A stretch of DNA of 64,000 nucleotides from Brevibacillus sedimenti (lineage in GTDB: Bacteria > Bacillota > Bacilli > Brevibacillales > Brevibacillaceae): assembly GCF_020923495.1 (NCBI RefSeq), contig NZ_CP064048.1, forward strand, positions 893,501-957,500, written 5' to 3'. Under the pieces are notes generated by a model that made no database searches, was not told the DNA's origin, and saw only the letters and a program-made list of their open reading frames with translations. Position numbers and translations under genes: made by a program. Shown in pieces: positions 1-64,000 of the stretch. How positions within the stretch are numbered: position 1 is the first letter of the stretch; each line of letters opens with the position of its first letter.

Positions 1-254
1 TCTCGCTCCACGACCAGCGCCCTGTTCAAATGTTCACAACATTGAAAAGCCAGCGCAAAACCGCGTTGTTCCTGAACGGCGGCAATCCCCCGGTAAATGG
101 CGGCCGCCACCTCCCGGCTGCCCGCTTTGCCGATCTGCTTGCCCAGCACCTCACTGGTGCTGCAGCCGATGACGAGAATCTGCCCCGGCCGCAGCTCGGC
201 CAACTCTGCCACTTCAGAGACGAGCGCGCTCACCTGCCGTTCGATTGCGAGCAT
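1..254 (-). CDS. ywlG: YwlG/TIGR01440 (DUF436) family protein, 3' part cut by window edge
   Basis: The reading frame runs off the left edge. The visible N-terminus reads MLAIERQVSALVSEVAEL, followed by GQILVIGCSTSEVLGKQIG, which matches the start of the B. subtilis YwlG family (conserved GCSTSEV). The biochemical role of this family is not established. It lies 7 nt downstream of rpiB on the same strand, the rpiB-ywlG order of B. subtilis where glyA follows. An AAGGTGG ribosome site sits directly before the ATG. About 84 codons are visible. Confidence 0.8.
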   Translation of the reverse strand, partial: MLAIERQVSALVSEVAELAELRPGQILVIGCSTSEVLGKQIGKAGSREVAAAIYRGIAAVQEQRGFALAFQCCEHLNRALVVER

Positions 255-261
255 GTCCACC

Positions 262-717
262 TTACTTCACTCCCGCATGTTTGGCTTCAATCGCTGCAAT
301 TTTTTCCACGCGGCGCGCGTGACGCCCTCCCTGGAACTCCGTCTCCAGCCAGATTTTCACGATGTCCAGCGCCAGCCCCGGACCAATCACCCGTTCGCCC
401 AAGGCCAGTACGTTGGAGTCGTTGTGTTCGCGGGTCGCCCGCGCGGAAAACGTGTCGTGCACCAGTGCGCAGCGGATGCCGGGCACCTTGTTGGCTGCGA
501 TTGACATGCCAATGCCTGTCCCGCATACCAGGATGCCGCGGTCAAACTCCCCTGCCGCCACTTTTTCCGCCACCGGCAATGCGTAGTCGGGATAATCGAC
601 CGAATCATTGCAGGTGCAGCCGAAGTCTTCAAAGGAAATGTTCATCGAGGTCAACAGCCTCTTGATCTCCTCCTTCAGGTTGTACCCGCCGTGATCGGCG
701 CCAATCGCCACTTTCAT
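262..717 (-). CDS. rpiB: Ribose-5-phosphate isomerase B
   Basis: Interconverts ribose 5-phosphate and ribulose 5-phosphate in the cytosolic pentose phosphate pathway. The 151-residue protein has the full RpiB/LacAB layout: MKVAIGADHGGYNLKEEI at the start, the CGTGIGMSIAANK phosphate-binding loop around residues 66-78, and HDTFSARATREHNDSNVLALG, which carries the conserved His and Arg residues. The length is normal for RpiB. It is co-oriented with ywlE and ywlG. A lone RpiB in this position is the norm in Bacillales. A TATAAT-bearing promoter lies just upstream. Confidence 0.96.
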   Translation of the reverse strand: MKVAIGADHGGYNLKEEIKRLLTSMNISFEDFGCTCNDSVDYPDYALPVAEKVAAGEFDRGILVCGTGIGMSIAANKVPGIRCALVHDTFSARATREHNDSNVLALGERVIGPGLALDIVKIWLETEFQGGRHARRVEKIAAIEAKHAGVK

Positions 718-752
718 CCTGCCATCCCTCGCTTGTGTCGTGATCTTCTGCC

Positions 753-779
753 ATTATACATCAGAATCGGCAATGTAAA
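753..779 (-). promoter_or_regulatory. Possible sigma-A promoter for rpiB
   Basis: On the minus strand TTTACA (774-779) and a perfect TATAAT (753-758) are separated by 15 bp, about 40 bp upstream of the rpiB start. The spacing is shorter than the preferred 17 bp, so the -10 element is the stronger evidence. Confidence 0.45.
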
Positions 780-783
780 AAGT

Positions 784-816
784 GAACATTTTTAAGTGAG
801 TTGCAAAAAAATGTTC
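784..816. repeat. 10-bp inverted repeat between ywlE and rpiB
   Basis: GAACATTTTT (784-793) and AAAAATGTTC (807-816) are perfect complements around a 13-nt spacer. Read on the minus strand, the arm is followed by ACTTTTTAC. It may be a weak terminator for ywlE or an operator just upstream of the rpiB promoter; the sequence alone does not decide. Confidence 0.5.
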
Positions 817-886
817 GCCATATTATACAAAAGCAGGCCCTGGCCGACTGCCAGCACCTCATCTCTTCACGATATGCGCCGCAACG

Positions 887-1330
887 TCAGCCTGTGAATT
901 TGTTAATCAGGTAGTCCAGCGACTCTTCGATTTCCTCTGCGCAGCGCCGGTAGTCCTCCACCGTACCGCCAAACGGGTCGGCGATGTCGCTCATCCCTTC
1001 CACGCCGACATATTCCCGCAGTGTGAACACTTTTTCTGCTGCACCGGGAAACATGCTCTGGATCATCGTCTTGTGGCCCTGCGTCATGGTCAGGATCAGA
1101 TCGGCCCAGGCGACCAAGTCGTCGTTCAGCCGACGTGCCTGATGATCGTGATCGATACCCCGTTCCGCCAGCACCTGCATGGCGTGCAGGGAAGCAGGCT
1201 GACCGTCGAACGCGGCCACTCCCGCCGAACGGACTTCCCACTGGCCGTCCGTTGCCTTCGCTTTAAACAGCGCCTCTGCCATCGGGCTGCGGCAGGTGTT
1301 TCCCGTACAGACGAACAAGATTCGCTTCAC
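887..1330 (-). CDS. ywlE: Low-molecular-weight protein phosphatase, probable protein-arginine phosphatase YwlE
   Basis: Belongs to the low-molecular-weight tyrosine phosphatase fold. The P-loop reads CTGNTCRS at residues 8-15, and the general acid is the Asp of ADPFGG near the C-terminus. In B. subtilis YwlE the Thr inside this loop gives specificity for phospho-arginine, opposing the McsB kinase; the same Thr (residue 12) is present here, so arginine phosphatase activity is the better prediction. I place the start at a GTG preceded by AAGGGGGAG at 4-nt spacing; the longer frame adds 16 residues without homology. It sits upstream of rpiB as in B. subtilis. Confidence 0.9.
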   Translation of the reverse strand: MKRILFVCTGNTCRSPMAEALFKAKATDGQWEVRSAGVAAFDGQPASLHAMQVLAERGIDHDHQARRLNDDLVAWADLILTMTQGHKTMIQSMFPGAAEKVFTLREYVGVEGMSDIADPFGGTVEDYRRCAEEIEESLDYLINKFTG

Positions 1331-1435
1331 GTGTCTCTCCCCCTTTCCGGCGAAGCTGCTGTCAGAACCATCTTCCAAGCAAGCGATCTTTCAAATATTT
1401 CGGGCCCGTTTTGCCGCTGCCGTCAGCCAGCAGTG

Positions 1436-1996
1436 TCACAGCATGAATTTCAGACCAAATCCCAGCAAAATCAGTCCACCTAATACTTCGCTGTACTCGC
1501 CCAGCCATCCTCCCACCCTTTGTCCGATCATCAGGCCGCAGTAGGCCATCACACCGCCCATGATGCCAAACAGGGTGACCGCCAGCAGTTTGTTTACCTC
1601 TATCAAGCCAAAGGAAAAGCCGACCGTCATCGCGTCCAGGCTGACGCTGACGGCAAACAGCAACAGTCCCAGTCCTTTCGTGCACAGGATGCTCTTTTCC
1701 TCGCTCTGCACGAACCCGTTCCACAGCATATTCGCACCGATGACCATCAGTACCGCACCGCCGATAAACACTGCAATATCCCCGACCAGCCCGGACAAGT
1801 ACACCCCGATGGCAATCCCCACGAAGGGCATGGCTACGTGAAACAACCCGATGGTGATGCTGACTTTGATGATTTCTCTGAGGCGCATGCCCACCATCCC
1901 CACGCCCACTCCCAGTGAAAACGCGTCCATGCTCAGGGCAAAGGCAATCACCAGCAGGGTTAAAAATTGTCCCCAATGAAATATGGTCAGGTCCAC
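1436..1996 (-). CDS. mntP: Manganese efflux pump MntP (YwlD)
   Basis: A 186-residue polytopic membrane protein with six predicted helices arranged as two homologous halves. Each half carries the family's acidic motif: ALSMDAFSLGVGVG (residues 20-33) and SVSLDAMTVGFSFG (about 117-130). The MntP family exports Mn(II). The start is a GTG preceded by a GGAGGGGGAG site. I looked for a yybP-ykoY manganese riboswitch, but only about 54 bp separate it from ywlC, too little for one. The ywlC-mntP-ywlE order is conserved with B. subtilis. Confidence 0.9.
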   Translation of the reverse strand: MDLTIFHWGQFLTLLVIAFALSMDAFSLGVGVGMVGMRLREIIKVSITIGLFHVAMPFVGIAIGVYLSGLVGDIAVFIGGAVLMVIGANMLWNGFVQSEEKSILCTKGLGLLLFAVSVSLDAMTVGFSFGLIEVNKLLAVTLFGIMGGVMAYCGLMIGQRVGGWLGEYSEVLGGLILLGFGLKFML

Positions 1997-2050
1997 ACCG
2001 CTCCCCCTCCTGTCTCTTCACCATATGCGGACAAGAGGGCGTTTAGACAT

Positions 2051-3142
2051 TCACACGGACAGAATGCGTCCGCCTGCTGCCTTTTCCAGACGGTTCATGA
2101 CCGCCATTCCCAGACCGGAGCGGGGAAATGTTTCCCCGACGATAAACTGCACCTGTCGCTCGTCGAACTGCCGCAGCACCGCGTACAGGCGCTGCGCCAC
2201 TTCACCCGGTTCTGCCCGCGACCCGACGGAGAGCACGACATCGGCTTCGGGATGTGCCTGCCAATACGATGCCGTCTCCGCACTGGCCAGCACCCCGGTG
2301 CGCAGTCCGCGGCGTTTGGCCTCGGCAAGCATGCCGTTCATTTTTTCCCGGACGCGCGGCTCCTCACCTTCGACGAGCCACATCTCGCCCTCTGGAGCGT
2401 AGTGGGCATACTTCATGCCGGGCGAGCGCGGAGTTTCCGCCGAACCGGCGGAGAAGGCGGGGTCCAGCTCCACGGGGCCGATCACCGCTTCCAACTGCTC
2501 GCGGGTGACGCCTCCCGGCCGCAGGATGATCGGCGGCTCCACCGTCACGTCGATGACCGTCGATTCCACCCCGACACCAGTGGGACCGCCGTCCAGCACG
2601 CCGGCGATGCGGCCGTCCAGGTCAGTCAGGACGTGGGCAGCCGTCGTGGGGCTGGGGCGGCCCGAGCGATTGGCGCTGGGCGCGGCCACCGGCACACCAG
2701 CCTGGCGGATGAGCGCCAGCGCAGCGGGATGGTCCGGCATCCGCACGCCGACCGTGTTCAGCCCGGCCGTCACCAACGAGGCCACCCGGTCCGTCTTGGG
2801 AAGGATCAGCGTCAACGGTCCGGGCCAAAACGCCTCCATCAGCCGGCGGGCCTTATCCGACACCGCTTCGGCAACCGTTTGCAGTTGTGCTTCGTCGGCT
2901 ACATGGACAATCAGTGGATTGTCGGCAGGTCTGCCTTTTGCCAAAAATATTTTTTCCACAGCGTCGTCCGACAATGCATTTGCCCCCAACCCGTACACGG
3001 TTTCCGTGGGAAAGGCGACGACCTCCCCGTCGCGGAGCAGTTGGGCGGCATCCACAATCTGTGGACAACCCTGCCAATTTTCCACAGCGTTATCCACAGT
3101 GTTATTCACAGTCCATAGCTTTGTTTCCCGATGCTCTTCCAT
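2051..3142 (-). CDS. ywlC: Threonylcarbamoyl-AMP synthase (Sua5/YwlC type)
   Basis: Makes threonylcarbamoyl-AMP from threonine, bicarbonate and ATP for t6A37 modification of ANN-decoding tRNAs. The 363-residue protein has the YrdC catalytic domain (residues about 28-215: VVAFPTETVYGLGANA, KGRPADNPLIVHV, APSANRSGRPSPT) plus the C-terminal Sua5 domain introduced by SPGMKYAHYAP near residue 245. That length separates the Sua5 form from short TsaC. The first roughly 27 codons are family-variable, and their DNA contains several DnaA-box-like sequences. The start is an ATG with AAAGGA 11 nt upstream. Confidence 0.93.
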   Translation of the reverse strand: MEEHRETKLWTVNNTVDNAVENWQGCPQIVDAAQLLRDGEVVAFPTETVYGLGANALSDDAVEKIFLAKGRPADNPLIVHVADEAQLQTVAEAVSDKARRLMEAFWPGPLTLILPKTDRVASLVTAGLNTVGVRMPDHPAALALIRQAGVPVAAPSANRSGRPSPTTAAHVLTDLDGRIAGVLDGGPTGVGVESTVIDVTVEPPIILRPGGVTREQLEAVIGPVELDPAFSAGSAETPRSPGMKYAHYAPEGEMWLVEGEEPRVREKMNGMLAEAKRRGLRTGVLASAETASYWQAHPEADVVLSVGSRAEPGEVAQRLYAVLRQFDERQVQFIVGETFPRSGLGMAVMNRLEKAAGGRILSV

Positions 3143-3246
3143 CTTGGCGAATATCCTTTCCGTATGCTCGTTTCACAACAATTCGTGCCTTTAGTATAGA
3201 GGTGATGATACAAGTTTTCAACAGGCTGTGGGTAACTTGTGAATAA
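3060..3246. promoter_or_regulatory. DnaA-box cluster around the ywlC start
   Basis: Six 9-mers resemble the DnaA box TTATNCACA. Exact matches are TTATCCACA (3090-3098), TTATTCACA (3102-3110) and TTATTCACA on the minus strand (3238-3246). One-mismatch matches are TTGTCCACA (minus, 3060-3068), TTTTCCACA (3078-3086) and TTACCCACA (minus, 3227-3235). Four of them lie inside the variable 5' codons of ywlC. From memory, B. subtilis has an oriC-proximal DnaA-box cluster at ywlC that moderates initiation by titrating DnaA, which supports the call. Confidence 0.75.
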
Positions 3247-3282
3247 GTTTCACTTTTTTCAGAACGTTCCCAAGCGATATGC

Positions 3283-3316
3283 AAAACGACACCACGGCGT
3301 AACCGGGTGTCGTTAT
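3283..3316 (-). terminator. Intrinsic terminator of spoIIR
   Basis: A 9-bp stem (AACGACACC at 3285-3293 with GGTGTCGTT at 3306-3314). On the minus strand it is followed by a short TTTT run. It lies directly downstream of the spoIIR stop codon. Confidence 0.65.
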
Positions 3317-3324
3317 CTTGAAAA

Positions 3325-4191
3325 TCAGGAGAAGAAGGCGGTCAGTTTTTCCCAGAAGAAGAAGCGTACTTCCATATTCGGCTGAACAGCCGTCGTCTCC
3401 TTGACGTCTGTTCCCTGCGGGTTTTTGCCGGCTGGCTGCTGCTCCTGCTTCGCGTCGCGATCGGCAGCTTTGTACGGATTGCCCTCTCGCTCGGCAGGCG
3501 GTTGATCTGCTGCCATTTCCACGTCGCCCAACCAGCGGGCTTCCAGGTGAGCCAGGCGCCGTTCCGCGAATGCTTCCCATTCGGAATCAACGTCAGCCAT
3601 CACGGCCGGCAGCGTCTGCTGCGCTGCCGCCTCCATTTGTCCGTCGTCTTGGCCTGACGGCTCAGACTCGGTATCGGGCTCGACGGACGCCGCCTGGACC
3701 GCGTCGCCGTTGGACATGTCGATAAAGCAAAGCGGCGGAAACAGGACACACCACCAATTTTGCCCCTTGGCTTCTCCAATGCGGACGCGCAGCGCCTCAT
3801 AGTCCCCGGCGGGGTACACATACGTCCCGTACAATTTGGTCGGGAACGGAACACGACCGAAATCAACCTCGGCCGGGTAGGAAAACCCCCGCTCCCGGAT
3901 CGTCTGGTCCACAAGCTGCTGCAATTCCGGCAGCCGGGCAGCCACCACCTGGCGGGCTTCCTCGTAAGAGCGGATCTCCGTGACCCACTCGTTCATCCGT
4001 GCGACGATCGCGTCACGCACTTCCCGTTTCAGCCATTGATCCTGCAAGGAATCACTGTTGGCGATAATCCGCAGCCGGATCGACTCTTGAGGGATCGGCC
4101 CGTTGTCAAGCACATTGGCCGCCGTAAGCTGTCCCTCCCAGCTCATCATTAACATCAACACACAGAATGCCGCCAACCAGAACCGCTTCAT
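3325..4191 (-). CDS. spoIIR: Stage II sporulation protein R
   Basis: SpoIIR is the forespore-made secreted signal that triggers SpoIIGA to process pro-sigma-E in the mother cell. The predicted 288-residue protein has a Sec signal (MKRFWLAAFCVLMLMMSW) and the conserved domain at about residues 35-155: ESIRLRIIANSDSLQDQWLK, VRDAIVARMNEWV, VDFGRVPFPTKLYGTYVYPAG and GQNWWCVLFPPLCF. The tail from about residue 160 is acidic, Gln-rich and of low complexity, longer than in B. subtilis. I chose the ATG with AGGGAG 10 nt upstream; the longer frame prefixes 34 residues translated from repeat DNA. Confidence 0.95.
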   Translation of the reverse strand: MKRFWLAAFCVLMLMMSWEGQLTAANVLDNGPIPQESIRLRIIANSDSLQDQWLKREVRDAIVARMNEWVTEIRSYEEARQVVAARLPELQQLVDQTIRERGFSYPAEVDFGRVPFPTKLYGTYVYPAGDYEALRVRIGEAKGQNWWCVLFPPLCFIDMSNGDAVQAASVEPDTESEPSGQDDGQMEAAAQQTLPAVMADVDSEWEAFAERRLAHLEARWLGDVEMAADQPPAEREGNPYKAADRDAKQEQQPAGKNPQGTDVKETTAVQPNMEVRFFFWEKLTAFFS

Positions 4192-4260
4192 GTTTATCCT
4201 ACTCCCTTTCTCATACAGTTGCTGCGAATCTCTTTTTCTAGCAACCAGTATGGACGGAAT

Positions 4261-4363
4261 CCAGCGAAAACATACGCACTCTCGCAAAAACATTACGCGA
4301 TTCTAGCGAAACGTATGCGACTCTGGCAAAACGATCCGACTCTAGCGTAACGTATGCGGAGCT
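4261..4363. repeat. Degenerate 19-22-bp tandem repeat between prmC and spoIIR
   Basis: Five consecutive units of 19-22 bp share the pattern GCGAAACGTATGCGACTCT with substitutions (units at 4261-4282, 4283-4304, 4305-4324, 4325-4343 and 4344-4363). Weaker copies may extend to 4237 and 4410. The spoIIR promoter should lie in or next to this block. I found no convincing ORF in the 250-bp intergenic region. Its function is unknown. Confidence 0.7.
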
Positions 4364-4441
4364 TCCGCGATAAACACAGCGGTTCAAGACGTCTGCGTGA
4401 CGTACGGCAAACGATCGTGCTGCGCACACGACCACGCTTCT

Positions 4442-5350
4442 TCAGCGCTGAGAGGAGGGTGTCCCCGCACGCCCGACGACGACCCGCTCGATCCCCGCCA
4501 GATCGGGGATGATCTCCACCTCGTCGATCACGCCGCTTTCCTTCATCAGACCGGCAACGTCACGGGACTGATGAATGCCCACTTCAAACGCGACCAGCCC
4601 CGGCCGTTTCAGCACTGCAGGCAGCGCCTCGCACAGGCGGCGGTAGCAGTCCAGTCCGTCCGCCCCTCCATCCAACGCCAGCCGGGGTTCGTACGCCCGC
4701 ACTTCTGCGTCCAGCGTGTCGACCACGGCACTCGGAATATACGGCGGGTTGGAGACCAGAATGTCCACCTGCAGACCTTCCTCCACCAGCGGCTGGGTGA
4801 GGTCTCCCTGCAAAAAGCGGACACGTGCGCCCAACTGCTCCGCGTTTTCGCGCGCGATCACGGTAGCATCCGGCGAAAGATCTACCGTGCTCACCTGCCA
4901 ATGCGGCCGTTCGCAGGCCAGCGTGACACAGATGGCTCCGCTGCCCGTGCCGATGTCTGCGACGACGAGCGGCTGCTCCGACGGCCAGATGTCAGCTGCG
5001 TGCCGCAGCACCTGTTCCACCAGAATCTCCGTCTCCGGCCGGGGAATCAGCACGCCGGGACGGACGCGAAAGGGACGGCCGTAAAACTCCTGAGTGCCGA
5101 TCATGTACTGGATCGGTTCGCGACGTGCCCGGCGCTGACACAGGTCGATCAGGCACGCCAGGGCGTCAGCGGGCATCGGTTCGCCCAAGGAAATCAAATA
5201 GCGGGTCCGGTCCCACCCAAGGCAGTGACGGAGCAGCAGTTCCGCTTCAAACGGCGGATCGGCCACGCCCGCCTCGCGTAAAAAGGAAGAAGCCCGTGCC
5301 AGGGCTTCCCGTACTGTCGTCACATCCGGCCATTCACGCTGTGCTTGCAT
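4442..5350 (-). CDS. prmC: Peptide chain release factor N5-glutamine methyltransferase
   Basis: Methylates the Gln of the GGQ motif of release factors using S-adenosylmethionine. The 302-residue protein has the PrmC N-terminal helical domain (residues 1-90), the linker motif [20 protein letters not shown], the SAM motif [16 protein letters not shown] near residue 128 and the catalytic NPPY motif near residue 200, followed by [19 protein letters not shown]. Its start overlaps the 3' end of prfA by 17 nt, so it is translated from the same mRNA as its substrate. Confidence 0.96.
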
Positions 5351-6410
5351 GACTCTTCAACAGCTCCGTCTGCTCGTGCATGATCAGGTTGTCGATGACT
5401 TCGTCCAATTCGCCTTCCAGAATCGCTTCCAGACGGTGCAGCGTCAGACCGATGCGGTGATCGGTGACGCGGCTCTGCGGAAAGTTGTAGGTGCGAATCC
5501 GCTCGCTGCGGTCGCCTGTCCCCACCAGGCTTTTGCGGGTGGCGTCCTGCTCCGCCATCTGCTGCTGCTGATAATAGTCCAGCAGGCGGGCGCGCAGTAC
5601 GCGCAGCGCCTTTTCCTTGTTGGAGTTCTGCGACTTTTCATCCTGACAGGAAACCACGATGCCGGTCGGAATGTGGGTCACCCGCACGGCCGACTTCGTG
5701 GTGTTGACGCTCTGCCCGCCGGCGCCGCTGGAACAGAACGTATCGATGCGGATGTCTTTTTCGTTCAGCTCTACTTCCACTTCTTCCGCTTCCGGCAGCA
5801 CGAGGACCGTCGACGTGGAGGTGTGAATCCGTCCGCCCGACTCCGTGGCCGGAATGCGCTGCACACGGTGTGCGCCGCTTTCAAATTTCAGCTTGCTGTA
5901 CGCACCGCGCCCGCTGACGGAAAAGACAATTTCCTTGTAGCCGCCGATGTCCGTCGGGTTGGCTTCCAGCACTTCCACCTTGAAGCCGTGCCGCTCGGCG
6001 TAGCGGGTGTACATGCGGAACAAATCGGCTGCAAACAGCGCAGCTTCGTCGCCACCTGCCGCGCCGCGGATTTCCATGATGACGTTCTTCTCGTCGTTGG
6101 GATCTTTCGGCAGCAGCAGAATTTTCAAACGGCCCTCAAGCTGTTCCTTGCGCTTGCTCAGGTCGGAAATTTCCATCTTTACCATTTCGCGCATCTCGTC
6201 GTCCAGCTTTTCCTCCAGCATCGCCTTGGCATCCTCAAGCTGGCTTACGACCGATTTATATTCACGGTAGACGACCACTGTCTCTTCCAAAGAAGCCTGC
6301 TCCTTGGACAGTTCGCGCAGTCGTTTCGTATCGTTGATGACGTCGGGGTCACATAGGAGATTGGTCACTTCTTCATAACGCTCTTCAACCGCAGATAAGC
6401 GCTCGAACAC
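5334..6410 (-). CDS. prfA: Peptide chain release factor 1
   Basis: Recognises UAA and UAG stop codons and triggers peptidyl-tRNA hydrolysis. The 358-residue protein shows the RF1 stop-codon tripeptide PAT in [17 protein letters not shown] and the catalytic GGQ in [19 protein letters not shown]. It starts at GTG with GGGGTG 8 nt upstream; a nearby ATG at 6415 is out of frame. A good sigma-A promoter lies 45-75 bp upstream. The downstream overlapping gene is prmC. Confidence 0.97.
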
Positions 6411-6455
6411 TGCATTTCACCCCACCGTTAAAATACTGTCGACTATAACAGATAA

Positions 6456-6484
6456 ATTATAGAGGGAGATGTGGAAAAAGTCAA
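6456..6484 (-). promoter_or_regulatory. Sigma-A promoter for prfA-prmC
   Basis: On the minus strand TTGACT (6479-6484), a 17-bp spacer and a perfect TATAAT (6456-6461). The predicted start point is near 6449, giving a leader of about 40 nt before the GTG of prfA. The rest of the 300-bp gap up to 6707 shows no gene I can support. Confidence 0.85.
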
Positions 6485-6707
6485 AACGGCACAAGCAGGC
6501 AAACAGGCCCGGCATGGCCGAGCCTTTGGACTTAAGACAAGCGATTGCATCGAAGAAGCTTGGTTTTCAAACAGTGCGGCAAACAAGCCCGACCGAGCCG
6601 AACAGCGAGTGACGGGGAGGAGGATCGCCATGCGGCTGTACCCCGCAGCCGGTGCTGGCAGGCAGGGCTGGCATCAGTCCAGCCTGACAAAAGCATCGGG
6701 CGGGGAA

Positions 6708-7205
6708 TCAGCGATGGTACCCGTCGTTTGAGGTGATGTGAAAATCGTAGCGCGGCACTTTTTTACGCAGGGCGGCGATCACCTGCTGTTCGATGGACCG
6801 GGCCTGCGCTGCCGTGACGTTGGGGATCAAATCCAACGTAACATATGCATTTCCGCCGCTCAGTGTGATTCGTGCGTTTTCCACGCCCGGCACCGATTTG
6901 GCCATGGCTTCCATGTTGTCCATATCGATCTGTGTGGAACGCACGTTGCTGTGACCGATAATCATGTTGGGGTTTTGGTTGCGCCCCATCAAGCTGTCCC
7001 GATCTTCCAGCGGAGACGCCCCCCGGTCAATGGCGTCATCATTCCGATCGCTTTTGATGGTCGCGTGCTGCTGTGGATCGTAACTTTGCGCGCCGTAGCT
7101 TTGCTCCTGGGGCATCGTCCGGCCGCACCCGGCCGTCAGGGGAGATGCCAGCACAACGGCGGCCAGCACGCCCAGAGTACTTTTCCAAAAGGACTGGCAT
7201 CGCAT
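6708..7205 (-). CDS. YhcN/YlaJ-type sporulation lipoprotein
   Basis: A 165-residue lipoprotein: signal segment MRCQSFWKSTLGVLAAVVL, then the lipobox LTAGC with the lipidated Cys at 27. After a polar linker comes a YhcN/YlaJ-like domain (residues about 80-160) containing VPGVENARITLSGGNAYVTLDL and RSIEQQVIAALRKKVPRYDFH, an alpha/beta pattern typical of spore YhcN and YlaJ lipoproteins. The start was chosen at the ATG 7 nt after GGAGGTGG. It lies between prfA and tdk. A sporulation role is inferred from family membership only. Confidence 0.75.
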   Translation of the reverse strand: MRCQSFWKSTLGVLAAVVLASPLTAGCGRTMPQEQSYGAQSYDPQQHATIKSDRNDDAIDRGASPLEDRDSLMGRNQNPNMIIGHSNVRSTQIDMDNMEAMAKSVPGVENARITLSGGNAYVTLDLIPNVTAAQARSIEQQVIAALRKKVPRYDFHITSNDGYHR

Positions 7206-7313
7206 AAAAAAGCCACCTCCTGTTTGCCTTATTGTGCGCATCGCAGGCGACGGCCATTCACAGGCAAACAGGGGAGGCCTTCACGAGCAGAATCCCTCAA
7301 GCGAGGGCCGCCT

Positions 7314-7889
7314 TCAGTATGCAACCGGCGGGTGGTAGTAGTGGCGGCGGCATACGCTGCTGTACGTGTCATTTCCGCCGATCTCGATCGTCTCTCCGGT
7401 GTAAACGGGTCGACCGTCCTTGAACTTGAGGATGTGGGTCGCTTTTTTGTTGCAGTACACACACACGGTCTTGATCTCCTCGATCTTGTCCGCTTCGCAC
7501 AGCAAATGGGCACTGCCCGGGAACAACTGGTTTTTGAAGTCTTTCAACAGCCCGTACACGATCACCGGGATGTCCAGTTCATCGACAATTTTGACCAACT
7601 GTTCCACATGCTGCTTGCCGAGAAACTGTCCTTCATCCACCAGGACGCAGTGCGGGCGGCCCTCCTCACCGGCGACGATCGCAAAGATGTCCGTATCGTC
7701 GCTGATCGGAATCGCTTCCCGGCTGATCCCCACACGTGAGGCTACCTTGCCGACACCGTACCGGTCGTCGATGGCCGGGGTAAACACCAGCACTTTTTTG
7801 CCTGACTGTTCGTAGTTGTGAGCCACCGTCAATAACTGGATGGATTTGGAAGCATTCATCGCCCCAAAGCGAAAATACAGTTGTGCCAC
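7314..7889 (-). CDS. tdk: Thymidine kinase, E. coli-like subtype
   Basis: Phosphorylates thymidine to dTMP in the salvage pathway. The 191-residue protein begins VAQLYFRFGAMNASKS and continues with IDDRYGVGKVASRVGIS, HCVLVDEGQFL (catalytic Glu region), VIVYGLLKDF and the zinc Cys pairs CVYC and the C of SVCRRHYY. By recall it is much closer to E. coli Tdk (MAQLYFYYSAMNAGKS) than to B. subtilis Tdk. The P-loop Gly of AGKS is replaced by Ser. I prefer the GTG at 7889 with AAAGGGAG 8 nt upstream over the ATG 24 nt earlier. Confidence 0.9.
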   Translation of the reverse strand: MAQLYFRFGAMNASKSIQLLTVAHNYEQSGKKVLVFTPAIDDRYGVGKVASRVGISREAIPISDDTDIFAIVAGEEGRPHCVLVDEGQFLGKQHVEQLVKIVDELDIPVIVYGLLKDFKNQLFPGSAHLLCEADKIEEIKTVCVYCNKKATHILKFKDGRPVYTGETIEIGGNDTYSSVCRRHYYHPPVAY

Positions 7890-8069
7890 CTGTCTGTCTC
7901 CCTTTACGATCATTTTCCCTTCCGAACGATGCCGCTCCGGGCTCCCCCGTCAAGGTCATTCGTCAGGGCTTCTGGCTCTATTGTAGGGGTACATGCCGCG
8001 AAACGGAACGTTTTTTGCGCAAAAAAAGCAAAAACCAGGCAGTGATCCCTGCCTGGTTCTTCTTCCCGA

Positions 8070-8270
8070 TTAGGAAAGATTGTATTTGCGTTTGAAACGG
8101 TCTACGCGGCCGCCGGCATCGACAAACTTTTGTTTGCCGGTGAAGAACGGGTGGCAGTTGGAGCAAATCTCCACGCGCAGCGCTTGCTTCACGGAGCCGG
8201 ATTCGAATTCATTGCCGCATGCACATGTTACTTTCACAATGTGATAGTCCGGGTGAATACCTTGTTTCAT
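8070..8270 (-). CDS. rpmE: 50S ribosomal protein L31 (zinc-binding type)
   Basis: A 66-residue ribosomal protein: [21 protein letters not shown], then [17 protein letters not shown] and [13 protein letters not shown]. The CxC and CxxC cysteines mark the zinc-binding (C+) form. I use the second in-frame ATG, which gives the usual 66 residues with GAGG 9 nt upstream; the first ATG would add two residues. In B. subtilis rpmE lies between rho and tdk; here the radical SAM and M23 genes are inserted on the rho side. Confidence 0.96.
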
Positions 8271-8378
8271 CCTCATACACCTCTTTTCCGCCCTGAATCG
8301 TTTGCCGAAACAGAGTTATATACAAATGCACATACAAGATAGTAGCACGGTTCGAAGCGAAATGCAACAGACTGTCCG

Positions 8379-9644
8379 CTACGCCATGTTTTTCCGGCGG
8401 CGCAGCTCAGCCGGGGGCACGTGCGTAAACGAGCCGATCACGACATCAGGCAGCTCCTGCTGATAGATCTCGATCGCCTGCTTCATCCCGAACACTTCCC
8501 CCTTGGCCGGCGGGATCATCGCCAGGTAACTCTCCGGATCGATGTTGAGATTGCGCAGCTGGATCAGCTTGATCCCGGTCCGGCGGATGAAGTTAATCAT
8601 TGCCTCCATCTCCTCTTCGCGGTCAAAAACGCCCGGGAAACAGAGGTAATTGATCGACGTGTACACGCCCTTGGATGCGGCGTACTCCGCCGAGCGGGCC
8701 ACGTTTTCCAGCGTGTAGTGGCGCGGCCGGTAGTAGGCGTTGTAGTGTTCGTCAATCGCGCTGATGATGCTGATCCGCATCAGGTCCAATCCGGCGTCCA
8801 CGATGCCTTTGATGTGATCGGTCAGCCCGGCGTTGGTGTTGATGTTGATGTACCCCATGTCGGTCTGTTCACGGACGCGGCGCATCGCCGGAATGATAAT
8901 GGAAGCCATCGTGGACGGTTCCCCTTCGCAGCCTTGGCCAAAGCTGATGATGCTCTCCGGCGTCCGCAGGTGATGGAGCATCACCTCGACCAGCTCGTCT
9001 TCCGTCGGCTTGAAGTTCATCCGCGTCTGCGGAGACGGGAAACCGCTGTCCTCCGGCTGTTCGGAAATACAGCCGTAACAACCGGCGTTACAGGTGTAGG
9101 ATACCGGCAGACTGCCCTCCCAGCGGTTGAAAAAGTTATTGGAGGCAGTCAGGCATTCGTATTCCAGCGCACAGTGGGAGAGGTGGCGCAAAATCCGGTT
9201 GTTGGGAAACAGCTCCAGTGTCTGCTCAACCCGCTGGCGAAGCTCGTCCATCGGAAAGTTGAGCGGATTCCATTGGTACGGATCATCGCTCTGCCGACCG
9301 GCCACCCAGAAGCCGCCGTCTTTCCACACCACGGCCGTGTAGCCGAACAGAGGGAGCTTGCTGTTTTTGTCGGTCTTGATGTAGCCCGGCAGAAGCAGCC
9401 GGGTATAACCCTGGGGGATCAGGGCGCCGACCGCCATGCACCCGTCCAGCTTCACCATCTCACCCGTGTCCGGGTCCATGCCGATCGCCACCGTATTGGG
9501 CAAACTGACCAGCGTCGCTCCCTCCGGCAGGGGAATCAGTTCGTCCTCCAAAATCTCCGTCAGGATATCGCCGTTACGCGCCACCGCGAGCAGTCCCGGG
9601 TGGTCGTAGACGTTGCCGTTTTCGTCTGCGTATACCACATACAT
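8379..9644 (-). CDS. Radical SAM protein of unknown function
   Basis: A 421-residue cytosolic protein. Residues 1-150 form a domain I do not recognise (VVYADENGNVYDHPGLLAVARNG, KTDKNSKLPLFGYTAVVWKDGG). A radical SAM core follows, with the cluster motif CNAGCYGC (CxxxCxxC) near residue 189, then FGQGCEGEPS, the equivalent of the GGE strand, and NINTNAG and RISIISA further on. Cys residues outside the core (HCALEYEC around residues 157-164) may add ligands. No SPASM or B12-binding domain is evident. It lies just upstream of rpmE on the same strand. The substrate cannot be inferred. Confidence 0.8.
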   Translation of the reverse strand: MYVVYADENGNVYDHPGLLAVARNGDILTEILEDELIPLPEGATLVSLPNTVAIGMDPDTGEMVKLDGCMAVGALIPQGYTRLLLPGYIKTDKNSKLPLFGYTAVVWKDGGFWVAGRQSDDPYQWNPLNFPMDELRQRVEQTLELFPNNRILRHLSHCALEYECLTASNNFFNRWEGSLPVSYTCNAGCYGCISEQPEDSGFPSPQTRMNFKPTEDELVEVMLHHLRTPESIISFGQGCEGEPSTMASIIIPAMRRVREQTDMGYININTNAGLTDHIKGIVDAGLDLMRISIISAIDEHYNAYYRPRHYTLENVARSAEYAASKGVYTSINYLCFPGVFDREEEMEAMINFIRRTGIKLIQLRNLNIDPESYLAMIPPAKGEVFGMKQAIEIYQQELPDVVIGSFTHVPPAELRRRKNMA

Positions 9645-9714
9645 TGAAAAATCGCCTCGCTTTATTCGCTCAGCCCATTGTAACGCAACGGCATGTCAAT
9701 GTAAATGTGAAGGG

Positions 9715-10611
9715 TTACCTGCTCAAGTAACGCAGCGGATTGATCGGCACGTCGTCCTGCCGCACCTCGAAGTGCAGATGGTACCCGGTGGAATCGCCGG
9801 TCCGCCCCATGTAGCCGAGAACTTCCCCCCGCTCCACGTACTGGCCCGGGGAAACGAGAATCTTGCGCATGTGGGCGTAGTAGGTTTGCAGTCCTTCTCC
9901 GTGATCGAGAACAACCAAATAACCATAACCGGAACGGCCGCTCCCGGCTTCCACGACGACGCCTTCCTTGGCGGCATGAATGGGGGTCCGCCCCTCGTCC
10001 TGATTCCACATGTCAATGCCCTTGTGCATCTTTCCCCAGCGTGTGCCGAAGCCGCTGGTTACGGTCGCCTGTTTGACCGGCCAATCCAGCACGCGGGAAC
10101 GGCTTGACTGGCGGCTGGCCACCTGTACGGCGCCGCGCCGCTTCTGCCACTCCTTGGTAGTCACCGATTGCGGGTTGGTGACAGGGATCTGGATGGTTTG
10201 TCCAATGTAGAGGTTGTCCGACATGAGTCGAAGCAGCGGATTGCGCTCCTGCAGCAGTTCCTTGCTTACGCCGTACCGGCGGGCAATATCGTCCAAGGTT
10301 TCGCCGCGGCGGACGGTATGGGTCACGTCGCCCTGACTCAGTTTCAGCTTCATGCCGATTCCCACGAGGTTGGGGTTGGCCAGCCTGTTCAGTTCCACCA
10401 GTTGCTTCAGGGACAACCCGTACCGATGAGCAATGCCAGACAGCGTGTCGCCCCGCTGAACCGTATAGGTCATCACATCGCTCCGCTTGGCCGGGGCCGG
10501 TTTGGTCAGCGAGGCGTAAGGATTAAACGCTTGAAACAGCACCTGTCCGGCCACATCCTGCATGATCTGTTGCTTCCCGCCCCAATCAGCGGACATTTGC
10601 GCGAACTCCAC
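9715..10611 (-). CDS. LysM-LysM-M23 peptidase without an obvious signal peptide
   Basis: Predicted peptidoglycan endopeptidase of 298 residues. LysM domain 1 ([19 protein letters not shown], residues about 48-92) and LysM 2 ([19 protein letters not shown], about 97-142) precede an M23 domain with both zinc motifs, HKGID and HLHFEVR, and the gap [19 protein letters not shown]. The start is a GTG 7 nt after AAAGGAGG. The first 45 residues show no hydrophobic signal or membrane anchor, odd for a wall enzyme. It follows rho on the same strand. Confidence 0.85.
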
Positions 10612-10703
10612 AGCCGCTCCTCCTTTCTGCGGTGCCGCTTCGCCACGGGCCCAGCAGCCGCCGCACGTTCCAGAAACTCTGCTTTTACCGTATGCGGGGG
10701 CCC

Positions 10704-10740
10704 AAAAAAAAATGACGGCAAGTAAATTACCCTGCCGTCA
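10704..10740 (-). terminator. Terminator overlapping the rho stop codon
   Basis: On the minus strand GACGGCAG pairs with CTTGCCGTC around a loop that contains the TAA stop of rho, followed by a run of nine Ts. The final codons of rho therefore encode the 5' arm of the hairpin. Confidence 0.85.
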
Positions 10741-12001
10741 CGTTTGCTTGTTTTCCGCGCGTTTTATGCGATTCAAACGTCTGCAAAAATTCTTCGTTGG
10801 TCTTGGTCTCCGCCAGTCGCTTGATGAACGAATCGACGAATTCCGGCGTTTCGTTCATGCTTTTGCGAATCGCCCACAGCTTCTCCAACTCTTCTCTGGA
10901 AAGCAGCAGTTCTTCGCGGCGGGTGCCCGAGCGGCGAATGTCGATCGCCGGAAAGATGCGGCGTTCCGCCAGTTTGCGGTCCAGGTGCAGCTCCATGTTG
11001 CCTGTCCCTTTGAATTCTTCGTAAATCACATCGTCCATGCGGGAGCCCGTCTCCACCAGAGCGGTCGCCAGGATGGTCAGGCTGCCGCCTTCCTCGATAT
11101 TGCGGGCCGATCCGAAAAAGCGCTTGGGCCGGTGAAACGCGGCCGGGTCAATCCCGCCGGACAGCGTCCGTCCGCTGGGCGGAATCACCAGGTTGTAGGC
11201 GCGCGCCAGACGGGTAATGGAGTCGAGCAGAATGACGACGTCCTTTTTGTGTTCCACCAATCGTTTTGCCCGCTCCAACACCAGTTCCGCCACTTTGATG
11301 TGGTTTTCCGGCAGCTCGTCAAACGTGGAAGCGACGACCTCCCCCTTGACGGAGCGCTGCATGTCGGTTACCTCTTCCGGCCGTTCATCGATCAACAGGA
11401 CAAACAGGTGAATGTCCGGCCGGTTTTCCGTAATGCTGTTGGCAATCTCTTTGAGGAGCATGGTTTTTCCCGCTTTGGGCGGCGCGACGATCAGGCCGCG
11501 CTGGCCAAGCCCGACAGGGGCGATAAGGTCCATCAGGCGTGCGGAAATGCGCTCCGGAACGGTTTCCAATACGAGTTTGTTTTGAGGGTATAACGGTGTC
11601 AAGGCGGGGAAGTGAAGGCGTTCGGCGGCTAATTCGGGGTCTTCTCCGTTTACGGCTTCCACCTGCAGCAACCCAAAATACCGTTCGTTTTCCTTGGGCG
11701 GCCGCACCTTGCCGGATACCAGGTCCCCCATCCGCAGATCAAACCGGCGAATCTGCGACTGGGAGATGTAAATGTCCTCCGAGCTGGGGAGGTAGTTGAT
11801 GGGGCGCAGGAATCCGTAGCCCTCGGGGAGGATTTCCAGCACCCCTTCCATAAACATCAGACCGTCCCGTTCTGCCCTGGCTTTCAGGATGGCAAAGATC
11901 AGTTCCTTTTTCTTCAACTGGGAATAGTACGGAATCTGGTATTCCTTTGCCAGCTTGTACAGTTCGGTCAGCTTCTTTTCTTCTAGTTCGGAAAGTAACA
12001 T
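10727..12001 (-). CDS. rho: Transcription termination factor Rho
   Basis: RNA-dependent ATPase/helicase that ends transcription. The 424-residue protein shows the N-terminal helical domain, a cold-shock-like RNA-binding fold ([20 protein letters not shown]), the R/K-rich linker, and the RecA-type core with Walker [16 protein letters not shown] near residue 180, [20 protein letters not shown], and Walker [38 protein letters not shown] is the R-loop region. It follows glpX, the order seen in B. subtilis. Confidence 0.97.
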
Positions 12002-12052
12002 GATTCCACCACTCTTTGTATTCTCTTTCTCTATTCTCGTCCGATCGCCGGC

Positions 12053-13015
12053 TTACAATACCAGGCGGGGTTTGCGCTCCAAGCGGTGGTTTCCTTCGAT
12101 AAAGCGCACGGTTCCCGTTTTGGCGCGCATGACGACGGAATGGGTCGTGGCGCGCATGCCTTGGAAACGCACGCCCCTGAGCAGTTCACCGTCGGTAACG
12201 CCGGTGGCGGCAAAGATGGCGTCATCCCCTTTCACCAGGTCGTCCATGTACAGGACCTGATGCGGATTGGCCAATCCCATTCGCTTGCAGCGTTCGAGCT
12301 CTTCTTCGTTTTGCGGCAGCAGCTTGCCCTGAATCTCGCCGCCAAGGCATTTGAGGGCGACCGCTGCCAACACGCCTTCAGGAGCCCCTCCGGACCCGAA
12401 CAGGATGTCCACGCCCGTGTCGGGAAACGCCGTGTTGATCGCCGCAGCCACGTCCCCGTCGGAAATCAGCCGAATCCGCGCGCCGGCTTCCCTGATCTCG
12501 TGGATGATCCGTTGATGGCGGTCGCGATCCAGCACGATTGCCACCAGGTCGCTGATGTCCTTGCCCTGGGCCTGGGCGACTGCCTTCAGGTTATCCTTGA
12601 TCGGCGCGTTGATGTCCACTTTGCCCACCGCTTTCGGACCGACGGCGATTTTCTCCATGTACATGTCAGGAGCGTGCAGCAGGTTGCCGCGGTCGGCGAT
12701 GGCGATGACCGAGATGGCTCCCCAGGTCCCTTTGGCAACGATGTTGGTGCCCTCCAGCGGGTCGACGGCTACATCCACGGCCGGCGCCACCCCCTGGCCC
12801 AGCTGCTCCCCGATGTACAGCATCGGTGCTTCGTCCATTTCTCCCTCACCGATGACAACAATCCCGTCCATCGGCACGTTTTCAAACTCCTTGCGCATCG
12901 CCGTCGTTGCCGCGTCATCGGCCTCGTCTTTTTTGCCGAGGCCCATCCAGCGGGCGGATGCCAGCGCTGCCGCTTCTGTAACACGTACCAGTTCTAGTGT
13001 AAGACTGCGTTCCAT
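12053..13015 (-). CDS. glpX: Fructose-1,6-bisphosphatase, class II (GlpX)
   Basis: Hydrolyses fructose 1,6-bisphosphate in gluconeogenesis. The 320-residue protein has the GlpX signatures: [30 protein letters not shown] (metal-binding acidic residues), DPLEGTN and [21 protein letters not shown]. The start at [18 protein letters not shown] matches the family N-terminus and has AGGAG 9 nt upstream. It sits between murAB and rho as in B. subtilis, downstream of fba and tal. Confidence 0.95.
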
Positions 13016-13048
13016 ATCGGAAGACTCCTCTCCTGGCATTTGCTGCGG

Positions 13049-14332
13049 TTACCGCGGATGGCGCTCCATGCGGGGCAGACCGATCCGTTTCACATCGGCT
13101 CCCAGGCTTTGCAGCTTGCTCACCAGATTTTCGTAACCGCGATCAATGTGTTCCAATCCTTCCAACTCCGTCGTGCCCGGCGTGGCCAGCCCGGCAATGA
13201 CCAGCGCTGCGCCTGCGCGCAGGTCGGAGGCGACCACTTTGGCCCCGTTCAACTGTCTTGTGCCTTCGATGACCGCCGAACGCCCTTCCACTTTCAGGTT
13301 GGCCCCCATGCGGCGCAGCTCGTCCACGTGGCGGAAACGGGCGCTGTAAATGTTGTCCGTCACGACGCTGGTGCCTGTGGCCAGCGTCAGCAGGGTCGTG
13401 ATCGGCTGCTGCAAATCGGTCGGAAAGCCAGGATACGGGCTGGTTTTCACGTCGATGGCGCGGTAAACCTCCCGCCCGTTCACCTGAATGCAGTCGTCCA
13501 TTTCCAGCACTTCCGCCCCGATCTCCCGCAGCTTGGCCGTGACGGACTCCAGGTGTTTGGGGATGACGTTTTCCAAGGTAACGCTACCCCGCGTCGCGGC
13601 TGCCGCGATCATGTAGGTGCCCGCCTCGATCCGGTCCGGGATGATCGTGTGACGGCAGCCCCGCAGGCGTTCCACTCCCTCGATCCGGATGATGTCTGTG
13701 CCGGCCCCCTTGATTTTGGCGCCCATGTTGTTCAGCAATGTGGCGACGTCGACGATTTCCGGCTCGCGGGCAGCGTTTTCAATAATCGTCACACCCTCCG
13801 CCTTGGACGCAGCCAGCATGATGTTGATCGTCGCTCCGACGCTGACCAGGTCCAGGTAGATGCGCGCGCCTTTTAGGCGGCCGTTTTTGGCGCGAAGGGT
13901 CATGACGCCGTTTTGGTTTTCCACCCGGGCTCCCAGCGCTTCAAAGCCCTTGATGTGCAAATCGACCGGGCGCGGACCGAGGTCGCAGCCGCCCGGCAAA
14001 CCGACATGGGCCTCGCCGAATTTGGCCAGAAGCGCTCCCCACAGGTAGTAGGAAGCCCGCAGCTTCTTGATGCGTCCGTTGGGCATCAGCTTCAGCTGCA
14101 TCGGACGGCCGTCCACTTCCATCCAGTCGTCCTCGAACAGGACATCCGCTCCCATTTCCTTCAGCAGCTCACAGTAAATCTCCACGTCCTGAATATGCGG
14201 CAGATTTTCTATTACGACCGGCCCGTCTGCCAGGAGCGCGGCAGGAATCAGGGCAACGGCGCTGTTTTTGGCTCCACTGATGGAAACCGAACCCTCGAGT
14301 CGCTTCCCACCATTGATGATCAGCTTTTCCAT
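13049..14332 (-). CDS. murAB: UDP-N-acetylglucosamine 1-carboxyvinyltransferase (MurAB/MurZ paralogue)
   Basis: Transfers enolpyruvate from PEP to UDP-GlcNAc, the first committed step of peptidoglycan synthesis. The 427-residue protein has [22 protein letters not shown] at the start, with the substrate Lys/Asn pair, and the catalytic Cys in [18 protein letters not shown] near residue 117. Having that Cys implies fosfomycin sensitivity. The fba-tal-murAB-glpX-rho order identifies it as the second MurA paralogue of Bacillales rather than the atp-linked MurAA. Confidence 0.96.
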
Positions 14333-14363
14333 GCGTAGCTCTCCTCAGGCGTAATCGGGAAAG

Positions 14364-14392
14364 AAGCACCTTCCCCAACGGAAAAGGTGCTT
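14364..14392 (-). terminator. Hairpin after tal
   Basis: AAGCACCTT (minus strand) pairs with AAGGTGCTT around an 11-nt loop, just past the tal stop codon and before murAB. The following tract is only CTTTC, so it may be a partial terminator or an mRNA-processing hairpin. Confidence 0.5.
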
Positions 14393-14399
14393 AGGCCTT

Positions 14400-15053
14400 T
14401 TACACACTCGTCTGTTTCATGCTTGCCCAGTCCGCGAGAAACTTCTCCAGACCGCTGTCGGTCAGCGGATGAGCAATCAGTTGTTTGAACACTTTATAGG
14501 GGATTGTAGCGAAATGAGCGCCGCGGCGTGCCGCTTCCGTCACGTGAACAGGGTGGCGGACAGAGGCGGCGATGATTTCCGTCTCCAGACCGTGAACGGA
14601 AAAGATTTCGGCGATGTCTTCGATCAATTGCATGCCGTCGTGGCCGATGTCGTCCAGACGGCCCAGGAACGGGGAAACGTAGGTGGCGCCAGCCCGTGCG
14701 GCCAGCAGTGCCTGGTTGGCAGTAAATACCAACGTAACGTTGGTGCGAATTTTCCGCTTGGCGAAGTGCTTGACAGCCTTCAGGCCTTCTGCCGTCATCG
14801 GCACCTTGATCACGATGTTCTTGGACAGGGAAGCCAGCTTCTCCCCTTCTTCAATCATGCCCTTGGCGTCCGTGCTGATCACTTCCGCACTGATCGGGCC
14901 GTCCACGATGTCGATGATCTCTTTCAACGTCTCGATGAAATCGCGCCCTTCCTTGGCAACGAGGGACGGGTTGGTCGTCACGCCGGACACCACGCCCCAC
15001 TCGTGAATCTCGCGGATTTCTTCGACGTTAGCGGTATCTATCAAAAAACGCAC
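14400..15053 (-). CDS. tal: Transaldolase, short TalC/fructose-6-phosphate aldolase-like type
   Basis: Transfers a dihydroxyacetone unit in the non-oxidative pentose phosphate pathway. The 217-residue length is that of the short transaldolase subfamily (B. subtilis YwjH). [20 protein letters not shown] opens the barrel, [15 protein letters not shown] follows, and the Schiff-base Lys is in [16 protein letters not shown] near residue 84. [21 protein letters not shown] is the usual fifth strand. It is 17 nt downstream of fba in the same operon. Confidence 0.94.
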
Positions 15054-15070
15054 GATGTGTACCTCCTTGG

Positions 15071-15925
15071 TTACGCACGGTTGCTGCTTCCGAACAGGCG
15101 CATTTTCCCTTTAACGACTTCCTTGATCGCCTCGCGGGCCGGTCCCAGGTATTTGCGCGGGTCAATTTCGTTCGGCTTGGCAGCGAGGATTTTGCGCACC
15201 GTTTCGGTGCATGCGACTTGGCTTTCGGTATTCACGTTGATTTTGCCGACGCCCAGGCTGATCGATTTCTTGATCGCTTCATCCGGTACGCCGGAGCCGC
15301 CGTGCAGCACGATCGGAGCGCCGATGTTGTTTGCCACTTTTTCGATGATGTCAAAGCGGATTTTCGGCTCCCCTTTGTACATGCCGTGTGCCGTTCCGAC
15401 AGCAATGGCCAGATAGTCTACTTTGGTTTCTTCCCAGAAGCGGATTGCTTCTTCCGGATTTGCCAGGGTAGCGTCTTCTTCATCCACGGACAGGTCGTCC
15501 TCTACCCCGCCGATGGTACCCAGCTCGCCTTCCACGGAAACGCCGACCGCATGGGCAGCCTCGACAACCTTTTTGGTCAGGCGAATGTTCTCTTCATACG
15601 GATGGTGAGACCCGTCGAACATCACGGAAGAAAAACCGGCACGGATACATTTCATTACGATGTCAAAGTTGCTGCCGTGGTCCAGGTGCAGGGCAACCGG
15701 AACACCTGCGCGCTCTGCCGCCGCTTTGGCCATCGCAACGGTAAACTCAAGCCCCATGTACTTCAGCGCGCCTTCGGATACGCCAAAAATTACCGGGGAT
15801 TTCTCTTCGATCGCTGCCTCCGTAATCGCTTGCGTAAACTCCAGGTTGTTGAGGTTGAACTGTCCGACAGCGTATTTATGCTTCTTGACGTCTTCAGTAA
15901 AAGCGGTCATAGGTACCAGTGGCAT
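15071..15925 (-). CDS. fba: Fructose-bisphosphate aldolase, class II
   Basis: Cleaves fructose 1,6-bisphosphate to DHAP and glyceraldehyde 3-phosphate. The 284-residue zinc enzyme has [10 protein letters not shown] (catalytic Asp and zinc His), [34 protein letters not shown] and [16 protein letters not shown] (zinc His residues and the sodium/phosphate loop). AAGGAGG lies 9 nt before the ATG. It is the first gene of the fba-tal-murAB-glpX-rho run and has its own promoter. Spo0F lies upstream on the same strand, as in B. subtilis. Confidence 0.97.
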
Positions 15926-15962
15926 TGATATATCCTCCTTAGCAGACTCTGTAACGTGGCCT

Positions 15963-15985
15963 ATTATACCACATGAATTTGCGTG
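15963..15985 (-). promoter_or_regulatory. Extended -10 promoter for fba
   Basis: On the minus strand TGGTATAAT forms an extended -10 element (TATAAT at 15963-15968), with a poor -35 (TGTTAA) 17 bp upstream. The predicted start point leaves a leader of about 30 nt before the ribosome site AAGGAGG of fba. Confidence 0.65.
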
Positions 15986-16011
15986 TTAACAGGTACGCTT
16001 GTCCGGGGCCC

Positions 16012-16025
16012 GGGTCCCGGGACCC
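16012..16025. repeat. 14-bp GC-only-arm palindrome behind spo0F
   Basis: GGGTCCCGGGACCC is a perfect 14-bp palindrome 8 bp after the spo0F stop codon. GTTAAC hexamers lie on both sides (15983-15988 and 16033-16038). There is no T run, so it is not a canonical terminator. It could be a 3' mRNA-stabilising hairpin for spo0F. Confidence 0.5.
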
Positions 16026-16033
16026 TGGTGTCG

Positions 16034-16408
16034 TTAACAAGCCAACTGCTGATGCACAGCCATGCGCAGCTCATCAATGTCAAACGGCTTCGTGAAGTGA
16101 GTCAACGCTCCCAGTTGTGTCGCTTCCTTGATCATGTCCAGCTCGCCGTACGCGGTCATCATGATGACCTTGATGTCCTGGTTGATCTTTTTGATGTGTT
16201 TTAAAATCTCAATGCCGTCCATGCCGGGGATTTTCATATCGAGGATCACCAGATCAGGCGACTCCTTTTCCACGATCTCCAGGGCCATTTTGCCGTTGGC
16301 CGCCTGGAACGTTTTGTAGCCTTCCTTGCCAAGCACCTCGTACAGCAGGATGCGAATGCCGTACTGATCGTCCACAACCAACACTTTTTTCTCCCGTTTA
16401 TCCTGCAT
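16034..16408 (-). CDS. spo0F: Sporulation initiation phosphotransferase Spo0F
   Basis: Stand-alone receiver domain that relays phosphate from the Kin kinases to Spo0B. The 124 residues align throughout with B. subtilis Spo0F by recall: [18 protein letters not shown] with the acidic pair at 13-14, phospho-Asp 57 in [17 protein letters not shown], Thr in [11 protein letters not shown] and Lys in [13 protein letters not shown] sigma-H-type promoter lies about 50 bp upstream, as expected for a gene induced on entry to sporulation. Confidence 0.97.
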
Positions 16409-16455
16409 GGTTTTCCTATCCCCCTGCTCAATAGACCGTTTTACTTAAATTACCT

Positions 16456-16484
16456 TGATTCGCCTAAAATCAGGAAAATCCTGC
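16456..16484 (-). promoter_or_regulatory. Sigma-H promoter for spo0F
   Basis: Minus strand: GCAGGATTT (16476-16484) fits the sigma-H -35 RnAGGAwWW exactly. After 11 bp, GGCGAATCA (16456-16464) fits the -10 RnnGAATww except for one W position. Spo0F is a known sigma-H target in B. subtilis. Confidence 0.85.
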
Positions 16485-16572
16485 AACGGCTAGTGGAAAA
16501 TTTCCCCGGCAGCACCTTTGAAGTATAATGAAGGATAACCATTTTCGACACATGCAAGGTGACTGAACCCGT

Positions 16573-17367
16573 ATGAATACAGTCTGGTTGATTTGCCTGT
16601 TTACATTTGTGATCCACGCCACGGAGACGCTTTCGTTCGCCATTCGCCTGGCCGGCGTGCAGACAGCGCGGCTGGCCGTCGCGCTGTCTCTGACTGGCAT
16701 GGTTCTGCTCGTCTCCCGCACCGCCAACCTGATGCAAAGTCCGTTTACCGGCGGACTGATTGACCGGGCGACCGTCACTCATGCGGATGTGGCCCCCGAT
16801 CTGCACATGATCATCGGTGCCGCATCGCTGGGCACGCTGGCGGCCATCCTCCTGTTTCCCACCTGCGTCCAGCTCTCAAAGCGGCTGATCGCCCACCTGG
16901 AACTGGCCGGCTCCATCCCGCAGATGCTGCGGACATCCGTCACGGTCCACAGCATTCGCCACGTCCGGCATCACATCCGCTTGCCCCGCTGGCGGGCGCT
17001 GTCGCGGTTTCGTTTCCGGGGCATCCCCAAACGGCTGCTGCTGCTCAACTGCGTCGTCACCGGCATCTACACGACAAGCATCCTGTCCGTCCTGTACGCG
17101 TCGCTGCTCGCCCCTGCTTTCAAGGCGACGGTGCTGATGTCCTCGGGTCTGGTCAACGGCTTTGCCACCATCATCATGACCGTGCTGATCGATCCGCAGG
17201 TGGCGCTGCTGACGGACAAGGCCCTGCAGGGACAAGCCCCGACCGAGACGATCCGGGACACGTACCTGTCGCTGATGGTGTCCCGCTTCTTCGGCACGAT
17301 CCTGGCTCAGTTCCTGCTCGTGCCGGCGGCCCACTGGGTGGCCTGGCTGGCCCCGCTGTTCCATTAG
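16573..17367 (+). CDS. amj: Lipid II flippase Amj (YdaH, DUF2837)
   Basis: A 264-residue integral membrane protein with about six to seven helices. The N-terminus IHATETLSFAIRLAGVQTARLAVALSL followed by GMVLLVSRTANLMQSP is the Amj signature. Amj is the alternative lipid II flippase that can replace MurJ in B. subtilis, where it is induced by envelope stress through sigma-M. Here it is transcribed divergently from spo0F, with a TATAAT at 16524-16529 but no convincing -35. The polar stretch at residues 110-160 is rich in Arg and His. Confidence 0.88.
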   Translation: MNTVWLICLFTFVIHATETLSFAIRLAGVQTARLAVALSLTGMVLLVSRTANLMQSPFTGGLIDRATVTHADVAPDLHMIIGAASLGTLAAILLFPTCVQLSKRLIAHLELAGSIPQMLRTSVTVHSIRHVRHHIRLPRWRALSRFRFRGIPKRLLLLNCVVTGIYTTSILSVLYASLLAPAFKATVLMSSGLVNGFATIIMTVLIDPQVALLTDKALQGQAPTETIRDTYLSLMVSRFFGTILAQFLLVPAAHWVAWLAPLFH

Positions 17368-17481
17368 CGATCGCCTGATTGGTGAGACAAGACTGGCATC
17401 AGACGAAAACCGTCCGGCGAACGGATCACAGACGGGACGGCGCTGACGCCCTGTTTCCATCCCGGGCCAAAAATCCTGGAC

Positions 17482-17522
17482 AAAAAGACGCACCACCGGA
17501 GATCCGAAGGTGCGTCTTTTTT
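17482..17522. terminator. Bidirectional terminator between amj and pyrG
   Basis: AAAAAGACGCACC (17482-17494) pairs with GGTGCGTCTTTTTT (17509-17522). The T run on one strand and the A run on the other allow it to end both the amj and the pyrG transcripts. Confidence 0.9.
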
Positions 17523-17544
17523 GTTTGGGTACGACCCGCGCCGC

Positions 17545-19149
<1,605 letters not shown>

Positions 19150-19220
19150 TTACGTCCCCTCTTTCCCCTGTTGCGTGATGATTGTACAGATAAACAACGA
19201 TGAAGACGGCTCCAAAAAAA

Positions 19221-19279
19221 GAAAAAACAAAAGCGGTTCCCACCCCGATCCAGCTCGGGCAGGGGGCACTTTTGTTTTG
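19221..19279 (-). terminator. pyrG leader attenuator hairpin
   Basis: Within the pyrG leader, AACAAAAG pairs with CTTTTGTT, and inner GC pairing involves the 5'-arm C tract GCCCCCTGCCC. A T-rich tail follows (TTTTTTCTTTTTTT). The C tract can pair with a poly-G 5' end, so this is read as the attenuator that is overridden when CTP is low. It also lies downstream of rpoE and could end rpoE transcripts. Confidence 0.75.
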
Positions 19280-19315
19280 TAGTTTCCCATATTAAATCCT
19301 TCTTCATGTGAAGCC

Positions 19316-19352
19316 CAAGGAGTATTTTATCTGTCTCTTAGGCGGAAGTCAA
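19316..19352 (-). promoter_or_regulatory. pyrG promoter with GGGC start for reiterative transcription
   Basis: Minus strand: TTGACT (19347-19352), a 17-bp spacer, TAAAAT (19324-19329), then after 7 nt the transcript begins GGGCUUC (first G at 19316). B. subtilis pyrG starts GGGCUCC and stutters G residues when CTP is scarce. The promoter begins within 10 bp of the rpoE stop codon. Confidence 0.8.
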
Positions 19353-19356
19353 GAAT

Positions 19357-19908
19357 CTAAAAATCCTCGTTATCCTCGTTATCCTCGTCAACTTCCGCAT
19401 CCTCGCTGTCTGCGTCTTCGTCGTCAAACAGCTCATCGTCTTCCACAATTTCTTCCTCATCGTCAATTTCAGGGTCCAGTTCGTCATCCAACGCCGCATC
19501 GTCCAGGAACTCTTCGTCGTCTTCGAAGATAGCGATTTCGTCCTCTTCGTACTCTTCGACGATGTCTTCCTCGATCTCGTAATCGTCGAAGTCGTCGTCG
19601 AGGAGCACCTTCTTCTTCTTGCCGCCCTCCTGGGTTTCTTCCACGGCATCTGTCGGGTACCACCGCTTCAATCCCCAGGTGTTGTCTCCCAGGCAGACAA
19701 AACGGCCGTCGATGTTGATTTCCGTATATACTTGGGCAATAATGGCCATCTTTTGCTCTTCTGTCATTCCGCGCAGGGCAGCCAATTCGTCCATCAGCTC
19801 GCGGAAATTGTACGGCCGATTGGTTTCGCGCAAAATCTCGTACGCGATGTCAACCAATGCCATTTCGTTCATTTTTTCACGGTCCATATGTGCAAGCAAT
19901 TGACTCAC
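19357..19908 (-). CDS. rpoE: DNA-directed RNA polymerase delta subunit
   Basis: RNA polymerase accessory subunit that raises promoter selectivity and helps recycle the enzyme. The N-terminal HARE-HTH domain (residues about 10-90) includes MNEMALVDIAYEILRETNRPYNFRELMDEL and the strand DGRFVCLGDNTWGLKRWYP. The C-terminal half is almost entirely Asp/Glu, typical of delta. A GTG at 19908, about 10 nt after AAAGGA, is preferred over the GTG three codons upstream. The rpoE-pyrG order is conserved. Confidence 0.95.
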   Translation of the reverse strand: MSQLLAHMDREKMNEMALVDIAYEILRETNRPYNFRELMDELAALRGMTEEQKMAIIAQVYTEINIDGRFVCLGDNTWGLKRWYPTDAVEETQEGGKKKKVLLDDDFDDYEIEEDIVEEYEEDEIAIFEDDEEFLDDAALDDELDPEIDDEEEIVEDDELFDDEDADSEDAEVDEDNEDNEDF

Positions 19909-19948
19909 CCAGGGCACGTCCTTTCATTGGAAAACTTGGCGTTCCGTC

Positions 19949-20047
19949 AAGGCTCTCGCCGTTCGGCCGAGACCTTGGTCTCTGATCAACGGTAAATAGG
20001 CTACCTTACAGTATTCATTATTTTAGACAAAAATGCAAGGAATTCAA
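19949..20047 (-). promoter_or_regulatory. rpoE promoter and leader hairpin
   Basis: Minus strand TTGAAT (20042-20047), 16 bp, TAAAAT (20020-20025) form a sigma-A promoter. In the leader, AAGG-TCTCG and CGAGAGCCTT pair with one bulge around a GCCGAACGGC loop (19949-19976), just upstream of the ribosome site. No T run follows, so it is not a terminator. Confidence 0.6.
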
Positions 20048-20172
20048 ACGGTTTTTCTAGCATCCCGAGGCGTCAAACTGTGATGTGGTAGAACAGGACG
20101 CAGAGGAGTGCATAACCACCCAGTATGTGGGAAATGTCTAATATTGTAACTCACACGCAGCGGAGGGTGACA

Positions 20173-20283
20173 ATGAAAAACGACAGACAACTGGCCGGCA
20201 GCTTTTTTTTGGTGATGGTCTTGGGCGTCCTGATGATTCTCGGCTGGGTCAGCATTTTCGACCTGTATCTCAGTCGGCAGTAG
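20173..20283 (+). CDS. Cytochrome ba3 oxidase subunit IIa (36 residues)
   Basis: A 36-codon gene: MKNDRQLAGSFFLVMVLG, one continuous membrane helix, then FDLYLSRQ. It is preceded by GGAGGGTGACA and ends 10 nt before the subunit II gene. Its size, single helix and position match the tiny subunit IIa of Thermus ba3 oxidase and of Bacillales ba3-type operons. It supplies the helix missing from the one-helix subunit II. Confidence 0.8.
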   Translation: MKNDRQLAGSFFLVMVLGVLMILGWVSIFDLYLSRQ

Positions 20284-20293
20284 GTTAGGAGGA

Positions 20294-20779
20294 ATGGCGG
20301 TGCTGGGAATTGATTTGCCTCGTTACGAAAAGATCTGGCTGTGGTTCGGCGTCATCACCCTCATTATCTTTCTTCTCGTCACCGGGATCATGGCATTCGC
20401 GATGAACCTGCACCCGGCCGCCGGTCACGAGCGGACGGTCGCCCCGGAGCAGGTATTGAGCACGGCGCCGTTTGACAAACCGGGTGTCTATCCTGTCGGC
20501 GACAAGGAGTATCAGGTCGTCATGGTGGCCCAGGCCTTCAACTTCCTGCCGGCCGCCCCGACCGTTCCCGCAGGATCGACCGTTCATTTTCGCGTGACCA
20601 GCCCTGATGTCATACACGGCGTTGCCATACCGGGAACCAACGTAAACATGATGGTTCTGCCGGGACATGTCACGGAATTTACCTATACCTTCAAGAAGCC
20701 GGGAGAGTATTTGCTCTTGTGCAACGAATACTGCGGCATCGGCCATCAGGTCATGATGGCCAAAATGGTGGTTCAATAA
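20294..20779 (+). CDS. cbaB: ba3-type cytochrome c oxidase subunit II (CuA)
   Basis: A 161-residue subunit with a single N-terminal helix (residues 15-37) and an extracytoplasmic cupredoxin domain. CuA ligands are visible: the His of VIHGVAIP, then CNEYCGIGHQVM (two Cys, His, Met). It accepts electrons from cytochrome c. The short form with one helix is typical of B-family (ba3) oxidases. It lies between subunit IIa and subunit I, with 20 nt to the next start. Confidence 0.93.
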   Translation: MAVLGIDLPRYEKIWLWFGVITLIIFLLVTGIMAFAMNLHPAAGHERTVAPEQVLSTAPFDKPGVYPVGDKEYQVVMVAQAFNFLPAAPTVPAGSTVHFRVTSPDVIHGVAIPGTNVNMMVLPGHVTEFTYTFKKPGEYLLLCNEYCGIGHQVMMAKMVVQ

Positions 20780-20799
20780 AACGGGTGGAGTTGTTGAAG

Positions 20800-22497
20800 A
20801 TGAGTGACTTGCAAAACACCGGCTTCGGCGGTGCCACAGTCGGCAAAAGCGACTTTCGCTTTCAGCGCGATGACCAACTGCTTATTCAGGCCCACATCGG
20901 ATTTGCCTATCTGGCCCTGCTGCTTGGAGCGTTGGCGGGAGTACTGCAGACCCTGCAGCGGACGGGCGTCATTAGCTTGCCATCGGCACTCGGTTACTAT
21001 CAGCTGCTCACCCTGCACGGAGTAAGTCTGGCCCTGGTGTTCACCACCTTTTTCATCATCGGGTTTCTCTTTTCGGGTGTGGCCAAAACAACGGGAGGCG
21101 AGCTGACACCACGGGAACGGGCATGGGGATGGACGGGTTTCGTCCTGATGGCGGCGGGTACCGCGCTTGCACTCATTCCCATCCTCACAAATGACGCGTC
21201 CGTGCTCTACACCTTTTACGCACCGCTCAAAGCCTCTCCGCTGTTCTACTTCGGCCTGACTGCCGTCGTGGTCGGAAGCTGGTGCAGCAGCGTCACCATC
21301 TTTTCCGCCTTCCGCAGATGGAGGCGCGCTCATCCCGGCGAATCGTCCCCGCTGTTTGCCTACATGGCTGTCGCGACGATGATATTATGGGTCATCTGCA
21401 CCCTCGGTGTCGCGATCGAAATGCTGTTCCTGCTGATTCCCTGGTCAATGGGGTGGACAGAACGGGTGGATGTCAGCCTGAGCCGGACGTTGTTCTGGTA
21501 TTTCGGTCACGCCCTGGTCTACTTCTGGCTGCTGCCGGCCTACATTTACTGGTACGTCAACATCCCTCGGCTAATAAAAGGGCGCATCTTTAGCAATTCG
21601 CTGCCTCGGTTGACGTTTATTCTGTTTATCCTCTACTCCATACCGGTCGGGCTGCACCACCAGTTTAACGAGCCGGGCATTGACTCGGTCTGGAAGTTTG
21701 TGCAGACCGTTCTCACCTTTTTCGTGGTCATTCCCTCGTTTTTAACGGCGTTTTCCATTTTGGCCACGTTTGAATTGGCCGGCCGTTCCCAAGGGGGAAA
21801 AGGGCTGCTGGGGTGGATCACCAAGCTGCCGTACAAGGACGTTCGCTTTCTCGCGCCGTTTCTTGGCATGGTCCTGTTTGTACCGGCCGGCATCGGCGGG
21901 ATTATCAATGCCAGCTATCAGTTAAACCAGGTGGTTCACAACACGTTATGGGTAACCGGCCACTTTCACCTTACCCTGGCCACCAGCGTCATCCTTACAT
22001 TTTTCGGAATATCTTACATGCTGATTCCGGTGCTGCGCGGCCGGACACTGACCCCGGCGATGAATCGTCTGGGGATCGTCCAGGCGTTTACCTGGGTGAT
22101 CGGGATGGCGCTCATGTCGGGCGGGATGCACGCTGTCGGGCTCCTGGGGGAGCCGCGGCGAATCAGCTACACGACGTACAACGACCATCCTGTTGCCCAG
22201 ATGTGGTTCCCCTACCGTCAAGCGATGGCGTGGGGCGGGGGCATCCTGTTCACGGGAATTGTGCTGTTTCTGATTATCGCCGCATACCTGTGGTTCTTTG
22301 CGCCGAAAACGGAAACGCCCAACGAATACCCCATCGGCGAGGTCACCCCTGATCAGCCCAAACCGCCGTTGTTTCTGGAACGCTGGTCCATCTGGATCGG
22401 TGTGGCCATTGGCTTGATCCTGTTTGCCTACACGATGCCCTTCGTGCAGCTGTTCATCCACCCGGCTCCCGGCGCACTGCCGATGCGAACGTGGTGA
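20800..22497 (+). CDS. cbaA: ba3-type cytochrome c oxidase subunit I
   Basis: Catalytic oxygen-reducing, proton-pumping subunit of 565 residues with 12-13 helices. Low-spin haem ligands are the His in LLTLHGVSLAL and a His of TGHFHLTLAT. CuB ligands are the His of FGHALVYFWLLPAY, with the Tyr crosslink partner downstream, and LHHQFNEPG. No D-channel pattern is seen, fitting the B-type family. The start ATG has GGTGGAG 9 nt upstream. No subunit III or assembly gene follows; transcription ends at a hairpin shared with icmF. Confidence 0.93.
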   Translation: MSDLQNTGFGGATVGKSDFRFQRDDQLLIQAHIGFAYLALLLGALAGVLQTLQRTGVISLPSALGYYQLLTLHGVSLALVFTTFFIIGFLFSGVAKTTGGELTPRERAWGWTGFVLMAAGTALALIPILTNDASVLYTFYAPLKASPLFYFGLTAVVVGSWCSSVTIFSAFRRWRRAHPGESSPLFAYMAVATMILWVICTLGVAIEMLFLLIPWSMGWTERVDVSLSRTLFWYFGHALVYFWLLPAYIYWYVNIPRLIKGRIFSNSLPRLTFILFILYSIPVGLHHQFNEPGIDSVWKFVQTVLTFFVVIPSFLTAFSILATFELAGRSQGGKGLLGWITKLPYKDVRFLAPFLGMVLFVPAGIGGIINASYQLNQVVHNTLWVTGHFHLTLATSVILTFFGISYMLIPVLRGRTLTPAMNRLGIVQAFTWVIGMALMSGGMHAVGLLGEPRRISYTTYNDHPVAQMWFPYRQAMAWGGGILFTGIVLFLIIAAYLWFFAPKTETPNEYPIGEVTPDQPKPPLFLERWSIWIGVAIGLILFAYTMPFVQLFIHPAPGALPMRTW

Positions 22498-22563
22498 CAG
22501 CCTTGTCCCCATTTACATCGGCCGTCTTGCATCCGTTTCGACACACTCCCTGACAGCGGAACG

Positions 22564-22619
22564 AAAAAAGGCCCGCCTTGCGGAAGCAGCCTGCTTTCGC
22601 ACAGCGGGCATTCGTTTTT
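22564..22619. terminator. Bidirectional terminator between the oxidase operon and icmF
   Basis: GCCCGC and GCGGGC flank an inner stem formed by GCGGAAGCAG and TGCTTTCGC. AAAAAA precedes it and TTCGTTTTT follows, so it can stop both convergent transcripts. Confidence 0.85.
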
Positions 22620-22630
22620 ACATATTGCGT

Positions 22631-25600
22631 CTACATATTCCGTCGATACTGTCCGCCCACTTCGTACAGCGCGGCGCTGATCTGTCCCAGCGAAGCCACC
22701 TTCACCGTCTCCATCAGCTCGGCGAAGATATTGCCGCCGGACATCGCCACTTCCTGCAGCCGCTTGAGTGCAGCCGGCGCCTGCTCGCGATGCCGCTCGT
22801 GGAAGGCGCGCAGGTTGCGGATCTGTTGTTCTTTCTCCTCTTCCGTCGCACGCGCCAGCTCGATCTCGTAGTCCTCTTCCGAGGCGTTCGGGTTGATAAA
22901 GGTGTTCACCCCGATGATCGGCAGCTCGCCGCTGTGCTTTTTCATCTCGTAGTACATCGATTCGTCCTGGATCTTGCCCCGCTGATACTGCGTCTCCATC
23001 GCGCCGAGCACGCCGCCGCGCGCGTTCAACCGCTCAAATTCCTGCAGCACCGCTTCCTCCACCAGATCGGTCAGTTCCTCGATGATAAACGAGCCTTGCA
23101 ACGGATTCTCGTTTTTCGCCAGGCCCAACTCCTTGTTGATGATCATCTGGATCGCCATGGCGCGGCGGACGGAGTTTTCCGTCGGCGTGGTGATCGCTTC
23201 GTCGTAGGCGTTGGTGTGCAGCGAATTGCAGTTGTCGTAGATGGCGATCAGCGCCTGCAGCGTGGTCCGGATGTCGTTGAAGTCCATCTCCTGCGCGTGG
23301 AGGGAGCGCCCGGACGTCTGAATGTGATACTTCAACTTTTGGCTGCGCTCGTTGGCGCCGTAGCGGTTTTTCATCACCGTCGCCCAGATGCGGCGCGCCA
23401 CCCGGCCGATCACCGTGTACTCGGGGTCCAGTCCGTTGGAAAAGAAGAACGACAGATTGGGCGCAAAGTCGTCGATATGCATGCCCCGGCTCAGGTAGTA
23501 TTCCACGTAGGTAAAGCCGTTGGCCAGCGTAAACGCCAATTGCGTGATCGGGTTGGCCCCCGCCTCGGCGATGTGGTAGCCGGAGATGGAGACGGAGTAG
23601 TAGTTGCGCACCTTGTGGTCGATGAAGTACTGCTGGATGTCGCCCATCATCCGCAAGGCGAACTCGGTGGAGAAGATGCAGGTATTTTGTCCCTGGTCTT
23701 CCTTCAGGATGTCCGCCTGCACCGTGCCGCGCACTGTAGACAGCGTGTACGCCTTGATCTGCTCGTACTCGTCCGGCGTCGGCTGTCGCCCTTCCCGCTC
23801 CACGAATTTTTCCACCTGCTGATCGATCGCCGTGTTCATGAACATGGCCAGTATGATCGGCGCCGGACCGTTGATGGTCATGGATACGGAGGTGGTAGGC
23901 GCGCACAGGTCAAACCCGGCGTACAGCTTCTTCATGTCGTCGAGCGTACAGACGCTGACACCGCTGTTGCCGATCTTTCCGTAAATGTCGGGGCGGTAAT
24001 CAGGGTCTTCGCCGTACAGCGTTACCGAGTCAAACGCCGTGCTGAGCCGCTTCGCCTCGTCGTTTTGCGACAGGAAGTGAAAGCGCCGGTTGGTCCGCTC
24101 CGGTGTGCCTTCCCCGGCAAACTGCCGCTTCGGGTCCTCCCCTTCCCGCTTGAACGGGAAGACGCCCGCTGTGAACGGGAATTGTCCCGGCACGTTTTCT
24201 TTGAGCGACCATTTCAAAATTTCGCCCCAGTCTTCAAATTCAGGCAGGCACACTTTCGGGATGCGGGTGCCAGAGAGCGACTCCGTGTACAGCCGGGTGA
24301 CGATCTCCTTGTCGCGCACCTTGGTGACAAATTGATCCTGCCGGTACTGTTCCTTGAGCTTCGGCCAGTTGTCCAGGATGCGGCGGCACTCGGGATGCAG
24401 CTTGCCTTCAAAATGGGCAATCTGCTGATCCAGCACACGGACCACCTGGGCCGCATCAGGTTCGCCCGACGCCAGCAGCGTCTCCTTGGCGCCGTGCAGT
24501 TGATACAGCTTGCGGGCAATCGCCGACTGCTCGGTGACGAATCCCCGATACGCCCGCACCGTGTTGGCGATCTCCTGCAGATAGTTGACGCGCTCCGCCG
24601 GGATCAGTGCCGTCTTGTGCGTCTTGACCGGCGTCGCGTCAAGATGATCCACCGGCCAGTCGACACCTGTTTTTTCCACGATCTTGCGCATCAGGGCGGC
24701 AAACAGCACATTGGTGCCCGGATCGTTGAACTGGCTGGCGATCGTGCCGTACACGGGAATCTGCTCATCCGGCACATCAAACAGGTTGTGGTTGCGCCGG
24801 TACTGCTTGCGCACCTCTCTCAGCGCGTCCTCCGATCCTTTTCGTTCGAACTTGTTGATTGCCACCAGATCGGCAAAGTCGAGCATGTCGATCTTTTCCA
24901 GCTGGGATGGGGCGCCAAATTCGCTGGTCATCACGTACAGCGCAACGTCGCACACATCCTTCACCTGGGCATCTCCCTGTCCGATGCCGCTGGTTTCCAC
25001 GATGATCAGGTCAAAGTTGGCGGCCCGGGCCACCCGGATCGCATCCTTGACGGCGGCCGACAGTTCCGAGCCGGACCGGCGCGTGGCCAAGCTGCGCATG
25101 TAGACGCGCGGCGTGTTGTTGGCATTCATGCGGATGCGGTCGCCAAGCAGTGCTCCGCCCGTCTTTTGCTTGGACGGGTCGACGGACAGGATCGCGACGG
25201 TCTTGTCGGCATAGGTGCGCAAAAAGCGGCGAACCAGCTCATCAGTCAGCGAACTTTTTCCCGCGCCGCCTGTGCCGGTGATCCCCAGCACCGGCACCGT
25301 GCGCTCCGGCTCCGGCAGTCCGTCCGTGAGCCGCTCCTTCCACTCCGGCTTTTCCACGGCGTACTCCGCTACGGAAATCAGCCGGCCGATCGCCTGGTGC
25401 TGCTGCCGACGCAGTTCCTCCACCTCACTCGTCAATTCCGTGACTGTGGGGAAGTCAGTCTCTCGCAGCATGTAGTTGATCATCCCCTGCAGCCCGAGGC
25501 GGCGGCCGTCGTCAGGGGAAAAGATCTTGCAGACGCCGTACGCTTCCAGCTCGCGGATTTCCCGTGGAACGATGACCCCGCCTCCGCCGCCAAAGACGCG

Positions 25601-25882
25601 GATGTGTCCCGCTCCTCTCTCACGCAGCAGGTCCACCATGTATTTAAAAAACTCGACGTGACCGCCTTGGTAGGAACTGACGGCAATCCCCTGCACATCT
25701 TCCTGGATGGCAGCGGTAACGATCTCATCGACGGAGCGGTTGTGCCCCAGGTGAATCACTTCCGCCCCTGATGCCTGCAGGATGCGGCGCATGATGTTGA
25801 TCGACGCGTCGTGCCCGTCGAAGAGACTGGCAGCCGTGACAAAGCGAACCTTGTGTTGCGGACGATACACTTCCGTTTCCAT
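22631..25882 (-). CDS. icmF: Fused isobutyryl-CoA mutase IcmF
   Basis: Adenosylcobalamin enzyme interconverting isobutyryl-CoA and n-butyryl-CoA, and in some members isovaleryl/pivalyl-CoA. The 1,083-residue protein has the three IcmF parts in order. The B12 domain (about 10-140) has [13 protein letters not shown] with the cobalt-binding His. The MeaB-like GTPase domain (about 195-400) has Walker [13 protein letters not shown] and [18 protein letters not shown]. The TIM-barrel mutase (about 530 to the end) contains [13 protein letters not shown], an IcmF-type active site rather than that of methylmalonyl-CoA mutase. The ATG at 25882 with GGGGAGAG is chosen over a TTG. Confidence 0.95.
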
Positions 25883-25915
25883 CGTTCCACTCTCCCCGAA
25901 TATCAAGTTACTCGT

Positions 25916-26548
25916 TTACTCGGAGACGCTGACCTCCCGCAAAAGCAAAGCCGTCTGCTTCTCGGTGAACTCCTCCAGTGTGTAGTGCCGCTTTAACGCC
26001 CAGCGGCGGAATACCCACATTTCACCCAGCACCATGATGTTGTCAGCCATCAGCTTGACGTGCTTCTCGTCAATACCGATGGACCCGTCGGCAATGCCTT
26101 TGCGCAGAATCTCCTCGAAAATCTGCGTAATTTCTTCCTCGCGCTGCAGCACGTAGCGCAGCGTCTCTTTCGGCAGCGACTTGGACTCCTGATAGATCAA
26201 CAGGACGCGGTCGCTCATTTGGTCCATCACGCGGAAAAAGCTCTTCAGCGCCAGCTTCAGGATTTTCAAGCCGGTGCCGTTGAACGTGATCGCCTCGCGC
26301 AGGCGGCTTTCCACTTCCGCGTGGATGGCGTCGCACACCAGATAGAGGACGTCTTCCTTGGATTCGATGTATTCGTACAGGGTGCCGATGCTGAATCCGG
26401 ACGCACGGGCGATCTCCCGCGTGGTCGTCTTGTGAAACCCTTTGTTGATGAACAGATCGACAGCCGCTTCAATAATCTGCTCCCGCCGCTTTTCGATCAG
26501 CTTGGGGTCCTTTACCAGGGACGGTATGGTTTTTCGTCTTTCAGACAT
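25916..26548 (-). CDS. TetR/AcrR-family regulator of the acyl-CoA operon
   Basis: A 210-residue repressor-type protein. The N-terminal HTH (residues about 19-65) reads REQIIEAAVDLFINKGFHKT, TTREIARASGFSIGTLYEY. The ligand-binding half is helical and ends RREVSVSE-like, with no recognised effector. It lies between meaB and icmF in the operon and has its own promoter. A dyad in its leader resembles sites before thl and fadF, so autoregulation and control of the pathway are likely. It is not the B. subtilis FadR orthologue by sequence as I recall it. Confidence 0.85.
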   Translation of the reverse strand: MSERRKTIPSLVKDPKLIEKRREQIIEAAVDLFINKGFHKTTTREIARASGFSIGTLYEYIESKEDVLYLVCDAIHAEVESRLREAITFNGTGLKILKLALKSFFRVMDQMSDRVLLIYQESKSLPKETLRYVLQREEEITQIFEEILRKGIADGSIGIDEKHVKLMADNIMVLGEMWVFRRWALKRHYTLEEFTEKQTALLLREVSVSE

Positions 26549-26572
26549 GATTTCTTACACCTCTCCAACCGA

Positions 26573-26672
26573 CTGAGCGTTTGGTCAGGCAACATTTGGA
26601 AAAAGAAAGACCGCAACGCTCTCTTTCTATTATATCCCGTATATTATACGTCGAGAGAGCGCCTAACGCCAA
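26573..26672 (-). promoter_or_regulatory. tetR promoter and candidate operator
   Basis: Minus strand TTGGCG (26667-26672), 18 bp, TATAAT (26643-26648). Downstream in the leader, CTGAGCGTTTGGTCAG (plus strand, 26573-26588) is an imperfect dyad 25 bp before the tetR ATG. It shares CTGAGCGTT with the site upstream of fadF. Confidence 0.55.
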
Positions 26673-26691
26673 TCTTTCTTTATTCCTCCGC

Positions 26692-27639
26692 TCAGGGAGT
26701 CTGTCCCCACCACTCGCGGACAATTCGGTCGGCAGTGGAGTACGGGTCGGCTTCCCGCGCTGCCACTCGCTCCAGTTCGTCCCGGTACCGGCCCGCTTCG
26801 ATGCTGCCCAGCAGCCGCTGGTAGAGAGAATCGCGAACGATGTCCAGCACTTCCTCCTGCAGGTGGCGGGAGCGGCGTATCTGCCCCTCTCCGCTCTCCT
26901 GCAAAAAGCGCTGATGCAGTCCCACCTGCTCCCACAGCTCAGCCATTCCCTGGCCGCGCGTGGAGACCGTCTGGACGATCGGCGGACGCCAAGGCGCGTC
27001 ATGCTTGGCCAGATCCAGCATCTGTTCCACTTCGATCCGCAGCTTTTCCACGCCCGGCAGATCGGCTTTGTTGATCACGAACAGATCGGCAATCTCCATG
27101 ATGCCCGCCTTGAACGCTTGGACCGAATCGCCTCCGCCGGGGGTGAGCACCACCACCGTCGTATCAGCGATGGTCATCACGTCCAGCTCCGACTGCCCTA
27201 CCCCGACCGTCTCGATCAGGATGACGTCACAGCCGTACGCGTCCAGCACCCGCACGGCGTCCCGCGTGTTGCGGGAAAGGCCGCCGAGACTGCCCCGCGT
27301 CCCCATGCTGCGGATAAACACACCGCTGTCCAGCGCGTGGTTCTGCATCCGCACGCGGTCGCCCAGAAGCGCGCCGCCGGTAAACGGGCTGGTCGGATCA
27401 ACCGCCACCACGCCGATTTTCAACCCCAATGTGCGCAGGTAGCTGATCAGACAGTCCACCAGCGAGCTTTTGCCCGCGCCCGGCGTCCCGGTAATGCCGA
27501 TCAGCTTCGCCCGGCCGGTGTGAGGAAACAGTTCCCGCAGGATCTGCGACCGCTCCGGATAATCGTTTTCGATGCAGGTGATGGCGCGGGCTGCCCCGCG
27601 CGCGTCGCCCGCCAGGATGCGCCGTGTGATCTCGTGCAT
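26692..27639 (-). CDS. meaB: Methylmalonyl-CoA mutase-associated GTPase MeaB
   Basis: G3E-family GTPase that gates cofactor loading and protects B12-dependent acyl-CoA mutases. The 315-residue protein has Walker A GITGTPGAGKSSLVDCL, the switch motif [30 protein letters not shown] and the base motif NKADLPG, plus a C-terminal dimerisation arm (residues about 255-310). It is 36 nt downstream of an acyl-CoA dehydrogenase in the operon. Its presence beside IcmF, which carries its own G domain, hints at a second mutase elsewhere or a further chaperone role. Confidence 0.93.
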   Translation of the reverse strand: MHEITRRILAGDARGAARAITCIENDYPERSQILRELFPHTGRAKLIGITGTPGAGKSSLVDCLISYLRTLGLKIGVVAVDPTSPFTGGALLGDRVRMQNHALDSGVFIRSMGTRGSLGGLSRNTRDAVRVLDAYGCDVILIETVGVGQSELDVMTIADTTVVVLTPGGGDSVQAFKAGIMEIADLFVINKADLPGVEKLRIEVEQMLDLAKHDAPWRPPIVQTVSTRGQGMAELWEQVGLHQRFLQESGEGQIRRSRHLQEEVLDIVRDSLYQRLLGSIEAGRYRDELERVAAREADPYSTADRIVREWWGQTP

Positions 27640-27675
27640 GAAAAGCCCTCTTCTCGCCCTGTACTGTGCTGCATC

Positions 27676-28818
27676 TTACTCTTTCAGCAGGTAGTTGCTG
27701 ATGACAACTCGCTGAATCTCGTTGGTTCCTTCGTAAATCTGGGTGATCTTGGCGTCGCGCATGAAGCGTTCCACCGGATACTCGCGGGTGTACCCGTAGC
27801 CGCCGAAGATCTGCACCGCCTCCGTCGTCACTTCCATGGCGATATCGCCGGCAAATACCTTGGACATCGCCGATGCCTTGCCGTAGGGCAGCCCCTGGTC
27901 TTCCAGCCATGCCGCCTGGTAGGTGAGCAGTCGAGCCGCCTCGATTTTCGTCGCCATGTCGGCCAGCTTGAATTGAATCGCCTGCAGCGACGCGATCGGT
28001 TTGCCGAACTGGTGCCGTTCCTTGGCGTACGCCAGCGCGTGATCAAACGCCCCCTGCGCGATGCCCAGCGCCTGGGCGGCGATGCCGTTGCGCCCGCCAT
28101 CCAGCGTCATCATCGCGATCTTGAAGCCCTGTCCTTCTTCACCGAGCACGTTTTCCACGGGAACGCGGACGTCCTCAAAGTTGACGGCGAGCGTCGGCGA
28201 CGAGCGAATCCCCAGCTTCTTTTCCTTTTTGCCCATCGTAAAGCCGGGCATGCCTTTTTCCACGATAAAGGCGGTGATTCCCTTGTGCTTCAGCTCCGGA
28301 TTGGTCAAGGCAAAGACGATGTAAATCTCCGCCTCGCCCGCGTTGGTGATAAAAATCTTGGAGCCGTTTAGCACGTAGTGATCGCCGTCGCGCACGGCAG
28401 TGGTGCGCATCCCGGCAGCGTCGGACCCGGAGCCGGGCTCGGTCAGGCAGTAAGCGCCCAGCTTTTTGCCTTCCGCCAGCGGCCGCAGGTACTTCTGCTT
28501 CTGTTCTTCCGTGCCGAACTTGTAAATCGGCCAGCTCGCCAGCGAAACGTGGGCGGACAGCGTGACACCGATGGACGCGTCCACGCGGGACAGCTCCTCC
28601 ACGGCGAGCACGTAGCTGAGGTAGTCGGCTCCCGCGCCGCCGTACTTCTCCGGCCAGGGAATGCCGGTCAGCCCCAGCTCCGCCATCTGTTCAAAAATGG
28701 ACCGGTCAAAGCGCTCTTCCTCATCGCGCTCCGCCGCTGTCGGCGCCACCTGGTTCTCCGCGAAGTCGCGAATCATTTTTCGGAGCATTTCCTGCTCTTC
28801 CGTCAGATGAAAATTCAT
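27676..28818 (-). CDS. Acyl-CoA dehydrogenase (short/branched-chain type), copy 1
   Basis: FAD enzyme of 380 residues that introduces the alpha-beta double bond into an acyl-CoA. Family motifs are visible: [73 protein letters not shown] and the catalytic Glu in [13 protein letters not shown] near the C-terminus, the position used by short- and branched-chain enzymes. The ATG at 28818 (8 nt after a GGGGAG-type site) is preferred over an in-frame GTG three codons earlier. It is about 45 nt downstream of the second dehydrogenase gene. The context suggests isobutyryl- or 2-methylacyl-CoA. Confidence 0.93.
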
Positions 28819-28862
28819 GTTCCCCACTCCCCTGCGTCATGGTTATTCGTGCGTCCCGTTTC

Positions 28863-30005
28863 TCAAGTGGACAGCAGATGTTTGGCGATCACAATGTGCT
28901 GAATCTGGGTGGTGCCCTCATAGATTTGCGTCACCTTGGCGTCGCGGAACAGCCGCTCCACCGGGTACTCCCGGGTGTACCCGTATCCGCCGAAGATCTG
29001 CACCGCCTCAGTGGCGTTTATCATCGCCGCGTCGGAGGCAAACTTTTTGGCCATGGACGCTTCCATGCCGCACGCAAGCCCGCGGCTGCGCAGGAAGGCG
29101 GCCCGGTAGACCAGCAGCCGCGCCGCTTCCGCCCGCGTCGCCATGTCGGCCAGCTTGAAGGCGACCGCCTGCTGCTTGATAATCGGCTGGCCGAATTGCT
29201 TCCGTTCCTTGGCGTAATCGGTCGCGTACTGAACGGCTGCTTCCGCGATGCCCAGCGCCTGCGCGGCGATGCCGATCCGGCCATAGTCGAGGTTGGCCAT
29301 GGCAATCTTGAATCCAATGCCTTCCTGCCCGAGCAGGTTTTCGGCCGGCACCCGCGCGTTGTCGAAAATCAGTTCCGTCGTATTGGAACCAAACAGCCCC
29401 ATCTTCTTTTCCTTTTTGCCGACAATAAAGCCTGGCGTATCCTTTTCCACGATAAACGCGGAGATGCCCCTTCGCCCCTGGGACGGGTCGGTCACGGCAA
29501 ACGTGATGTATACGTCCGCCTCGCCGCCGTTGGTGATGAACACCTTGTTGCCGTTGAGGATGTATTCATCCCCTTTGCGGACGGCCGTCGTGCGGATATT
29601 GCCCGCATCCGATCCCGCCTGCGGCTCGGTCAGCGCAAACGCACCGAGGTATTCGCCGCTGGCCAGCTTGGGCAGGTACTTTCGCTTTTGCTCGTCGCTT
29701 CCGAAATACAGGATCGGATTGGTGCCGACAGAGGTGTGCACGGAGAGAATCACGCCCACGGTGGCGCTTACTTTGGAAATCTCGTGAATGGCCAGAATGT
29801 ACGAGATGAAGTCAGCGCCAGCTCCGCCCCATTCTTCCGGTACCGGAATGCCCATCAAACCGGTTTCCCCCATTTTTTTCACGATGTGGCGGGGAAACTG
29901 TTCCGTCTCTTCCATGATGGGTACGAACGGAGCGATCTCCTTTTGGGCAAAATCTTGCACCATCCGGCGCATCATCTCATGCTCTTCGCTAAATCGGAAA
30001 TCCAT
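28863..30005 (-). CDS. Acyl-CoA dehydrogenase, copy 2
   Basis: A 380-residue paralogue of the neighbouring dehydrogenase. It shows [82 protein letters not shown] and catalytic Glu in IYEGTTQIQHIVI. The two copies differ throughout, so they probably have different chain-length or branch preference rather than being a recent duplication. It lies 30 nt downstream of the hydroxyacyl-CoA dehydrogenase gene. Electrons would pass to ETF and from there probably to FadF. Confidence 0.93.
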   Translation of the reverse strand: MDFRFSEEHEMMRRMVQDFAQKEIAPFVPIMEETEQFPRHIVKKMGETGLMGIPVPEEWGGAGADFISYILAIHEISKVSATVGVILSVHTSVGTNPILYFGSDEQKRKYLPKLASGEYLGAFALTEPQAGSDAGNIRTTAVRKGDEYILNGNKVFITNGGEADVYITFAVTDPSQGRRGISAFIVEKDTPGFIVGKKEKKMGLFGSNTTELIFDNARVPAENLLGQEGIGFKIAMANLDYGRIGIAAQALGIAEAAVQYATDYAKERKQFGQPIIKQQAVAFKLADMATRAEAARLLVYRAAFLRSRGLACGMEASMAKKFASDAAMINATEAVQIFGGYGYTREYPVERLFRDAKVTQIYEGTTQIQHIVIAKHLLST

Positions 30006-30035
30006 CGCGTCCTCCCTCTTTGCCGCGTACAGATT

Positions 30036-30887
30036 CTAGTTGTAGACGTAGAAGCCTCGTCCCGATTTACGGCCGAGCCAGCCAGCCTTGACGTACTTGC
30101 GCAGCAGCGGGCACGGCCTGTATTTGGAGTCGCCGAAACCTTCGTACAGCACTTCCATGATGTACAGGCAGGTATCCAGCCCGATGAAGTCGGCCAGCGT
30201 CAACGGCCCCATCGGATGGTTCATGCCCAGCTTCATGACCTCATCAATTGCTTCCGGCTCGGCCACGCCTTCGTACACGCAGTAGATCGCCTCGTTGATC
30301 ATCGGCATCAGCACGCGGTTGGAGACGAATCCGGGAAAGTCGTTGACGCTGACCGGTACTTTGCCCATCTGTTTGGCCAAGTCCTCCGTCAACTGATACA
30401 CCTCGTCCGCCGTCTGCAGGCCGCGGATGATCTCGACCAGCTTCATCACCGGCACCGGGTTCATGAAATGCATGCCGATTACTTTTTCCGGCCGTTTGGT
30501 CACGGCAGCGATTTCCGTAATCGGCAGCGAGGAGGTGTTGCTGGCCAGCACCGTGTGCGCCGGGCAGATCTCGTCCAGCTGGCGGAAAATCTCCGCTTTC
30601 ACGCCCATGTTTTCCGTAACCGCTTCCACCACAAAGTCTGCGTCACGGCCATCGGTCAGATCGACGGAGAGGGTCAGGCGGGCCAGCACCGCCTCTTTGT
30701 CTTCCGCACTCATTTTGCCTTTTTCTACGCTGCGGGCCAGATTTTTCTCAATCGTCTGCCGGCCGCGGTCCACAAATTCCTGCCGGATGTCGTGGAGAAT
30801 CACCCGAAAACCGGCCTGCGCCGCCACCTGGGCGATGCCGCTGCCCATCTGTCCCGCACCTACGACCATGATCGTTTGAATGTTCAT
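30036..30887 (-). CDS. hbd: 3-hydroxybutyryl-CoA dehydrogenase
   Basis: Oxidises 3-hydroxyacyl-CoA to 3-ketoacyl-CoA (or the reverse) with NAD(P). The 283-residue protein has the Rossmann motif [20 protein letters not shown], the catalytic His in [36 protein letters not shown] and [19 protein letters not shown]. It lacks a crotonase domain, so hydratase must come from elsewhere; none is present in the operon. The ATG at 30887 with AAGGGGA is the sensible start, because 13 upstream residues have no homology. Confidence 0.94.
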
Positions 30888-30956
30888 AAACACGTCCCCT
30901 TCCTCGCAACAATGCCATTTATTCACCCGTCCAAACGCAACCGGTCCCCGCAGAGA

Positions 30957-32135
30957 CTAGAACACCTTGATCAGAACCGCGTCTCCCTGGGCCGCTCCGC
31001 TGCAAATGGCGGCAACGCCCAACCCGCCCCCGCGGCGCCGCAGTTCGTACACGAGGTGCATGATAATTCGCGCCCCGCTCGCCCCGATCGGATGGCCGAG
31101 CGCGATCGCCCCGCCGTTGACGTTTACCTTTTCTTCGTCCCAACCGACGATCTTGCCGCTGGTCAGGATGACGGCGGCAAACGCCTCGTTCACTTCAAAC
31201 AGATCGATCTCGTCCAGCCGCGTGCCGGTCTTTTCCAGCAGCTTTTGGATCGCCAGTCCCGGCGTGGTGGCGATGTACGGCGCCTCCGCGCCCACCTGCG
31301 CGTGACCCAGAATGACTGCCAGCGGGCGAATCCCCAATTCGGCCGCCTTGTCCTCCGCCATCAGCACCATCGCTGCCGCGCCGTCGTTGATGCCAGGCGC
31401 GTTGCCGGCGGTAATCGTGCCGTCCTTTTTGTACACCGGCGGCAGTTTGGCCAGCACCTCCAGCGTGGTGTCGGGACGCGGCGCCTCGTCTTTGGTGACG
31501 AGGATTGGATCGCCCTTTTTCTGCGGTACCGGCACGGGCACGATTTCCTCGTCGAACAGACCGGCCGCCATCGCCCTGGCCGCTCGCTGCTGGCTGCGCA
31601 GCGCCCAACGGTCCTGCTCCTCGCGGGTGATGCCGTACTCCTCCGCCACGTTGCTGCCGTGGACGGCCATCGGCACTTGATCAAACGGGCAGGTCAGCCC
31701 GTCGTACATCATCAGGTCGCGCACAACCGCATCGCCCATGCGCAGGCCGTACCGCGCGTTGGGCAGTGCATACGGCGCACCGCTCATGCTCTCCATGCCG
31801 CCAGCCACGATGATCTGCCCGTCTCCGGCGCGGATGATCTGGTCGGCCATGGTGACCGCCCTCATCCCGGAAGCGCACACCTTGTTGATGGTCTGGCTGG
31901 CCACGTTCCACGGCAGTCCCGCCTTGCGGGCCGCCTGACGGGAGGGCACCTGCCCCGCTCCCGCCTGTACGACCATGCCCATGATCACTTCGTCCACCTG
32001 CTCGCCGGACACGCCGGCCCGCTTGAGTGCTTCCTTGATCGCAATGGCCCCCAGATCAACTGCGGAAACGTCTTTCAGCGCGCCGCCGAACTTGCCAAAC
32101 GGGGTGCGTGCCGCCCCCGCAATTACTGTTTTCAT
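30957..32135 (-). CDS. Acetyl-CoA C-acetyltransferase (thiolase)
   Basis: Degradative or biosynthetic thiolase of 392 residues. The acyl-accepting Cys is in [14 protein letters not shown] near residue 88. [34 protein letters not shown] and [17 protein letters not shown] (catalytic His) follow. The second catalytic Cys is in [15 protein letters not shown], a variant of the usual CIGGGQG. It is the first gene of the seven-gene operon; its own promoter and a perfect 12-bp palindrome lie just upstream. The start is the ATG after GAGGAGG. Confidence 0.94.
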
Positions 32136-32169
32136 CTCGGCTCCTCCTCGCTGCATGGCATTCATTACA

Positions 32170-32234
32170 AAATGATCGAGCGATCGCTCATTTTTGCTTA
32201 CTTTCATTTTGCCGTCTCCCGTCTGAATAGTCAA
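32170..32234 (-). promoter_or_regulatory. Promoter and operator of the thl-to-icmF operon
   Basis: Minus strand TTGACT (32229-32234), 17 bp, CAAAAT (32206-32211). Just downstream of the predicted start lies the perfect palindrome GAGCGATCGCTC (32178-32189), embedded in a longer dyad with ATGA and TCAT arms. The position fits repression by a TetR protein. Confidence 0.65.
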
Positions 32235-32374
32235 TGTAATACGAAAAAAAGGACGCCTGACTTTTCTTGTCAGTCCGGCAGCCATTCGTTGCCGGACGGG
32301 CATCCCGCTTGCCTTTCTGACGCTGTATGGGATCGCAAAATCCAAAGGGCTGTTGGTTCCGTATAGTCCCGCTG

Positions 32375-32707
32375 TCAATCAGAAATGAGTTTTTGACGTA
32401 GCTGCTGTAAATACTTTGTTTTGCAAACATTTACTCGTTTCTGTGAAATATTAAGTTGCTTCGCCACTTCTCTTTCAGGTATGCCTTCAATCACCACCTT
32501 TTGAAGGATGAAACGTCCTCTATCAGGAAGGCTACTGAGCAACTCCTTAACAAATAGATCTGATACTACCAATCCCATGTGTTCTTTTGTCCATACATCC
32601 TCAAGCACGCTTTCATGGCGATATACTTTATTTGCTTGATACTGTAATCTCCATGCGATCCGTTTTAACATTTGGCGATAGTAATCAAACATTGACTGAT
32701 TTTCCAT
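32375..32707 (-). CDS. Small sigma-70 region-4-like HTH protein
   Basis: A 110-residue protein whose C-terminal half looks like sigma factor region 4: [20 protein letters not shown], then [20 protein letters not shown], an HTH, followed by a short basic tail. The N-terminal 50 residues ([20 protein letters not shown]) are helical but not a clear region 2. Base composition is visibly AT-richer than the flanking operon, suggesting separate acquisition. It might be a sigma-like activator for the neighbouring lipoprotein or glucosaminidase; this is speculation. Confidence 0.55.
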
Positions 32708-32875
32708 CGAATCCCCCCTGTTCTCTAGGTAAATTTCCTGTTAGTAAAACATCCGTTTTTTTTCGAATGTTTTCGCTTGATAGATGCACGGTTTTCCAAA
32801 ATATGAAACTTATTGGAATTTCACTCGTCCAATATAGTATCTAAACAAAGGGCGATGGAAAGGTGTGCGGCATAC

Positions 32876-33427
32876 ATGAAAAAATGTATTCTTTTCCTCA
32901 TATTGCTCGGAATCGCAAGCGGGTGCAGTGCCGTTTCTTCCCAGGGAGAACATAATCATGAGCAGGTATCAGCGCCACATTCAGTGGATTCACAGGCTGA
33001 AGAAGTGGAAAAGCTTGTGGTGCAAAGAGGGCATGATCGTTTTGTTTTCGAGAATCCTTCGCGCTGCATGGGGATTCTTGTGAATGCCAAAGATTTGTAC
33101 AGGTTTGCTTATCGAAGAGACGGCGAGGAATTGGGGGACGAGCAAAAACTGCCATTCCTGCAAGAAAAACTGGAAGAAGGAACAAGTCAATATGACAAAG
33201 TGTACATAAGAATTGTCCAAAAGCCCTTCATTCCGGAAAGCGGGGTAAATGAATTCCCTCGAAAGGATATCGTGATTTATCTTGATCCGCAGAATCCAAA
33301 TGACGCCTTTGTCGGTGTGCAGAACCCGCATAATCTGGATGAATGGAAGATCTATCAGGTTAAAGATTATGGCGGCTGGGTGAAAAAAGAAATCGATCTA
33401 CATTTAGCTCTGCACACGGGACTATAA
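32876..33427 (+). CDS. Predicted lipoprotein, unknown family
   Basis: A 183-residue lipoprotein: MKKCILFLILLGIASGC, with lipobox IASGC and lipidated Cys at 17. The mature part begins with a Ser/His/Glu-rich linker, then a domain with FENPSRCMGILVNAKDLYRF and DKVYIRIVQKPFIP. No family is recognised. It is divergent from the sigma-like gene and lies in the same AT-richer islet. The ATG after AAAGGTG is used; 21 upstream in-frame residues look non-coding. Confidence 0.65.
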   Translation: MKKCILFLILLGIASGCSAVSSQGEHNHEQVSAPHSVDSQAEEVEKLVVQRGHDRFVFENPSRCMGILVNAKDLYRFAYRRDGEELGDEQKLPFLQEKLEEGTSQYDKVYIRIVQKPFIPESGVNEFPRKDIVIYLDPQNPNDAFVGVQNPHNLDEWKIYQVKDYGGWVKKEIDLHLALHTGL

Positions 33428-33428
33428 C

Positions 33429-33458
33429 AAAGAAGCACCATATACATGGTGCTTCTTT
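33429..33458. terminator. Bidirectional terminator between lipoprotein and glucosaminidase genes
   Basis: AAAGAAGCACCA (33429-33440) is the perfect complement of TGGTGCTTCTTT (33447-33458) around a 6-nt loop; it serves both convergent genes. Confidence 0.85.
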
Positions 33459-33463
33459 CCAAA

Positions 33464-34003
33464 CTACAGATTGCTTCGTCTGCGGAGTGTTTCCAGATAC
33501 CCCATTACTTCATCATAGTATTGATCATGGTCGGAGCCGCCATACCCGGCATCTGCGATGTATCGTATGCATTTTTCTGAACTGGGGTTGTTTGTGCTTT
33601 TCAAATAATTGATTAACGCAGAGTATCGGCTATTTTCTTTAAAGAACCGCGCAAAGGAGTTAGCATGGGTACTGCGACCGATATAAGCAGCCCATCCGCC
33701 TTCTCCTTTGCCATAGTTTCCTGGTGGATTGGAACTACTTACATATTTCATGTTTGACCAATTTTGATTGTTTCGTTGTGTTTTACTTGCACCCCATCCT
33801 GATTCTCCTCCCCACATAGCGAGGATTACCTCAACAGGCAAGCCATAACATTCATCGCTAGCATCTTCGGCAACTCGTTTGAACGCATCAACGAAAGCTT
33901 GTACTTTATCATTGGGATCGGTATTTGGATTCAAGTCTACATAAGTATCTCGAACACCATCAACTTTAACAGGTTCTGTTGGAATTGGTATCAACGCCAT
34001 CAT
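33464..34003 (-). CDS. GH73-like glucosaminidase without signal peptide
   Basis: Predicted beta-N-acetylglucosaminidase of 179 residues. The catalytic Glu is probably that of AMWGGESGWGASKTQRNNQN (near residue 68), the FlgJ/GH73 pattern of ESGWG followed by Asn-rich NNQNW. GGWAAYIGRSTHANSFARFF completes the fold. No signal peptide, membrane anchor or wall-binding domain is present, so export would need another route or lysis. Two adjacent ATG codons follow AAAGGAG; either could be the start. It belongs to the AT-richer islet. Confidence 0.7.
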   Translation of the reverse strand: MMALIPIPTEPVKVDGVRDTYVDLNPNTDPNDKVQAFVDAFKRVAEDASDECYGLPVEVILAMWGGESGWGASKTQRNNQNWSNMKYVSSSNPPGNYGKGEGGWAAYIGRSTHANSFARFFKENSRYSALINYLKSTNNPSSEKCIRYIADAGYGGSDHDQYYDEVMGYLETLRRRSNL

Positions 34004-34111
34004 ATTCTCTCCTTTAGCTAGTAGATAAACGACTTTAGACCGGTCATTGTCGTTTTCACTTACTAGGTAAAAAAGAGAAACGATTGATACCCCCTATTAT
34101 GCGTTTTATGC

Positions 34112-34145
34112 AAAAAAATCCCCACCCTTTGGCAGGGCAGGGATT
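34112..34145 (-). terminator. Terminator of fadF
   Basis: On the minus strand AATCCCTGCCCT pairs with AGGGTGGGGATT, followed by TTTTTT, 25 bp past the fadF stop. Confidence 0.8.
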
Positions 34146-34170
34146 AGCACACCAAAAACACTCTTCAAAA

Positions 34171-36243
34171 TCACAAGGCATCGGCGAGAATCTCGGCAAT
34201 GTCGCGGGTTTTGACCTGATCCTCCATTTCTTTCATCTTGATGCCGTCGTTCATCATTGTCAAACAGTACGGACACGCGCTGGCGATGGCCGTCGGATTT
34301 ACTTCCAGCGCCTGCTCGGTGCGCGCCACGTTGATGCGGGTGCCTTCGTGCTCCTCCATCCACATCAGGCCGCCGCCGGCACCGCAGCACATGCTGTCGC
34401 AGCCGCTCCGCTTCATTTCCACAATCTCCACGCCTGGAATCGCCGAGAGGATCTCACGCGGCTTGTCGTAAATCTCGTTGTAGCGGCCCAGGTAACAGGA
34501 GTCGTGGTAGGTGATGCGCTCCTTTACTTCCTTGGTCGGCTTCAGACGCCCTTCCTTGACCCACTGGGCGAGCAGCTCGGAGTGGTGATACACCTCCGCC
34601 TCCAGGCCGAACTCGGGGTACTCGTTTTTAAAGGTGTTGTAGGCGTGCGGGTCGCAGGTGACGATCTTCTTCACGCCGTAAGCCTGGAACAGCGCGATGT
34701 TCTCCTGGGCGAGCTGCTGGAACAGAAACTCGTTGCCGATGCGGCGAGCGGTGTCACCGGAGTTTTTCTCCTCGTTGCCGAGAATGGCAAAGCTGACCCC
34801 GGCTTCGTGCATCAGCTTGACAAACGCCTGCGTAATCTTCTGGCTGCGGTTGTCAAACGAGCCCATCGAGCCGACCCAGAACAGATACTCGAATTCCTCC
34901 ACCTGCTGCACGGTCGGCACGTCGTATTGGCCGTTCAGCCCTTCGATCCACTTCAGTCGGTCCTTGCGGTTGATGCCCCACGGGTTGCCCTGCCGCTCGA
35001 TGTTGTTCAGCGCCCGCTGCGCCTCTTGCGGCATGCTGCCCTCAGTCATCACCAGGTAGCGGCGCATGTCGATGATTTTTTCCACGTGCTCGTTCATCAC
35101 CGGGCACTGATCCTCACAGTTGCGGCAGGTGGTGCAGGCCCACAGCTCCTGCTCGGTAATCACGTCGCCGATCAGGTTTTTCTCGTAGGCGACTGCGGTC
35201 GCTCCCTCGGACGCCGCCGCCACTTCCGACGCCTGCAGCGCCAGTTGGTTGGCGGTCGAGCCGGTAAAGGCGAAGCTCGGCATCCACGGCGTGCGGGAGG
35301 TGATCGCCGCTCCTTTTTCCGTCAAATGATCCCGCATCTTGGTGATCAATTCCATCGGGGAGAGCATCTTGCCGGTGCCGGAGGCGGGACACATGCTGGT
35401 GCAGCGACCGCACTCCACACAGGCGTACAGGTCGATCAGCTGCGTCTGGGTGAAGTCCTCAATCCGGCCGACCCCAAACACTTCCTGCGTCTCGTCTTCA
35501 AAGTCGATTTTGGACAGTTTGCCGGGCGGGTCCAGTTTTTTGAACCAGACGTTGATCGGCGCAAAAATCAGGTGAGCGTGCTTGGACTGCGGCACGTATA
35601 CGGCGAAGGCCAAAAGGATCAGCAGGTGCAGCCACCAGAACACGTAGAACAGCGCGGCCGCCGCGGTATTGGGGATGCCGGCGAACGCCATCGCGATCAG
35701 CGAGGAAAACGGCGCGTAGCCGGACGGTTCGTGCCCCAACCAGAGCTGCTCAAACGCGAGTGAGAACAAAACTGTTGCCATCAGCGTGGAAATGAACAGC
35801 AGCACCAGTCCCGATTTGAATCCGCGCTTCAGCCGCTTCAGCTTTTCGATATACCGGCGGTAGAACGCGTAGCTGACTGCCGCGAGAATCAGGAAGACAG
35901 TGATCTCCTGCATCAGGCTGAAGTACTTGTGAGCGCTGCCAAATGGCAGTTCAAAGCCCTTCACCAGACCTTTCACGATCAGTTCAATGGCGCCAAACTG
36001 CAGGATAATGAAGCCGTAAAACATGACGACGTGCATGATGCCGCTCTTTTTGTCCTTCAACAGCTTTTTGTGAAAGACGACGTTTTCCAGCAGCAAATTC
36101 AAGCGCGTGCCGAAGTCGTCCTTGACGTCCGGCTTTTTGCCCAGTTTGATAAACAGATACCGGCTGTACAGGACGTGGCAGACCAGGTACAGACCGTAAG
36201 CGAGCACCAGGAAAAACGCGATCAGATTGAGCAAGGCCAGCAA
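34171..36243 (-). CDS. fadF: FadF-type membrane Fe-S oxidoreductase
   Basis: Likely passes electrons from ETF (acyl-CoA oxidation) to quinone. The 690-residue protein has a five-helix nitrate reductase gamma-like membrane domain (residues about 1-235), two 4Fe-4S motifs, CVECGRCTSMCPASG near residue 275 and CTTCRNCEDQCPV near 375, and two CCG (heterodisulfide reductase) domains with YHDSCYLGRYN and SGCDSMCCGAGGG. By recall this is YwjF/FadF of B. subtilis. It starts at TTG after GGGGGAG; an upstream ATG is out of frame. A FadR-type box lies 64 bp upstream. Confidence 0.9.
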   Translation of the reverse strand: MLALLNLIAFFLVLAYGLYLVCHVLYSRYLFIKLGKKPDVKDDFGTRLNLLLENVVFHKKLLKDKKSGIMHVVMFYGFIILQFGAIELIVKGLVKGFELPFGSAHKYFSLMQEITVFLILAAVSYAFYRRYIEKLKRLKRGFKSGLVLLFISTLMATVLFSLAFEQLWLGHEPSGYAPFSSLIAMAFAGIPNTAAAALFYVFWWLHLLILLAFAVYVPQSKHAHLIFAPINVWFKKLDPPGKLSKIDFEDETQEVFGVGRIEDFTQTQLIDLYACVECGRCTSMCPASGTGKMLSPMELITKMRDHLTEKGAAITSRTPWMPSFAFTGSTANQLALQASEVAAASEGATAVAYEKNLIGDVITEQELWACTTCRNCEDQCPVMNEHVEKIIDMRRYLVMTEGSMPQEAQRALNNIERQGNPWGINRKDRLKWIEGLNGQYDVPTVQQVEEFEYLFWVGSMGSFDNRSQKITQAFVKLMHEAGVSFAILGNEEKNSGDTARRIGNEFLFQQLAQENIALFQAYGVKKIVTCDPHAYNTFKNEYPEFGLEAEVYHHSELLAQWVKEGRLKPTKEVKERITYHDSCYLGRYNEIYDKPREILSAIPGVEIVEMKRSGCDSMCCGAGGGLMWMEEHEGTRINVARTEQALEVNPTAIASACPYCLTMMNDGIKMKEMEDQVKTRDIAEILADAL

Positions 36244-36306
36244 GGTCTTCTCCCCCTTTTCATGTTCGTCCGTTTTTTTCTATCTTATCAGAATCGCAAG
36301 AAAAAA

Positions 36307-36324
36307 TGAATGACTATTCACTCA
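36307..36324. promoter_or_regulatory. FadR-type operator upstream of fadF
   Basis: TGAATGACTATTCACTCA matches the Bacillales FadR consensus TGAATGANTANTCATTCA at all but one defined position. It lies between the fadF start and a TTGACA hexamer (minus strand, 36350-36355), where a bound repressor would cover the -10 region. FadR itself is not in the window. Confidence 0.8.
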
Positions 36325-36375
36325 TTATGTTGATTCCTACACAAACGCTTGTCAAACCGCGGCAGCCTGTCCAGA

Positions 36376-36391
36376 CTGAGCGTTCGTTCAG
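36376..36391. promoter_or_regulatory. Second dyad upstream of fadF
   Basis: CTGAGCGTTCGTTCAG is a near-perfect dyad (CTGAGCG/CGTTCAG, one mismatch per arm). It shares CTGAGCGTT with the site in the tetR leader and GAGCG/CG-TC with the palindrome before thl, so it may bind the TetR regulator of the acyl-CoA operon. Confidence 0.55.
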
Positions 36392-36460
36392 AATCGTCTG
36401 CCCTGATATTAACACAGATTGCTCCCATTCGTCACCTGCAAATCTCCTCCACGCAAACAG

Positions 36461-36498
36461 CCGCCAGAGAATGCCAGCAACCCTGGCTTCCCTGGCGG
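36461..36498 (-). terminator. Hairpin after kamA
   Basis: CCGCCAG and CTGGCGG flank an inner GCCAG/CTGGC stem, 29 bp past the kamA stop codon. On the minus strand the tail is CTGTTTGCG, poor in T, so termination may be partial or Rho-assisted. Confidence 0.45.
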
Positions 36499-36526
36499 CC
36501 TTGTCAGCCTATGCGGTCCATCCGGC

Positions 36527-37885
36527 CTATTTGCCGGACACCTCTTTGTGTTCTTGTTCTTTCTGCAATTTCTTTTCTTTTTGTTCCTGCCGGATGTCTG
36601 CCAGCGATTTGATCTTGGTCGCCTGAATCCGCTTGTTGCGCGGCAGGTCAGCCGGCTCCAGGTTGTCGGCTTCGTCTCTCATCAGCGCGGCGATGCCGAC
36701 GGCTTTGCCCTTGGCAGCCTGACAGTACTCGCAATTCTCCTCGTCGTGGGCGTGGTAGTTTTTCGGCTCGGGATACGAGGTAATCACGCCCTCAAAGTTG
36801 CGCAGCACCACTTTGTCGGCCGACTGCGAAATGATGTAGTTGGGCATGACGGGAATTTTGCCGCCGCCATGCGGCGCGTCCACCACGAACGTCGGCACTG
36901 CATAGCCGGAGGTATGGCCTCGCAGGTGTTCGATGATCTCGATCCCTTTGCTGACCGGCGCGCGGAAGTGGCCGATCCCCTCGGACAGGTCGCACTGGTA
37001 GATGTAGTACGGCCGGACGCGAATCTTGACCAGCTCGTGCACCAGCTTTTTCATCGTATTCGGACAATCGTTGATGCCCGCCAGGATAACCGACTGGTTG
37101 CCGAGCGGCACGCCGGCGTTGGCCAGCATTTCGCAGGCCCGCTTCGCTTCCGGGGTAATCTCCTTCGGGTGGTTAAAGTGCGTGTTGAGCCATATGGGAT
37201 GGTATTTTTTCAGGATGTTGCACAGGTTTTCCGTGATCCGCTGCGGGAACACCACCGGAGCGCGCGTGCCGATGCGGATGATCTCCACGTGCGGGATGGC
37301 CCGCAAATTGCTCAAAATGTACTCCAGGATGCGGTCGTTGATCAGCAGACCGTCGCCCCCGGAGAGGAGCACGTCGCGCACTTCCGGCGTACGGCGGATG
37401 TAGTCGATACAGGCGTCCAGCTGCTTTTTCGGCACGCCCATGCCGATCTGGCCGGAGAAGCGGCGGCGCGTACAGTAACGACAGTACATCGAACACTGGT
37501 TGGTGACCAAAAACAGCACCCTGTCCGGATACCGGTGCGTCAGGCCCGGCACCGGTGAATCAGTGTCCTCGTGCAGCGGGTCTTCCATGTCGTATTTGGT
37601 CCGAACCATCTCGGAGGAAAGCGGAACGGACTGCATGCGGACCGGATCTTTCGGATCGTCCGGGTCCATCAGCATGGCGTAATAGGGCGTGATGTTGAGC
37701 GGGATGGTCTGGTTGGAAATGCGTACACCCTCTTCCTCCTCCGGTGTCAGGTTGATCACCTGTTTCAATTCATCTACAGTCCGAATGGTGTGGGTGAGCT
37801 GCCACATCCAGTCGTTCCATTGTTCTTCGGTGACGTCTTTCCACATTTCGATCTGGCGCCAGTCACGTTTGGCTGTAACCGTCAT
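36527..37885 (-). CDS. kamA: Lysine 2,3-aminomutase
   Basis: Radical SAM/PLP enzyme converting L-lysine to L-beta-lysine. The 452-residue protein has the cluster motif CSMYCRYC near residue 137, GGDGLL (GGE-like strand), and the PLP Lys in DAPHGGGKIPVMPN near residue 340. CEYC near residue 391 is the C-terminal zinc pair. The lysine-rich coiled tail (residues about 425-452) is long. The ATG at 37885 is preferred over one 9 nt upstream because AAAGGGGG then sits 9 nt away. It has a sigma-54 promoter and an adjacent activator gene. Confidence 0.94.
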   Translation of the reverse strand: MTVTAKRDWRQIEMWKDVTEEQWNDWMWQLTHTIRTVDELKQVINLTPEEEEGVRISNQTIPLNITPYYAMLMDPDDPKDPVRMQSVPLSSEMVRTKYDMEDPLHEDTDSPVPGLTHRYPDRVLFLVTNQCSMYCRYCTRRRFSGQIGMGVPKKQLDACIDYIRRTPEVRDVLLSGGDGLLINDRILEYILSNLRAIPHVEIIRIGTRAPVVFPQRITENLCNILKKYHPIWLNTHFNHPKEITPEAKRACEMLANAGVPLGNQSVILAGINDCPNTMKKLVHELVKIRVRPYYIYQCDLSEGIGHFRAPVSKGIEIIEHLRGHTSGYAVPTFVVDAPHGGGKIPVMPNYIISQSADKVVLRNFEGVITSYPEPKNYHAHDEENCEYCQAAKGKAVGIAALMRDEADNLEPADLPRNKRIQATKIKSLADIRQEQKEKKLQKEQEHKEVSGK

Positions 37886-37945
37886 CCTTGTCATCCCCCT
37901 TTGCGTTGTGTGAAGATACGCGTGTATTCCTCAACAACAAAGGGA

Positions 37946-37963
37946 ATGCAACAGTCGTGCCAA
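37946..37963 (-). promoter_or_regulatory. Sigma-54 (SigL) promoter of kamA
   Basis: Minus strand TTGGCACGACTGTTGCAT: TGGCAC at -24 and TTGCAT at -12 with 5-bp spacing, an essentially perfect sigma-54 promoter. It lies about 60 bp upstream of the kamA ATG. Confidence 0.93.
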
Positions 37964-38034
37964 TCAAATCAAAAGATTTTGAATATAGAAAATAAAGCAT
38001 TGGCAAGCAGATTTTCCATCTGTAGGAGTTTTTG

Positions 38035-38054
38035 GACTGCCGAAAATTCGGCAC
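38035..38054. promoter_or_regulatory. Enhancer-type dyad upstream of kamA (copy 1)
   Basis: GACTGCCGAAAATTCGGCAC contains the dyad TGCCGAA/TTCGGCA around AA. It lies 75 bp upstream of the -24 element of the kamA promoter, a normal distance for an upstream activating sequence, and abuts the stop codon of the activator gene. An identical 20-bp copy lies in front of the activator. Confidence 0.8.
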
Positions 38055-39509
38055 TTACCGTTCGCCTGCTCCCCGCTGCGAGAGTTTGTACTGCAGCGTC
38101 TGCCGGGGGATGCCCAACAGCCGTGCCGCTCTGAGCACGTTGCCGCCAGTGGATTTCAGCGCATCGGCAATGCACCGTTCCTCCACCTCCCGCAGCACCT
38201 CCGGCAGCGTGCGCTGTTTTGCCGCCCACGCCTCGATAGGAGGGATGGCCGATCCGATCTCCCCTGGTCCGGTCTCGCCCGGACCGTTCACCAGCGAACG
38301 CTCCGCCAAGTACGGCGGCAGGTGTTCCCGTTCAATCACTGCTCCCTCCACCATGTTCATCGCCGCCTCGATCACGTGCTCCAGTTCGCGAACGTTGCCG
38401 GGCCAGTCGTACTGCCTGAACAGGTCGGCCACCTCCGGACTGATGTTTTGCACCTGCATGTGAAAACGGCGATTGTATTTGTCGAGGAAATGGCGGACGA
38501 GCAGGTCCACGTCCTCCCTGCGCTCCCGCAGTGGCGGCAGCTCAAAGGAGACCACGTTGATGCGGTAGTACAGGTCCAATCGCAGCGCGCCGCGCCGAAC
38601 CAACTCCAGCGGCGGTTCATTGACGGCAGCGATCACCCGCACGTCGACACGTACGGCGCTGCTGCTGCCGATCCGCCGGATTTGCCCGTCCTGCAGCACG
38701 CGCAGCAGTTTTGCCTGCAGGTCCAGCGGCATGCTGTTCAACTCGTCGAGAAACAGCGTCCCGCCATCCGCCAGTTCAAACAGTCCCGGTCTGTCGTCTG
38801 CTCCGGTAAAGCTGCCCTTGGTCGTGCCAAACAGCAGGCTTTCCAGCAGCGAAGCCGGCAGGGCCGCGCAGTTTTGCGCAATAAACGGCTTGCCGCAGCG
38901 GGACGACGCCTGGTGGATCGACTGGACGAACAGTTCCTTCCCCGTCCCCGTCTCTCCGTAGATCAATACCGGAGATGAAGTGCGGGCCGCCTTTCTCGCG
39001 CGGTCTTTTAACCGCATCATCTGTTCGTTTTGTGTCAGGATATCGGCAAACTGAAAGGAAAGCCCGTCCCCGTCCAGCTTGCTCCGCTTGGCCCGCTTCG
39101 GCTTGCTGATCTGCGCCTGCAGGTCGAGCAGCCGCTCTGACAGCTCTTTCAGCTTGCGGATATCCTTGGCCACCTCGACCGCCCCGACCAGCCGATTGCC
39201 CACCCGCACGGGCAGCGTCGTATTGATCGTCTCCACCCGCATCCCTCTCCAGTTGGTGTAGGTCTGCGGCTGGTCGTAGATCGGTTCGCCGCTCGCAATG
39301 ACCCTCAGCAGTGTGCTGGAGTGACGGTCCAGCGAGGGAAACACCTCCAGCAGCGGCTTACCCAGCACTTCGTCAGGCGTCAGCCCGTCCAGTCTGGCCG
39401 CCACGTGATTGTAATAAATGGTAATGCCGTTCGCATCAACGACGTGGATTCCCTCATCGATCGTTCCCAGGATGGCCTGCAGCATTTCCACCGTTTCCGA
39501 CATCGGCAT
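38055..39509 (-). CDS. Sigma-54-dependent activator, PAS-AAA+-HTH (RocR-like)
   Basis: A 484-residue enhancer-binding protein. The PAS domain (residues about 5-110) includes GTIDEGIHVVDANGITIYYN. The AAA+ core has Walker A GETGTGKELFVQSIH, the sigma-54 contact loop GSFTGAD, Walker B GGTLFLDELN, and WPGNVREL. A Fis-type HTH at the C-terminus reads GGNVLRAARLLGIPRQTLQY. It has no receiver domain, so the PAS domain probably senses a ligand, perhaps lysine-related. It is encoded just upstream of kamA. The ATG at 39509 is used; the longer TTG frame would include the ribosome site. Confidence 0.93.
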   Translation of the reverse strand: MPMSETVEMLQAILGTIDEGIHVVDANGITIYYNHVAARLDGLTPDEVLGKPLLEVFPSLDRHSSTLLRVIASGEPIYDQPQTYTNWRGMRVETINTTLPVRVGNRLVGAVEVAKDIRKLKELSERLLDLQAQISKPKRAKRSKLDGDGLSFQFADILTQNEQMMRLKDRARKAARTSSPVLIYGETGTGKELFVQSIHQASSRCGKPFIAQNCAALPASLLESLLFGTTKGSFTGADDRPGLFELADGGTLFLDELNSMPLDLQAKLLRVLQDGQIRRIGSSSAVRVDVRVIAAVNEPPLELVRRGALRLDLYYRINVVSFELPPLRERREDVDLLVRHFLDKYNRRFHMQVQNISPEVADLFRQYDWPGNVRELEHVIEAAMNMVEGAVIEREHLPPYLAERSLVNGPGETGPGEIGSAIPPIEAWAAKQRTLPEVLREVEERCIADALKSTGGNVLRAARLLGIPRQTLQYKLSQRGAGER

Positions 39510-39556
39510 GGAGTGTAACAGCCTCCTTTCGAACAAACTGCCAAAAAATCATCACT

Positions 39557-39576
39557 GTGCCGAATTTTCGGCAGTC
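39557..39576. promoter_or_regulatory. Enhancer-type dyad upstream of the activator gene (copy 2)
   Basis: The reverse complement of this 20-mer equals the site at 38035-38054 exactly (TGCCGAA/TTCGGCA dyad). It lies 48 bp before the activator start codon, overlapping the 3' end of the upstream membrane-protein gene, and suggests autoregulation. Confidence 0.75.
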
Positions 39577-39970
39577 ACCGCTGCCGTTCCGCCTGCACCG
39601 CGATGATCAGCGTGTAAAGCAGATGGCCCAGCAGCCAAAGGAAAAAATCGGCCCACGACACGGCCGCGCCGCTGAGCAGACTAAATGGCAGATAGGCCGC
39701 AGCAAAGGCGAGCACCCAGTACGACAGATATTTGATTCTCCGCTCGCCACGGGTTCGGGGATAGAAGTACATCATGAAAAACGCAACGATTGCACTGACC
39801 AACAGGTGGACCAACAGCTCGACCACGGACGGCAGTCCCTCCAGGCCGGGGACATAGCTGACGTCAATCAGGACGGAGAGCGTCGACGTTTGAAACAGTC
39901 CGTCTCCCAAAGCCAGAAACGCGGCCAGAACGAGGCCGGCCATGCCACCGGTTGCGAGTGCAAACCCCAC
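39575..39970 (-). CDS. Small polytopic membrane protein, unknown
   Basis: A 131-residue protein with four predicted helices (about 4-24, 48-70, 82-102, 106-125) and a short basic loop YPRTRGERRIKY after helix 2. It resembles the YagU/YqhR-like class of small membrane proteins in layout, but I cannot name a family. The start is GTG after GGGGAGGGG. It ends at the enhancer-type dyad in front of the sigma-54 activator; a functional link to kamA is not evident. Confidence 0.6.
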   Translation of the reverse strand: MGFALATGGMAGLVLAAFLALGDGLFQTSTLSVLIDVSYVPGLEGLPSVVELLVHLLVSAIVAFFMMYFYPRTRGERRIKYLSYWVLAFAAAYLPFSLLSGAAVSWADFFLWLLGHLLYTLIIAVQAERQR

Positions 39971-40121
39971 GATGCCCCTCCCCTTTCCTTGTGTGAATTA
40001 CCCTTATTGTACGAAAAAACCGCCCCGACCGGCTATAGCGAACGAGCCTGGCCCATCACTCCATGCCGTGCACGTTATTTCCCCCTTCTGTTGATCCATG
40101 CTCCGCAGCGGAAAATTATGC

Positions 40122-40127
40122 TATACT
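40122..40127 (+). promoter_or_regulatory. Extended -10 promoter of the small toxin gene
   Basis: TGCTATACT is an extended -10 element; no good -35 is visible. The transcript would start near 40134 and carry a leader of about 60 nt. Confidence 0.55.
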
Positions 40128-40193
40128 CATAGACATCGGCTCCTCAAGGGTGGTCGGCTCATCTCCCACGTCGAAAACGGGGGAGGTGAGAGT

Positions 40194-40304
40194 ATGGCAA
40201 TTACGCACGAAACCATGAGCCTGATGATTCAGTTCGGCGGCTTTATTGTCGGCCTGCTGAGTCTCGTCGTGGCGATTGTTGCTTTGACGCAAAAAAAGAA
40301 GTGA
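40194..40304 (+). CDS. Putative holin-like (type I) toxin, 36 residues
   Basis: MAITHETMSLMIQFGGFIVG is followed by LLSLVVAIVALTQKKK. This is one hydrophobic helix with the MSLMIxFGxFIV pattern and a basic tail, the signature of the putative holin-like toxin family related in style to TxpA. GGGAGGTG lies 8 nt before the ATG. Its stop codon falls in the arm of a hairpin that is a terminator for the opposite strand. The small gene plus convergent antisense transcript is the type I toxin-antitoxin layout. The membrane is the likely target. Confidence 0.8.
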   Translation: MAITHETMSLMIQFGGFIVGLLSLVVAIVALTQKKK

Positions 40305-40445
40305 CCTCCCCTTGAGTTGAGAACCGGAGGTCACTTCGGTCAAATTCTGAGCCGATCCCGTAAAGGGAGCAGCTATTGTACAAGGCTGCAGATGTTCCCG
40401 CATCTGTAGCCTTTTTTACCATATGCATCTGCTGTTCCTATCATA
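40289..40445 (-). ncRNA. Putative antisense antitoxin RNA
   Basis: A minus-strand extended -10 (TGGTATGAT, hexamer 40440-40445) would start an RNA near 40433. It ends at the hairpin formed by GGAGGTCACTT (40326-40336) and AAGTGACCTCC (40299-40309), followed on that strand by CTTTTTTTGCG. The RNA of about 145 nt covers the toxin stop codon and 3' region. The assignment rests on layout; expression is not shown. Confidence 0.6.
40382..40417 (+). terminator. Terminator of the toxin mRNA
   Basis: AAGGCTGCAGATG pairs with CATCTGTAGCCTT (one G-U pair) around TTCCCG, followed by TTTT. On the minus strand it lacks a T run, so it serves the toxin gene only. Confidence 0.85.
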
Positions 40446-40637
40446 CCACGCTTGGCCCAAAAAGAATCGCATCGGTTTGCCGACCTTTGTGATTCTTTTC
40501 CACCAACGGTACCAGCCTGGTCGCAGGCGATTGCTTGCAACCTTTCTGCTGCTTGTGTTTTCTAGCATCATTTTACTCCAAGTACACCAGTTTGCACAAG
40601 ATTATCGCCAATGGTTGGTTATGACCGCTTGATTTGT

Positions 40638-41066
40638 TCAGTGTGTCGCGGAGGGCCACTCCACATTCAGCGTCAGTTCGTGCTCGCCGATATACTGGCT
40701 GTTCAGCCACAGCTGGTAAGCTACTCTTACCTGGACCGGCCTTCCCTGCTCATGCCGGATGCGCAGCTTGCGTGTATGGGTCTCCATCGAAAACAGCCCG
40801 TAGGGACTGCGGTAGGTCGTCTGGTGGCTCATGCCCTGCTGAAACTGCTGTTTCGTCTGCACGTCGCCCTGTCTCAGCAGGGTGACCGTCCCGTCTGCCA
40901 GCTTCAGCGTCGTGCTCACCTCGCCGGCCCCTTCCAGCTGCTCCTTGTACGTCAGATACCAGCCGCCTGTCTTTTCCACGCATCGGCCGGCATAGCGATA
41001 GATTGTTTCCTCCCAATCTCCTCCCGTGCGCTGTCTGGCGGTCAGGGTGATCAGCACGTCTTGCAT
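40638..41066 (-). CDS. ywiB: DUF1934 family protein YwiB
   Basis: A 142-residue small beta-barrel protein of the DUF1934 family, whose function is unknown. Recognisable features are the N-terminal VLITLTARQRTGGDWEETIYRYAG, YLTYKEQLEGAGEVSTTLKLADGTVTLLRQG and the closing EHELTLNVEW strand. The fold resembles lipocalin/calycin barrels. In B. subtilis ywiB neighbours argS; here it follows an MFS gene and the speE-speB pair. GAGGA lies about 6 nt before the ATG. Confidence 0.85.
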   Translation of the reverse strand: MQDVLITLTARQRTGGDWEETIYRYAGRCVEKTGGWYLTYKEQLEGAGEVSTTLKLADGTVTLLRQGDVQTKQQFQQGMSHQTTYRSPYGLFSMETHTRKLRIRHEQGRPVQVRVAYQLWLNSQYIGEHELTLNVEWPSATH

Positions 41067-41113
41067 GGATCGTCCTCACTTCCCGTTCTGCTTGTACCCG
41101 TCCATTGTACGCC

Positions 41114-42358
41114 TCATCGCTCTTTTGTTGCAACCGCCGACTGACCGGACTGCTCATCCAGCAGATGGCGCATCGTTCCCACAATCCCGACGGCGGCGAG
41201 CAGCAGCAGTCCGGCGAGCACGAGGTACCCCATCCCGGCCCCGGTCCGGTCAATCATCCACGTAAACACGCCGATCAGGAGCAAGCGCATCATCATCCCG
41301 AGTGAATTGAAAAAGCTCATGACCCGTCCCATGAACGGCTTCGGCACGACCGTCATGTACAGCGACTGCCGGATCAGCCGGACAGAAGCATTGCACCAGC
41401 CGAACACCATGTAGGCGCCAATCAGGGCCCATCCGTAGGGCAGCGCCACCATGACTGCCATGACGACAGCAAACAGCAGCGTGTTGCCAACCATCGCCGG
41501 AACCTGGCCGTACTTCCTTGTCACGGCAGCAACCAGGAATCCGGCCGCCACCGCGCCGATGGCGTATGCCGTTTCTCCGAGCGAAAACACCGTCACGTCC
41601 GCTTTCAAGGTCTGATTCACGTAAACAGGCTTCAACAAGTTGCCGGCCATCACCGCAATAAACGGCATCAACGCCGCGATGCCAAACAGGAGAAAGCCCC
41701 GTTTTTCCCGTATGTAATGCCAGCTTTGGAGCAGTTGGCCCACCCAGTTGACCCCGCTGTTGTTCCGGACTTCCCGCTCCAGGGTAAAGGTGTAGGCCAT
41801 GGTGGCCATGAGACCGAAGGCTGCCAGATACGTACAGGCGTTAATCAGCAAAACGACATGCAGCCCGTATGCCTCCAGGAGAAACCCTGCGATCCCCCCG
41901 GCCAGCACGGACGACGTCTGTCCCTCAATCTCCAGCAGGCTGTTGATGTCGTTGTAGTGCCGCGGCTCAAACATTTCCTGGACAAGCGCCGACTGCGACG
42001 GGTAATGAATCTGAAACATCAGGGTCGTCACCAGGTAGACAGCGACCAGCATCCACTTGGTATACGGACCGAAAAAGCCCCACATCGCGAGGGCGGCCAG
42101 CACGGCAAAGCCGATCACATGCTCCGTCAGCAGCATCCGTTTGCGGGAAAAACGGTCGATCAACGTGCCGATATACGGGCCGACCACAAACATCAGCACA
42201 GCCGAGACAAACATCGTGGAGCCGAGCAGCTCGGCTGATCCGGTCGTTTCCACCAAGTACCAGGCAATGCCGATCATGGTCATTCCCTGGCCAAAGCCGG
42301 AAAACAGGTTGGAAAAAAACAGCTTGCGAAACTGACGGTTGGCAAACACTTCTCTCAT
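41114..42358 (-). CDS. MFS transporter
   Basis: A 414-residue carrier with 12 predicted helices of the MFS_3/enterobactin-exporter-like class. The N-terminus NRQFRKLFFSNLFSGFGQGM and the loop 2-3 motif GTLIDRFSRKRMLLTEH (motif A form DRxxRK) are typical. The long central loop (residues about 190-215) separates the halves. The substrate cannot be predicted; drug or siderophore efflux are the usual roles. It lies between ywiB and speB without clear co-transcription. Confidence 0.85.
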   Translation of the reverse strand: MREVFANRQFRKLFFSNLFSGFGQGMTMIGIAWYLVETTGSAELLGSTMFVSAVLMFVVGPYIGTLIDRFSRKRMLLTEHVIGFAVLAALAMWGFFGPYTKWMLVAVYLVTTLMFQIHYPSQSALVQEMFEPRHYNDINSLLEIEGQTSSVLAGGIAGFLLEAYGLHVVLLINACTYLAAFGLMATMAYTFTLEREVRNNSGVNWVGQLLQSWHYIREKRGFLLFGIAALMPFIAVMAGNLLKPVYVNQTLKADVTVFSLGETAYAIGAVAAGFLVAAVTRKYGQVPAMVGNTLLFAVVMAVMVALPYGWALIGAYMVFGWCNASVRLIRQSLYMTVVPKPFMGRVMSFFNSLGMMMRLLLIGVFTWMIDRTGAGMGYLVLAGLLLLAAVGIVGTMRHLLDEQSGQSAVATKER

Positions 42359-42491
42359 GGAATGCGCCCCCTGAACTGCATGTGGAAGGATTTGCCACCA
42401 TCATACGCAATATTTTTAATTTTGTAAATAAAAAAGTTTTATAATAGACCCCCAAACGCCCGTCATCACGTGTGCTTCCGCCCCACCCGAC

Positions 42492-42523
42492 AAAAAAACG
42501 CCCCCAGTGTGAAACCGGGGACG
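42492..42523 (-). terminator. Terminator of speE-speB
   Basis: On the minus strand CGTCCCCGG pairs with CTGGGGGCG (two wobbles), followed by TTTTTTT, 17 bp past the speB stop codon. Confidence 0.85.
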
Positions 42524-42539
42524 CTTGTGGTACCGTCTG

Positions 42540-43412
42540 TTATTTTACAAAGCCCAGAATCAGCTCGCGCACGATCTTGGACGCCACAATCTGGGTCATC
42601 TCGCTGTGATCGTAGACCGGTGCCACTTCCACCAGGTCACAGCCGATCACGTTGGCGCCGTTTTTCGCCATGTAGTGGATGGTCTCCAGCAGTTCGCGGG
42701 AGGTGATGCCGCCCGCCTCGGTCGTGCCGGTACCCGGCGCGTATGCAGGGTCAAGCACGTCGATGTCGATCGTCAGGTAGATCGGGCGGTTGCCAATCGT
42801 CGGCAGCACCTGTTTGACCGGCTCCAGCACGTCGTACTTGTACAGGTGCATGTTTTCTTTCGCCCACTCAAACTCTTCCTTCATCCCGCTGCGGATGCCA
42901 AACGAATAGACGTTTTTGCCGCCGATCAGATCGCACGCCTTTTTGATCGGCGTGGAGTGGGAGTACTCATACCCCTCGTAATGGTCGCGCAGGTCGGTGT
43001 GGGCGTCAAAGTGGAAGATGACCAGGTCGCTCTTGTACTTTTCGTACACAGCCTGAATTACCGGCCAGGTCACCAGGTGTTCGCCGCCCAGACCGATCGG
43101 AAACTTGCCGTCCGCCAAAATTTTGCTGACAAACGTACGGATCGCATCCAGGCTGCCCTCCACGTTGCCAAACGGCAGGGGAATATCCCCCGCATCGAAA
43201 TACTTTACGTCTTCCAGCAGTCTGTCCAGATACGGGCTGTACTCTTCCAGACCGATCGAGACCTCGCGGATGCGGGCCGGGCCGAAACGGGAACCGGGAC
43301 GGAAACTGACCGTCCAGTCCATCGGCATACCGTAGATGACCGCCTGGCTCTCCTCGTAGCTGCCATGGCTGCGGATAAAGACGTTGCCGGAATACGCTTC
43401 GTCAAAACGCAT
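42540..43412 (-). CDS. speB: Agmatinase
   Basis: Hydrolyses agmatine to putrescine and urea. The 290-residue ureohydrolase has the binuclear Mn site: His of GLGGEHLVTWP, FHFDAHTDLRD (two Asp and a His) and TIDIDVLDPAYAPGTGTTEAGG (two Asp). The ATG at 43412 with GGAGG about 10 nt upstream is chosen; six upstream residues are not conserved. It follows speE by about 20 nt, the spermidine operon of Bacillales. Arginine decarboxylase is not in the window. Confidence 0.95.
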   Translation of the reverse strand: MRFDEAYSGNVFIRSHGSYEESQAVIYGMPMDWTVSFRPGSRFGPARIREVSIGLEEYSPYLDRLLEDVKYFDAGDIPLPFGNVEGSLDAIRTFVSKILADGKFPIGLGGEHLVTWPVIQAVYEKYKSDLVIFHFDAHTDLRDHYEGYEYSHSTPIKKACDLIGGKNVYSFGIRSGMKEEFEWAKENMHLYKYDVLEPVKQVLPTIGNRPIYLTIDIDVLDPAYAPGTGTTEAGGITSRELLETIHYMAKNGANVIGCDLVEVAPVYDHSEMTQIVASKIVRELILGFVK

Positions 43413-43433
43413 CTTGTTTCTTCCTCCCAATCC

Positions 43434-44273
43434 TTAGTCGCGGGTCAGCTCGGCCACGAAGTTGGGCAGCTTGAACGCGGCGTAGTGAACCTCCGCATTG
43501 TAGTACTTGGTGTTCAAATCCTTGATCTTGCTCGCATCCACTTCCAGCGGATCGTACTGTTTGGAGCCGATCGTAAAGCTCCACAGGCCGGACGGATAGG
43601 TCGGGATGCTGCACGTATACAGACGGGTGATCGGGAAAATCGATTTAATATCCTTGAACACGCGTTTGATCAAGTCGCGGTTGAACCACGGGGACTCGGT
43701 CTGCGCCACCATGATGCCATCCGGTTTCAACGCGTCGTAAATGCCTTGGTAAAATCCTTTCTCAAACAGGCCCACTGCCGGTCCGACCGGCTCGGTGGAG
43801 TCGACCATGATCACGTCGTACTCGCCTTTGTGGTCGTGAATGTGCTTGATGCCGTCGATCACCTGCACGTCCACTTTCGGATTACCGGACAGCTCACTGG
43901 CGATGGCCGGGAAAAACTTTTTGCTGGCCTCGATCACGCCACCGTCAATTTCCGCCAATACGGCTTTTTCCACGGAGGGGTGTTTGACGATTTCGCGAAT
44001 GGCACCGCCGTCGCCACCGCCCACGACGAGCACCTTTTTCGGGTTCGGGTGGGTGTTGAGGGCAACGTGGGCGATCATTTCGTGGTAGACAAACTCGTCC
44101 ACATCAGTGGTCATGACCATGCCGTCGAGAACGAGCATGCGGCCGAACTGCTTGGTGTTGATGATATCCAATTGTTGAAATTCGGTTTTCTCGCTGTACA
44201 ACGTCTCGGTAATCTTTGTCGTAATACCGTGATTTTCCGTTTGTTTTTCGGTGTACCACAGTTCCATGTTCAT
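43434..44273 (-). CDS. speE: Spermidine synthase
   Basis: Transfers aminopropyl from decarboxylated SAM to putrescine. The 279-residue protein matches B. subtilis SpeE by recall: [57 protein letters not shown] (SAM site), the catalytic [11 protein letters not shown] and [22 protein letters not shown] precedes the first ATG by about 11 nt; the second Met (two codons on) is an alternative. The operon has a sigma-A promoter and a leader of about 120 nt. Confidence 0.96.
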
Positions 44274-44332
44274 GATTATGTACCCTCCTTAACTAACCGC
44301 ATTGGTATTGAAAGACCCCGGCCGACGCCGGT

Positions 44333-44430
44333 TTGGCAGGAGATAGCGGCCAGTCCCTGCCAAATTAGTCCAGACCGCTGCCATTCGTATCTGCCAAGAA
44401 AATTATAGTGGCTGCCTCCCAAAATGCAAG
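44333..44430 (-). promoter_or_regulatory. speE promoter and leader hairpin
   Basis: Minus strand TTGCAT (44425-44430), 16 bp, TATAAT (44403-44408). In the leader, TTTGGCAGG (44357-44365 arm) and CCTGCCAAA (44333-44341 arm) form a perfect 9-bp stem around 15 nt. No T run follows, so it is a leader structure rather than a terminator. Confidence 0.7.
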
Positions 44431-44569
44431 CAATTTTTGCGAGACGCGCTGCCCGGCGCGGCCGTTAAGTTTATCCAACCGGAGTTTGTCCCATACTAGA
44501 CAGTAACCCTATCGTTTGGTTAGTATGTCCCGATTCGAAAAAATATGAGGGGAAAGGACTAGAGAGGAC

Positions 44570-46621
44570 ATGGAAGTAATCCGGGAAGCCCCGCTCCTCC
44601 GCTATCTGCGTTGGGCGAAGAAATTCATAAAATTATTCATACTCAGCCTATTGTGCTGTTCGTTTGCCGCCCTGCTGCTGATTCTCTACCTCCGTTCACA
44701 GCCGCTGCCGGCAGTCTCGATCAATCAGACGACGACCATTTACGCCAGCAACGGTGAGGTGCTGGATACGCTGCACCGCGGCCAGAACCGGTTTGTCGTC
44801 CCGCTGAAGGACATCTCCCCTTTCCTGGTGCAGGCGACGATCGCCATCGAAGACCGTTCCTTCCACAAGCACTACGGCATCGACTGGCTGCGTCTGGCTC
44901 GGGCCGCCTACGTGGACGTGATCCACATGGAAAAGCGGCAGGGAGCCAGCACGATCACGCAGCAATTGGCGCGAAACCTGTATCTCTCGATGGACAAGAC
45001 CTGGGAGCGCAAGATAAAGGAAGCGCTGTTGGCCATCCAGTTGGAACTAAATTACAGTAAGGACGAAATCCTGGAGATGTACATGAACCAGATCTACTAC
45101 GGCCATTCCGCTTACGGCGCCCAGGCCGCCGCGCAAACGTACTTCGGCAAAGACGCCAAGGATCTGACGCTGGCAGAAAGCGCCTTGTTGGCCGGCATCC
45201 CCAAAGGGCCGTCGTACTACTCTCCCTACGTGGACTTTGACAAGGCCAAATCGCGGCAGCAGGTGATTCTCCAGGCCATGGTCCGCTCCGGCTACATTAC
45301 GCCGGAACAGGCGGAGCAGGCGTATGCCGAACCGATCAAGCTAAAGGAGCGCAACACCGAAGCCGCGGCTGAACAAGCCCCTTATTTTCGCGATTACATT
45401 GCCAACCTGGTGAAGAACAAATACGGCATCGACGAAGAGACCTTTATCCACGGAGGACTGAAAATCCACACGACCCTGGACCCGGTGATGCAGAAAAAAG
45501 CGGAAGACATCATCGCCAAAGTGCTGCCGAAAGACAAACCCGATCTGCAGGTGGCGCTGGTTGCCATGGACCCGGCCACCGGCCACATCAAGGCGATGGT
45601 GGGCGGACGTGACTACACCAAAAGCCAGTACAACCGGGCATTGAGCATGCGGCAGCCGGGCTCTGCGTTCAAGCCGATCTTGTACCTGGCCGCCCTGCAA
45701 AACGGCTTTACGCCGCTGACGCAGATGAAAAGCGAACCGACCGTGTTCACCTACGACAACGGCAAGACCTACATCCCGAAAAACTTTGGGGAGCGCTATG
45801 CCCATGCCTATATCAACATGCGGGAGGCGATCAAGACTTCGGACAACATCTACGCGGTCAAGACAATCGACCATCTCACCCCGCAAAAAGTGGTGGATCA
45901 GGCCCGCGAGCTGGGGATCACCAGCAAGCTGCAGGCTGTACCCTCGCTGGCCCTGGGCACGTCGCTCGTCTCCCCGCTTGAATTGAACACCGCCTACGTC
46001 ACCATCGCCAACAAAGGGGAGCGGGTGAAGCCCATTGCCATCACGCGGATTGAGGACAGCCAGGGAAACGTGCTCGTCGAGGAAAAACCGGAGAAAACCA
46101 GAGTGGCCGATCCGGTGGCCTCGGCACTGCTGATCAATCTGATGCAGAGCGTGTTTGAACCGGGCGGCACAGGCCACCGGGTGGCGGGCGAATTGAACAG
46201 GCCCGTCGCAGGCAAAACCGGCTCCACCGATTACGACGCCTGGCTCAGCGGATTTACGCCGCAGTTGGTCACCACCGTCTGGGTGGGATACGACAAAAAC
46301 CAAAAAGTGGACGATGTCACCGAAGGCTACCTCTCCAAAAAAATCTGGGCGCAGTTCATGGAAAGTGCGCTGAAAGACCAGCCTCCCGCCTTGTTTGACA
46401 TGCCGGCAGGGGTGGTGTCGGTGTACATCGATCCGGCATCGGGCAAGCTGGCGACGGAGCACTGCCCCAACCCGCAGTTGTTCTACTTTGCCAAAGGTAC
46501 CGAGCCGCAGGAGTACTGCACCGATCACCTCCCCAACCATGAAACGCCCACGCCGCTCCCGCCTCCGGACACCCCGTCGTTCTGGCAGCGCATGGGCAGT
46601 TGGTGGAAACCGACCGAGTAG
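44570..46621 (+). CDS. pbpG: Class A penicillin-binding protein PbpG/PBP2d type
   Basis: Bifunctional peptidoglycan synthase of 683 residues. One membrane helix (19-42), a GT51 glycosyltransferase with EDRSFHKHYGIDW (catalytic Glu) and GASTITQQLARNLYLS, then a transpeptidase with the nucleophile in RQPGSAFKP, the SDN motif in TSDNIY and KTGST. The C-terminal tail is Pro-rich. By location beside ywhD and speE-speB it corresponds to B. subtilis pbpG (PBP2d), a forespore-expressed enzyme. A sequence at 44535-44544 loosely resembles a sigma-F -10, but no matching -35 was found. Confidence 0.93.
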   Translation: MEVIREAPLLRYLRWAKKFIKLFILSLLCCSFAALLLILYLRSQPLPAVSINQTTTIYASNGEVLDTLHRGQNRFVVPLKDISPFLVQATIAIEDRSFHKHYGIDWLRLARAAYVDVIHMEKRQGASTITQQLARNLYLSMDKTWERKIKEALLAIQLELNYSKDEILEMYMNQIYYGHSAYGAQAAAQTYFGKDAKDLTLAESALLAGIPKGPSYYSPYVDFDKAKSRQQVILQAMVRSGYITPEQAEQAYAEPIKLKERNTEAAAEQAPYFRDYIANLVKNKYGIDEETFIHGGLKIHTTLDPVMQKKAEDIIAKVLPKDKPDLQVALVAMDPATGHIKAMVGGRDYTKSQYNRALSMRQPGSAFKPILYLAALQNGFTPLTQMKSEPTVFTYDNGKTYIPKNFGERYAHAYINMREAIKTSDNIYAVKTIDHLTPQKVVDQARELGITSKLQAVPSLALGTSLVSPLELNTAYVTIANKGERVKPIAITRIEDSQGNVLVEEKPEKTRVADPVASALLINLMQSVFEPGGTGHRVAGELNRPVAGKTGSTDYDAWLSGFTPQLVTTVWVGYDKNQKVDDVTEGYLSKKIWAQFMESALKDQPPALFDMPAGVVSVYIDPASGKLATEHCPNPQLFYFAKGTEPQEYCTDHLPNHETPTPLPPPDTPSFWQRMGSWWKPTE

Positions 46622-46625
46622 GCAC

Positions 46626-46680
46626 AAAAAAAGGCTGTCCTGCACGGCAGAACGAAACTGCCGGGGACAGCCCTCTTTTC
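46626..46680. terminator. Terminator between pbpG and the convergent small gene
   Basis: GGCTGTCC pairs with GGACAGCC, with inner CGGCAG/CTGCCG. CTCTTTT follows on the plus strand and TTTTTTT on the minus strand, so it works best for the minus-strand gene. Confidence 0.85.
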
Positions 46681-46707
46681 CGTCAGGGGGCTGATTCTTC
46701 TTTGTCG

Positions 46708-46980
46708 TCAGCGGGCCGCTTCTTCGCCGCCCCCCACGACGCCGTTGCCATCGGCAAACACGTGGTCATTGCAAATGGTGATCAGCCCGGCGCGGTCAAG
46801 CTCATCCAGCACTTCAAACAGGCTCTCCCGTTTTCCGGCCGGCAACTTGCGGACAAAGTTGTTGATTTCCTGGGGAGACACGTGCGTGCGAAAATGGACG
46901 CCGCCGTGCCGCACGAAATGGTCGTGACCTGCCTGAGCGTCGTTCCCCGGCAGCTCTCCCCCTTGTATACGGTCGGTCAT
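46708..46980 (-). CDS. Small hypothetical protein
   Basis: A 90-residue soluble protein starting MTDRIQGGELPGNDAQAGHD. It contains HGGVHFRTHVSPQEINNFVRK and a winged-helix-like stretch RESLFEVLDELDRAGLITI. I recognise no family. AAGGGG lies about 9 nt before the chosen ATG, and a good terminator lies just past the stop, so it is probably expressed. The His-rich N-terminal third could bind a metal, but this is only a composition remark. Confidence 0.55.
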   Translation of the reverse strand: MTDRIQGGELPGNDAQAGHDHFVRHGGVHFRTHVSPQEINNFVRKLPAGKRESLFEVLDELDRAGLITICNDHVFADGNGVVGGGEEAAR

Positions 46981-47112
46981 CTTCAACGCCCCTTCCGTCA
47001 ACAGTGTGGCCGTGCTTTCCTAGTTTCACGCATCTGCGGACAGGACATGCGCTGAAAAATGCTCCAACAACATCACGGATCAGCAGCAAACACAGCGAAG
47101 CAAACGTTTTCG

Positions 47113-47159
47113 TAAAAAAAGACAAACAGGAAAAGAGAGACGGGCTCTTTTCCTGTTTG
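47113..47159 (-). terminator. Strong terminator ending the ywhD/RNA segment
   Basis: CAAACAGGAAAAGAG and CTCTTTTCCTGTTTG form a 15-bp perfect stem around about 7 nt. On the minus strand TCTTTTTTT follows. It lies about 560 bp beyond the ywhD stop codon with no credible gene in between. Confidence 0.9.
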
Positions 47160-47344
47160 CTGACCTAGTGTACATGTATACAGCTATGGAAATAAGTTTA
47201 CCTGACTTCAATACGACTAACAATTGATTTCACAATTTGTTCACATTCCGTTCAAGATTTACAGCTTCCATACTGAAGACAAACGGTTCATTGAGTTAGC
47301 GTCCACAAAAAATGATTTCCAGGCCGAAAGGCCTGCCTGTTCAT

Positions 47345-47655
47345 CAACCGAAGCGGAAGACAATGTGCGTCGCATGAAGGGTTGGGCCAAGCGAGCTCCT
47401 TTGACGACCGACTCAGCGGAAAAACGAAGACGCGGGAATCAACAAGGACACAAGTCTCACTTCCTCGAAATACCCAGATGTTTGTCCCCTGCCCGCGTCT
47501 CGTTTTGGAGCGGCCTTCATCCGCTTCTGTGCTGGGCGTCAAGCGAGCGAGCGGGCCCGATCTCCCATGCGCCGCGGACTTTGTCTACACGCTGAGCTTC
47601 GCCCAACCAGACAACAGGATGGACCGAACGAAAGGCTCAACCGTGCACGTGCACG
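47345..47655 (-). ncRNA. Candidate structured RNA in the gene-free segment after ywhD
   Basis: The 500-bp gap holds nested complementary segments: GGTTGGGC (47380-47387) with GCCCAACC (47601-47608); CTCAGCG (47412-47418) with CGCTGAG (47590-47596); AAAACGAAGACGCGGG (47421-47436) with CCCGCGTCTCGTTTT (47492-47506), 15 bp with one bulge; GGACACAA with TTTGTCC inside that. Such nesting suggests a folded RNA. The strand is chosen because a terminator ends the segment on the minus side. It matches no RNA class I know. A start near 47650 or processing from the ywhD transcript are both possible. Confidence 0.45.
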
Positions 47656-47676
47656 TCCTGCTTTATAACGCCAACT

Positions 47677-48174
47677 TTACGCCAACGCCTGCTTCAGTTC
47701 CTCGCTGGAATTCTCCCACATCGCCGGGTTGTGTTCCATCAACAGCTTTTTCAGCGCCGCTTTTTCCGTGTCGTTTAGCTCTGACACCATGATGCGCCGT
47801 TTCATCGAGTAGTCCATTCGGTTGACATGGTCGGCCAAAATTTTGTATCCGCGCCGAGCCTCCCGGTCAATCTCCATGTAGCAGGCGGTTACCCCGGCGT
47901 AATACGGCCCCGAATCGTTGCGGTCAACCGTTACCCAAACCACCCAATACGGCTTGCCGTTGGGCACCTCTTCCTTGTTGGTCGTCCACTTGACGCCTTT
48001 TTCCACGGCGCTTTTTGCATGCATAGCACCCATGTCGATGTAAGCCTTGTCCCCGTCAATGATAACGGAGGAGACAGCGCTCAGGTCAAGCACCCCCTGC
48101 CCATAACCGCCGTGCACGTTCGTTTTTCCGCTCACGATCGTAAAACCGCCAGATTTGCTGTCAAAAATGTCCAC
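47677..48174 (-). CDS. ywhD: YwhD family protein
   Basis: A 165-residue protein matching B. subtilis YwhD by recall: VIIDGDKAYIDMGAMHAKSAVEKGVKW and TNKEEVPNGKPYWVVWVTVDR. The function is unknown; in B. subtilis ywhD neighbours pbpG as here. I prefer the GTG at 48174, 9 nt after AAGAGG, over a GTG three codons earlier which would directly abut that site. The C-terminal helix-rich end (ELNDTEKAALKKLLMEHNPA) is conserved. Its transcript appears to run on into a structured 3' segment. Confidence 0.88.
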   Translation of the reverse strand: MDIFDSKSGGFTIVSGKTNVHGGYGQGVLDLSAVSSVIIDGDKAYIDMGAMHAKSAVEKGVKWTTNKEEVPNGKPYWVVWVTVDRNDSGPYYAGVTACYMEIDREARRGYKILADHVNRMDYSMKRRIMVSELNDTEKAALKKLLMEHNPAMWENSSEELKQALA

Positions 48175-48329
48175 GTGATCCACCCTCTTTTGACCCGTTG
48201 TTTCTTACAGCATATTCTACCTGGAAACAGTGTGAGGCGCAATTTTTCGGCGTGTCTGGCCATTTGCAGCTACGCTCAACGCTCAGCAGAATCATCCTGA
48301 GGACAGTGTGCCTGACGCCCAGCCACTCG

Positions 48330-48641
48330 TCAGTTCCTCGGTCGCTTTCCTCTTATTGCTCGCACCGCTTTACCAATCAGCCAGATCAGCAGAGCCACGT
48401 TCCAGGCGCTGTGAAACGCCATGAGTGCGTTAAATTCCCAGGAATTGAACATGGTATACTCGGCGAGACGCAATTCGAAATAACAAAAGGTCACAAGAAA
48501 GGTAACCGCCATGATCAGCCAGATGCGGATGCCGAAAATAAGGCTCAAGTATCCGGAAATTACCAGACCGATCAAAGGTCCGCCGAATTCCCAGGCGGGA
48601 ACGATCCACATGATGATGTAGAGGATGACGTCAGCGCTCAT
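48330..48641 (-). CDS. Small membrane protein of the surface operon
   Basis: A 103-residue protein with three predicted helices (about 5-36, 38-58, 72-92) and a basic tail KAVRAIRGKRPRN. No family is recognised. Its ATG overlaps the last codons of the lipase gene (the lipase stop lies inside its fourth codon), so translation is probably coupled and it belongs to the same operon. Confidence 0.65.
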   Translation of the reverse strand: MSADVILYIIMWIVPAWEFGGPLIGLVISGYLSLIFGIRIWLIMAVTFLVTFCYFELRLAEYTMFNSWEFNALMAFHSAWNVALLIWLIGKAVRAIRGKRPRN

Positions 48642-51222
48642 CAATTTCTATTCCTTTCACGTGTTCCATTCGGTTTTCTACAAGCCGGAACAGTCGTCCC
48701 GATTCCTGCTGATCATCTGATGAAAACCGCCGGATCAGCAACTTGGCCGAGGAACTGTGCTTGGAACGCGGCATTTCCTGAAAGTGAAGCGGCTGGCCGT
48801 CCAGCACGTGAATCACCACGATATTGCCGTGGTATTCGACGCGCACATCGTCCCACACCTCTTTTTTCTCAGGATCAATCCGCATGGACCTGCCGGACTT
48901 GGAGACGATCACTTCGGGAAATTCACCGTCTTCGCGGGACAGGATGTAATACAGGTAAGAGGATGTTTGCTTGGGAGTCCGCCGCATTCCTTTCTGCACA
49001 TCCTCGATACCAATCAGCAGATGGCCCACCTGCTGGATGACGTACGGATTAACCGGCAGCTTGGCATGCTCCTCGAGGATGAAATACTGTTTCTTGATGT
49101 CTTTTTGGGCATAGGTGGCACTCACATAGGGTACTGTCCCATCTCCAAAACCTTTGTCAAAAAACGGTTCTAACTGACGGGATACCGGGTTCATGACATA
49201 TCCCAACAGCGTCGTTTGCCCTATTCCGATGATCGAATACTGCGGCACATAGATGATCTTGTTGTCCCACTTTTCATGCAATTCCCCCGCTTGTTTGACC
49301 AACGGGTCATAGTCCAGGCGGATCTGCCGATCTTGCAAGAACTCTTTATAGGAGTACGAATGCACGGCATCTTTTTTGAGAAACGCTTCCGTGTCGAAGT
49401 ACTTTCGGGAAGGAAGCAGTTCGTATACAGCCGGAGCGTATGCAGAGATGACTTTCCCCGTTTCCTCGTGCAGTGCAGGGATGTCGAAGTTGTAGCCGTA
49501 TTTGATCGCCTGGTATGCACGGGGCGATCCCAAAAACGGGGTGCCCATGTAAATGATACGCTTTGTTTTCTGCTGGTAGGACACGTTGGACAGAAGCGTC
49601 TCCCGCACCAGCAATCCGCCCATGCTGTGGGCCACCAACTGTACCTGACTGGCTCCAGATCGCTTTAGAGCCTCGTCTATTTTCTGTTTTAAAAAAGTGG
49701 CGTTATCGGCGTTGCTGTACCGCCAATCGTAAGGCATGGCAAAAAGCGTCCGGTTTTTCTCGTACCCCATTTTCTCCAGATGCTTGACCATGCTTGCATA
49801 CTGCTCCGCTTTTTTCTTGATGACATCCAGTGAAGCATACGACAGATATTCGATGGCGCGAAACCCGCCATCCGCCCGCTCCGGAAACACTTTGATCCCT
49901 GGTTGGCGGGGCTGTACGTTTATGCTTCCATTCTTGACGGGTTCCAGCGACAAGATTTTGCGGTGCCGCGGATCTTTGATACCCACGCTCATCTCCCACA
50001 GGCCCAGCCATATTTCCGATGTTTTCCCGTTCTCTTCAACCTCCAGCCGGGAACCGCCGATACCCGGAATCAGAATGACCGGAATCGTCGCAGTCGTAAT
50101 CGACAGCTTGTAGGCATGCGGCTTGAGCGCAGAGCTGCGGCTGGCCGATACTTTTACGAAATAGGTGCCGGGGTCGCCGTTGTACACAATCAGCTCGTCG
50201 GCATTCTTGGCCTTTTCCGATCTGGCAACCAGCTTGTTTTCCTTGTTGTACAGGTACAAGTCAAGGTCCATCCCCTCGGGAATATTGCTGAGCGTTGCCC
50301 GGATCGTGGAAGACAGGTTGACCGTCACGCGGTAGAAATCGACATCGTCAAGGTGATGCAAATTGGCCACGATGTTTTCGCGGTCCTCCGGTTCGCGAGC
50401 GTTTTTGATCGTGTCATTTGGTTCGTACTCATCCTGCTTGCCTTCATTTTGCGCCACGGCATCCGCCCTCAGGCGATAGTACACTTTCTTGTTAAAGGCC
50501 CACTGGCTGCCCTCCACTTTCACGTAGTACCAATTGTTTTTTTCGACAGCGACGTCTTCCACCCGCTGCCTGTCACTTCGCGGTTGGTCAGAACGCCCCA
50601 GCTCACGCCCTTCGCTGTCGAACACGTACAGAAAATAATCTGTCTTGCTGGGAATATCAAAAAGCGTAAACGTGATCGTCCCGTTTGTGGGAGCTTTCAT
50701 TTTCCACACATCCACGTCACCGCTTTTTCCAATCCGGCCATACGCGTCCTTTCCGGCAAACATCCAATCCGCTTTGGAAAAGGTGTCATTGGGCTCCAGT
50801 TCGTACGTCGCGGGCAGCGCCCGCAGTTCCACTTCCGACGGCTTCTTCCTGCCGGAAAAGCGCCGGGTAAACTCCTCTTCCTGTTCCTGCAGGTTGCGGT
50901 CCGCCTGCTCGTCCGACTCATGAATCCCGTCTTCGACTTCTTCTGCCTCTTCGCCCTCTTCTCCCACGTCACCCGCGCCCAACTCCTCCTCTCCCGTCAC
51001 TGAATCGGAGTGGTCCGCTTCCTTTGCTTCCTCCGCTGTCGTCTCTTCTCCACCTTCGCCCTCCTGGTGTGCAAGCGTGATCCATTCGCTCCCGCGAGGC
51101 TTATCCCCCGCCTCATGGGAAAGCGCAGTGCTCTGTTTGGCCCAACCGGACGGAACCACGCTGCTCAACATCAGAACAGCCAGCAGCAGCAAATGTGCCA
51201 TCCGGCGCAACATGCCACCCAT
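48631..51222 (-). CDS. Secreted LCAT-like lipase/acyltransferase with PPC domains
   Basis: An exported 863-residue protein: signal peptide LRRMAHLLLLAVLMLSSVVP, an acidic Glu-rich linker (about 50-120), two PPC-like beta domains (NDTFSKADWMFAGKD about 145-245; NDTIKNAREPEDRENIVANL about 270-380), and an alpha/beta hydrolase of the LCAT type from about residue 385. That domain has VILIPGIGGSRLEV (oxyanion loop), MPYDWRYSNAD, the nucleophile in LVAHSMGGLLV and a late GDGTVPY with the Asp. It probably acts on lipids at the cell surface. It follows the giant secreted protein by 66 nt. Confidence 0.85.
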   Translation of the reverse strand: MGGMLRRMAHLLLLAVLMLSSVVPSGWAKQSTALSHEAGDKPRGSEWITLAHQEGEGGEETTAEEAKEADHSDSVTGEEELGAGDVGEEGEEAEEVEDGIHESDEQADRNLQEQEEEFTRRFSGRKKPSEVELRALPATYELEPNDTFSKADWMFAGKDAYGRIGKSGDVDVWKMKAPTNGTITFTLFDIPSKTDYFLYVFDSEGRELGRSDQPRSDRQRVEDVAVEKNNWYYVKVEGSQWAFNKKVYYRLRADAVAQNEGKQDEYEPNDTIKNAREPEDRENIVANLHHLDDVDFYRVTVNLSSTIRATLSNIPEGMDLDLYLYNKENKLVARSEKAKNADELIVYNGDPGTYFVKVSASRSSALKPHAYKLSITTATIPVILIPGIGGSRLEVEENGKTSEIWLGLWEMSVGIKDPRHRKILSLEPVKNGSINVQPRQPGIKVFPERADGGFRAIEYLSYASLDVIKKKAEQYASMVKHLEKMGYEKNRTLFAMPYDWRYSNADNATFLKQKIDEALKRSGASQVQLVAHSMGGLLVRETLLSNVSYQQKTKRIIYMGTPFLGSPRAYQAIKYGYNFDIPALHEETGKVISAYAPAVYELLPSRKYFDTEAFLKKDAVHSYSYKEFLQDRQIRLDYDPLVKQAGELHEKWDNKIIYVPQYSIIGIGQTTLLGYVMNPVSRQLEPFFDKGFGDGTVPYVSATYAQKDIKKQYFILEEHAKLPVNPYVIQQVGHLLIGIEDVQKGMRRTPKQTSSYLYYILSREDGEFPEVIVSKSGRSMRIDPEKKEVWDDVRVEYHGNIVVIHVLDGQPLHFQEMPRSKHSSSAKLLIRRFSSDDQQESGRLFRLVENRMEHVKGIEIDER

Positions 51223-51288
51223 AAAAATACCCCCTTGCCTGTTTCTTCCTATACGGTAGAAAAAGACAGCAAGGGGGAGCAAGTAAAT

Positions 51289-54200
51289 TTACCGAGTGGT
51301 ATGGTTGCGAATGCCCTGGCGTTCCCAGGCGTTGGCGATAATGCGGAACGGCGCCCGATAATCCGCCTGATCATGCCCGGTGAACTGCTGTTTGTTCGGG
51401 AAGGCAAAGCCCTTCACCGCTCCAAACCGAAAATGCACGTGAAAGTATACGGCGTAGCTGGCATCCTTTTGAAAGCCGCGCTGTTTGTCTCCCATCAGGG
51501 GCGTATCGACGCCCATTTCCCTCAAGCCCAGTTTGGGCACCATATAGGACGCCCCCTGCCATGCCGTCTGTGACGACCGCTGTAACTCCAGGGTGGACTG
51601 AAGCGGCGTGTTTCGCCTCCCGGTTTCGGAAATCCATGCCTGTGCCGCCGTAATCTCCGGATATTTGCCGCTGACCGGATGGCGGTGACGCGTTTCCAGG
51701 ACAAGACTGGTCAGTATGCGCTCACCAGCGTAAAAATCATTGGGACGACTGTCCGGATATCGGTCGCGCCCGTGGTATTCCGTCCATTCTGCGGTGTGGC
51801 GCAGCAGCCCTTTGGCGTTTGGTTCAAATACTTCAAACTCGCGCTCCCCGCCTTTTACCGTGATCGTGTAACGCCCCGTCATGTTTCGGGTCAGGCTGTG
51901 CGGAACGCATGTTTCGTTGCCGTCGTCGTCCTCTGTGCAGCTTTCATACGACACGTCAAACCGGATGTTGTAATCCATCGTGATCACAAACCCGTTGATC
52001 TCGACCTTGTATTCCTGCGCGTTTAGCACCTGCCGCCACGTTGTTTGCGTCGGGACAACCGTTCCGGTGTAAACATAATCGCCGCCGGTTCCCGCGCTGC
52101 TCACCTGCCACTGTTGGGGCGTGCCGGGACCGGTTACCTTCAAGTCCAGCATGGCCGGGCTGTACACGGCCATGCTTTTCGCGTCCGCGATCCATCCCGG
52201 AGTCGCCGTCACAGACACGCCTTTGATCCCGTCACCCTTGATAGCCTGCTCCAGCTGTGACTTGTACGAGGTGATGTTTTGGTTGATCTCCTGCTTTACG
52301 CGAGCAAAGCCATCGTTGATTTTCGTTTGGTCGATCTCAACGCGGATCTTGGCCGGCTCCCGTTCCCATACACCGTCCGCATTCGCCTGCAGCTTCTGCA
52401 GCTCGCGGCCGTCGCTGTCGAATATCTTGAGGCCGATCTCGCCGCCGTCAAAGTTTCCTCCGCCACCTGGCGGATTGGGAATAGTTCCTCCCCCGCCGCC
52501 GATCACCTTGACCGGCCACTCAGCGCGGTTGTCCGGCCAAATGGTTTCGTCAGCCGGCCTGTCTTTATGCGGGTTGATGTTGGCAATAAAATCCTCCGAC
52601 TGCTGCGGATACTGCGTCGGCACGGTAATTTTGCGGACTTCCCCCGGCTTGAAGTTGTTCACGTCCAGCATGGTGGCCGTCGGGGAGCTTTCCCAGCGCA
52701 CCGCCAGTTTGGTATCGTGTTCCAGTTTCCCGGCGTTCTTCACGTCAAACGTAATGGTTGCGGTCGTCCCCGGAGCCTGCGGATCGTTTGGCGTGATCGT
52801 GAAGCTGCTCTTGATGATCAGCAGGTTCTCCCCATCGTTGGGAATGCCAGCGTCTCCAATGCGAACAAAGAATTCGCCGTCACATTGGGTGGTACCACTT
52901 TTTGGGTTATAAAACTGAACCCTGTAGAATCCGGGTAACGGTAACCCCGTTGCGTCATCACGAGGGAACCCAATTCTATGATGATTCTGCGCTTGTTTGG
53001 ATGAGGACAGCCATTCGCCGTCACGTTCCTTTTCCCAGGTGTTCGTTGCAGGGTCAAGCCATCTCAGCGAAAAATGTGTCTCGTCGCTGGTAAAGAGGCG
53101 GAAGCCGTGATACTCGTCGATCCAATCTTCCGGCTTAAACTCAAGGATTTCACCGCGTTCGACATCCTTTCTCCACACCACTTGTCCCGTCGTGCGTTCG
53201 ATGGAGGCGGTTAGTGAGTAGCACACACGATCCGACCAGATGGGCAGTTCCAACTCCCGAATGCAGCCCGTCTCGGAAATAAAGACCAGCGTAACAGTAT
53301 CCCCTGCTTCTACATCGAGCGGCAAGTACAGGTGAAACTTTTCTTTTGCTGCCAATTTGCCCGTCAATGGGGTTTGCTGGCCGTTGAATTTCAAGTACCA
53401 CGTGCCCGGCACGTCTGCAGCCAATCCCAAGTGGGTATCGTATTCACTGCCGGTATTCGTTAAGTGGCGGAAGTACAGCCCGTCATCAAGCAGTGTGTCG
53501 TCCAGCAGTTGGCCGCCAGGCGAATAACCGACAGGCGGTTCCCCGTACGCGTAAAACTTGATCCGGTCCTGCTCGTAGATTGTGCAGCTCACATCCCGGA
53601 CTTTGATCGTAATGGACCAGGCGCATTCCGGTCGTTTGGTAGAATCAAAGTTTGTACTCTCCAGGTCGAGCCTCAGTTGGTATGTCTTTCCTGGTTCCAA
53701 AGGGACGATCTCTTTCTTGCCGTATGTGTAGGGCAATGTAAGATCGTCTGATCTGGTCGGTTTTAGCTTTCCATTGTCATCCGTCATCTTCGGCACTTTC
53801 TCAATTTTGCCATCCGGCAGCGTTACTTCCCAATACACGTCCAAGGGTTGTACATCCCCATACCGATCCGTGTACTGGACACGGAAGTGCAGCTCCTCTC
53901 CCGGCATCACTTCGATGGTTTCGCCGTTTCTAACCGTACTTCCCGACAGTTTTACAATGGGACAATTATCGAGGCGGTCACCTTTCTTTCGCACATACAT
54001 CGTTTTTACCCAACAGTCAGCCCCATCGTCGCTTTCATACTTGATCTGAATTGCCCCTTCATCGAATGGGGCATCCAGCACACCAACCTTGGCGTTGTTG
54101 CCGGACCCTTTCTGCATGGGAATGCCGTTGGCCGTGAATCTTCCCGACTTAGCGGCCGTAATGATAATCCGGCTGCCTGGTTCGACATAGATGGTTTCCC

Positions 54201-55293
54201 CGCCGCTGGGAACGTTCTTTAATTCCCGGTCGCTTTTTTCTTCCTCAATGCGAATCTCCATCTTGGTTTGCGTGGAAGAAATGCTGCACTTCTCGGGTGC
54301 TGGCGGTTCATCATCGTCATCATCATCCGGAGGCTCCGGCGAAGGAGGGTTGCCAACAACAAAAGGTGCTGCATACGCAACACCTTGACCTCCCACTGCA
54401 GGGGCATTTTTGGTATTTCGGGCATGTGTATCGGTGAACAGGATTCTTGCTTCGTAGTTTCCGGCTTTCGCGGGCACCCACGTTTGTTGCGGGAAGTTTA
54501 TCGTTGCACCGCTTCCGTCCCCCTCGCCGCTGATCGGGTATTCTTTGATTAACGAAGTAAACGTATATTCCGTCTTTCCGGTATCGACATTGTAGATATA
54601 ATAGTTGAGGACTTTTAATCCGCGATTGTAAATACTGTAGTCCTTCCCGTAAGCATCAATCCTGACGGTGTCTCCGACTTGATACTGGCTTTTATCGGTG
54701 CGAATCGAACCATCCGGTCGCTGGGTGGTCAAGAATTTTACGACACCCACCCAAGAGCCTTGTTCTCCACTATTCGCAGGTCTGAAAGTGAATGGCAAGC
54801 CTTTTCCCCCGGACATTTCAGCTACTTTTGCCAGCAAATACCCGGTGTATGGTTCCGCACCAGGCTCACTACTGGTCAATAATCCCCCATAAAGACCGTT
54901 CTCGTTTGTCATAAACGCGGGGTTCCCGTTAAAGATAGCAGCCCAAGCTCTGGCCTCCTCTATATCCACAATTGGATAGCCGTTGTTCGCCGATTCGGAG
55001 GCTTTGGAGTAATTTAAAACTTTTCCGCTGCCGCTGACAGCCCCCGTGACTTGTACGTCGGCTACGGTCAGTCGCATGTTATCACTTCTACTAAGACCAG
55101 CTAGTCCCTCAACAAAGTGATCTAGACTCCCTACAACTTCTTTATTCTGGTTCAGATATCCCGGCGTTCTCCCATACGTTTTAGGGTTAATAGGGCTAGC
55201 TTGAGCGTGTTCAGGGGAGATCATAAAAGGATTTAATAGTGACAAAATGGTAATGAAAAGCAGCAATGTCTTTATACTTCTCATCATTACCAT
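51289..55293 (-). CDS. Giant secreted protein with four Cys-paired modules
   Basis: A roughly 1,334-residue exported protein (signal IKTLLLFITILSLLNPFMIS, AQA site near 33). An N-terminal region (35-315) ends in the linker PDDDDDDEPPAP. Then come four modules of 92-114 residues, each bounded by one Cys pair (about 337/428, 445/558, 571/678, 692/805), probably disulphide-linked beta sandwiches. A CARDB-like domain (about 820-930) precedes a Gly/Pro hinge and a roughly 390-residue C-terminal part. No family is named. The ATG overlaps the stop of the upstream SLH gene (TGATG). Confidence 0.7.
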   Translation of the reverse strand: MVMMRSIKTLLLFITILSLLNPFMISPEHAQASPINPKTYGRTPGYLNQNKEVVGSLDHFVEGLAGLSRSDNMRLTVADVQVTGAVSGSGKVLNYSKASESANNGYPIVDIEEARAWAAIFNGNPAFMTNENGLYGGLLTSSEPGAEPYTGYLLAKVAEMSGGKGLPFTFRPANSGEQGSWVGVVKFLTTQRPDGSIRTDKSQYQVGDTVRIDAYGKDYSIYNRGLKVLNYYIYNVDTGKTEYTFTSLIKEYPISGEGDGSGATINFPQQTWVPAKAGNYEARILFTDTHARNTKNAPAVGGQGVAYAAPFVVGNPPSPEPPDDDDDDEPPAPEKCSISSTQTKMEIRIEEEKSDRELKNVPSGGETIYVEPGSRIIITAAKSGRFTANGIPMQKGSGNNAKVGVLDAPFDEGAIQIKYESDDGADCWVKTMYVRKKGDRLDNCPIVKLSGSTVRNGETIEVMPGEELHFRVQYTDRYGDVQPLDVYWEVTLPDGKIEKVPKMTDDNGKLKPTRSDDLTLPYTYGKKEIVPLEPGKTYQLRLDLESTNFDSTKRPECAWSITIKVRDVSCTIYEQDRIKFYAYGEPPVGYSPGGQLLDDTLLDDGLYFRHLTNTGSEYDTHLGLAADVPGTWYLKFNGQQTPLTGKLAAKEKFHLYLPLDVEAGDTVTLVFISETGCIRELELPIWSDRVCYSLTASIERTTGQVVWRKDVERGEILEFKPEDWIDEYHGFRLFTSDETHFSLRWLDPATNTWEKERDGEWLSSSKQAQNHHRIGFPRDDATGLPLPGFYRVQFYNPKSGTTQCDGEFFVRIGDAGIPNDGENLLIIKSSFTITPNDPQAPGTTATITFDVKNAGKLEHDTKLAVRWESSPTATMLDVNNFKPGEVRKITVPTQYPQQSEDFIANINPHKDRPADETIWPDNRAEWPVKVIGGGGGTIPNPPGGGGNFDGGEIGLKIFDSDGRELQKLQANADGVWEREPAKIRVEIDQTKINDGFARVKQEINQNITSYKSQLEQAIKGDGIKGVSVTATPGWIADAKSMAVYSPAMLDLKVTGPGTPQQWQVSSAGTGGDYVYTGTVVPTQTTWRQVLNAQEYKVEINGFVITMDYNIRFDVSYESCTEDDDGNETCVPHSLTRNMTGRYTITVKGGEREFEVFEPNAKGLLRHTAEWTEYHGRDRYPDSRPNDFYAGERILTSLVLETRHRHPVSGKYPEITAAQAWISETGRRNTPLQSTLELQRSSQTAWQGASYMVPKLGLREMGVDTPLMGDKQRGFQKDASYAVYFHVHFRFGAVKGFAFPNKQQFTGHDQADYRAPFRIIANAWERQGIRNHTTR

Positions 55294-56207
55294 CACCGCC
55301 GAACGTTTTCGTACTCCAGACTTACAGGTAATTTAGTATACATATAAAAAACTAAAGGAACAGCCTCTCCTCTGTATTTTATGGTAAGTTGCATAGCCTT
55401 AGCTTGAGAGACATTTACAGAAAATGCACCGGGGGAATTGTACTCATTAAAATTACCGTTCTTATGGAGGATAAAAAGGCTCACGTTATATTTATTACTA
55501 GTAAATATAGTCCCCCTTAAAATCCCGTTAGAAAGTCTCAAGGAGCTATGGATTTTATTGGCGATTATTTCAGCTTCCTTAATGCCTACAAAATCCTTGT
55601 GTAGAGTAGCCAAGACAAAGGCCTGTTCTGATCGGGTGACACTGGTTTCAGAATCATATATTGAGGTAGCTACACCATTCGGAAATTTACCAGCCTTCTT
55701 TGGGAGCCACGCACTATCTACAGCATATTTAACATTAGACGATTGCTCATAAAATCCAGTTGTCTTCTGTGTTCGGGAATTTCTCACACTCTCCCACGCA
55801 TTAATGATCAGAAAAGCTCCTTCTTCCCGGTTCAAAACCTTATTGGGATTAATCGAAACATCATCCAAAATCCCATCCTTCATCGCCCGCTCATAGTACA
55901 CCTTCGCCCAGTGATTCTGCGGAAAACCGGGAACGGAAACACCTTGGGTCAACCCCTTTACGTTCACCAACCCAGCCACCAGATCAGCTTGCGTAATCGG
56001 CTGCTCGGGACGGAAATTCCCATCCGGGAAAAGCCACATAAGTTTGTGTTTCACCACATATTCGATCGCTGCACGGTTCGGGTGGTTTTCATAGTCTTTC
56101 TGAACCGTTTGTGCTTGCGCAACAGAGGGATGGGGTGCAGTGAAAAGACCGCTTAATGAAAGCACGGTTCCCAATAGACTGGCGAGAAAAACATGCATTC
56201 GTTTCAA
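55293..56207 (-). CDS. SLH-domain surface protein
   Basis: A 304-residue exported protein that starts at TTG, 7 nt after GGAGG: LKRMHVFLASLLGTVLSLSG is the signal peptide, cleaved near VAQAQ. Residues about 35-205 carry SLH-type repeats ([60 protein letters not shown]), which bind secondary wall polymer. The C-terminal 100 residues are a beta-rich unknown domain. It is the first gene of the surface operon and its stop overlaps the start of the giant protein gene. Wall anchoring of the complex is the probable role. Confidence 0.8.
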   Translation of the reverse strand: MKRMHVFLASLLGTVLSLSGLFTAPHPSVAQAQTVQKDYENHPNRAAIEYVVKHKLMWLFPDGNFRPEQPITQADLVAGLVNVKGLTQGVSVPGFPQNHWAKVYYERAMKDGILDDVSINPNKVLNREEGAFLIINAWESVRNSRTQKTTGFYEQSSNVKYAVDSAWLPKKAGKFPNGVATSIYDSETSVTRSEQAFVLATLHKDFVGIKEAEIIANKIHSSLRLSNGILRGTIFTSNKYNVSLFILHKNGNFNEYNSPGAFSVNVSQAKAMQLTIKYRGEAVPLVFYMYTKLPVSLEYENVRR

Positions 56208-56347
56208 GTGGCTGCCTCCTCCAACATCATCATTTTTTCTATTGCCATTTGCATGGAACTGATACCGCCGCATCGGCGCAATCACGTGTGTCTGGTCGTC
56301 CATTGACACTTTCGCCCTTTTGCCCCTTCTTTTCTCCTACGACCATT

Positions 56348-56743
56348 TTACTCACCGTTACTTTTTCCAGAAAGAGGTTTTGTTAGATGTTTCTGCAAAA
56401 ATCTGCGAAAAGCCGATGCCGACACAGCTCCTTCCAGCTTGCCTGCTACCTCCCCACCTTGCACAACAAAGACAGTAGGTGTCACTTCTGCTCCCAGCCG
56501 TTCCGCTTCGGCCAGGTCCCGTTTGTCGTGTACGTCCAACCGCTCCACCTGCCATTGCGGAAACTCCCTAATCACCTGCTCAAACGTAGGCGTAAACGTG
56601 GTGCAGTACCCGCAGCTTTCGCTAAACACGTACACCACTTTCGTCTGATTGGCACTGGCACCGGCCCAGAATACGATCGCCGCGACCGCGCAGCTAATCA
56701 GCGACACAATCCACTTCCAACGGCGTTTGAAGCCATCCTGCAT
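56348..56743 (-). CDS. Membrane-anchored thioredoxin-like protein
   Basis: A 131-residue protein with an N-terminal membrane helix (residues about 11-29) and a thioredoxin fold facing outside: FSESCGYCTTFTPTF carries the CxxC (C44-G-Y-C47), and GAEVTPTVFVVQGGEVAGKLEG has the cis-Pro. This suggests an extracytoplasmic thiol-disulphide role, perhaps for the Cys-paired surface protein encoded next door. The link is inferred from neighbourhood; the gene has its own upstream spacing of about 190 bp. Confidence 0.82.
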   Translation of the reverse strand: MQDGFKRRWKWIVSLISCAVAAIVFWAGASANQTKVVYVFSESCGYCTTFTPTFEQVIREFPQWQVERLDVHDKRDLAEAERLGAEVTPTVFVVQGGEVAGKLEGAVSASAFRRFLQKHLTKPLSGKSNGE

Positions 56744-56852
56744 TTCCGTACCTCCTTATGTCCTTCCCCGACGCGTATGTAGGCAGATCAGGTGTATCCT
56801 TTATGGAGTTGTCAAGGAACGGTGGCTTCATTATGCCGCTCCCTCTTGAGAC

Positions 56853-56880
56853 AAAAAAAGGACCGGCACCATTGCCGGTC
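56853..56880 (-). terminator. Terminator of the HD-hydrolase/ywgA pair
   Basis: On the minus strand GACCGGCA pairs with TGCCGGTC around a 4-nt loop, followed by CTTTTTTT, about 53 bp past the ywgA stop codon. Confidence 0.85.
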
Positions 56881-56932
56881 TTTACTTGCATGCCCGCTCT
56901 ATCATTTTTTATGATGACAATACCATTACAAA

Positions 56933-57460
56933 TCAGTGCGCGAGTGCGTCGCTGTCGGCATTCATCAGCGCACGCAGCTCCTCGATAAACGTCATGCCCT
57001 TTTGAATCTCCGCTTCGGTATAACGCTGTTTGCTTTTAAAGGTAAAAATTTTGGCCTTCATTTCATCATAGGGAAGATTGTTGAAATACAGGATGGTGGA
57101 GACCAATTCGAGAAAGCGGGAGTTTTCCTCGTTCATCCGTTGGATCAGCCGCTCGCCAAGGCCAAAATCCACTTCGTGGAAACGCAGAAAATCGCGGCCC
57201 GCTTCGTTCAGGGTGTACCGATACAACTGAATGGCCCCTTTGCTCTCCATCTGCTCGTCCAACAAGCCCATGTTGCACAGCTCGTCCACTCGCAACGTCA
57301 GTTCCTCGGAATAGGGGCCGTACATGTGAAATTCGAACCGCTCGTCGAAGTCCATGTTCAGTTGTTTCGCTATGTATACCATCTTTTGCAACTTTTTTCG
57401 TCCGCTCACTTCGCCGGCAATTTCGATCAAGCGTATGATTTTGGCGTGACGATTAAGCAT
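56933..57460 (-). CDS. ywgA: YwgA family protein
   Basis: A 175-residue protein matching the B. subtilis YwgA family: GRKKLQKMVYIAKQLNMDFDERFEFHMYGPYSEEL near the start, then VDELCNMGLLDEQ. The function is unknown. Helical content is high with a winged-helix-like start. Its start overlaps the 3' end of the HD gene by 8 nt, so the two are co-translated, as seen in other Bacillales where ywgA and ywfO-type genes are linked. Confidence 0.85.
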   Translation of the reverse strand: MLNRHAKIIRLIEIAGEVSGRKKLQKMVYIAKQLNMDFDERFEFHMYGPYSEELTLRVDELCNMGLLDEQMESKGAIQLYRYTLNEAGRDFLRFHEVDFGLGERLIQRMNEENSRFLELVSTILYFNNLPYDEMKAKIFTFKSKQRYTEAEIQKGMTFIEELRALMNADSDALAH

Positions 57461-58748
57461 CTTCCATCACTCCCAGACGTTCTCGTAACTTTCCGGAGAC
57501 GTCCTCCGGCAAAGCCAGCACCTTATCCATTGGAAAGTACAGCTTGTAGTCAAACCGGCGCTTGCCGCTGATCGCCTCCACAATTTCCGATTTCTGCGAC
57601 AGCTCCACCAGTTCTCCGGATGGCATCAGAAGCATGATGGGAATTCGCTCCTCTTCCTCGCCGGCACGATAAAAATCATACGGAAGATCGGAGGTGGTGT
57701 CTACTTCCAAATAATACATCGGGTCGATTCCCGCCGCTTGAAACTCCTGTTTCAACTCTTGCAGCAAGCGGTAATCTCTCGGATTGTATTCGACGTATTT
57801 AAAGAGATTCCTGTCCAGAAAACGGGAGCACAAATCTTTCAAAATGGGATCGCTCTCCTTGCGCCACATCTGCATGTAAAAGAGAATTACCGATTCGTCC
57901 AGGGACAGGTAATCGGACAGGTTCACCTTGTCCGTCAAGAACGGCAGCAGCAGCACCGGCTCCTGCGCGAACGAGTAGCCTTTGGCAAACAGCTCCTTGG
58001 CCCGCTGGAAAATCTTGCGGAGCACCACTTCCGCACTGCGCGTTACCGGGTGGAAATACACCTGCCAGTACATCTGGTAGCGGGACATGATGTAGTCCTC
58101 GACGGCGTGCATCCCGCTGAATTTAAACACGATGCCCTCATCATGGGGGCGCATCACCCGCAGAATCCGTTCAATTTCAAAGTTACCGTAATTGACGCCG
58201 GTATAGTAGGCGTCGCGCAGCAAATAATCCATCCGGTCTGCGTCGATCTGGCTGGAGATGAGGCTGACGATCAGTTTGTTGTCGTACGTTTTGGCGATTA
58301 CCTCTGCCACCCGTTTGGGGAAATCGTCGCCCATCCGGCGCAGAATCCGGTTAATCTGCGTGTCGCCGAGCAAAATCGCGCGCGTCCAATCTTCATGATG
58401 GTAACGAAACACCTTTTCAAACGAATGGGAAAACGGTCCGTGGCCCACGTCGTGCAGCAGCGCAGCGCACAGGCAGAGCAGTTTTTCCTCGTACGACAGT
58501 TGAATCCGACCTTCAAACGTCTCCAGAATGCGCCGCATGATCTCGTATACGCCAAGCGAGTGGTTAAACCGGCTGTGTTCCCCGCCGTGGAAGGTAAAAA
58601 AGCTGGTGCCCAGTTGCCTGATCCGTCGCAACCGCTGAAATTCCGGCGAGTTGATCAAGTCCCAGATCATTTTCTCCCGGACGTGTACATAACGGTGCAC
58701 GGGGTCCTTAAACACCTTTTCTTCATGAAGAAGCTGGGGCTGTTGCAT
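57453..58748 (-). CDS. HD-domain phosphohydrolase (YwfO-like)
   Basis: A 431-residue cytosolic metal-dependent hydrolase. HD motifs: GGEHSRFNHSLGVYEI (first His), LLHDVGHGPFSHSFE (the HD pair near residue 104) and QIDADRMDYLLRDAYY (second Asp). It resembles the dGTPase/SAMHD1-like branch (B. subtilis YwfO); nucleotide substrates are probable but the exact one is not fixed. The ATG at 58748 lies after AAAGGAG; the longer frame adds 22 non-homologous residues. It overlaps ywgA. Confidence 0.9.
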   Translation of the reverse strand: MQQPQLLHEEKVFKDPVHRYVHVREKMIWDLINSPEFQRLRRIRQLGTSFFTFHGGEHSRFNHSLGVYEIMRRILETFEGRIQLSYEEKLLCLCAALLHDVGHGPFSHSFEKVFRYHHEDWTRAILLGDTQINRILRRMGDDFPKRVAEVIAKTYDNKLIVSLISSQIDADRMDYLLRDAYYTGVNYGNFEIERILRVMRPHDEGIVFKFSGMHAVEDYIMSRYQMYWQVYFHPVTRSAEVVLRKIFQRAKELFAKGYSFAQEPVLLLPFLTDKVNLSDYLSLDESVILFYMQMWRKESDPILKDLCSRFLDRNLFKYVEYNPRDYRLLQELKQEFQAAGIDPMYYLEVDTTSDLPYDFYRAGEEEERIPIMLLMPSGELVELSQKSEIVEAISGKRRFDYKLYFPMDKVLALPEDVSGKLRERLGVMEDA

Positions 58749-58853
58749 CCTGGACACTCCTTTCCTGGATTGCGTCCCGTCGTCATGTCCCGATCGGGCT
58801 TTTGGGTCCATCATACCATAACGGCAACCAGCTGGAAAACGACGGCATGAAGC

Positions 58854-58911
58854 AAAAACCCCCTCCGCGCACGCTTAAAAACACCCGGCTTTCCGGCTTG
58901 GCACGGAGGGG
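58854..58911 (-). terminator. Terminator of the RND operon
   Basis: On the minus strand CCCCTCCGTGC pairs with GCGCGGAGGGG over a long loop, followed by TTTTTG, 40 bp past the pump gene. Confidence 0.8.
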
Positions 58912-58950
58912 ACCTGCCTATTGTTGCAGTGTTCGCGTTATGTCAGTGCG

Positions 58951-61900
58951 TTACGCCTTCATCTCCGCCTCCGGACCAAACAGGTCGGGGCGCTTGGCTG
59001 CCTTTTTCGCCTGCCGCTTCCGTTTGCCCTCCGCCAGCACCGTGTAGAAGGACGGTACGACGATCAGCGTCAGCATGGTGGAAAAGAGCAGCCCGAATAT
59101 AATCGTGACCGCCAGCGGCTGGAACAGCACGTCTCCGGAGAGGGCAAGCGGCATCAAGCCGGCCACGGCCGTAAACGAGGTCAGCAAAATCGGCCTCAAG
59201 CGCGCTTCTCCCGCCTGGATCACCGCCTGCTTCAGTTCCACGCCGTCACGCCGCGCTTCCTCGATAAATTCGATCAGGACGATCCCGTTGCGGACGACGA
59301 TCCCAGAGAGCGAAATCACGCCCATCATCGTCATGAAGCCGAGCGGGGTCTGGGTGACAAACAGCCCGATCAGGCTGCCCGCAAACGCGAGGTAAACCGT
59401 GCTTAACACCAGCACCGGAATGCTGAGCGAATAGAACTGCATCGCGATCATGATCAGGATGAGGAACACCACCACGACAGACAGTTTGCCCATGTCGATG
59501 AAAATTTCCGTCTGCTCCGACGTCTCTCCGCCGATCTCCCAGCGATAGCCGTCCGGCAGGGGCAATGTCTGCAGCATCGGCTTTATCTCCTGCATGACCT
59601 CCGTTGCCGTGCGTCCTCTGACGTCACTGGAGACGGTGACGCAGCGGGACAGGTCGCGGTGCGGAATCGCCTGCGTGCTGAAAGTGGGCTTTACTTCCGC
59701 CAACTGGGTCAGCGGTATCTGTTCGCCCCGGGCGTTGGCCACGGTCAGCCGTTGGAAAAGCAGGGACGGGTCCTCCTCTCCTTTTTGCAGGAACAGTTTG
59801 ATGTCGAGCAGATCAGTCCCGTTGTCAAACTGACTGACCGTAATCCCTTCGCTGACGAGGCGCAGCGTCTGGGAAAGATCGTTGTAGTTGACCAGCTTTT
59901 GTTCCATCAGTTCCTTGTTGACGACAAACTCCAGCGTGTAGCTGTCGATGCCGAAGTCGTCCTGCACATCGTACGTTCCCGGAATTTTCGCCACCTTGCT
60001 CTTGACCTGCTCGGACAGGGTGCGCAGCGTCGCCACATCCTCCCCGTACAGCCGGATCACCACCGGTTTGCCGACAGGCGGACCTGCTTCCAACTGCTTG
60101 GGCAGGATGGTTGCTTCCGGGTACAGCTTCTTGAACTCCTCCTGCCACGGTTCCATCATATCGTCGATTTTTACTTTCGCTTTGTCAAAACGGACGACCA
60201 ACTGCCCGACCGTGATGCCTTCGCCGGCACTGGTGTCGCCGCCGAACATTTTCGGTGCGCTGCCGCCGGCGTATGAAGCGACAGATTCGATGCCCGGCTG
60301 CTTCATGATCCAGTCGGACACCCCTCTGACGACGCGATCCGTCTCGTCGATGCTGCTGCCAACCGGCAGACGGATATCCACCAAAAACTGCGGGCGATCA
60401 TCGTTGGGGAACAGTTGAACCGGGGTGAATGGAATCAATCCGTAGGCGAGTGTGCCGATCAGCACGCCGACCATTCCGGCCAGCAGCGGGCGCTTCAAAA
60501 TCCTCGGCATCAGCCGCTTGGCGTACCATTTGGTCAACTGCTGCAACTGTTTGCCCAACAAGCCCGCCGGCTTGCGATAGTCTTCCACTCCCGAGCGGCG
60601 GCGCTGCTCATACCATTGGCGGAAAATCGGAATGATCGTCAGCGACATGATCATCGACGCCAGCATGGTCAGCGATATGATCACCGGCACGGGACGGATG
60701 AATTGGCCTGCATTGCCGTTCAAAAACATGAGCGGACCAAATGAGGCAATTGTCGCCAACGTGGCCGTGACAATGGAGATGGACACTTCGTTGGCGCCGT
60801 TGATGGCTGCCTGCAACGGCCTTTCGCCCAGCACCGAGAGGCGCCGTTCGATGTTGTCGTTGACGACCACGGCGTCATCCACCAAAATGCCCAACACGAT
60901 GATCAACGATACGATGGAGATCATGTTTAACGTGATACCCAGCGAGGGCAAAAACAGCAAGCCCACGGCCAGCGAGATGGGAATGGCCAGGGCGACGACT
61001 ACCGAGGTGATCAGGTTCAGCCCCAGCGTACACACGAGCAAAACGGCGGCGATGGCAATCCACATCTCCCGCGACAGGTCTCCAAACAGCTCATCCACGC
61101 GTTCGTTCTGCGAGTAGATGGAGTGTTTTTTTGCCCACGCCGGCAGCGATTTTTCCAGCGTCGCCATCATCTCGTCCACTCGCCGCTGCAACGAGGGGAC
61201 GTCGCTGCCCGTCTCGGCGTTGATGCTCAGGGAGACGGACGGTTTCCCGTTGTAGTACGAATACGATTTGACCGTTTCTGTGGTCAGCTTCACCGTACCG
61301 ATATCTTTCAGATATACGGGGTAGCCTTCCGGCGTGCGCGAGATGATCACCTTGTTCAGCGCATTCACATCGTAATTCTCTGCCAACTTGAGCTGGTACG
61401 TCCGGCTGTCGGTGGTCAAATCCCCCAGCGGGACGCGTTCGTTCTCCTTTTTCACCGCCATCATGACCTGACCCCAGGTAAGGCCGTACTGGCTCAGCTT
61501 CTGCGTATCCACCTCAATGCGTACTTCCTCTTCGGGCAGTCCTTCGATGGTAACATCGGCCACATTGGGAATGGTACGCAGCTGATCCTTCCACGACTTC
61601 AACAGCGAGCGCAGACTGTAGAGCTGTTCCCGCGTGTCGGCGGTAATCGCCATCGTCTGCACAAACGTGCGGTTCAGATCGTCGTTGATGATGGGCTGTT
61701 GTGCGTCGGCGGGCAGATCTGCTTCCGCGTCTTTCACTTTCTTGCGCAGTTCATCCCATTTCTGCTTGGGGTCGACGTCGCTCTTCGTCTCCACGATGAT
61801 CGTCGACACACCCAGTCTGGAATGGGACGAAATGTAGCTGAGTCCCTGCAGTTCGTTGATTTTTTCTTCCAGCTTTTTCGTGACGGTCTGCTCCACTTTT

Positions 61901-62064
61901 TCCGGTGAAGCACCCGGGTAGATGGTTGTCACGGTCGCAATATTGACGATGATGTCCGGCGACTCCTGCTTGGGGAGCTGAAGAAAACTGAGAAAGCCAA
62001 CAACCACGACCATCACGAAAAACATCAGCGTGATTTTCCGTTTGCGGACGATGTATTCGATCAC
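58951..62064 (-). CDS. RND-family efflux pump (AcrB/SwrC-like)
   Basis: A 1,037-residue proton-driven exporter with 12 helices and two large extracellular loops. The first helix follows MIEYIVRKRKITLMFFVMVV. PGASPEKVEQTVTKKLEE is the porter domain. The proton-relay Asp pair is in GILVDDAVVVNDNIERRL (helix 4, near residue 405), and GIVVRNGIVLIEFIEE is the matching helix 10. Gram-positive RND pumps such as SwrC export lipopeptides or other amphiphiles. Its ATG overlaps the adaptor stop by 4 nt. Confidence 0.93.
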   Translation of the reverse strand: MIEYIVRKRKITLMFFVMVVVVGFLSFLQLPKQESPDIIVNIATVTTIYPGASPEKVEQTVTKKLEEKINELQGLSYISSHSRLGVSTIIVETKSDVDPKQKWDELRKKVKDAEADLPADAQQPIINDDLNRTFVQTMAITADTREQLYSLRSLLKSWKDQLRTIPNVADVTIEGLPEEEVRIEVDTQKLSQYGLTWGQVMMAVKKENERVPLGDLTTDSRTYQLKLAENYDVNALNKVIISRTPEGYPVYLKDIGTVKLTTETVKSYSYYNGKPSVSLSINAETGSDVPSLQRRVDEMMATLEKSLPAWAKKHSIYSQNERVDELFGDLSREMWIAIAAVLLVCTLGLNLITSVVVALAIPISLAVGLLFLPSLGITLNMISIVSLIIVLGILVDDAVVVNDNIERRLSVLGERPLQAAINGANEVSISIVTATLATIASFGPLMFLNGNAGQFIRPVPVIISLTMLASMIMSLTIIPIFRQWYEQRRRSGVEDYRKPAGLLGKQLQQLTKWYAKRLMPRILKRPLLAGMVGVLIGTLAYGLIPFTPVQLFPNDDRPQFLVDIRLPVGSSIDETDRVVRGVSDWIMKQPGIESVASYAGGSAPKMFGGDTSAGEGITVGQLVVRFDKAKVKIDDMMEPWQEEFKKLYPEATILPKQLEAGPPVGKPVVIRLYGEDVATLRTLSEQVKSKVAKIPGTYDVQDDFGIDSYTLEFVVNKELMEQKLVNYNDLSQTLRLVSEGITVSQFDNGTDLLDIKLFLQKGEEDPSLLFQRLTVANARGEQIPLTQLAEVKPTFSTQAIPHRDLSRCVTVSSDVRGRTATEVMQEIKPMLQTLPLPDGYRWEIGGETSEQTEIFIDMGKLSVVVVFLILIMIAMQFYSLSIPVLVLSTVYLAFAGSLIGLFVTQTPLGFMTMMGVISLSGIVVRNGIVLIEFIEEARRDGVELKQAVIQAGEARLRPILLTSFTAVAGLMPLALSGDVLFQPLAVTIIFGLLFSTMLTLIVVPSFYTVLAEGKRKRQAKKAAKRPDLFGPEAEMKA

Positions 62065-63290
62065 TGTGGCTGACCCCCTGCCGCTTCGATTGGGTCGCCG
62101 TCAAACAACCGGTCCACACCTTTGACGATCAGCTGGTCGCCCTCTTTCAGACCGCCCACGATCTCCAGTCGGTTGCCGTTGATCTCGCCGATGGACACGG
62201 CCGTTTTTACTGCCTTTCCGCCGACATTGACAAAGACGTGCGCATCTCCCTGGCCGCGGCTGATGACGGCCTCGACCGGCACATAGATGCCTTCCTTGCC
62301 CTGGATCGTTTTTCTTGCTTTCACCACTTGGCCGGCAAACCAGTCATGTCTGGGATTGCCGATATGAACCTCCACCCCGATCGTCCCCGTTCCCTGGTTG
62401 GTCGCCGGATAGATTTTCACCACCTTGCCGTTGCGCGTTTGGCCATACAGCTCCATGGTGACGATCTCTCCCTCCTTCCAGGCAAAAATCTCCCGGTCGG
62501 GGACAGGCAGCACCACTTTCAGCGTGTCAATGTTGCCCACACGGTAGACAGGCGTGCCCACGCTGACCAGCGAACCGGTGGAGGACAGCTTGGCGATCAC
62601 CGTCCCGCTGATGGGCGCGCGCAGCTGCGTCTTGGCCAACGTGCTGGCGGCGAGCTCCTTGGAAACCACCGCCTGGTTGTAACTGGCCCGGGTGAGCTCC
62701 CGATCCTCCGCGCGCGCCCCCTGCGTGACCAACGAGTACGCCTGCTGCGCGTTTTGCAGGTCTTTTTCCGCAACGGCCAGATAGTTTTTGGCATTTTCGT
62801 ACTCATTTTGGGAAATCGCTTTTTCCTGATACAGCCGCTCGATTCGTTTGAAGTCGTCTTGCGCCTTCCGGTAGGCGATCGTCGCTTTTTCCACCTGCAG
62901 CCGCGCCTGCGTAACCTCCTGATCGCGCGCCCCGTTGTTCACCTTTTCCAAATTGGCGGCAGTCTGCTGGACGGCTGCGGCGGCAGACGCCACCTGCAGC
63001 GAGTAGTCGCTGCTGTCCAACCGGGCGAGCAGTTCGCCTGCCGTGACGTTGTCCCCTTCTTCCTTGGCCAGTTCGACCACCCGGCCGCCCACTTCAAACG
63101 AAACAAGCGCCTCTTCCAACGGCTGCAGTGTGCCAGACAATTCTGACACTTGGGTCGCCTGTTCCTTTTTGACCGCGGTGATTTCTACTTTCTTGACCTC
63201 GGCCGGATCATTTGCCTGCTCCTGTCCGCTGCAGGCAGTCGTGAACAAGAGTCCAACTATGAGTGCAATCATCAACTGTTTGCTGTTCAT
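62061..63290 (-). CDS. RND efflux adaptor lipoprotein
   Basis: Membrane-fusion type adaptor of 409 residues: signal MNSKQLMIALIVGLLFTTAC, with lipobox TTAC and lipidated Cys at 20. Lipoyl/barrel-sandwich halves (VSFEVGGRVVELAKEEGDNV; TQLRAPISGTVIAKLSSTGS) flank an alpha-helical hairpin (about 100-190) rich in Ala, Gln and Glu. A beta-barrel (VLPVPDREIFAWKEG) and membrane-proximal domain follow. The ATG at 63290 with GGAGGG is chosen. Its terminal overlap with the pump indicates a tight two-gene operon. Confidence 0.92.
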   Translation of the reverse strand: MNSKQLMIALIVGLLFTTACSGQEQANDPAEVKKVEITAVKKEQATQVSELSGTLQPLEEALVSFEVGGRVVELAKEEGDNVTAGELLARLDSSDYSLQVASAAAAVQQTAANLEKVNNGARDQEVTQARLQVEKATIAYRKAQDDFKRIERLYQEKAISQNEYENAKNYLAVAEKDLQNAQQAYSLVTQGARAEDRELTRASYNQAVVSKELAASTLAKTQLRAPISGTVIAKLSSTGSLVSVGTPVYRVGNIDTLKVVLPVPDREIFAWKEGEIVTMELYGQTRNGKVVKIYPATNQGTGTIGVEVHIGNPRHDWFAGQVVKARKTIQGKEGIYVPVEAVISRGQGDAHVFVNVGGKAVKTAVSIGEINGNRLEIVGGLKEGDQLIVKGVDRLFDGDPIEAAGGQPQ

Positions 63291-63421
63291 GCCACCCTCC
63301 GCTTCAGTTCCTTTCATTATGAGAAGATTAATCCATCTGTATCATACGATGCAGCAATTGAGCAAATTTCACAGACTGGATTTACCCCTCAGCAAAATGA
63401 TCGGGCGGCATTTCGAAACAG

Positions 63422-63433
63422 TTGAACGTTCAA
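63422..63433. promoter_or_regulatory. Palindromic operator candidate before the RND operon
   Basis: TTGAACGTTCAA is a perfect 12-bp palindrome about 130 bp upstream of the adaptor start and just downstream of the small membrane gene. It may bind the TetR protein encoded next to it; the assignment is by proximity. Confidence 0.5.
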
Positions 63434-63479
63434 AAGACAGCGAGCCGTACAATCGTCGCCATTGGACATCTGCCTCCGG

Positions 63480-63779
63480 TTACCTTTTACCTCGGAATTC
63501 CCACAGGGTTTTTCCGTACCACCATACGATTTCCGCAAACGCACACAATACAAAGATGGCCCACAGTTCACCTGCACGCAGTTCACGGACAAAATGCTCC
63601 AGTTCGGTACCCGCCCCTCTTGCCAGTGCATGAAGGAAGAAAACAAGCGGAGCAGTGATGGCAAGCACCAGGGTTAGAGCGGAAAAAAACGTGTTCTTTT
63701 TCCTGATCAGACAGACAATCGCAAGCACAATCGTTAAACAGATAAAGAAAAAATAAGAATAGAGCAGCCAGTCAGCCAT
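63480..63779 (-). CDS. Small membrane protein beside the RND operon
   Basis: A 99-residue protein with three predicted helices (about 5-25, 32-54, 71-91) and a basic C-terminus KTLWEFRGKR. No family is recognised. It lies between the TetR gene and the adaptor gene. The ATG at 63779, about 10 nt after GGAGG, is used; a GTG two codons earlier would overlap the TetR stop by 4 nt and is equally possible. Confidence 0.65.
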   Translation of the reverse strand: MADWLLYSYFFFICLTIVLAIVCLIRKKNTFFSALTLVLAITAPLVFFLHALARGAGTELEHFVRELRAGELWAIFVLCAFAEIVWWYGKTLWEFRGKR

Positions 63780-63781
63780 GA

Positions 63782-64000
63782 TCACTCATCCTCCCCTGCC
63801 TTTCTTCCCTCGATCTCTTCCGTTTCGTTTTTTCTCACAGGCAATCCAAGCAGCCCTTTTATGATCTGAGCCAGTGCTTTGGGGTCAATGCTGCTGCCCG
63901 CGATACTGCGCTGCAAATTGTACCCGTCCAGGATGGCCACGATGGAAGCGGCCATTTTGTTGGTGTCAAGGTCTTCCGGCAATTGCTTCATGTGTACACC
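63782..64000 (-). CDS. TetR-family regulator, C-terminal part only (runs off right edge)
   Basis: Only the last 72 codons are visible. MAASIVAILDGYNLQRSIAGSSIDPKALAQIIKGLL resembles the C-terminal dimer helices of TetR/AcrR proteins, in which ILDGYNLQ is a common pattern. The frame stays open to the window edge, so an in-frame Met near 63991 is probably not the start. The HTH is off the right edge. Its position upstream of the RND genes suggests it controls efflux. Confidence 0.6.
   Translation of the reverse strand, partial: GVHMKQLPEDLDTNKMAASIVAILDGYNLQRSIAGSSIDPKALAQIIKGLLGLPVRKNETEEIEGRKAGEDE

What the first reader, a model, noticed from the sequence alone, without database searches (positions are those of the whole stretch)
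47113..47655. Large nested-helix segment: candidate new structured RNA
Between ywhD and a very strong terminator lie about 500 bp without a credible gene but with at least four nested complementary segments, including an almost continuous 15-bp helix and an 8-bp closing helix 214 bp apart. The nesting order is consistent with one folded RNA of about 230-500 nt. I cannot match it to tmRNA, RNase P, 6S, SRP RNA, riboswitches or group II introns.
Basis: partly seen in the sequence, partly recalled or inferred. Interest (0 to 1): 0.75.

Follow-up and report, generated by a model that had tools for sequence, protein, structure and literature searches.

The report
Terminator-hopping transposon with RNA-like fold
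The segment is one of dozens of copies of a small jumping DNA element that usually lands in the stop signals of genes and duplicates the whole signal, and it carries a folded, RNA-like module that turns up in many related bacteria, matched no family in the RNA library we searched, and has no known job.

Summary
The folding is real, but it is not one locus-specific RNA. Window 47269-47594 is a 326-bp non-autonomous transposon (MITE) with IS1182-type ends; relative G025 holds the empty site. At least 67 cores at 60 bits or more lie in this genome. Of 54 TIR-bounded copies, 44 have exact or near direct repeats of 18-38 bp, and 43 of those fold as stable hairpins, mostly intrinsic terminators. All 12 full-length IS1182-family elements of two relatives do the same. 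The window copy is an exception, with a 6-bp duplication.

Inside lies a ~199-nt module (47371-47569), a genuine covarying structure: 92.3% of pair cells kept against 62.2% shuffled; 42 of 45 pairs change on both sides against 33 shuffled. It matches 40 of 299 genomes of the class, lies between at least three kinds of transposon ends, and has no Rfam match. RNA versus single-stranded DNA, expression and function are open.

The parts
47269..47594 (+). MITE: 326-bp non-autonomous element with IS1182-type imperfect terminal inverted repeats
   Evidence: TIR and TSD script, copies, empty site in relative G025
47269..47284 (+). left terminal inverted repeat; one mismatch from CAGACTGAAGACAAAC
47579..47594 (-). 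right terminal inverted repeat (CAGCGTGTAGACAAAG on the minus strand)
47263..47268 (.). target-site duplication AGCTTC, left copy; single in the empty site of G025
47595..47600 (.). target-site duplication AGCTTC, right copy
47371..47569 (+). structured module (covariance models R1 and R2), RNA or ssDNA
   Evidence: R1 214.4 bits; R2 178.9 bits
47382..47386 (+). outer helix 5' arm, with 47564-47568
   Evidence: alignment; covaries (helix 1); not among the pairs predicted from the sequence-only alignment
47395..47409 (+). helix P2 5' arm, with 47534-47548
   Evidence: covaries (helices 3-6); not among the pairs predicted
47421..47436 (+). long helix P3 5' arm, with 47492-47506
   Evidence: covaries (helices 8-10) and, in part,
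47410..47420 (+). conserved internal-loop motif ACYCAGCGGA, 5' side
   Evidence: exact CAGCGGA in 18 of 32 modules
47507..47533 (+). conserved internal-loop motif GGAGCGGAC....CUUCYUUGC, 3' side (window copy carries GGAGCGGCC)
   Evidence: AGCGGNC without T at N in 29 of 32, exact GGAGCGGAC in 9 of 32
47445..47488 (+). apical helices and loop with the GUCUC...ACCCAGAUGUUU motif shared by a subset of modules; the helix at 47445-47448 is damaged in the window copy

Best explanation
The segment is a non-autonomous IS1182-type transposon (MITE) carrying a conserved structured module. Shown by sequence: the element has IS1182-like ends; most of its relatives sit in stable hairpins, mostly intrinsic terminators, with the stem-loop duplicated on both sides; the module's helices are kept by compensatory change. 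Inferred: an IS1182-family DDE transposase supplied in trans cuts the element out and joins its 3' ends to the two 5' feet of an extruded terminator stem-loop. Repair then copies the whole hairpin. The downstream hairpin keeps its T-tract, so the host terminator would survive, which could explain why so many copies are tolerated. The ~199-nt module is a separate passenger, found between different transposon ends, that most likely works as a folded RNA bound by a protein. In this genome the only transposase found is a remnant, so the copies are probably stranded. The window copy is an atypical insertion (6-bp duplication, no hairpin) and is somewhat decayed. Sub-claims: MITE 0.95; hairpin-duplicating IS1182 transposition 0.9; structure under selection 0.95, also in place without recent copying 0.7; acts as RNA rather than ssDNA 0.65; protein-bound 0.5.
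For: Mobility: 43 places in own genome, this one included; empty site; TSD of at least 14 bp in 44 of 54 elements, range 18-38, median 26, 19 of them perfect; 43 of those 44 fold to -8 kcal/mol or lower against 7.8% of 880 control segments; A-rich before and T-rich after. Transposase: 12 of 12 full-length elements in G002 and G023 have perfect 15-25 bp hairpin duplications, and two ORFs of one copy match NF033551 IS1182, DDE_Tnp_1_6 and DUF772. Of 36 IS1182-related loci scanned, 23 show palindromic duplications: 10 are G002/G023 copies already, 13 are new (4 Paenibacillus, 3 G028, 6 G034). MITE ends match IS ends at 14 and 15 of 16 bases with G028 and with G034. The own IS1182 remnant ends in a TIR one base different, beside a terminator. 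Structure: (92.3% of cells paired against 62.2% shuffled and 40-47% slid; 367 cells changed on both sides against 98 shuffled). Orthologous loci, model structure: 11 compensatory and 4 one-sided kept changes. Spread: 40 of 299 genomes of the class. Different ends.
Against: The window copy itself lacks the duplicated hairpin. 10 of 54 elements have no TSD of 14 bp or more. TSDs were clear in only 8 of 18 copies in G037 (14 bp or more, several poorly matched) and 11 of 19 in other genera of the family (12 bp or more). 13 of 36 IS1182 loci gave no TSD, two of them a tandem pair that resolved. Two elements have flanking hairpins inverted to each other (L064, L083), not predicted by the simple model. 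A4 was aligned to the model, which favours its structure; the sequence-only alignment recovered only the inner helices. In the three orthologous pairs, 6 pairs are standard in one sequence only and 4 in neither; the 0 broken pairs are partly by construction, since that structure was predicted from the same two sequences. Strand evidence is weak: mean z -4.39 against -3.99, + lower in 18 of 32; G-U 50 against A-C 12; in the G000/G037 core alignment G-U counts favour neither strand (157 on +, 304 on -). No orientation bias, no promoter-like site, and little room for one in compact ~250-bp elements. Nothing measured here shows expression.
Confidence: 0.85

Rival explanations
1. The module acts as folded single-stranded or cruciform DNA, for example a binding site for a transposase, replication or recombination protein, and is never needed as RNA.
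For: No orientation bias to genes, no promoter-like site, near-palindromic on both strands, divergent pairs of modules in some genomes, compact elements with only about 20-30 nt between TIR and module. The authors of PMC11109978 (passages) allow the same for their abundant mobile motif.
Against: G-U wobbles exceed A-C mismatches 50 to 12 on the + strand (the structure was predicted with G-U allowed, which biases this). The module occurs with different transposon ends, so it is no specific transposase site.
Confidence: 0.33
2. The module has no function: MITE copies look conserved because they descend from a recently active master, and the palindrome is a by-product.
For: Copies within this genome are 80-96% identical, as expected of recent transposition. 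In three orthologous loci 10 of 25 changed pairs are not kept as standard pairs in both.
Against: Compensatory changes among modules from many genera, conserved internal-loop motifs, and 15 of 25 changed pairs kept in the orthologous loci, 11 by compensation.
Confidence: 0.04
3. A group IIC-type intron or other retroelement targeting terminators.
For: Group IIC introns insert at terminators (recalled).
Against: No Rfam group II match in the window; inverted terminal repeats and duplicated target; DDE transposase partners with matching ends.
Confidence: 0.02
4. The module is a guide or scaffold RNA for a nuclease encoded elsewhere, like OMEGA RNAs of IscB or TnpB (recalled).
For: Multicopy structured module on transposons without its own protein gene.
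Against: No Rfam match at gathering threshold. Neighbouring proteins were not searched systematically, so a partner gene is not excluded.
Confidence: 0.07

Closest known systems
IS1272 / TnSha1 (IS1182 family), PMC4923244 and PMC5678879
   Same: IS1182-family element; targets inverted repeats, often terminator hairpins, without a primary sequence consensus (passages)
   Different: IS1272 replaces or deletes the stem-loop and leaves no duplication; here the whole stem-loop is duplicated, the outcome drawn as hypothetical pathway b in PMC5678879 (Discussion, part 1 of 2 read)
Mobile/repeat sequence candidates (MRSC), e.g. MRSC-65-2, PMC11109978
   Same: Multicopy structured nucleic acid with covariation and inconsistent gene orientation (passages)
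   Different: MRSC-65-2 has a conserved UYCCGG repeat and occurs in diverse phyla; none of 32 modules here has two or more TYCCGG, and outside the class no match was found in a sample of the phylum
Bacterial MITEs (recalled)
   Same: Short, no transposase, terminal inverted repeats shared with a full IS
   Different: Carries a structured, covarying passenger that is also found between other kinds of ends

Membership tests
IS1182-family MITE | Terminal inverted repeats shared with full-length IS1182-family elements | tested here: met
   14 and 15 of 16 bases with IS of G028 and of G034; 15 and 12 of 16 with G002
IS1182-family MITE | Full-length partner encodes an IS1182-family transposase | tested here: met
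   One G002 copy: NF033551 259.6 and 221.8 bits on two ORFs, each below the 270-bit whole-protein cut-off (the gene is split); PF13751 and PF05598 above cut-off
IS1182-family MITE | Target-site duplication at the window copy | tested here: met
   6-bp AGCTTC, single in the empty site; it is not a hairpin
IS1182-family MITE | Mobilised in trans by that transposase | not testable with these tools
   needs a transposition assay
IS1272-type stem-loop replacement | Target stem-loop removed, no duplication | tested here: not met
   hairpin duplicated in 12 of 12 full-length elements of G002 and G023 and in most long-TSD MITE copies
Structured RNA family (new) | Covariation of predicted helices across homologues | tested here: met
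   orthologous pairs mixed but mostly kept
Structured RNA family (new) | Transcribed as RNA | not testable with these tools
   strand tests only suggestive; no promoter-like site
Any Rfam 15 family | Match at gathering score | tested here: not met
   window and 20 divergent loci (the only gathering match in those loci is a T-box in L221 outside the module). Permissive searches: window region, low scores only; L220, none; L252, RsaE 25 bits against 79 required and two weaker, mostly beside the module
MRSC-65-2 | Conserved UYCCGG repeat | tested here: not met
   0 of 32 modules with two or more TYCCGG, 4 of 32 with one; its full model was not available

The most novel reading that the evidence does not exclude
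A new class of structured RNA, about 200 nt, that is a passenger in its own right: it rides on at least three different kinds of transposon ends, one of which duplicates whole terminator hairpins, is kept in place by selection in some genomes, and forms a ribonucleoprotein of unknown role.
Probability: 0.42. Interest if true: 0.85.

Novelty: new variant of a known kind. Interest (0 to 1): 0.72.

Why it matters
Two things. First, it gives dozens of natural insertions, plus full-length partners with transposase, for a target mechanism that PMC5678879 drew only as a hypothetical alternative: the duplication length is set by the target's hairpin, and the terminator is preserved. That makes a structure-guided, host-sparing mode of transposition directly testable. 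Second, it exposes a structured module found in 19 of 118 sampled genera of the class, often in several copies, without an Rfam match, whose stems covary while its internal-loop motifs stay similar, as in functional RNAs. Why different small transposons carry the same fold is an open question that RNA-seq and pull-downs can answer.

Tried and rejected
Rejected: a locus-specific RNA of 230-500 nt (the fold is a dispersed element; the closing helix uses host flank). Rejected: known RNA families such as tmRNA, RNase P, 6S, SRP, riboswitches and group II introns (no Rfam match). Disfavoured: protein coding (no Pfam family in five ORFs; stem lengths vary between modules). Disfavoured: a cis-acting 3'UTR element in fixed orientation. 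Considered: identity with a 190-bp repeat of Bacillus subtilis, recalled from the 1997 genome paper.

Led nowhere: phages and plasmids by distant DNA search with single cores (no match); a gapped motif in viral contigs gave 19 stretches, none confirmed by R2 at E 0.01; the exact 19-mer gave 3 stretches, 2 of them real modules. Literature searches on IS1182, MITE, terminators, repeats and noncoding RNA listed the IS1272 and MRSC papers, but I saw no description of this element. Most subscription papers are not held and I opened four papers only, in passages or one section, so this does not show that it is unpublished.

Dropped rows and limits: one search required both TIRs within 4 mismatches, so copies with decayed or missing ends (several of the 45) are not among the 54; one of the 54 (L066 at 3419776) is probably a false pair, with no R2 match. 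Repeats were scored with mismatches allowed; 19 of 44 are perfect. A4 used hits at E 5e-8 or better, which left out the weaker antisense matches. A5 left out L215 and L214:1988-2202. Class and phylum searches scored at most 8 and 6 candidates per genome, and model E-values are rough. One search uses a crude longest-ORF rule. One search counts two loci twice (L219/L254, L220/L242), and its loose IS1182 motif also occurs at both ends in 26 of 300 controls. In A6 several rows were fed antiparallel, so it served for a rough look only. On rechecking I added; one search weakened the in-place claim, so I lowered the novel-case odds from 0.45 to 0.42.

Full report
What was claimed and what is there. 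The + strand of 47113-47655 folds to -191.2 kcal/mol against a shuffled mean of -150.7 (z -6.24), and the minus strand has z -3.05. So the nested complementarity is not chance. Rfam has no match there above a family's gathering score, and a permissive search gave only low scores. Five ORFs of the segment have no Pfam family at E 1.

It is a dispersed element. Searching the own genome with the segment gave 44 matches: the segment itself, one short antisense self-match, and 42 further places at 80-96% identity covering window 47269-47596 or part of it (40 of 106 candidates scored). In the 26 genus genomes, own included, the left flank (47113-47268) is conserved in all 26; element DNA matched at E 1e-5 in only one of the 25 others, G025. 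In G025 the flank runs straight on across the insertion point. The element starts and ends with imperfect inverted repeats, and the window copy is bounded by a 6-bp duplication, AGCTTC.

Targets are hairpins, mostly terminators. Of 54 elements with both ends recognisable, 44 have direct duplications of 18-38 bp (median 26; 19 perfect, the rest with mismatches). 43 of 44 fold at -8 kcal/mol or lower (mean of all 44 -15.3), against 7.8% of 880 random segments of the same lengths. They are preceded by A-rich and followed by T-rich sequence (mean 4.4 A and 3.6 T in 8 nt, against about 1.7 expected), as in intrinsic terminators. Of the ten without, two (L054 at 891130, L080) show partial hairpin duplication, one (L064) has an inverted hairpin pair, one is the window copy, one is probably a false pair, and five show nothing clear. 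L083, counted among the 44, is better read as an inverted pair. The hairpin upstream of the element loses its T-tract and the downstream one keeps it. A copy seen on two viral contigs (L209, L211) likewise sits between duplicated hairpins.

The transposase. The own genome holds one IS1182-type remnant by PF13751, and its end carries a TIR one base different from the MITE's, next to a terminator. Two relatives, G002 and G023, have six full-length copies each (1551-1553 bp). All 12 have perfect 15-25 bp duplications that are stem-loops, one pair in tandem. Two ORFs of one copy are IS1182-family by NCBIfam and Pfam; each ORF alone falls below the NCBIfam whole-protein cut-off. A scan of 36 IS1182-related loci found palindromic duplications of 16-31 bp in 23: ten of the G002/G023 copies again, and 13 new ones from named Paenibacillus records (4), G028 (3) and G034 (6). 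In G034, where IS1182 elements and module-bearing MITEs coexist, one MITE end equals an IS end over 15 of 15 bases.

The passenger module. Cores from this genome and from G037, another genus, align with blocks of invariant sequence. Twenty of these loci gave no Rfam match at the module. On 34 diverse matches aligned to the model, 92.3% of pair cells are standard pairs (62.2% after shuffling, 40-47% when slid), 42 of 45 pairs have changes on both sides (33.0 shuffled), 367 cells do (98.4 shuffled), and the covariation score is 0.579 against 0.157. That alignment leans towards the structure. A sequence-only alignment of 32 still gives 18 predicted pairs, 15 with compensatory changes, though only for the inner helices. 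A second model (R2) found 46 modules in 40 further loci, 74 matches in the own genome, 67 of them at 60 bits or more, and, in 398 genomes drawn from the phylum, only the own genome (stricter filters, sparse sampling of the positive families).

The module is separable from the transposon. In several genera of the family it lies between IS1182-type ends with duplicated hairpins (11 of 19 loci in G034, G035 and G036), in one orientation in G000 and G036 and in the other in G034 and G035. In G211 and G119 it lies between AAGCGTTGTGA-type ends (both ends in 5 of 8 and 1 of 1; control 1 of 300), and in G236 and G228 between GGCKTGTTGATTA-type ends (2 of 4 and 1 of 1; control 0 of 300). The transposase families of those two were not identified. 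In G127 and G087 it occurs partly as divergent pairs, at places that correspond in the two genomes. Three such orthologous pairs are 86-87% identical with flanks. Under the model's structure, 15 of 25 changed pairs are kept (11 compensatory, 4 one-sided), 6 are standard in one only and 4 in neither. One search had shown 8 compensatory, 13 one-sided and 0 broken, but on a structure predicted from the same two sequences. So maintenance in place is likely, not proven.

RNA or DNA. The + strand is favoured modestly (consensus energy -12.3 against -8.3; G-U 50 against A-C 12; mean z -4.39 against -3.99, lower in 18 of 32); an earlier count on the less diverse core alignment favoured neither strand. 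Orientation to neighbouring genes is not biased (26 against 21 in tandem contexts; convergent 25, divergent 14, 3 incomplete). No promoter-like site was found in 47100-47700. I therefore put RNA at about two to one over single-stranded DNA.

Comparison with the literature. IS1272 of the IS1182 family targets hairpins but removes them and makes no duplication (PMC4923244, passages; PMC5678879, passages and Discussion part 1). The latter paper sketches whole stem-loop duplication as a possible alternative pathway; the elements here look like that pathway. Structured mobile repeats are a recognised class of candidate (PMC11109978, passages; PMC8632094, passages). The example described there, MRSC-65-2, has a UYCCGG repeat that is lacking here. 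I did not find this element in print in the searches listed under Tried and rejected, but the library lacks most subscription papers. That the source is a Brevibacillus-like bacterium is my recollection from gene content, not a tool result.

Noticed in passing
window 47113-47268: A ~150-bp non-coding block conserved in all 26 genus genomes searched. The minus strand reads TGTGAACAAAT..GTGAAATCAATTGTT, then a GTGTACATGTACAC palindrome in most relatives (window copy GTATACATGTACAC), then a strong terminator with T-run: a candidate small RNA or regulatory locus.
   Followed up: partly
window 40124-40409: Rfam BsrG (RF01412) match, 70.1 bits, full length: a possible type I toxin-antitoxin locus.
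   Followed up: no
window 8281-8315: L31-Firmicutes ribosomal protein leader on the minus strand.
   Followed up: no
L064 and L083: Hairpins flanking the element are inverted relative to each other rather than direct repeats, which a simple staggered cut does not predict.
   Followed up: partly
L086 1586-2952 (G002) and other G002/G023 copies: The IS1182-type transposase lies in two overlapping ORFs in the 10 copies listed, with a run of six A at about the overlap: possible programmed frameshifting.
   Followed up: no
L243, L244: The 3' part of the module is followed by tandem units of about 55 bp in G211, a genome of another family.
   Followed up: no
L031 and L054: Tandem arrays: three and two elements in a row, separated by copies of the same hairpin.
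   Followed up: partly
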